Source: Chloroflexota bacterium (GTDB taxonomy: Bacteria > Chloroflexota > Dehalococcoidia > DSTF01 > JACRBR01). Taken from it: DNA of 15,255 nucleotides. Numbering within the stretch: the first letter of the stretch is position 1; every line of letters begins with the position of its first letter. Location: contig JAKAMA010000011.1 of NCBI GenBank assembly GCA_021813085.1, forward strand, positions 1 through 15,255, read 5' to 3'. Made by a program: the position numbers and the translations under genes. The notes under the pieces are model-generated. The model ran no database searches. It had not been told where the DNA came from and saw nothing but the letters and a program-made list of their open reading frames with translations. Positions 1-15,255 of this stretch are shown here, in pieces.

Positions 1-245
1 TGCTCCTGATCACGGAGATTCGCGGGGCGGAGCGCATCGAGGACGCCGTCGGCGACTACAACGCCGTCCTCGCGCACATCGACCTGTCGTACGAGATCCC
101 GCAGGCGATCGCCAAGGGCGGCCCCGCGGTCGGCTTCTTCACCGCGAGCGAGATCCGCGAGATGGCCGCCGAAGCCGGCCTGCGCAACATCCGCGAGCTC
201 GACCTCGAGCAGCCGCTGTACGCCGCCTTCGTCGCGCAGAAGTAG
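1..245 (+). CDS. C-terminal end of a possible SAM-dependent methyltransferase (partial)
   Basis: The frame is open from the window edge (first full codon at base 3) to a TAG at 243-245, giving 80 residues. The segment GFFTASEIREMAAEAGLRNI followed by a beta-strand-like end (LYAAFVAQK) resembles the last part of class I methyltransferases, where a helix built from TAxELRxMAxxAGF precedes two closing strands. The SAM-binding motifs would lie upstream, outside the window, so the call rests on this tail alone. It converges on lepB with only 11 bases between the two stop codons, leaving no room for a separate terminator. Codon use is GC-rich like its neighbours. The coding status is fairly secure; the family is a tentative inference. 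Confidence 0.5.
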   Translation, partial: LLITEIRGAERIEDAVGDYNAVLAHIDLSYEIPQAIAKGGPAVGFFTASEIREMAAEAGLRNIRELDLEQPLYAAFVAQK

Positions 246-256
246 CGCGCCGGGGG

Positions 257-1273
257 CTACGGCGCCTGCGGCTTGAGCGACGTGTTGTTCACGAAGCCAA
301 ACTCGCTGAACGGCCAGTACGTGACCCACGCCTGGCCGATGATGTTCGCTTCGGGCACGAAGTCGCACGTCTGTTGCGGGCTGCACGCCGCCTGCCAGGC
401 GTGCGAGTCGTAGCTGTTGTTGCGGTTGTCGCCGAGCACGAAGTACTCCCCCGGGGGCACGGTCTTGGGGCCGTAGGTGTAGTTGGGCGCCGACAGCTCG
501 TACGGCTCGACCAGTGGCGAACCGTTGATGAACACCTTGGCGTCCTTCACCTGCACGGTATCCCCGGGCACGCCGATCACCCGCTTGATGAAGTCGCGGC
601 TCGGGTCGAGCGGGAACTTGAAGACGATCACGTCACCCCGCTGCGGCGCCCGGAACAGGTGCTTCATGCCACCGCTGTCCGGGATGAAGGGCAGGAACTT
701 GTGCAGCTCATGCGTGTTGACCCGGTAGTAGATCGCCTTGTTCACCAGCAGGTACTCGTTGTTCGTGAGCGACGGCAGCATGCTCGAGCCCTCGACGCGG
801 AAGTTCTGCACGACGGCCTTCACCGCGAAGAAGATCAGGACCGCCAGGATCAGCGTCTCGACCAGCTCGCGGCCGAAGCGGCGGGCCTTCGCGCGCCGCC
901 GGCGCCCTTCCGCACCTTCGTAGGGGAAGGTGCGCTCGAAGGCCCGCTCGCTCAGCCCCAGGTCCGTGTTCCCGTACGACAGCTCGAGGGCAGCAGGCAC
1001 GTCACCGTACGGGTCGGCCTGGACGCCCGCCTGATCCACCGCTGCGAAGGGCCGCCCTGCGGTGGGCGCGGCCGCCTCCGCCGGCGCCGTCCGGACCTCA
1101 GCCGCGCCGTCGCCAGGCCGCCGCCAGCGATCGCCATCGATCGCGGCCGCCGTGTCGCCTGGCGCGGGCGCTGCGCCGTCGTTCAGGTGCGTCTCAGGGC
1201 CGTCGAGCCTGCGCTCCGCCGGGGCAGATGAGGGGTCGGTCTCTGGCTCCCGGCGGGTGGGGTCGTCAGACAT
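257..1273 (-). CDS. lepB: Signal peptidase I (type I leader peptidase)
   Basis: This membrane serine protease cuts signal peptides from proteins exported by Sec or Tat. The 338-residue product has a hydrophilic N-terminal region of about 130 residues rich in Ala, Pro, Asp and Glu, one membrane segment (about 138-156), then the catalytic domain. The serine motif is GSSMLPS with nucleophile Ser164, the general-base lysine is Lys230 in RDFIKRVIG, and box E is GDNRNNSYDS (281-290). Box E is followed by an insert containing Cys297 and Cys303 before IIGQA. A 15-residue upstream extension to 1318 is possible, but the ATG at 1273 lies just downstream of a TACAAT box and is preferred. The N-terminal extension is unusual, since most family members begin close to the membrane segment. 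Identification is certain from the catalytic motifs. Confidence 0.96.
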   Translation of the reverse strand: MSDDPTRREPETDPSSAPAERRLDGPETHLNDGAAPAPGDTAAAIDGDRWRRPGDGAAEVRTAPAEAAAPTAGRPFAAVDQAGVQADPYGDVPAALELSYGNTDLGLSERAFERTFPYEGAEGRRRRAKARRFGRELVETLILAVLIFFAVKAVVQNFRVEGSSMLPSLTNNEYLLVNKAIYYRVNTHELHKFLPFIPDSGGMKHLFRAPQRGDVIVFKFPLDPSRDFIKRVIGVPGDTVQVKDAKVFINGSPLVEPYELSAPNYTYGPKTVPPGEYFVLGDNRNNSYDSHAWQAACSPQQTCDFVPEANIIGQAWVTYWPFSEFGFVNNTSLKPQAP

Positions 1274-1282
1274 AAGCCGCCC

Positions 1283-1288
1283 ATTGTA
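1283..1288 (-). promoter_or_regulatory. -10 box of the lepB promoter (near-leaderless)
   Basis: The minus strand reads TACAAT, one mismatch from TATAAT, with nine bases to the lepB ATG at 1273. Transcription would begin at or within about three bases of the start codon, so the mRNA would have essentially no leader and no Shine-Dalgarno site. No -35 hexamer is visible 17 bases upstream. This is seen in sequence; promoter function is inferred. Confidence 0.5.
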
Positions 1289-1325
1289 CCATGTCGCGCC
1301 GCCGCCGCCCTCGGCCACGCTCTGT

Positions 1326-1331
1326 TAGAAT
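1326..1331 (+). promoter_or_regulatory. -10 box of the sigma-factor operon promoter (near-leaderless)
   Basis: The plus strand reads TAGAAT eleven bases before the ATG at 1343, placing the transcript start about five bases from the start codon. No Shine-Dalgarno or clear -35 element is seen. It lies back to back with the lepB -10 box in a 69-bp divergent region, so the two genes may share regulation. The absence of a -35 element would also allow an activator or a non-housekeeping sigma factor. Confidence 0.45.
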
Positions 1332-1342
1332 GCGCCGCGCCG

Positions 1343-1957
1343 ATGAATGCATCCGCCGGATCCTCGTCGCAGGCTCAGGCCCAGGAAGCGGCGGTCCTGC
1401 GCCGCGCCCGTCTCGGCGACCTCGACGCGTTCAACTCCCTCGTCGACCTCCACCAGCGCGCCGTCTACAACCTCTGCCTGCGGATGCTCGGCAGCGCCGC
1501 GGTCGCCGAAGATGCGACGCAGGAGGCGTTCCTCTCGGCCTATCGCCACATCGCGGCGTGCAAGGGTGACCGCTTCCGGCCCTGGATGCTGCGCATCGCC
1601 GCCAACGCCTGCAGCGATGAGCTCCGCCGCCGGCGCCGGCGGCCGGCGCTCTCGCTCGACGAGCCTCGGCGCCCGGACGAGCCCCCGCTGGACCCGGCCG
1701 ACCCGGCGCCCGGCCCCGAGTCCGAGACGCTGCGCGCGGAGCAACGGCGCCTGATCGCCGCTGCCCTGCTGCGGCTTCCCGAAGACCAGCGGCTCGCCGT
1801 CATCCTCTGCGACGTGCAGGGCTGCTCGTACGACGAGATCGCCGAAGCGACCCGCACACCGCTCGGCACCGTGAAATCGCGCATCGCGCGCGGCCGCGAG
1901 AAGCTGCGCCGCGAGCTGACCGCGGCGGGAACGATCGGCGGCGCGCCGGCGTCGTAG
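1343..1957 (+). CDS. ECF (sigma-70 family) RNA polymerase sigma factor
   Basis: This 204-residue protein has the two-domain plan of extracytoplasmic-function sigma factors, which direct RNA polymerase to stress or envelope genes when released from an anti-sigma factor. Region 2 spans about residues 28-96, with the core-binding helix EDATQEAFLSAYRHI and the promoter-melting segment FRPWMLRIAANACSDELRR. A 30-residue Pro/Asp-rich linker follows. Region 4 (about 134-192) carries LPEDQRLAVILCDVQGCSYDEIAEA and the DNA-recognition helix GTVKSRIARGREKLRREL. Forty-four bases downstream comes a gene with an anti-sigma zinc finger, as expected for a sigma/anti-sigma pair. The start is the first ATG after a TAGAAT box. 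The ECF subgroup cannot be set by eye. Confidence 0.93.
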   Translation: MNASAGSSSQAQAQEAAVLRRARLGDLDAFNSLVDLHQRAVYNLCLRMLGSAAVAEDATQEAFLSAYRHIAACKGDRFRPWMLRIAANACSDELRRRRRRPALSLDEPRRPDEPPLDPADPAPGPESETLRAEQRRLIAAALLRLPEDQRLAVILCDVQGCSYDEIAEATRTPLGTVKSRIARGREKLRRELTAAGTIGGAPAS

Positions 1958-2001
1958 ATCATGGGCCCGGCTCAGCATGCGCCGGGAAAGGTGGCACGGG
2001 T

Positions 2002-2784
2002 GTGAAGAAGCTGTCCGCGGTCCTGGGCCGGGCTCACGAGCCGGACGCCAGCCTGTCGTCGTTCGCCGACGGCACGCTCGGCGCCGGCGGGGCGGCGCGC
2101 GTCGAGGAGCACATCGCGGCGTGCGCCCGCTGCGCGGCGCGCGTCGACGAACTGCGCGCGCTGCGCGCGATGCTCGCCGCCCTCCCCGACGAGGACGCGC
2201 CGCGCTCCTTCCGTCTGCGCCCGGGCGACGTCACGGCCAGCCGCCCGCGCCCGGCTCCATCCTTCGCGCTGCGGGCGATGCCGGCGCTGGCAGCCGCGGC
2301 GGTCGTCGTCTTCGCCGCGCTCGTCGCCGTCGACGCGCTCGGCGGCGGTGGCAGCGCGCAGCCGGGGGCGGCACCGCAGCTTGCGGCGAAGGGCGCCGCA
2401 TCGCCTCCCGCGGCCGCCTTCGCGCCGCGCGAGACGGCGCCCCAGGCGCCCACCCCGGGGACAACGGGCGCCGAGAACTCCGCCCCCGGGCTCGCGGCGA
2501 CGCCGGAGGCGGCCGCCGCCATGCAGCCGCCTGCCACGCCGGGAACTTCCGCGGGCAGCGCAGCGTCTACTCCTGCGACGGGGACGCCCGGCGTGGCAGA
2601 CAACGTACGCCGGCCCGCGGCGCCTGCGGCGCCCACCGCCGGCCCGCAAGAGGCGGCGAACGCCCAGAGGGCAGCCGGCGGAGGGGGCACGGGCTGGCTA
2701 CGCTGGGCGGCAGTCGCCGCCGCGCTGGTCGCGCTCGGCGCGGGTGCGGCGAGCATCGGGACATGGGTGAGACACGGGAGGTAG
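2002..2784 (+). CDS. Zinc-finger (ZAS-type) membrane anti-sigma factor
   Basis: The 260-residue product begins at a GTG (2002-2004). It carries the anti-sigma zinc motif His-x3-Cys-x2-Cys at His37, Cys41 and Cys44, preceded by LSSFADGTLGAGGAARVEEH, the usual layout for these cytoplasmic inhibitors. A membrane segment (about 92-113) follows, then a roughly 115-residue Ala/Pro/Thr/Gly-rich stretch with no recognisable fold, and a second hydrophobic segment (about 232-253) ending in RHGR. This predicts an N-terminal inhibitory domain inside the cell, an extended extracytoplasmic loop and a cytoplasmic C-terminus. Being just downstream of the ECF sigma gene, it very probably restrains that sigma factor. 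The two-membrane-segment loop form is less common than the single-pass form and could be the sensing or proteolysed region (inference). Confidence 0.88.
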   Translation: MKKLSAVLGRAHEPDASLSSFADGTLGAGGAARVEEHIAACARCAARVDELRALRAMLAALPDEDAPRSFRLRPGDVTASRPRPAPSFALRAMPALAAAAVVVFAALVAVDALGGGGSAQPGAAPQLAAKGAASPPAAAFAPRETAPQAPTPGTTGAENSAPGLAATPEAAAAMQPPATPGTSAGSAASTPATGTPGVADNVRRPAAPAAPTAGPQEAANAQRAAGGGGTGWLRWAAVAAALVALGAGAASIGTWVRHGR

Positions 2785-2788
2785 TCAG

Positions 2789-3541
2789 ATGAAGCGAGGC
2801 AGACTGGCGATCATGGGCGTGCTGGGCGCCGCCGCGTTCCTGACCTTCGGCGCCGCGACGTGCGGCGCCTTCGGCTCGACGACCACGACTGTGCAGACGA
2901 CCCCGAACCAGCCGAGCGGCATCTCCGTGTCCGGGCAGGGCAAGGTCACCGGCAAGCCGGACCTCGCGCGGCTGCAACTGGGCGTGTCGGTGCTGCGCGA
3001 TACCGTGGCGGCGGCGCGCGACCAGGCCGCCGCGTCGCTGACCGCCATCACGAAGGCGATGAAGGCTGACGGCGTCGCCGACAAGGACATCCAGACGGTG
3101 CAGCTCAACATCTCGCCGGAGTACAACTACACGAACGGCCGCCAGATCCTGAAGGGCTTCCGCGTGACGAACGTCCTCTCGGCCAAGGTGCGCGACATCA
3201 ACAGCACCAGCAAGGTCGTGGACGACGCGGTCAACGCCGGCGGCAACGATACGCAGATCCAGAGCATCGCGTTCACCATCGACAAGCCCGCCGAGCTCCA
3301 GCGCCAGGCGCGCGAGGCCGCCGTCGCCGACGCGAAGGCCAAGGCGCAGACGCTGGCGTCGGCCAGCGGCGTCAGCCTCGGCGCCGTGACCGCCATCAGC
3401 GAGTCAGGCGGCGTGCAGCCGGTGCAGTACTCCGCCGCCGACCTCGCGCTGAAGGCGGGCGGCGCCACGCCGGCGACGCCCATCCAGCCCGGCGAGCTCG
3501 ACGTCACCGTCACCGTCAACGCCACCTGGGCGATCAAGTAG
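2789..3541 (+). CDS. Exported SIMPL-domain (DUF541) protein
   Basis: This 250-residue protein has an N-terminal export signal: MKRGR followed by a hydrophobic core to about residue 24. The SIMPL/DUF541 domain then opens with the typical SVSGQGKVTGKPDLARLQLGV and runs to the C-terminal strand LDVTVTVNATWAIK. Members are periplasmic or surface proteins (the BP26/OMP28 group) of poorly known function linked to envelope or oxidative stress. The ATG is four bases after the anti-sigma stop and is preceded by a strong GGGAGG (2776-2781), so translation is probably coupled and it belongs to the sigma operon. The last bases of the gene, including the stop codon, form the start of a tandem repeat unit. 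Cys25 could suggest a lipoprotein, but the residues before it do not fit a lipobox well. Confidence 0.9.
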   Translation: MKRGRLAIMGVLGAAAFLTFGAATCGAFGSTTTTVQTTPNQPSGISVSGQGKVTGKPDLARLQLGVSVLRDTVAAARDQAAASLTAITKAMKADGVADKDIQTVQLNISPEYNYTNGRQILKGFRVTNVLSAKVRDINSTSKVVDDAVNAGGNDTQIQSIAFTIDKPAELQRQAREAAVADAKAKAQTLASASGVSLGAVTAISESGGVQPVQYSAADLALKAGGATPATPIQPGELDVTVTVNATWAIK

Positions 3542-3629
3542 GGGCGATCGGAGGTGGGAGGTGAGAGGTGGGGGACGCATCCTCCGACCTCCGACCTCCG
3601 ACCTCCGATTCCCGTCTCCCGCCTCCGGC
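3534..3629 (+). repeat. Tandem GGAGGT/ACCTCC palindromic repeat, copy 1
   Basis: This 96-bp unit begins inside the last codons of the SIMPL gene (TCAAGTAG, with the stop) and continues with a purine-rich half (GGAGGTGGGAGGTGAGAGG) and a pyrimidine-rich half carrying three CCGACCT heptads. The outer ends can pair as CGGAGGTGGGAG with CTCCCGCCTCCG, eleven Watson-Crick pairs and one wobble. It may serve as the operon's terminator or RNA-stabilising hairpin, although no T-tract follows. Runs of GG on both strands also allow two-tetrad quadruplexes. Confidence 0.8.
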
Positions 3630-3718
3630 TCAAGTAGGGGCGATCGGAGGTGGGAGGTGAGAGGTGGGGGACGCATCCTCCGACCTCCGACCTCCGATTC
3701 CCGTCTCCCGCCTCCGGC
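3630..3718 (+). repeat. Tandem GGAGGT/ACCTCC palindromic repeat, copy 2
   Basis: This 89-bp second unit is identical to copy 1 except that it carries two instead of three CCGACCT heptads, a 7-base slip. It repeats the TCAAGTAG taken from the 3' end of the SIMPL gene, which shows the direction of duplication. It ends three bases before the TACAAT box of dnaJ. The rest of the 231-bp gap between the SIMPL gene and dnaJ holds only the dnaJ leader. Confidence 0.8.
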
Positions 3719-3721
3719 CGC

Positions 3722-3727
3722 TACAAT
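3722..3727 (+). promoter_or_regulatory. Possible -10 box for dnaJ
   Basis: TACAAT lies 45 bases before the dnaJ ATG and immediately after the tandem repeat, followed by GGG as at the lepB promoter. It would give a leader of about 39 bases. No -35 hexamer, CIRCE operator or heat-shock sigma motif is visible. Confidence 0.4.
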
Positions 3728-3772
3728 GGGACGCCGATACAGGATCCACGTAGCTCGGGCGATACAGGGAAC

Positions 3773-4906
3773 ATGGCGACAGAGAGCAAGCAGGACTACT
3801 ACGACCTTCTCGGCGTGCCCCGCAACGCGTCCGCGGACGCGATCAAGAAGGCCTTCCGCCGCCTGGCGATGCAGTACCACCCCGACCGCAACGCCGACGA
3901 CGGGGCCGAGGCGCGCTTCAAGCAGGTCAACGAGGCCTATGAGGTGCTCTCCGACCCCGAGCGCAGGGCCATGTACGACCGCTTCGGCCACGCGGCGGCC
4001 CAGGGCGGCGACAACCCGTTCGCCCGCGGCTTCGAGGGCTTCGGCTTCGGCGGCCTCGGCGATATCTTCGACGCATTTTTCGGCGGCGCCAACGGCCGCG
4101 CCCAGCGCGGGCCCGTGCGCGGCGCTGACCTCCGGCGCTCCATCACGATCAGCTTCGAGGAGGCGGTTTTCGGCGCCGAGAAAACGTTCGAGGTCACCAC
4201 CGCCGAGGTCTGCGGCACCTGCAACGGCCTGCGCGCGGAGCCCGGCACCCAGCCCGAGCGCTGCCCCCAGTGCGGCGGCAGCGGCGAGATCCGCCGCACG
4301 CAGCAGAGCATCTTCGGCCAGTTCGTCAACGTGACGATGTGCGACCGCTGTCACGGCGAGGGCCGGGTCGTCAACACGCCGTGCAGGCACTGCCGCGGGA
4401 CGGGGCGGGAGAAGCGCAAGCGCACGCTGTCCGTCAAGATTCCGGCCGGCGTCGATAACGGCTCGCAGATGCGCCTCACCGGCGAGGGCGAGGTGGGCGC
4501 GCAGGGCGGACCGCGCGGCAACCTCTACCTTTCGATCAACGTCAAGCCGCACGAAATCTTCCGCCGCGACGAGGACGACATCCTCCTCGACCTCGACCTC
4601 CACTTCGCGCAGGTCGCGCTCGGCGACGTCGTCGAAGTGCCGACCGTCGACGAGCAGCCGCACGAGCTGCGCATCCCCGCGGGGACGCAGACCGGCGAGC
4701 TCTTCGTCGTCCGCGGCAAGGGTGTGCCCCACCTGCGCGGCGGCGGCCGCGGCGACATGATCGTGCGCGCCAACGTCGTGACGCCGAAGGACCTCTCGAA
4801 GGAGCAGAAAGAGCTGCTGCGCCGCCTCGCCGCCTCGATGGGCCACGACGTCAAGCCCCAGGAGGATCGCGGCCTGATGGGCAAGATCAAGGACGCGCTC
4901 GGGTAA
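3773..4906 (+). CDS. dnaJ: Type I DnaJ (Hsp40) co-chaperone
   Basis: This 377-residue cytoplasmic co-chaperone stimulates DnaK ATPase activity and delivers unfolded proteins. The J-domain covers residues 4-70 with the HPD motif at 36-38. A Gly/Phe region with [20 protein letters not shown] follows. The zinc-binding cysteine region has four CxxC pairs (CGTC, CPQC, CDRC, CRHC), and the C-terminal substrate-binding and dimerisation domains end in GKIKDALG. Length matches the family. The first zinc motif is CGTCNGLR rather than the usual CxxCxGxG, losing its last glycine. The ATG at 3773 begins the J-domain and has GGGA just upstream; the longer in-frame opening from 3650 reads through the repeat and is rejected. 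dnaK and grpE are not adjacent, so this is probably a stand-alone or second copy. Confidence 0.95.
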
Positions 4907-4948
4907 TATTGCCGCCCCGCTGGATGACGGCCCGCGCGCCGCGCAGCG

Positions 4949-6166
4949 CTACTCGTTCGCCGCAATCCCGCCGGTTGAAGGCAGCACGAGCAGCAGCAGC
5001 GCCGCCAGCCCCGCCGTCGACGCACCGAACACGAACGTCGCCGCCGGCCCGAAGACGTCCCACAGCGCACCGCCGACGATGCTCGAGAACAGCAGCATCA
5101 CCCCCGTGCTCGCCGTGTACAACCCGAGGGCGCTGCCCCGGCGTTCGGCCGGCGCCAGGTCCGCCACGTACGCCTTCCCCACGCCATCGGTAAAGGCGAT
5201 GTAGGCGCCGTAGACGATGAACAGCAGCCAGACGCTCCACGTCCCGCGCGCCGCCGCAAAGCCCGCGTACACCAGCGCGAAGATCGCGAAGCCGGCGACC
5301 AGCAGCGGCCGCCGGCCGACCGTGTCCGACCGCCGGCCGGCCGGGAACGCCAGCAGCGCGTACGAGATGTTGTAGAGCACGTACGCGAACACCACCGCCG
5401 TCGCACCGAGACCCAGGTTGCGCGCCCGCAGCACGAGGAAGGCGTCGCTCGAGTTGCCGAAGGAGAAGAGCAGCGTCACCCCGACGAACGTCAGGAAGCG
5501 GCGGTCGTAGCCGTGCAGCGAGAGCAGCGGCGGCAGCGGCCCGCTCCTGGGGCGCTGTCTCGCCTCGCGCACGAAGGCCAGCAGCGCCACCGAGATCACG
5601 CCGGGGATGACGGCGACTGCGAAGACCAGCCGGTAGTTGGCCCCGCCAAACCAGGCCAGCAGGCCGATGGCGGTCAGCGGGCCAAGGATCGCCCCGCTCG
5701 TGTCCAGCGAACGGTGCAGGCCGAACGCACGCCCGCGCGTCTGCGGGCTCGTCGATGCCGCGATCAGCGCGTCGCGCGGCGCCGTCCGCACGCCTTTGCC
5801 CGTGCGGTCGACGAAGCGCGCCAGCAACACCCACGGCCACGCGCTCGCGAGCGCGAGGCCCGGCTTCGCGACCGCCGCCAGCGCGTACCCCGCGACGGTG
5901 AACGGGCGGCGCCGGCTGAACTTGTCCGACATCCAGCCGAACACGAACTTCATCAGGCTCGCCGTGCTCTCAGCGATCCCCTCGATCACGCCGACGACGA
6001 TCACCGGCGCGCCGAGCGTGCTGCGCAGGAAGAGCGGCACGAGCGGGTACACCATCTCGCTGCTGATGTCCGCGAAGAAGCTGACCAGACCGAGCAGGAC
6101 AACGTTGCGCGAGACGCCGGCAACGGCGGGCTTCGCGAGGTCGGCTTCGGCGCCAGTCTCGAGCAT
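4949..6166 (-). CDS. Major facilitator superfamily (MFS) transporter
   Basis: This 405-residue inner-membrane protein has about twelve hydrophobic helices in two halves. The loop between helices 2 and 3 carries the MFS signature GWMSDKFSRRRP (78-88), echoed in the second half by GRRSDTVGRRP (277-287). The stretches FADISSEMVYPLVPLFL near the N-terminus and DRTGKGVRTAPRDALI (120-135) mark a widespread but poorly characterised drug/proton-antiporter-like group, so the substrate is unknown. The ATG at 6166 is chosen because GGGGG lies four to eight bases upstream; an in-frame GTG or other start up to 6202 lacks such a site. It follows the small membrane gene by 78 bases in the same direction and converges on dnaJ. 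Its start region lies inside a 20-bp inverted repeat. Confidence 0.9.
   Translation of the reverse strand: MLETGAEADLAKPAVAGVSRNVVLLGLVSFFADISSEMVYPLVPLFLRSTLGAPVIVVGVIEGIAESTASLMKFVFGWMSDKFSRRRPFTVAGYALAAVAKPGLALASAWPWVLLARFVDRTGKGVRTAPRDALIAASTSPQTRGRAFGLHRSLDTSGAILGPLTAIGLLAWFGGANYRLVFAVAVIPGVISVALLAFVREARQRPRSGPLPPLLSLHGYDRRFLTFVGVTLLFSFGNSSDAFLVLRARNLGLGATAVVFAYVLYNISYALLAFPAGRRSDTVGRRPLLVAGFAIFALVYAGFAAARGTWSVWLLFIVYGAYIAFTDGVGKAYVADLAPAERRGSALGLYTASTGVMLLFSSIVGGALWDVFGPAATFVFGASTAGLAALLLLVLPSTGGIAANE
6118..6137. repeat. Inverted repeat arm 1 (inside the MFS N-terminal codons)
   Basis: Twenty bases (CGGCAACGGCGGGCTTCGCG on the plus strand) encode AKPAVAG of the transporter on the minus strand. 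They are the exact reverse complement of 6217-6236. The 79 bases between the arms hold the ribosome-binding site and start codon of the MFS gene. Confidence 0.85.
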
Positions 6167-6216
6167 GGGTCCCCCGCCTCGTCCGGCAGTCAGGCCGCAC
6201 ACCCTCGGCCTGGACC

Positions 6217-6236
6217 CGCGAAGCCCGCCGTTGCCG
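6217..6236. repeat. Inverted repeat arm 2 (intergenic, before the MFS gene)
   Basis: This is the exact 20-base reverse complement of 6118-6137. It begins nine bases after the stop codon of the small membrane protein gene. In the minus-strand mRNA the two arms could form a 20-bp stem closing a 79-base loop with the MFS Shine-Dalgarno site and ATG. Confidence 0.85.
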
Positions 6237-6244
6237 ATGCCGCG

Positions 6245-6439
6245 TCAGCGCAGATGCAGGCTCACGCCGAGCGTGCCGACGACCGTCGCCGGCAACACGA
6301 ACTGTGCGGCCGTACCATCACCCGCGCGCGCCAGCGCCAGGCCGAGCGCCAGCACCACGATGCCGCCGACGGCGAGGATGATCGAGTCGCCGACGATGAA
6401 GTCCCACCAGAAGCGCCCGAAGCCGATGACCCAGCGCAT
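6245..6439 (-). CDS. Small two-helix membrane protein, coupled to the COG4280-like gene
   Basis: This 64-residue product has two hydrophobic segments (about 17-38 and 45-62) after an amphipathic aromatic start (MRWVIGFGRFWWDFIVGDS). Its ATG overlaps the TGA stop of the upstream membrane gene by one base (ATGA), the classic arrangement for translational coupling. I do not recognise a named family. The overlap and joint membrane character suggest it is a subunit or accessory of the preceding transporter-like protein (inference). The reading frame is also open upstream as an antisense-like shadow within the neighbouring gene, so only this 3' part is taken as real. There is no strong Shine-Dalgarno site, consistent with reinitiation. 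Confidence 0.72.
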   Translation of the reverse strand: MRWVIGFGRFWWDFIVGDSIILAVGGIVVLALGLALARAGDGTAAQFVLPATVVGTLGVSLHLR

Positions 6440-7197
6440 CAGCCGCTGCCCCCGCCAACCGCCGGCAGCGGCGGCGCGCTGCGCTGCAGCAGGTTGATGA
6501 TCGCCGCGGCGGACAGGCCGTAGATCGCCGCCAGGATCACGATCGTGGCATCCCCCGCCGCCCACTTCACGCCGATGCCCTCGCCGCCCCAGAACGTGCC
6601 GAACGACACGAGCGCCAGCCCCACCGTGAACTTGATCGCGTTCTCCGGCACCCGCGCGAGCGGCCGGTGCACCACGGCGCCCGTCGCGCCGACGATGACG
6701 AACGCAAGCAGTGCGCCCGCCGCGGCGAGGTCGAAGCGGCCCGAGTTCGTCCCGAACGTCAGCACGATGAACGCCACCTCGAGCCCCTCGAGAAAGACGC
6801 CCTTGAACGACACGACGAAGCCCGTCCAGTCGACCGCCTGGCCGCCCGCGGCGCCACCCCGTAATTCGGCGAGTTCGCGCTCGAAGATCTGCGCCTCGTC
6901 GTGCTGTGCCTTCAGCCCTGCCGCACGCAGGATCGCCTTCCGCAGCCACTGCAGCCCGAAGATCAGCAGGAGCACCCCGACGCCCACGCGCAGGGCATTG
7001 ATCGGCACGTAGTGCACGAGCGACGGCCCGAGCGCCGCCACGACAGCCGCCAGCGCGAGGAACCCCGCGAGGACACCGAGCAGCGCCGTGCGCCAGTTGT
7101 GCGTCAGCCCCACGGCGAGCACGATGGTCAGCGCCTCCACCATCTCGACGGCGGAGGCGAGGAACGACGATCCCAGCAGCAGGGCGCCGCTCAGCAT
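6439..7197 (-). CDS. Multi-pass membrane protein, COG4280-like (possible ion or metal transporter)
   Basis: This 252-residue protein has about six to seven membrane helices. Two acidic pairs lie in related contexts: SAVEMVEALTIVLAVG near the N-terminus (Glu18, Glu21) and GVFLEGLEVAFIVL in the middle (Glu137, Glu140). The ExxE pairs followed by a hydrophobic helix recall the REGLE motif of FTR1-type iron permeases and the acidic motifs of UPF0016 ion transporters, so metal or cation transport is a reasonable inference. Placement in the uncharacterised membrane family COG4280 is from memory of similar sequences. A charged loop at about 85-123 separates two halves. Its stop overlaps the start of the 64-residue membrane protein gene. 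No clear Shine-Dalgarno site precedes the ATG. Confidence 0.75.
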   Translation of the reverse strand: MLSGALLLGSSFLASAVEMVEALTIVLAVGLTHNWRTALLGVLAGFLALAAVVAALGPSLVHYVPINALRVGVGVLLLIFGLQWLRKAILRAAGLKAQHDEAQIFERELAELRGGAAGGQAVDWTGFVVSFKGVFLEGLEVAFIVLTFGTNSGRFDLAAAGALLAFVIVGATGAVVHRPLARVPENAIKFTVGLALVSFGTFWGGEGIGVKWAAGDATIVILAAIYGLSAAAIINLLQRSAPPLPAVGGGSG

Positions 7198-7222
7198 CGC
7201 GTCTCGTCAGGCCGCATCCGGA

Positions 7223-7243
7223 CTACCACGGAGATCATGGTAG
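7223..7243. promoter_or_regulatory. Short hairpin or operator-like inverted repeat before the COG4280-like gene
   Basis: CTACCA and TGGTAG, six bases each, flank a nine-base spacer, 26 bases upstream of the membrane protein start at 7197. It could be an operator or an RNA hairpin in the 93-base gap after the hydrolase gene. No T-run follows it on either strand, so it is not a typical terminator. Support is weak. Confidence 0.25.
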
Positions 7244-7290
7244 CGCGCGCCCTTGCGGCGGGCCATCGCGGCCGCCGGGCCGCCGCGCGC

Positions 7291-7947
7291 TCAGACGCGC
7301 AGCCAGCGCGCGAGCGCCGCCGCCGCCTCGGCGAACACGTCGTCGCGCGTCCTCGCGCTCGCCCTCGGCGGCGCGAAGCTGTGGTCGGCCTTCTCGAGCA
7401 GGTGCACCTTCGCGCGGCGCATCCTCGCGGCCACGACACGCAGCTCGTCGGGCGACGCGAAGGCATCGCGCGTGCCGCTGCAGAAGAGCGTGCGGACCCG
7501 TACCGACGCCAGGTGCGCATCGCGGGACCGCTCCGGCAGCCCCGGCGGGTGCAGCGGGTAGGCGAAGAGCGCCAGCGCGTCCACCACCACCCGCCCGGCC
7601 ACCACCTGCGAGGCGATGCGCCCGCCCATCGACCTGCCGCCGACGCACAGCTTTTCGCCCGGCGTCCGCACGGCGTCGATGACGGCGCGCCACGTCGCCT
7701 CCAGCACTGGCGTCCGGTCGGGTGTCCGGCGGTGCGCCTCCATGTACGGGAACTGGAAGCGCACGACGCTGACGCCGCGCGCCGGCAGGACGTCCGCCAA
7801 GCAACGCCCGAACGGGTCGTCGATGTTGGCGCCGGCGCCCGGCGCGTACACGAGCGTCCACGGTGGCGCCCCACCGCGCGCCGCCGTACGGACGGCGCTG
7901 ACCGATGTCCCGGCCGTCACCTCAACGCGGAGCATCGTATCCGGCAT
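7291..7947 (-). CDS. Alpha/beta hydrolase (KANL3/Tex30-like, dienelactone-hydrolase type)
   Basis: This 218-residue cytoplasmic enzyme has the alpha/beta-hydrolase triad: nucleophile Ser106 in the elbow GGRSMGGR, acid Asp161 in CSGTRDAF and His189 in KADHSF. The opening TLVYAPGAGANIDDPF and the motif FPYMEAHRRTPDR fit the small bacterial hydrolases related to KANL3/Tex30. Their substrates are unknown; an ester or thioester hydrolase is likely from the triad. There is no signal peptide. The ATG at 7947 has GAGGA three bases upstream. It lies 17 bases after the lipoprotein stop and is surely co-transcribed with it. A further 93 bases separate it from the COG4280-like gene, so the operon may continue. 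Confidence 0.88.
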   Translation of the reverse strand: MPDTMLRVEVTAGTSVSAVRTAARGGAPPWTLVYAPGAGANIDDPFGRCLADVLPARGVSVVRFQFPYMEAHRRTPDRTPVLEATWRAVIDAVRTPGEKLCVGGRSMGGRIASQVVAGRVVVDALALFAYPLHPPGLPERSRDAHLASVRVRTLFCSGTRDAFASPDELRVVAARMRRAKVHLLEKADHSFAPPRASARTRDDVFAEAAAALARWLRV

Positions 7948-7964
7948 CGATCCTCGTGGCGGTG

Positions 7965-8702
7965 CTACCCCGCCGCGATCCGCCGCAGCACCAGGTTGAC
8001 CAGCGGCGTCAGGTCCGCCATCGGCGGCGGCTCATTCGCCGCGGAGCCGACGACGGCCGTCACGTTCCCCTTGCGGAAGCCGACGACGAGCACCGTCAGA
8101 TCGATGATCGTGCCGGAGACGTTGACCTTGCCGGCCAGCGTCGCCGCGAACGACCCATCGCCCGTGGCGGGAAACGTCACCGGCTTGACGACGACGGCCT
8201 TCGGGTCGGTGAACAGCGTGCCGAACGCCTTGGCCAGCTCGCCCGGCTGCTGGTAGCGCGCGGCCGCCTCGTTCGAGCAGTCGATCGCGCCCGCCGCCGT
8301 CGCGTACACCGTCAGGCTCGAGAAATACGAGACCGTCTGGCCGCTGATGAACGCGCTCACCGGGTCCGCCGGCTGGTCCGCCACCGTGCGCCCCAGCAGC
8401 CGCCCGCAGCGCGCGTTCGAGGCCGCGCTCGACGGGTCCGCGGCCGCCGCCGCGGCGTTGTCGGTCGTCGTATCGGTCATCACCTTCCAGCCGGCCGGCA
8501 GGTCGGCGGGCTCCAGTGACGCGCGCGCCAGCAGTGCGCGCGCCTGGTCGATGGTCATCGGCCGGGTGGCTGCCGAGCGCGACGCCGTCGAGCCGGCGGC
8601 CGGCACGGTCGCCGTGGAGCCGCCCTTCTTCGAGCCACCGCAGGCAGCGGTCGCCAGCGAAGCGGCCAGTACGAGGACGCCGAGCAGGACGGTCAGTCGC
8701 AT
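7965..8702 (-). CDS. Putative lipoprotein of unknown function
   Basis: This 245-residue protein has a signal sequence (MRLTVLLGVLVLAASLATAA) followed by Cys21 and a Gly/Ser/Lys-rich tether CGGSKKGGS, which fits an exported lipid-anchored protein, although the position three before the cysteine is Thr rather than Leu. A low-complexity Ala/Ser/Thr spacer follows, then a folded domain from about residue 50 with DLPAGWKVMTD, Cys99 and Cys142 (a possible disulfide pair) and a hydrophobic strand IIDLTVLVVGFRKGNVTAVV. The domain is not recognised. Of three candidate in-frame starts (TTG 8720, ATG 8714, ATG 8702), the last places a basic residue directly before the hydrophobic core. It is the first gene of the minus-strand run and is divergent from ilvD. 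Confidence 0.75.
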   Translation of the reverse strand: MRLTVLLGVLVLAASLATAACGGSKKGGSTATVPAAGSTASRSAATRPMTIDQARALLARASLEPADLPAGWKVMTDTTTDNAAAAAADPSSAASNARCGRLLGRTVADQPADPVSAFISGQTVSYFSSLTVYATAAGAIDCSNEAAARYQQPGELAKAFGTLFTDPKAVVVKPVTFPATGDGSFAATLAGKVNVSGTIIDLTVLVVGFRKGNVTAVVGSAANEPPPMADLTPLVNLVLRRIAAG

Positions 8703-8731
8703 GGCTCCCCACATCTCCAATCCAGGGGGTT

Positions 8732-8760
8732 ACGATGGCCGACCGGCACGCAAGAGTCAA
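8732..8760 (-). promoter_or_regulatory. Possible promoter for the lipoprotein-hydrolase operon
   Basis: The minus strand has TTGACT (8755-8760; five of six matches to the -35 consensus), a 17-base spacer, then CATCGT (8732-8737; a poor -10). This would start transcription about 25 bases before the ATG at 8702. The plus strand of the same site reads TACGAT (8731-8736), which could equally be a -10 box for ilvD with a leader of about 85 bases, so the divergent promoters may overlap. Confidence 0.35.
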
Positions 8761-8817
8761 GCGCGGCTCTCGCGCTCTATTGCGACGCGCGCCGTCCCGC
8801 TACCCTGAGCGCAACAC

Positions 8818-8822
8818 GGAGG
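8818..8822 (+). promoter_or_regulatory. Shine-Dalgarno site deciding the ilvD start
   Basis: GGAGG lies five bases before the ATG at 8828. The ilvD frame is open far upstream, with an ATG at 8734, but only 8828 has this signal and gives the normal N-terminus [10 protein letters not shown]. Confidence 0.8.
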
Positions 8823-8827
8823 ACACC

Positions 8828-10513
8828 ATGAGCTTCGACCCCAAGTGGAACTCGCGCACCATCACCGACGGCCGCGACCGCGCCGCCGCCCGCTCGTACT
8901 TCTACAGCATCGGCCTGACGCGCGAGGACATCGAGAAGCCGTTCGTCGGCATCGCCAACACCTGGATCGGCACGATGCCGTGCAACTTCAACTTGCGTGC
9001 GCTCGCGGTCAAGGTCGCCGACGGCGTCCGGAAGGCCGGCGGCACGCCGATGGAGTTCAACACGATCGCGATCAGCGACGGCATCACGATGGGCACGGAG
9101 GGCATGAAGACCTCGCTCGTCTCCCGCGAGCTGATCGCCGATTCCATCGAGCTCTGCACGCGCGGCTACATGTTCGACGCGCTCGTCTGCCTCGTCGGCT
9201 GCGACAAGACCATCCCGGCGGCGGCGATGGCGCTGGCGCGGCTCAACGTCCCCGGCATCATCCTCTACGGCGGCTCGATCCTCCCCGGCACCTTCGACGG
9301 CCGCGATGTGAACGTGCAGGACGTCTTCGAGGGCGTCGGGCAGAACGCCGCGGGGCTCCTCTCCGACGCGGACCTCGACCGCCTCGAGCGCGCGGCGTGC
9401 CCGGGCGCCGGCGCCTGCGGCGGCCAGTTCACGGCGAACACGATGGCGCTCGCGATGGAGTTCATCGGCCTCTCGCCGATGGGCAGCGCCAGCGTGCCGG
9501 CCGTCGACCCTCGCAAGGATGATGTCGGCGTACGGGCGGGCGAGGTCGTCATGGACGTGCTGCGCCGCAACCAGCGTCCGCTGGACATCCTGACGCGCGG
9601 GGCGTTCGAGAACGCCATCGCGGGCGTCGCCGCGACCGGCGGCTCGACGAACGCCGTGCTGCACCTGCTCGCCATCGCCCGCGAGGCCGGCGTGCCGCTG
9701 GCGATCGACGACTTCGACGCCGTCAGTGGCCGCACGCCGCTGCTCGCCGACCTGAAGCCCGGCGGGCGCTACGTCGCCGCCGACCTCGACCGCGCCGGCG
9801 GCGTCCAGCTCGTCGCCCGCCGCCTCGTCGAGGGCGGCTACGCGGACGGCGCCCAGGCGACGCCCACGGGCAGCTTCGCCGAAGCGTCGCGCACCGCGGT
9901 CGAGACGCCGGGTCAGGACGTCGTGCGCCCGCTCGCCAACCCGCTGAAGGCGACGGGCGGCCTCGTCATCCTGCACGGGAACCTGGCGCCGGAGGGCTGC
10001 GTCGTCAAGGTCGCCGGCCACGAGCGGCTGGCGCATCGCGGCCCGGCGCGCGTCTTCGACCGCGAGGAAGACGCGATGGCGGCCGTCACCGGCCACCGCA
10101 TCCAGCCCGGCGATGTCGTCGTCATCCGCTACGAGGGCCCGAAGGGCGGCCCCGGCATGCGCGAGATGCTCGGCGTCACGTCGGCGATCGTCGGGGAAGG
10201 CATGGGCGAGACGGTGGCGCTGCTGACCGACGGCCGCTTCAGCGGCGCCACGCGCGGCCTGATGGCGGGCCACGTCGCGCCGGAGGCCTTCGTCGGCGGC
10301 CCGATCGCCGCCCTGCGCGACGGCGACACGGTCAGCTTCGACATCCCGCACCGCCGGCTCGACGTCGAGCTGAGCGACGACGCGATCGCCGCGCGCCTGC
10401 GCGCCTGGCGCGCGCCGGAGCCGCGCTACACGACCGGCGTCATGGCCAAATACGCCGCCCAGGTGTCATCGGCGAGCGAGGGTGCGATCACGCGCGCGGG
10501 TGTAACGAGCTAA
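8828..10513 (+). CDS. ilvD: Dihydroxy-acid dehydratase
   Basis: This cytoplasmic iron-sulfur enzyme dehydrates 2,3-dihydroxy-3-methylbutanoate and its methylpentanoate homologue to the 2-oxo acids, the third common step of valine, leucine and isoleucine synthesis. The 561-residue length is normal. Visible features are MPCNFN (Cys52), VGCDKTIPA (Cys125; Lys127 is the probable carbamylated Mg-ligand position) and [16 protein letters not shown] (Cys197), giving the three cluster cysteines, plus the C-terminal [20 protein letters not shown] with the conserved serine. No other ilv or leu gene is in the window. The 125-base gap to the divergent lipoprotein gene shows no obvious leucine/valine leader peptide or attenuator. 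The stop codon sits in the loop of a small hairpin, just before a change to lower GC. Confidence 0.97.
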
Positions 10514-10520
10514 GGCTCGT
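10505..10520. other. Small perfect hairpin around the ilvD stop codon
   Basis: ACGAGC and GCTCGT (six pairs) flank a four-base loop TAAG that contains the ilvD stop. No T-run follows, so it is a weak terminator candidate at best. It lies at the composition change between ilvD and the ATPase cassette. Confidence 0.4.
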
Positions 10521-10529
10521 GATGTCTGG

Positions 10530-10535
10530 TATTGT
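10530..10535 (+). promoter_or_regulatory. -10 box of the ATPase cassette (leaderless)
   Basis: TATTGT lies six bases before the ATG at 10542, placing the transcript start at or next to the start codon. There is no Shine-Dalgarno site (the preceding bases are TCGACC). No -35 hexamer is evident. This suggests the cassette has its own promoter rather than depending on ilvD. Confidence 0.4.
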
Positions 10536-10541
10536 TCGACC

Positions 10542-11738
10542 ATGGTGAAACTCAGCGTTCGTCACGATGATGATGCAGCGAAGGCGCCAACGAAGCAGGT
10601 GTCGCGCTTCACGCATTGCCACGTCGAGAACTGGCGGAATTTCACTCAATTCGACATCGCTCTTGAACGGCGAGTGTTCCTCGTCGGACCAAACGCGTCA
10701 GGAAAGTCGAACCTGCTCGATGTCTTTCGCTTCCTGCATGACATTGTCGCCGTTGGCGGTGGGTTCCAAGAGGCCGTACGGAGGCGCGGGGGCGTCTCAC
10801 GTCTCCGATGCTTAGCCGCCCGACGGTACTCGGATCTCGTCCTAGACGTGATGCTTGGTGCGTCCGACGGCGAACCCGTATCGCAGTACGAACTACGATT
10901 CACGCAGGACAATCTCCAGCGACCGCTTATCAAACGGGAGCGCGTAGGTCGACATGGCGTTGAACTACTGAGCCGCCCCAACGCGGATGACGAGAAGGAT
11001 CCCCAGAGGCTAACGCAGACCTATCTAGAGCAGGTCAATGTCAATCAGGAGTTCCGTGACGTGGCCGAGTTCCTCCGCACAGTTCAGTACATGCATCTTG
11101 TGCCGCAACTGGTGCGCGAACCTGATCGCTCGGTTGGCAGACGCAACGACCCCTTTGGCGGAGATTTCCTTGAGCAAGTGGCCGGAACGACGGAGAAAAC
11201 CCGCAATGCTCGACTTCGCCGCATCAGAGATGTCCTGCGGCTTGCGGTCCCCCAACTCAAGGATCTCGAGTTGTGGCGTGACGTGCGCGGGACGCCCCAC
11301 TTACGCGGCAAGTACGAGCACTGGCGCGCTCAAGGAGCGTGGCAAGATGAAGAGCAGTTCTCGGACGGGACGCTCCGCCTCCTCGGGCTTCTGTGGGTGA
11401 CCTTGGACGGTACGGGGCCGCTTCTCTTAGAAGAACCAGAGCTTTCGCTGCATCCAGAGGTTATTCGGTTTCTGCCCCAGATGTTCGACAAGATCCAGCG
11501 CAGATCTGGTCGGCAGGTGATGATCAGCACGCACTCAACTGACCTCCTTCGCGACGATGGGATCGGGTCGGACGAGGTCTTGCTCCTGCTGCCCGGGTCA
11601 GAAGGCACGGCCGTCAGGCCGGCCAGCGGTTTCAAGCAGATCAGAGAACTGCTCGAGCACGGATTGACGATCGGCGAGGCAGTCGTACCACTCACCCGGC
11701 CTGACCGAGCCGAGCAACTGTCGCTATTCGGAGACTAG
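10542..11738 (+). CDS. AAA/ABC-type ATPase (AAA_21, OLD/RecF-like)
   Basis: This 398-residue protein begins with HVENWRNFTQFDIALERRVFLVGPNASGKSN, the strand-then-Walker-A layout of SMC/RecF/OLD-type ATPases (Walker A residues 49-56). A signature-like FSDGTLRLLGLL (273-284), Walker B LLLEEPELSLHP (294-305) and the switch histidine in MISTHSTDLL (His331) complete the nucleotide site, which in this group forms on head-to-tail dimerisation. There is no fused TOPRIM or nuclease domain; a TOPRIM-like partner gene follows after one base, so the two probably form a complex, as in the PARIS AriA/AriB or Gabija-type architectures (analogy). The protein ends in EQLSLFGD, containing the clamp-binding pentapeptide QLSLF. 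GC content is about 53% on one hand-counted line against about 70% in ilvD, suggesting acquisition by transfer. Confidence 0.9.
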   Translation: MVKLSVRHDDDAAKAPTKQVSRFTHCHVENWRNFTQFDIALERRVFLVGPNASGKSNLLDVFRFLHDIVAVGGGFQEAVRRRGGVSRLRCLAARRYSDLVLDVMLGASDGEPVSQYELRFTQDNLQRPLIKRERVGRHGVELLSRPNADDEKDPQRLTQTYLEQVNVNQEFRDVAEFLRTVQYMHLVPQLVREPDRSVGRRNDPFGGDFLEQVAGTTEKTRNARLRRIRDVLRLAVPQLKDLELWRDVRGTPHLRGKYEHWRAQGAWQDEEQFSDGTLRLLGLLWVTLDGTGPLLLEEPELSLHPEVIRFLPQMFDKIQRRSGRQVMISTHSTDLLRDDGIGSDEVLLLLPGSEGTAVRPASGFKQIRELLEHGLTIGEAVVPLTRPDRAEQLSLFGD

Positions 11739-11739
11739 G

Positions 11740-12363
11740 GTGCAGGTTGTGCCGGTGGAGCTTACCGGCGCAGTCGAGGGAATCATCGACGAGGCCGTAC
11801 TGCGCCGCGTCGTCACTCATGTTGGTGGCGCCGTAGGCCCCGTCTATGGCCGCGAGGGCAAAGCATCCCTGATTGAGCGACTACCAGCGTACAACGCGGC
11901 AGCTCAATTCGCTCCTTGGCTCATCTTCATCGATCTCAACGGGGGCGCTGACTGCGCCCCAGACTTCCGCTCACGCCACCTAGATCACGTCTCGGCGTTC
12001 ATGTGTTTCCGGGTGGCTGTGCACGAGATTGAGGCCTGGCTAATGGCCGACCGCGAAGAGCTGGCCGAGTACCTGCACGTTAAGGTAGACACCATACCGG
12101 GGAATCCTGAAGCTATCGAAAAGCCCAAGGCGCAAATGTTGCAGATCGCCAGACGATCAAGAAGCAGAGTTGTGCGCGAGGACATGCTGCCCCGACCATC
12201 TGGTGGGGCCAAGGTCGGGCCGCTGTACAGCGCCCGAATGATCGAATTCGCCACCAAGCGCTGGAGGCCGCAAGTCGCCGCGATGGCCTCCGACAGCTTG
12301 CGGCGTTCGCTACAGCGAATCTCGGAGTTGATCGAAGCGTACCGTGCTCATCTGAGCCTCTAG
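11740..12363 (+). CDS. TOPRIM-like (DUF4276-like) partner of the AAA ATPase
   Basis: The 207-residue product starts at a GTG one base after the ATPase stop, with GGAG six bases upstream inside the ATPase gene, so the pair is translationally tied. Early residues TGAVEGIIDEAVLRRVV (Glu13, Asp17, Glu18) and the later strand PWLIFIDLN (Asp65) resemble the acidic motifs of TOPRIM nuclease domains, although the usual DxD reads Asp-Leu-Asn. A conserved-looking block RVAVHEIEAWLMADREELAEYL (91-112), a PK/SR stretch with REDMLPRPSGGAKVGPLY and a C-terminal WRPQVAAMASDSLRRSL follow. I assign it from memory to the DUF4276-type proteins found beside AAA ATPases; the name is unverified. Its likely role is the effector or nuclease of a defence pair (inference). 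GC is as low as in the ATPase gene. Confidence 0.78.
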   Translation: MQVVPVELTGAVEGIIDEAVLRRVVTHVGGAVGPVYGREGKASLIERLPAYNAAAQFAPWLIFIDLNGGADCAPDFRSRHLDHVSAFMCFRVAVHEIEAWLMADREELAEYLHVKVDTIPGNPEAIEKPKAQMLQIARRSRSRVVREDMLPRPSGGAKVGPLYSARMIEFATKRWRPQVAAMASDSLRRSLQRISELIEAYRAHLSL

Positions 12364-12370
12364 CCGAGAA

Positions 12371-12384
12371 GCCTCATTTGGCTC
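12371..12384. terminator. Weak hairpin after the cassette
   Basis: AGCC and GGCT flank the loop TCATTT, eight bases after the stop of the TOPRIM-like gene; a nearby GAGCC (12354) gives an alternative longer pairing. There is no T-tract. It may end cassette transcription but support is slight. Confidence 0.2.
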
Positions 12385-12402
12385 AACGATACTCGCGTCC
12401 TG

Positions 12403-12465
12403 AGGGGCGGTGTCGCGCGGCGATGCGATCCCTGCGACGATGGTGTTGGCGTCTAGGCAGATGCG
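12403..12465 (-). pseudogene. Remnant of a PIN-domain toxin (N-terminal 21 codons only)
   Basis: The minus strand encodes RICLDANTIVAGIASPRDTAP, matching the first strand and helix of PIN-domain RNases (typical opening MRxxLDxNxxVxxxxSPxG), with the first catalytic aspartate present in LDAN. There is no start codon in this frame back to a TGA near 12528; the position expected to be ATG reads AAG (12466-12468), consistent with loss by a point change. After SPRDTAP the resemblance stops and the frame runs antisense into the end of the TOPRIM-like gene. The catalytic core beyond the first motif is missing, so it cannot encode a working toxin. It overlaps the last codons of the upstream small gene, as PIN toxins often do with their antitoxins. 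Confidence 0.65.
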
Positions 12466-12719
12466 CTTCGGCGTCCTGAGCGCTCTCCTGCGCGCCGCTG
12501 ATGTGTAGACGCCTTCCGGCGGCCTTGAGCCTTGTCAACTTCGAGGGTCGCCAGCACCTCCTCCTCGGTGACACCGGCCATCTTCTCGTGGATCGCGGAC
12601 AGTAGCTCGAGCGCCGCCTTCCGGAGCCGCGCGGTTTGACCGCTGGCCTTCGCCGCACGAACCGCGGCATGAACCTCGTTGTCCCGTGCCAGCCTTGCCT
12701 TCATGTCTGTCCTGGTCAT
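12453..12719 (-). CDS. Small hypothetical protein, probable orphan antitoxin of the PIN remnant
   Basis: This 88-residue basic protein (MTRTDMKARLARDNEVHAAV...) is predicted to be helical in its first 60 residues and ends in a Lys/Arg/Ser-rich tail. I recognise no family. Its position suggests an antitoxin: it is directly upstream of, and overlaps by a few codons, a PIN-toxin remnant in the same direction, and it has its own promoter-like box (12744-12749). GGAG lies ten bases before the ATG, a little far. The tail after about residue 65 may be altered, since it coincides with the damaged junction. If the toxin is dead, the gene is under no need to persist and may itself be decaying. Confidence 0.6.
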   Translation of the reverse strand: MTRTDMKARLARDNEVHAAVRAAKASGQTARLRKAALELLSAIHEKMAGVTEEEVLATLEVDKAQGRRKASTHQRRAGERSGRRSASA

Positions 12720-12743
12720 GTGCGTCGTGCTCCGGTTCGCCCA

Positions 12744-12749
12744 AGTATA
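12744..12749 (-). promoter_or_regulatory. -10 box of the small antitoxin-like gene
   Basis: The minus strand reads TATACT, one mismatch from consensus, 24 bases before the ATG at 12719. This leaves a leader of about 18 bases. The -35 region is G-rich with no match to TTGACA. Confidence 0.45.
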
Positions 12750-12764
12750 GCCTACTCCGCCCGC

Positions 12765-13328
12765 CTACCCTCGCACCGCCCGCCAACTGAACCCCACGCG
12801 CCTGCCGTGGTGCACGATGATCTGCGCGAAGCCCGCCCGCGCGAGGCGGTCGCCGAACGTGTTCGGGTCCACCGGGTTGCGGTCATCGAACAGGTGGTAG
12901 ACGTTCCAGAGCAGGCTCGGCGTGCTGTCCGCGCCCGCGAACGGCGCGCCCGGGCGCAGCACACGCGCCGTCTCAGCGAGCAGCGCGTCCTGGCGCGCCG
13001 CCGGCACGTGATGCAGCATGGTGAAGCACACCGCCGCGCTGAACGACGCGTCCGGGAACGGCATCGCGCTCGCGTCGCCCTCGACGACCATCACGTTCGT
13101 GCCATCGAGCCGCCGCCGCAGCGACGCGGCGAGCCTCGGGTCGATCTCGATCGACGTGACGTGCGGCACGCGCGCACGGAGCCAGTCGGTGCTGAGCCCG
13201 GGGCCCGGACCGAGTTCCAGCACGTCGCCGCCGAGGTCGAGCCCGCGCAGCACGGCCGGCATCATCCCGTCCTGCAGGGCGCGCGCCCAGCCCCGGGAGT
13301 TGCAGTACCAGCGGTGGATGAGGTTCAC
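12765..13328 (-). CDS. Class I SAM-dependent methyltransferase (Methyltransf_11 type)
   Basis: This 187-residue enzyme has the SAM-binding motif DVLELGPGPGLSTDWL (35-50), the acidic end of strand 2 in SIEIDP (59-63), GDASAMPFPDASF (84-96) and the post-motif CFTMLHHV. This is the small-molecule-type methyltransferase plan. The start NLIHRWYCNSRGWAR is typical of a widespread uncharacterised bacterial group. The GTG at 13326-13328 overlaps the DUF2442 stop in GTGA, so translation is coupled; longer upstream openings in this frame are shadows of DUF2442. The substrate is unknown. The final domain is short, with no cap or extra domain. It is the last gene of a minus-strand run and its end lies 15 bases from the next promoter box. 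Confidence 0.88.
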   Translation of the reverse strand: MNLIHRWYCNSRGWARALQDGMMPAVLRGLDLGGDVLELGPGPGLSTDWLRARVPHVTSIEIDPRLAASLRRRLDGTNVMVVEGDASAMPFPDASFSAAVCFTMLHHVPAARQDALLAETARVLRPGAPFAGADSTPSLLWNVYHLFDDRNPVDPNTFGDRLARAGFAQIIVHHGRRVGFSWRAVRG

Positions 13329-13594
13329 GGGGCAATCTGCACGCCCGCCTCGTACAGGAACTCCGGCGCGAGGTCGGCGTCGTTCGGCCAGACGACGGTG
13401 CCGGCCTCCTCGTCGACCTCCACGCGCGCAAAGAACTCCGGATCCTTCAGCGGTTCGAACACTTCGCCCCAGAGTTCGCCCGTCAGGTCGACGCGGCGGA
13501 CCACCCCGTCGTCGAACGTGACTTCGAGCGTGTACGGCGGGATCACGCGGACGGCCGTGACCTGCTCCAGCCCGGTCGCGCGGTGCGTCGTCAA
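13325..13594 (-). CDS. DUF2442 domain protein
   Basis: This 89-residue protein matches DUF2442: a strand pair TLEVTFDDGVVRRVDLTGELWGEVFEPLKDPEFFARVEVD followed by the signature GTVVWPNDADLAPEFLYE. The family is of unknown function and is commonly found next to DUF4160, where the pair has been suggested to be toxin-antitoxin-like. Here it follows the DUF4160 gene by five bases. The start is a TTG with GGAG (13603-13606) eight bases upstream, the site spanning the DUF4160 stop. The stop overlaps the methyltransferase start. Its opening residues MTTHRATGLEQV lie before the domain, leaving little extra sequence. Confidence 0.9.
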   Translation of the reverse strand: MTTHRATGLEQVTAVRVIPPYTLEVTFDDGVVRRVDLTGELWGEVFEPLKDPEFFARVEVDEEAGTVVWPNDADLAPEFLYEAGVQIAP

Positions 13595-13599
13595 TCGTC

Positions 13600-13860
13600 T
13601 TACTCCAGTGGAGCGATCGGCCGCAGCGGCACCTGCTGCTCAGAGCGCTCCCAGTCATCGAGCAGGTCCGCAACGTGCTCGTTCGCCCATTCTACAACAA
13701 GTCTGCGCGCCCGCGGCGGCAGCTCACCGCGGGTCAACTCCGGTGGCGTGATGGTAAAGACCGCCTTGTGCGCGCCGTACTGTACATGAAAGTGCGGCGG
13801 TCGGTGTTCGCGTGTGAACATCCGGATGATGATCCCGTAGAACCGCGAGATCTCCGGCAT
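13600..13860 (-). CDS. DUF4160 domain protein
   Basis: This 86-residue protein matches DUF4160 from end to end: MPEISRFYGIIIRMFTREHRPPHFHVQYG, with the EHxPPHFH block, then GELPPRARRLVVEWANEHVADLLDDWE. The dense histidines in EHRPPHFH look like a metal or nucleic-acid site, but the family has no established function. It is paired with DUF2442 in many genomes. The start ATG is 16 bases after the stop of the beta-propeller gene, without a strong Shine-Dalgarno site. Whether the pair is a toxin-antitoxin module or a housekeeping regulator cannot be told from sequence. Confidence 0.9.
   Translation of the reverse strand: MPEISRFYGIIIRMFTREHRPPHFHVQYGAHKAVFTITPPELTRGELPPRARRLVVEWANEHVADLLDDWERSEQQVPLRPIAPLE
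13603..13606 (-). promoter_or_regulatory. Shine-Dalgarno site for the TTG start of DUF2442
   Basis: GGAG on the minus strand, eight bases before the TTG at 13594, directly beside the DUF4160 stop codon. It supports the TTG start and translational coupling of the DUF4160-DUF2442 pair. Confidence 0.6.
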
Positions 13861-13876
13861 CGCTACGGCGCGCCGC

Positions 13877-15255
13877 TCATGGCGGGAACGCCGCCTGCAT
13901 CAGCGTGTCGCCGTTCAGCACGTAGATGATGTTCTTCCCTTCGTCCACCGCCACGGCCCGCAGGTCCGTGAACGCCGGGCTGACGATCTGGCGCAGGAAC
14001 TGGCCATCGGCCGATGCGATGACGACGCGCTTGTTCCCGCGGTCCGCCACGACCAGCCGATTCGAGCCCGGAAGCACCGAGAGCGAACCCGGGGACACCA
14101 GCGGCGTGTCGATGCCCGCGAGCGGGAACGGCGTCTCCGCCTTCCCGACGAAGCGGCGGATCCCGAGCTTCGTGTCGAGCACGTACACGTCCTGCCCAAC
14201 CGCGATCTCCGTCGCGTTCTGCAGGTTCGTCGGGTCCAGCAGGCCCGTGCGCTCGCTGTCGAACCCGCCCTGTCCGGGCAGATAGCGCCACACCTGGTTG
14301 TCCTTCACGTCCAGCACGTACAGGTTGCCAGCCGCGGCCGCGATCGCGTCCACCGAACCCAGGGACGAGGCGCCCCGCACCGTCATCGGGAGCGTGCCCT
14401 TGCCCGGGAAGTACGCGAACGCCTGCCGCTTGTCGTCGATGATGATCAGCGACCCGCTCTGCTCCGACCACGCGATCTGCACGGGCCGCGCCGCGGTCGC
14501 CATGCCCGCGAGCGTGCCGTCTTGCAGGATCGTCTCGGGCGGTGTCTTGCCGTCGAGCGCGAGCCGCAGCACACGGTGCCCCTTGGCGTCGAGGAAGTAC
14601 GCGTTCGTGCCGCCGACGACCGAGCGCGTGATCGAGAGCGAACCCGTCACCGACTGCGCGAGGTCCGCGATCGTCGTCCAGCTCTTGATCTCGTACACCG
14701 CATCGAGCACCGCCAGCGACGACGCGACGTCCGTCTCCAGGGCCTTCACCTCGCCGTTGTCCGGATGGATCTTCGCCGCGTCGGCGAGGCTCGACTGCGC
14801 CGCCGTCAGCATCTGCCGCTTGACGCCCGGGTCGCTCGTCGCCTGCGCCTGCGCGTTCGCGGTGCGCGCCGCCGCGACCATCGCCGTGAAGCGCTGCTCA
14901 CGGTTCTGCGCTACCGAGCCGGGGATCGTCCACCACGCGACGAGCCCGAGCAGCACGAGCACGATGACACCGAACACCGCGAGCTTCGGCACCCGCACCT
15001 GCGGCACGATGCCCGCGCCCGTCGTGCGCCGGTAGTGCGGGCCGGCACCTTCGCCCCGCAGCCGGACGCCCGCAATCGGCGGCGGCGCCGTCGATGCCGT
15101 GATCTCGCGCACCTGCTCGGCGACCGGGCGGCGCGGCAGGTCGAAGCCGCCCGCGGCCAGCGCCGCCATCGCCCGCTCCGGCGCCACGTCATCGGCCGCC
15201 GGCTCCAGCGCCGCCTCGCCGATGGCCGGCCGGGCGCCGCCGTCCTCGTCCGGCG
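13877..15255 (-). CDS. Membrane-anchored protein with an extracytoplasmic beta-propeller (5' end outside window)
   Basis: The frame is open to the window edge, so the N-terminus is missing; 458 codons are visible. The first 80 or so are Ala/Pro/Glu-rich and probably disordered. A basic-flanked membrane segment follows (VPKLAVFGVIVLVLLGLVAW, about 15,000-14,920), then a helical part (REQRFTAMVAAARTANAQAQ). The rest shows repeated blade-like motifs such as NAYFLDAKGHRVLRLAL, NLYVLDVKDNQVWRYLP, DVYVLDTKLGIRRFV, RLVVADRGNKRVVIASADG and NIIYVLNGDTLM, at about 45-residue spacing, typical of NHL or six-bladed propellers. Such domains bind ligands or proteins outside the cell. In related high-GC bacteria this layout can follow a PP2C-type phosphatase or other cytoplasmic domain, which would lie beyond the window; this is a guess. 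Confidence 0.78.
   Translation of the reverse strand, partial: PDEDGGARPAIGEAALEPAADDVAPERAMAALAAGGFDLPRRPVAEQVREITASTAPPPIAGVRLRGEGAGPHYRRTTGAGIVPQVRVPKLAVFGVIVLVLLGLVAWWTIPGSVAQNREQRFTAMVAAARTANAQAQATSDPGVKRQMLTAAQSSLADAAKIHPDNGEVKALETDVASSLAVLDAVYEIKSWTTIADLAQSVTGSLSITRSVVGGTNAYFLDAKGHRVLRLALDGKTPPETILQDGTLAGMATAARPVQIAWSEQSGSLIIIDDKRQAFAYFPGKGTLPMTVRGASSLGSVDAIAAAAGNLYVLDVKDNQVWRYLPGQGGFDSERTGLLDPTNLQNATEIAVGQDVYVLDTKLGIRRFVGKAETPFPLAGIDTPLVSPGSLSVLPGSNRLVVADRGNKRVVIASADGQFLRQIVSPAFTDLRAVAVDEGKNIIYVLNGDTLMQAAFPP

Follow-up and report, generated by a model that had tools for sequence, protein, structure and literature searches.

A HEC-01-type ATPase–Toprim gene pair whose ATPase ends in a conserved, putative sliding-clamp binding motif

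Split ATPase–Toprim systems of the HEC-01 type (Hma-embedded candidate 01) are the closest described relatives of the locus analysed here. Several HECs are reported to have shown antiviral activity, HEC-06 being named in an excerpt of one source (PMC12988326) and HEC-04 in an excerpt of another (PMC12111858). HEC-01 is listed as a detected system in the available part of a third (PMC12724379), the one source on defence among those naming it, and no more HEC-01-specific literature than that detection listing was found, the original HEC description lying outside the search. For the PARIS system, the excerpt at hand describes AriA as holding AriB inactive and AriB as cleaving tRNA (PMC12409363). 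A cellular point of reference is RecF, for which an interaction with the sliding clamp DnaN is reported in a partly available source (PMC10287930).

The window (the whole stretch of DNA analysed, 15,255 nucleotides) contains a cassette at positions 10542–12363, which ORF calls resolve into an ATPase gene and a Toprim-like gene on the plus strand; as an earlier note on this DNA had stated, the second gene starts one base after the first has ended (11738 to 11740; Table 1). The neighbours are ilvD and minus-strand antitoxin-like and methyltransferase ORFs. Both proteins are recognised by PADLOC profiles, the ATPase by PDLC04180 (HEC-01A; E 1.9e-157) and its partner by PDLC04194 (HEC-01B; E 1.3e-58), so that the adjacent genes correspond to the candidate defence system HEC-01. 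The profile search was one of the checks proposed in the earlier note, and together with three relatives that lie between HmaA and HmaB (see below) it favours the note's reading of the pair as a candidate defence cassette.

Table 1. Positions of the cassette, its sequence motifs and its flanking features in the window.
Feature	Positions	Strand	Basis or remark
HEC-01A, ABC/AAA_21-type ATPase, 398 aa	10542..11738	+	ATG start; Pfam and PADLOC profiles
HEC-01B, Toprim-like protein, 207 aa	11740..12363	+	GTG start
Walker A GPNASGKS, residues 49-56	10686..10709	+	sequence, column invariance
ABC signature-like FSDGT, residues 273-277	11358..11372	+	sequence, column invariance
Walker B LLLEEPE, residues 294-300	11421..11441	+	sequence, column invariance
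Switch histidine motif STHS, residues 329-332	11526..11537	+	sequence
Putative sliding-clamp (DnaN) binding motif QLSLF, residues 392-396	11715..11729	+	published consensus
E13-G-x-x-D17, first acidic motif of Toprim-like site	11776..11790	+	alignment
D65-L-N67, DxD-like motif	11932..11940	+	alignment
E98-A-W-L-x-x-D104, second conserved acidic cluster	12031..12051	+	alignment
PIN-type toxin gene remnant, 25 residues, cut on cassette side	12421..12495	-	G303 homologue
Antitoxin-like ORF paired with PIN remnant	12456..12719	-	G303 homologue
ilvD, host flank	8819..10513	+	28 bases upstream of cassette start

Sequence comparison identifies the first gene product as an ABC-type ATPase with intact motifs. 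It matches Pfam AAA_21 (E 1.9e-32), all 8000 of 8000 candidate ATPase relatives lay at E <= 0.001, and the 120 matches listed, the window's own protein excepted, are 68–79% identical to it. The Walker A and B motifs, the FSDG signature and the STH switch named in the earlier note are all present, and in 65 aligned rows the residues G49, P50, N51, A52, G54, K55 and S56 of Walker A, S274, G276 and T277 of the signature, L295, E298, P299 and E300 of Walker B, and S329 and T330 of the switch motif are invariant.

The second protein is, judging from alignment and a structure model, a Toprim-like partner whose acidic residues are conserved and whose nuclease activity is putative. All 51 aligned rows, the window's included, share E13, G14, D17, D65, E98, W100, L101 and D104, and K130 follows D65-L-N67, E98 and D104. 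The earlier note was right about Toprim-like acidic residues, which are invariant, and misread the first motif as E-x-G; it is E13-G14-x-x-D17. Position 67 is aspartate in 40 of the 51 rows and asparagine in 11, the window among the latter, a substitution that could weaken metal binding. In the model of HEC-01B (pLDDT 95.2), the resemblance to Toprim domains that the note had anticipated was recovered by a modest margin: OLD and AriB Toprim domains are the top rows of the comparison, with a Z difference of less than 1 between the AriB row and the first unrelated row. Foldseek gave no match to this model at E <= 0.001, and a sequence search against the PDB gave none that was significant (best E 0.25).

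The earlier note had also likened the architecture to Gabija, PARIS and OLD nucleases. A split ATPase–Toprim module is indeed present; it is not itself any of the three. PARIS was rejected because the second protein had no AriB profile match at E <= 1 and matched HEC-01B models only; it has 207 aa, as against 306 residues in the AriB chain 8ux9_A. The PARIS AriA-type model PDLC02980 does match the ATPase, far more weakly than HEC-01A (E 7.4e-31); in its length and in the range it matches, this model is identical to Pfam AAA_21. Gabija was rejected because ATPase and Toprim are encoded by separate ORFs with no helicase gene adjoining, and class 1 of the OLD family because there are two ORFs rather than a single protein with a C-terminal Toprim domain; OLD nucleases and GajA are one polypeptide. 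RecF was likewise rejected, as its profile scored 27.4 bits, where the cut-off is 172. Foldseek placed PtuA-type chains of retron/Septu complexes at the top of the matches to the ATPase model, followed by SMC heads and GajA. The likeness to Septu and retron PtuA lies in the ATPase fold, whereas the partner is Toprim-like here and PtuB, an HNH nuclease, there. HEC-01 itself is matched in both profiles, in gene order and in size.

The two genes are tightly linked in the genomes compared. Among the best 80 of 446 relatives found by the ATPase in GTDB (bacterial by title), 78 loci have a HEC-01B-like match beside the ATPase on the same strand, with broken or split frames in four of these (L008, L016, L033 and L082); in the other two, the contig stops short, 1 and 58 bases past the end of the ATPase. 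On a tree of the 80 ATPases, the 21 phylum labels require 49 changes, for a minimum possible of 20, whereas shuffled labels require 56.7 on average and none of 200 shuffles was as low as 49, so the labels are still somewhat clustered. This scrambled tree fits frequent transfer, though open forks, binning errors and paralogy could also contribute to the scrambling. Of 301 genomes in the window's phylum, 36 hold an ATPase that matches PDLC04180 at E <= 1e-20, and four, the window's included, carry the close subfamily (> 500 bits; next best 145). A search with the partner found six of 291 genomes, namely the same four and two very weak ones, the match in G220 being partial. The ATPase was matched in none of 14 control genomes. 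Plasmids and phages often carry defence genes; the family was found in none of 72,556 plasmid and 50,697 phage records, collections that are biased and were searched without a positive control. Viral contigs yielded a single relative, L115, with the degraded tail motif QLALV. This ATPase (about 7200–8300 of the contig) has no adjoining HEC-01B; a second, similar ATPase comes after it.

Composition and flanking sequence argue for a foreign origin. The cassette has 60.1% GC and the remainder of the window 71.6%, and GC3 is 0.677 for the ATPase and 0.702 for HEC-01B, compared with 0.90–0.97 for 12 of 14 other window genes measured; the remaining low values belong to the antitoxin-like ORF (0.716) and a DUF4160 ORF (0.770). 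The line counts on which the earlier note had based its claim of low GC are exact (32 of 60 on lines 11461 and 12061, 42 of 60 on line 9541). Its promoter-like box did not hold up, as a weak test found no sigma-70-like sites in 10300–12800; no promoter or terminator belonging to the cassette was found. Nor were there convincing terminal repeats or a mobile-element boundary, the repeats around the cassette being short and at chance level.

Vertical inheritance beside ilvD, which the earlier note had named as the outcome that would speak against it, was rejected. All ten genomes searched, the window's included, have an ilvD homologue, and the HEC-01A profile found nothing at E <= 1e-20 in seven of seven same-family relatives. 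The sequence adjacent to ilvD differs in all six such relatives compared (G301, G277, G302, G303, G291 and G304): blastn alignments of window positions 10000–13900 to them stop within about 50 bases of the end of ilvD, and the cassette is absent. Frames translated over the first 760–900 bases downstream of ilvD in the six were read by eye: G301 shows an HNH-like ORF, G277 a HAD-like one, G302 one resembling a response regulator, and G303 a complete PIN-like gene with its antitoxin; the G301 and G303 contigs end about 0.7–0.8 kb after ilvD. The HNH-like ORF in G301, a same-genus relative with an ilvD 97% identical to that of the window (G301:C96:1-804, L137), suggests that this site may collect different cargo within the family.

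The toxin–antitoxin debris described in the earlier note is real. The window keeps 25 residues of a PIN-like gene, 76% identical to the N-terminal part of the G303 protein, and then diverges; we take it, by eye, to be a PIN remnant. The antitoxin-like ORF, which had no family match above cut-off in profile searches and is present in two of 40 genomes searched (window's included), has a 72% identical homologue in G303 beside the PIN-like gene and ilvD. The PIN-like gene is whole in G303 and truncated here on the side of the cassette, which is thus flanked by it and by ilvD. On these compositional and comparative grounds, we infer that the pair is a horizontally acquired module.

The order HmaA–HEC-01A–HEC-01B–HmaB occurs at three relatives of the locus (L076, L045 and L053), in line with the candidate's name. 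The window copy differs from this description in that no Hma gene was seen beside it: none of the six window neighbours scanned matched Hma (the contig is only 15.3 kb), and there was no clear defence gene among them. The methyltransferase ORF gave a partial match to the mad2 model (E 6.3e-16), possibly a generic one. A wider survey, also suggested in the earlier note, covered 144 nearest ORFs from 76 loci (L033, L034, L036 and L047 were skipped), chosen mechanically by length and including some phantom ones; 139 of the 144 were scanned, and the five longest, one of them an HmaB (L053:5330-8854), were excluded. HmaA-like genes made up nine of 139 nearest ORFs and one of 92 fourth neighbours (p 0.054), and HmaB-like genes 11 of 139 and three of 92 (p 0.17). 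The linkage to known defence genes sought in that survey is thus seen as embedding at three loci, and the overall excess of Hma-like genes beside the pair is not significant, so that the three embedded loci carry the defence-context argument. Two further observations concern neighbouring genes. A PrimPol-like protein (PADLOC E 4.2e-98) is encoded just downstream of one HEC-01 pair with a clamp-type tail (L073:8007-10487), and in the window a DUF2442 ORF (13325–13594, minus strand) and a DUF4160 ORF (13600–13860, minus strand) lie side by side and presumably form a toxin–antitoxin-like pair.

The new element, overlooked in the earlier note, is the C-terminus of the ATPase. It reads ...RAEQLSLFGD, with QLSLF two residues before the end, an exact match to the canonical sliding-clamp (DnaN) binding motif, and the conservation of this tail points to putative clamp binding. 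The canonical bacterial ligand is given as QL(S/D)LF at the C-terminus in an excerpt of PMC9690074, and a relaxed consensus, Q-phi-x-[LM]-[FL], in one of PMC13254535. The available part of PMC12309361 describes the C-terminal QLSLF of B. subtilis PolC as binding DnaN in vitro with micromolar affinity and quotes submicromolar affinity for E. coli, and mycobacterial ImuB uses QLPLWG according to an excerpt of PMC10421592. The window motif conforms to the relaxed consensus near the C-terminus, in a tail that is modelled as unstructured with low confidence (last block 55).

The published consensus occurs within the last 15 residues of 73 of 79 locus ATPases and 94 of 120 listed homologues (the window protein included), and a loose form of the motif within the last 25 residues of 76 of 79 and 115 of 120; as the relatives share descent, these counts are not independent tests. 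The 79 were drawn from 83 possible locus ATPases (the 80 loci plus L083, L085 and L086, with L083 duplicating L080) after L020 (open end) and L033, L034 and L036 (broken or split frames) had been dropped. As controls, neighbouring ORFs had the published consensus in one of 585 and the loose form in four of 666, and the same ATPases had the motif outside the last 15 residues in none of 120 and one of 79 proteins. In the 65 aligned rows, which had been picked without regard to the tail, Q392 and L393 are conserved in 65, L395 in 55 and F396 in 62, and residue 394 is free (S, A, T or M). P383, T385, R386 and P387 just upstream are likewise conserved, the distance from motif to stop varies among relatives, and one homologue (P0173) has two motif copies in tandem. 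The published consensus is missed by six of the 79 (L021, L026, L068, L069, L072 and L086), and in three of these (L026, L068 and L069) the tail is changed even by the loose pattern and a full-length HEC-01B is retained. HEC-01B itself has no clamp-type tail motif in any of 72 proteins.

Beyond this clade the picture differs. None of 26 distant HEC-01A proteins, fetched from 45 distant matches in the phylum, has the tail motif near its C-terminus, so that the clamp motif is a clade-specific extension that sets the window's clade apart from the distant HEC-01A examined. Many of these distant proteins (L087–L112) end, by eye, in an LGxLWxxGxLGG-like sequence. In the host lineage, Y-family polymerases (PF11799) end in QLRLW (G000 and G301) or QLSLW (G277) at three of 12 loci and, by eye, in QxxLW at five more, with no C-terminal clamp-type motif at the remaining four. 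DnaN was found in six of eight genomes and had no match in the window's own assembly (G000), which is 77% complete. The dnaN match in the same-genus relative (G301:C230:31268-32383) contains one in-frame TAG, which is either an assembly error or real. Among the literature matches listed, none reported that an anti-phage ATPase carries a clamp motif.

The best explanation, which we hold with modest confidence on grounds of sequence, modelling and analogy, is that of a HEC-01-type defence module gained by horizontal transfer, in which a clamp-docked ATPase would control a Toprim nuclease. An ATPase dimer or oligomer would restrain the Toprim nuclease, as AriA does AriB, and the tail would dock this assembly on the sliding clamp used in replication and so place it at replisomes or on clamps that stay behind on replicating DNA. 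The trigger could be an infection-specific change, such as a replisome taken over by the phage, an anti-host protein of phage origin or replication intermediates of an unusual kind, upon which the ATPase would switch state and the nuclease would be released or activated. The nuclease might then cut replicating DNA or cellular RNA, and phage production would stop. A more specific proposal, which we put forward tentatively as somewhat short of probable, is that an immune ATPase with a dedicated clamp ligand stations an ATPase–Toprim nuclease on the host clamp, where it would guard the replisome or clamp, sense when a phage takes over replication and strike replicating DNA.

The pair could also be a HEC-01 defence system in which the tail serves for docking or oligomerisation, with HEC-01B or another ATPase subunit as its partner, and resembles a clamp ligand by coincidence. 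This would account for the conservation of the residues before the motif, and with HEC-01B beside the ATPase at 78 of 80 close-clade loci, tail and partner are hardly separable within the clade. Yet clamp ligands show this same Q-L-x-L-F pattern, its third position free, the three ATPases with changed tails keep their full-length HEC-01B, and 11 of the 26 distant HEC-01A genes, all without the tail, adjoin a HEC-01B-like gene (E <= 1e-3), all of which makes such a docking peptide unlikely in our view, if still worth weighing.

More remote from defence, the pair might act as a RecF/RecR-like repair or replication-gap factor recruited by DnaN. RecR binds RecF through its Toprim domain, a clamp motif would suit repair, and neither the phage nor the plasmid records searched contained a match to the family. 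RecF, RecR and DnaN offer the nearest cellular analogy, one of design and not of membership, because there too an ABC ATPase and a Toprim protein are tied to the sliding clamp, a tie that is putative here. RecF interacts with DnaN, yet according to the same excerpt (PMC10287930) no clear clamp motif was found in it, unlike in the window ATPase. The low RecF profile score, the patchy and horizontally spread distribution, the embedding in Hma loci at three places and the invariant acidic residues, which are as in Toprim nucleases, all count against a repair role, which we regard as improbable. We give slightly less credence again, and thus very little, to a module directed against plasmids or mobile elements in general, or to a selfish toxin-like pair, either of which would reach replicating foreign DNA via the clamp and not be mainly anti-phage. 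Excerpts of PMC4549789 and PMC9690074 do name IS transposases and the toxin SocB as clamp-bound enzymes, and the cassette abuts a toxin–antitoxin remnant; against this, no transfer genes were found among the window ORFs scanned, and the repeats around the cassette do not exceed chance.

The ATPase–Toprim pair is already catalogued as candidate HEC-01, and what is new is a C-terminal clamp motif found clade-wide. A conserved clamp ligand on the ATPase makes the question of what such systems sense directly testable. If the preferred reading of a clamp-docked HEC-01-type defence module is true, immune sensing would be joined to the replisome, in parallel to the RecF–RecR–DnaN repair machinery, and the clamp-tailed HEC-01 clade, with its 21 phylum labels, would to our knowledge be the first known clamp-tethered ATPase–nuclease immune system.
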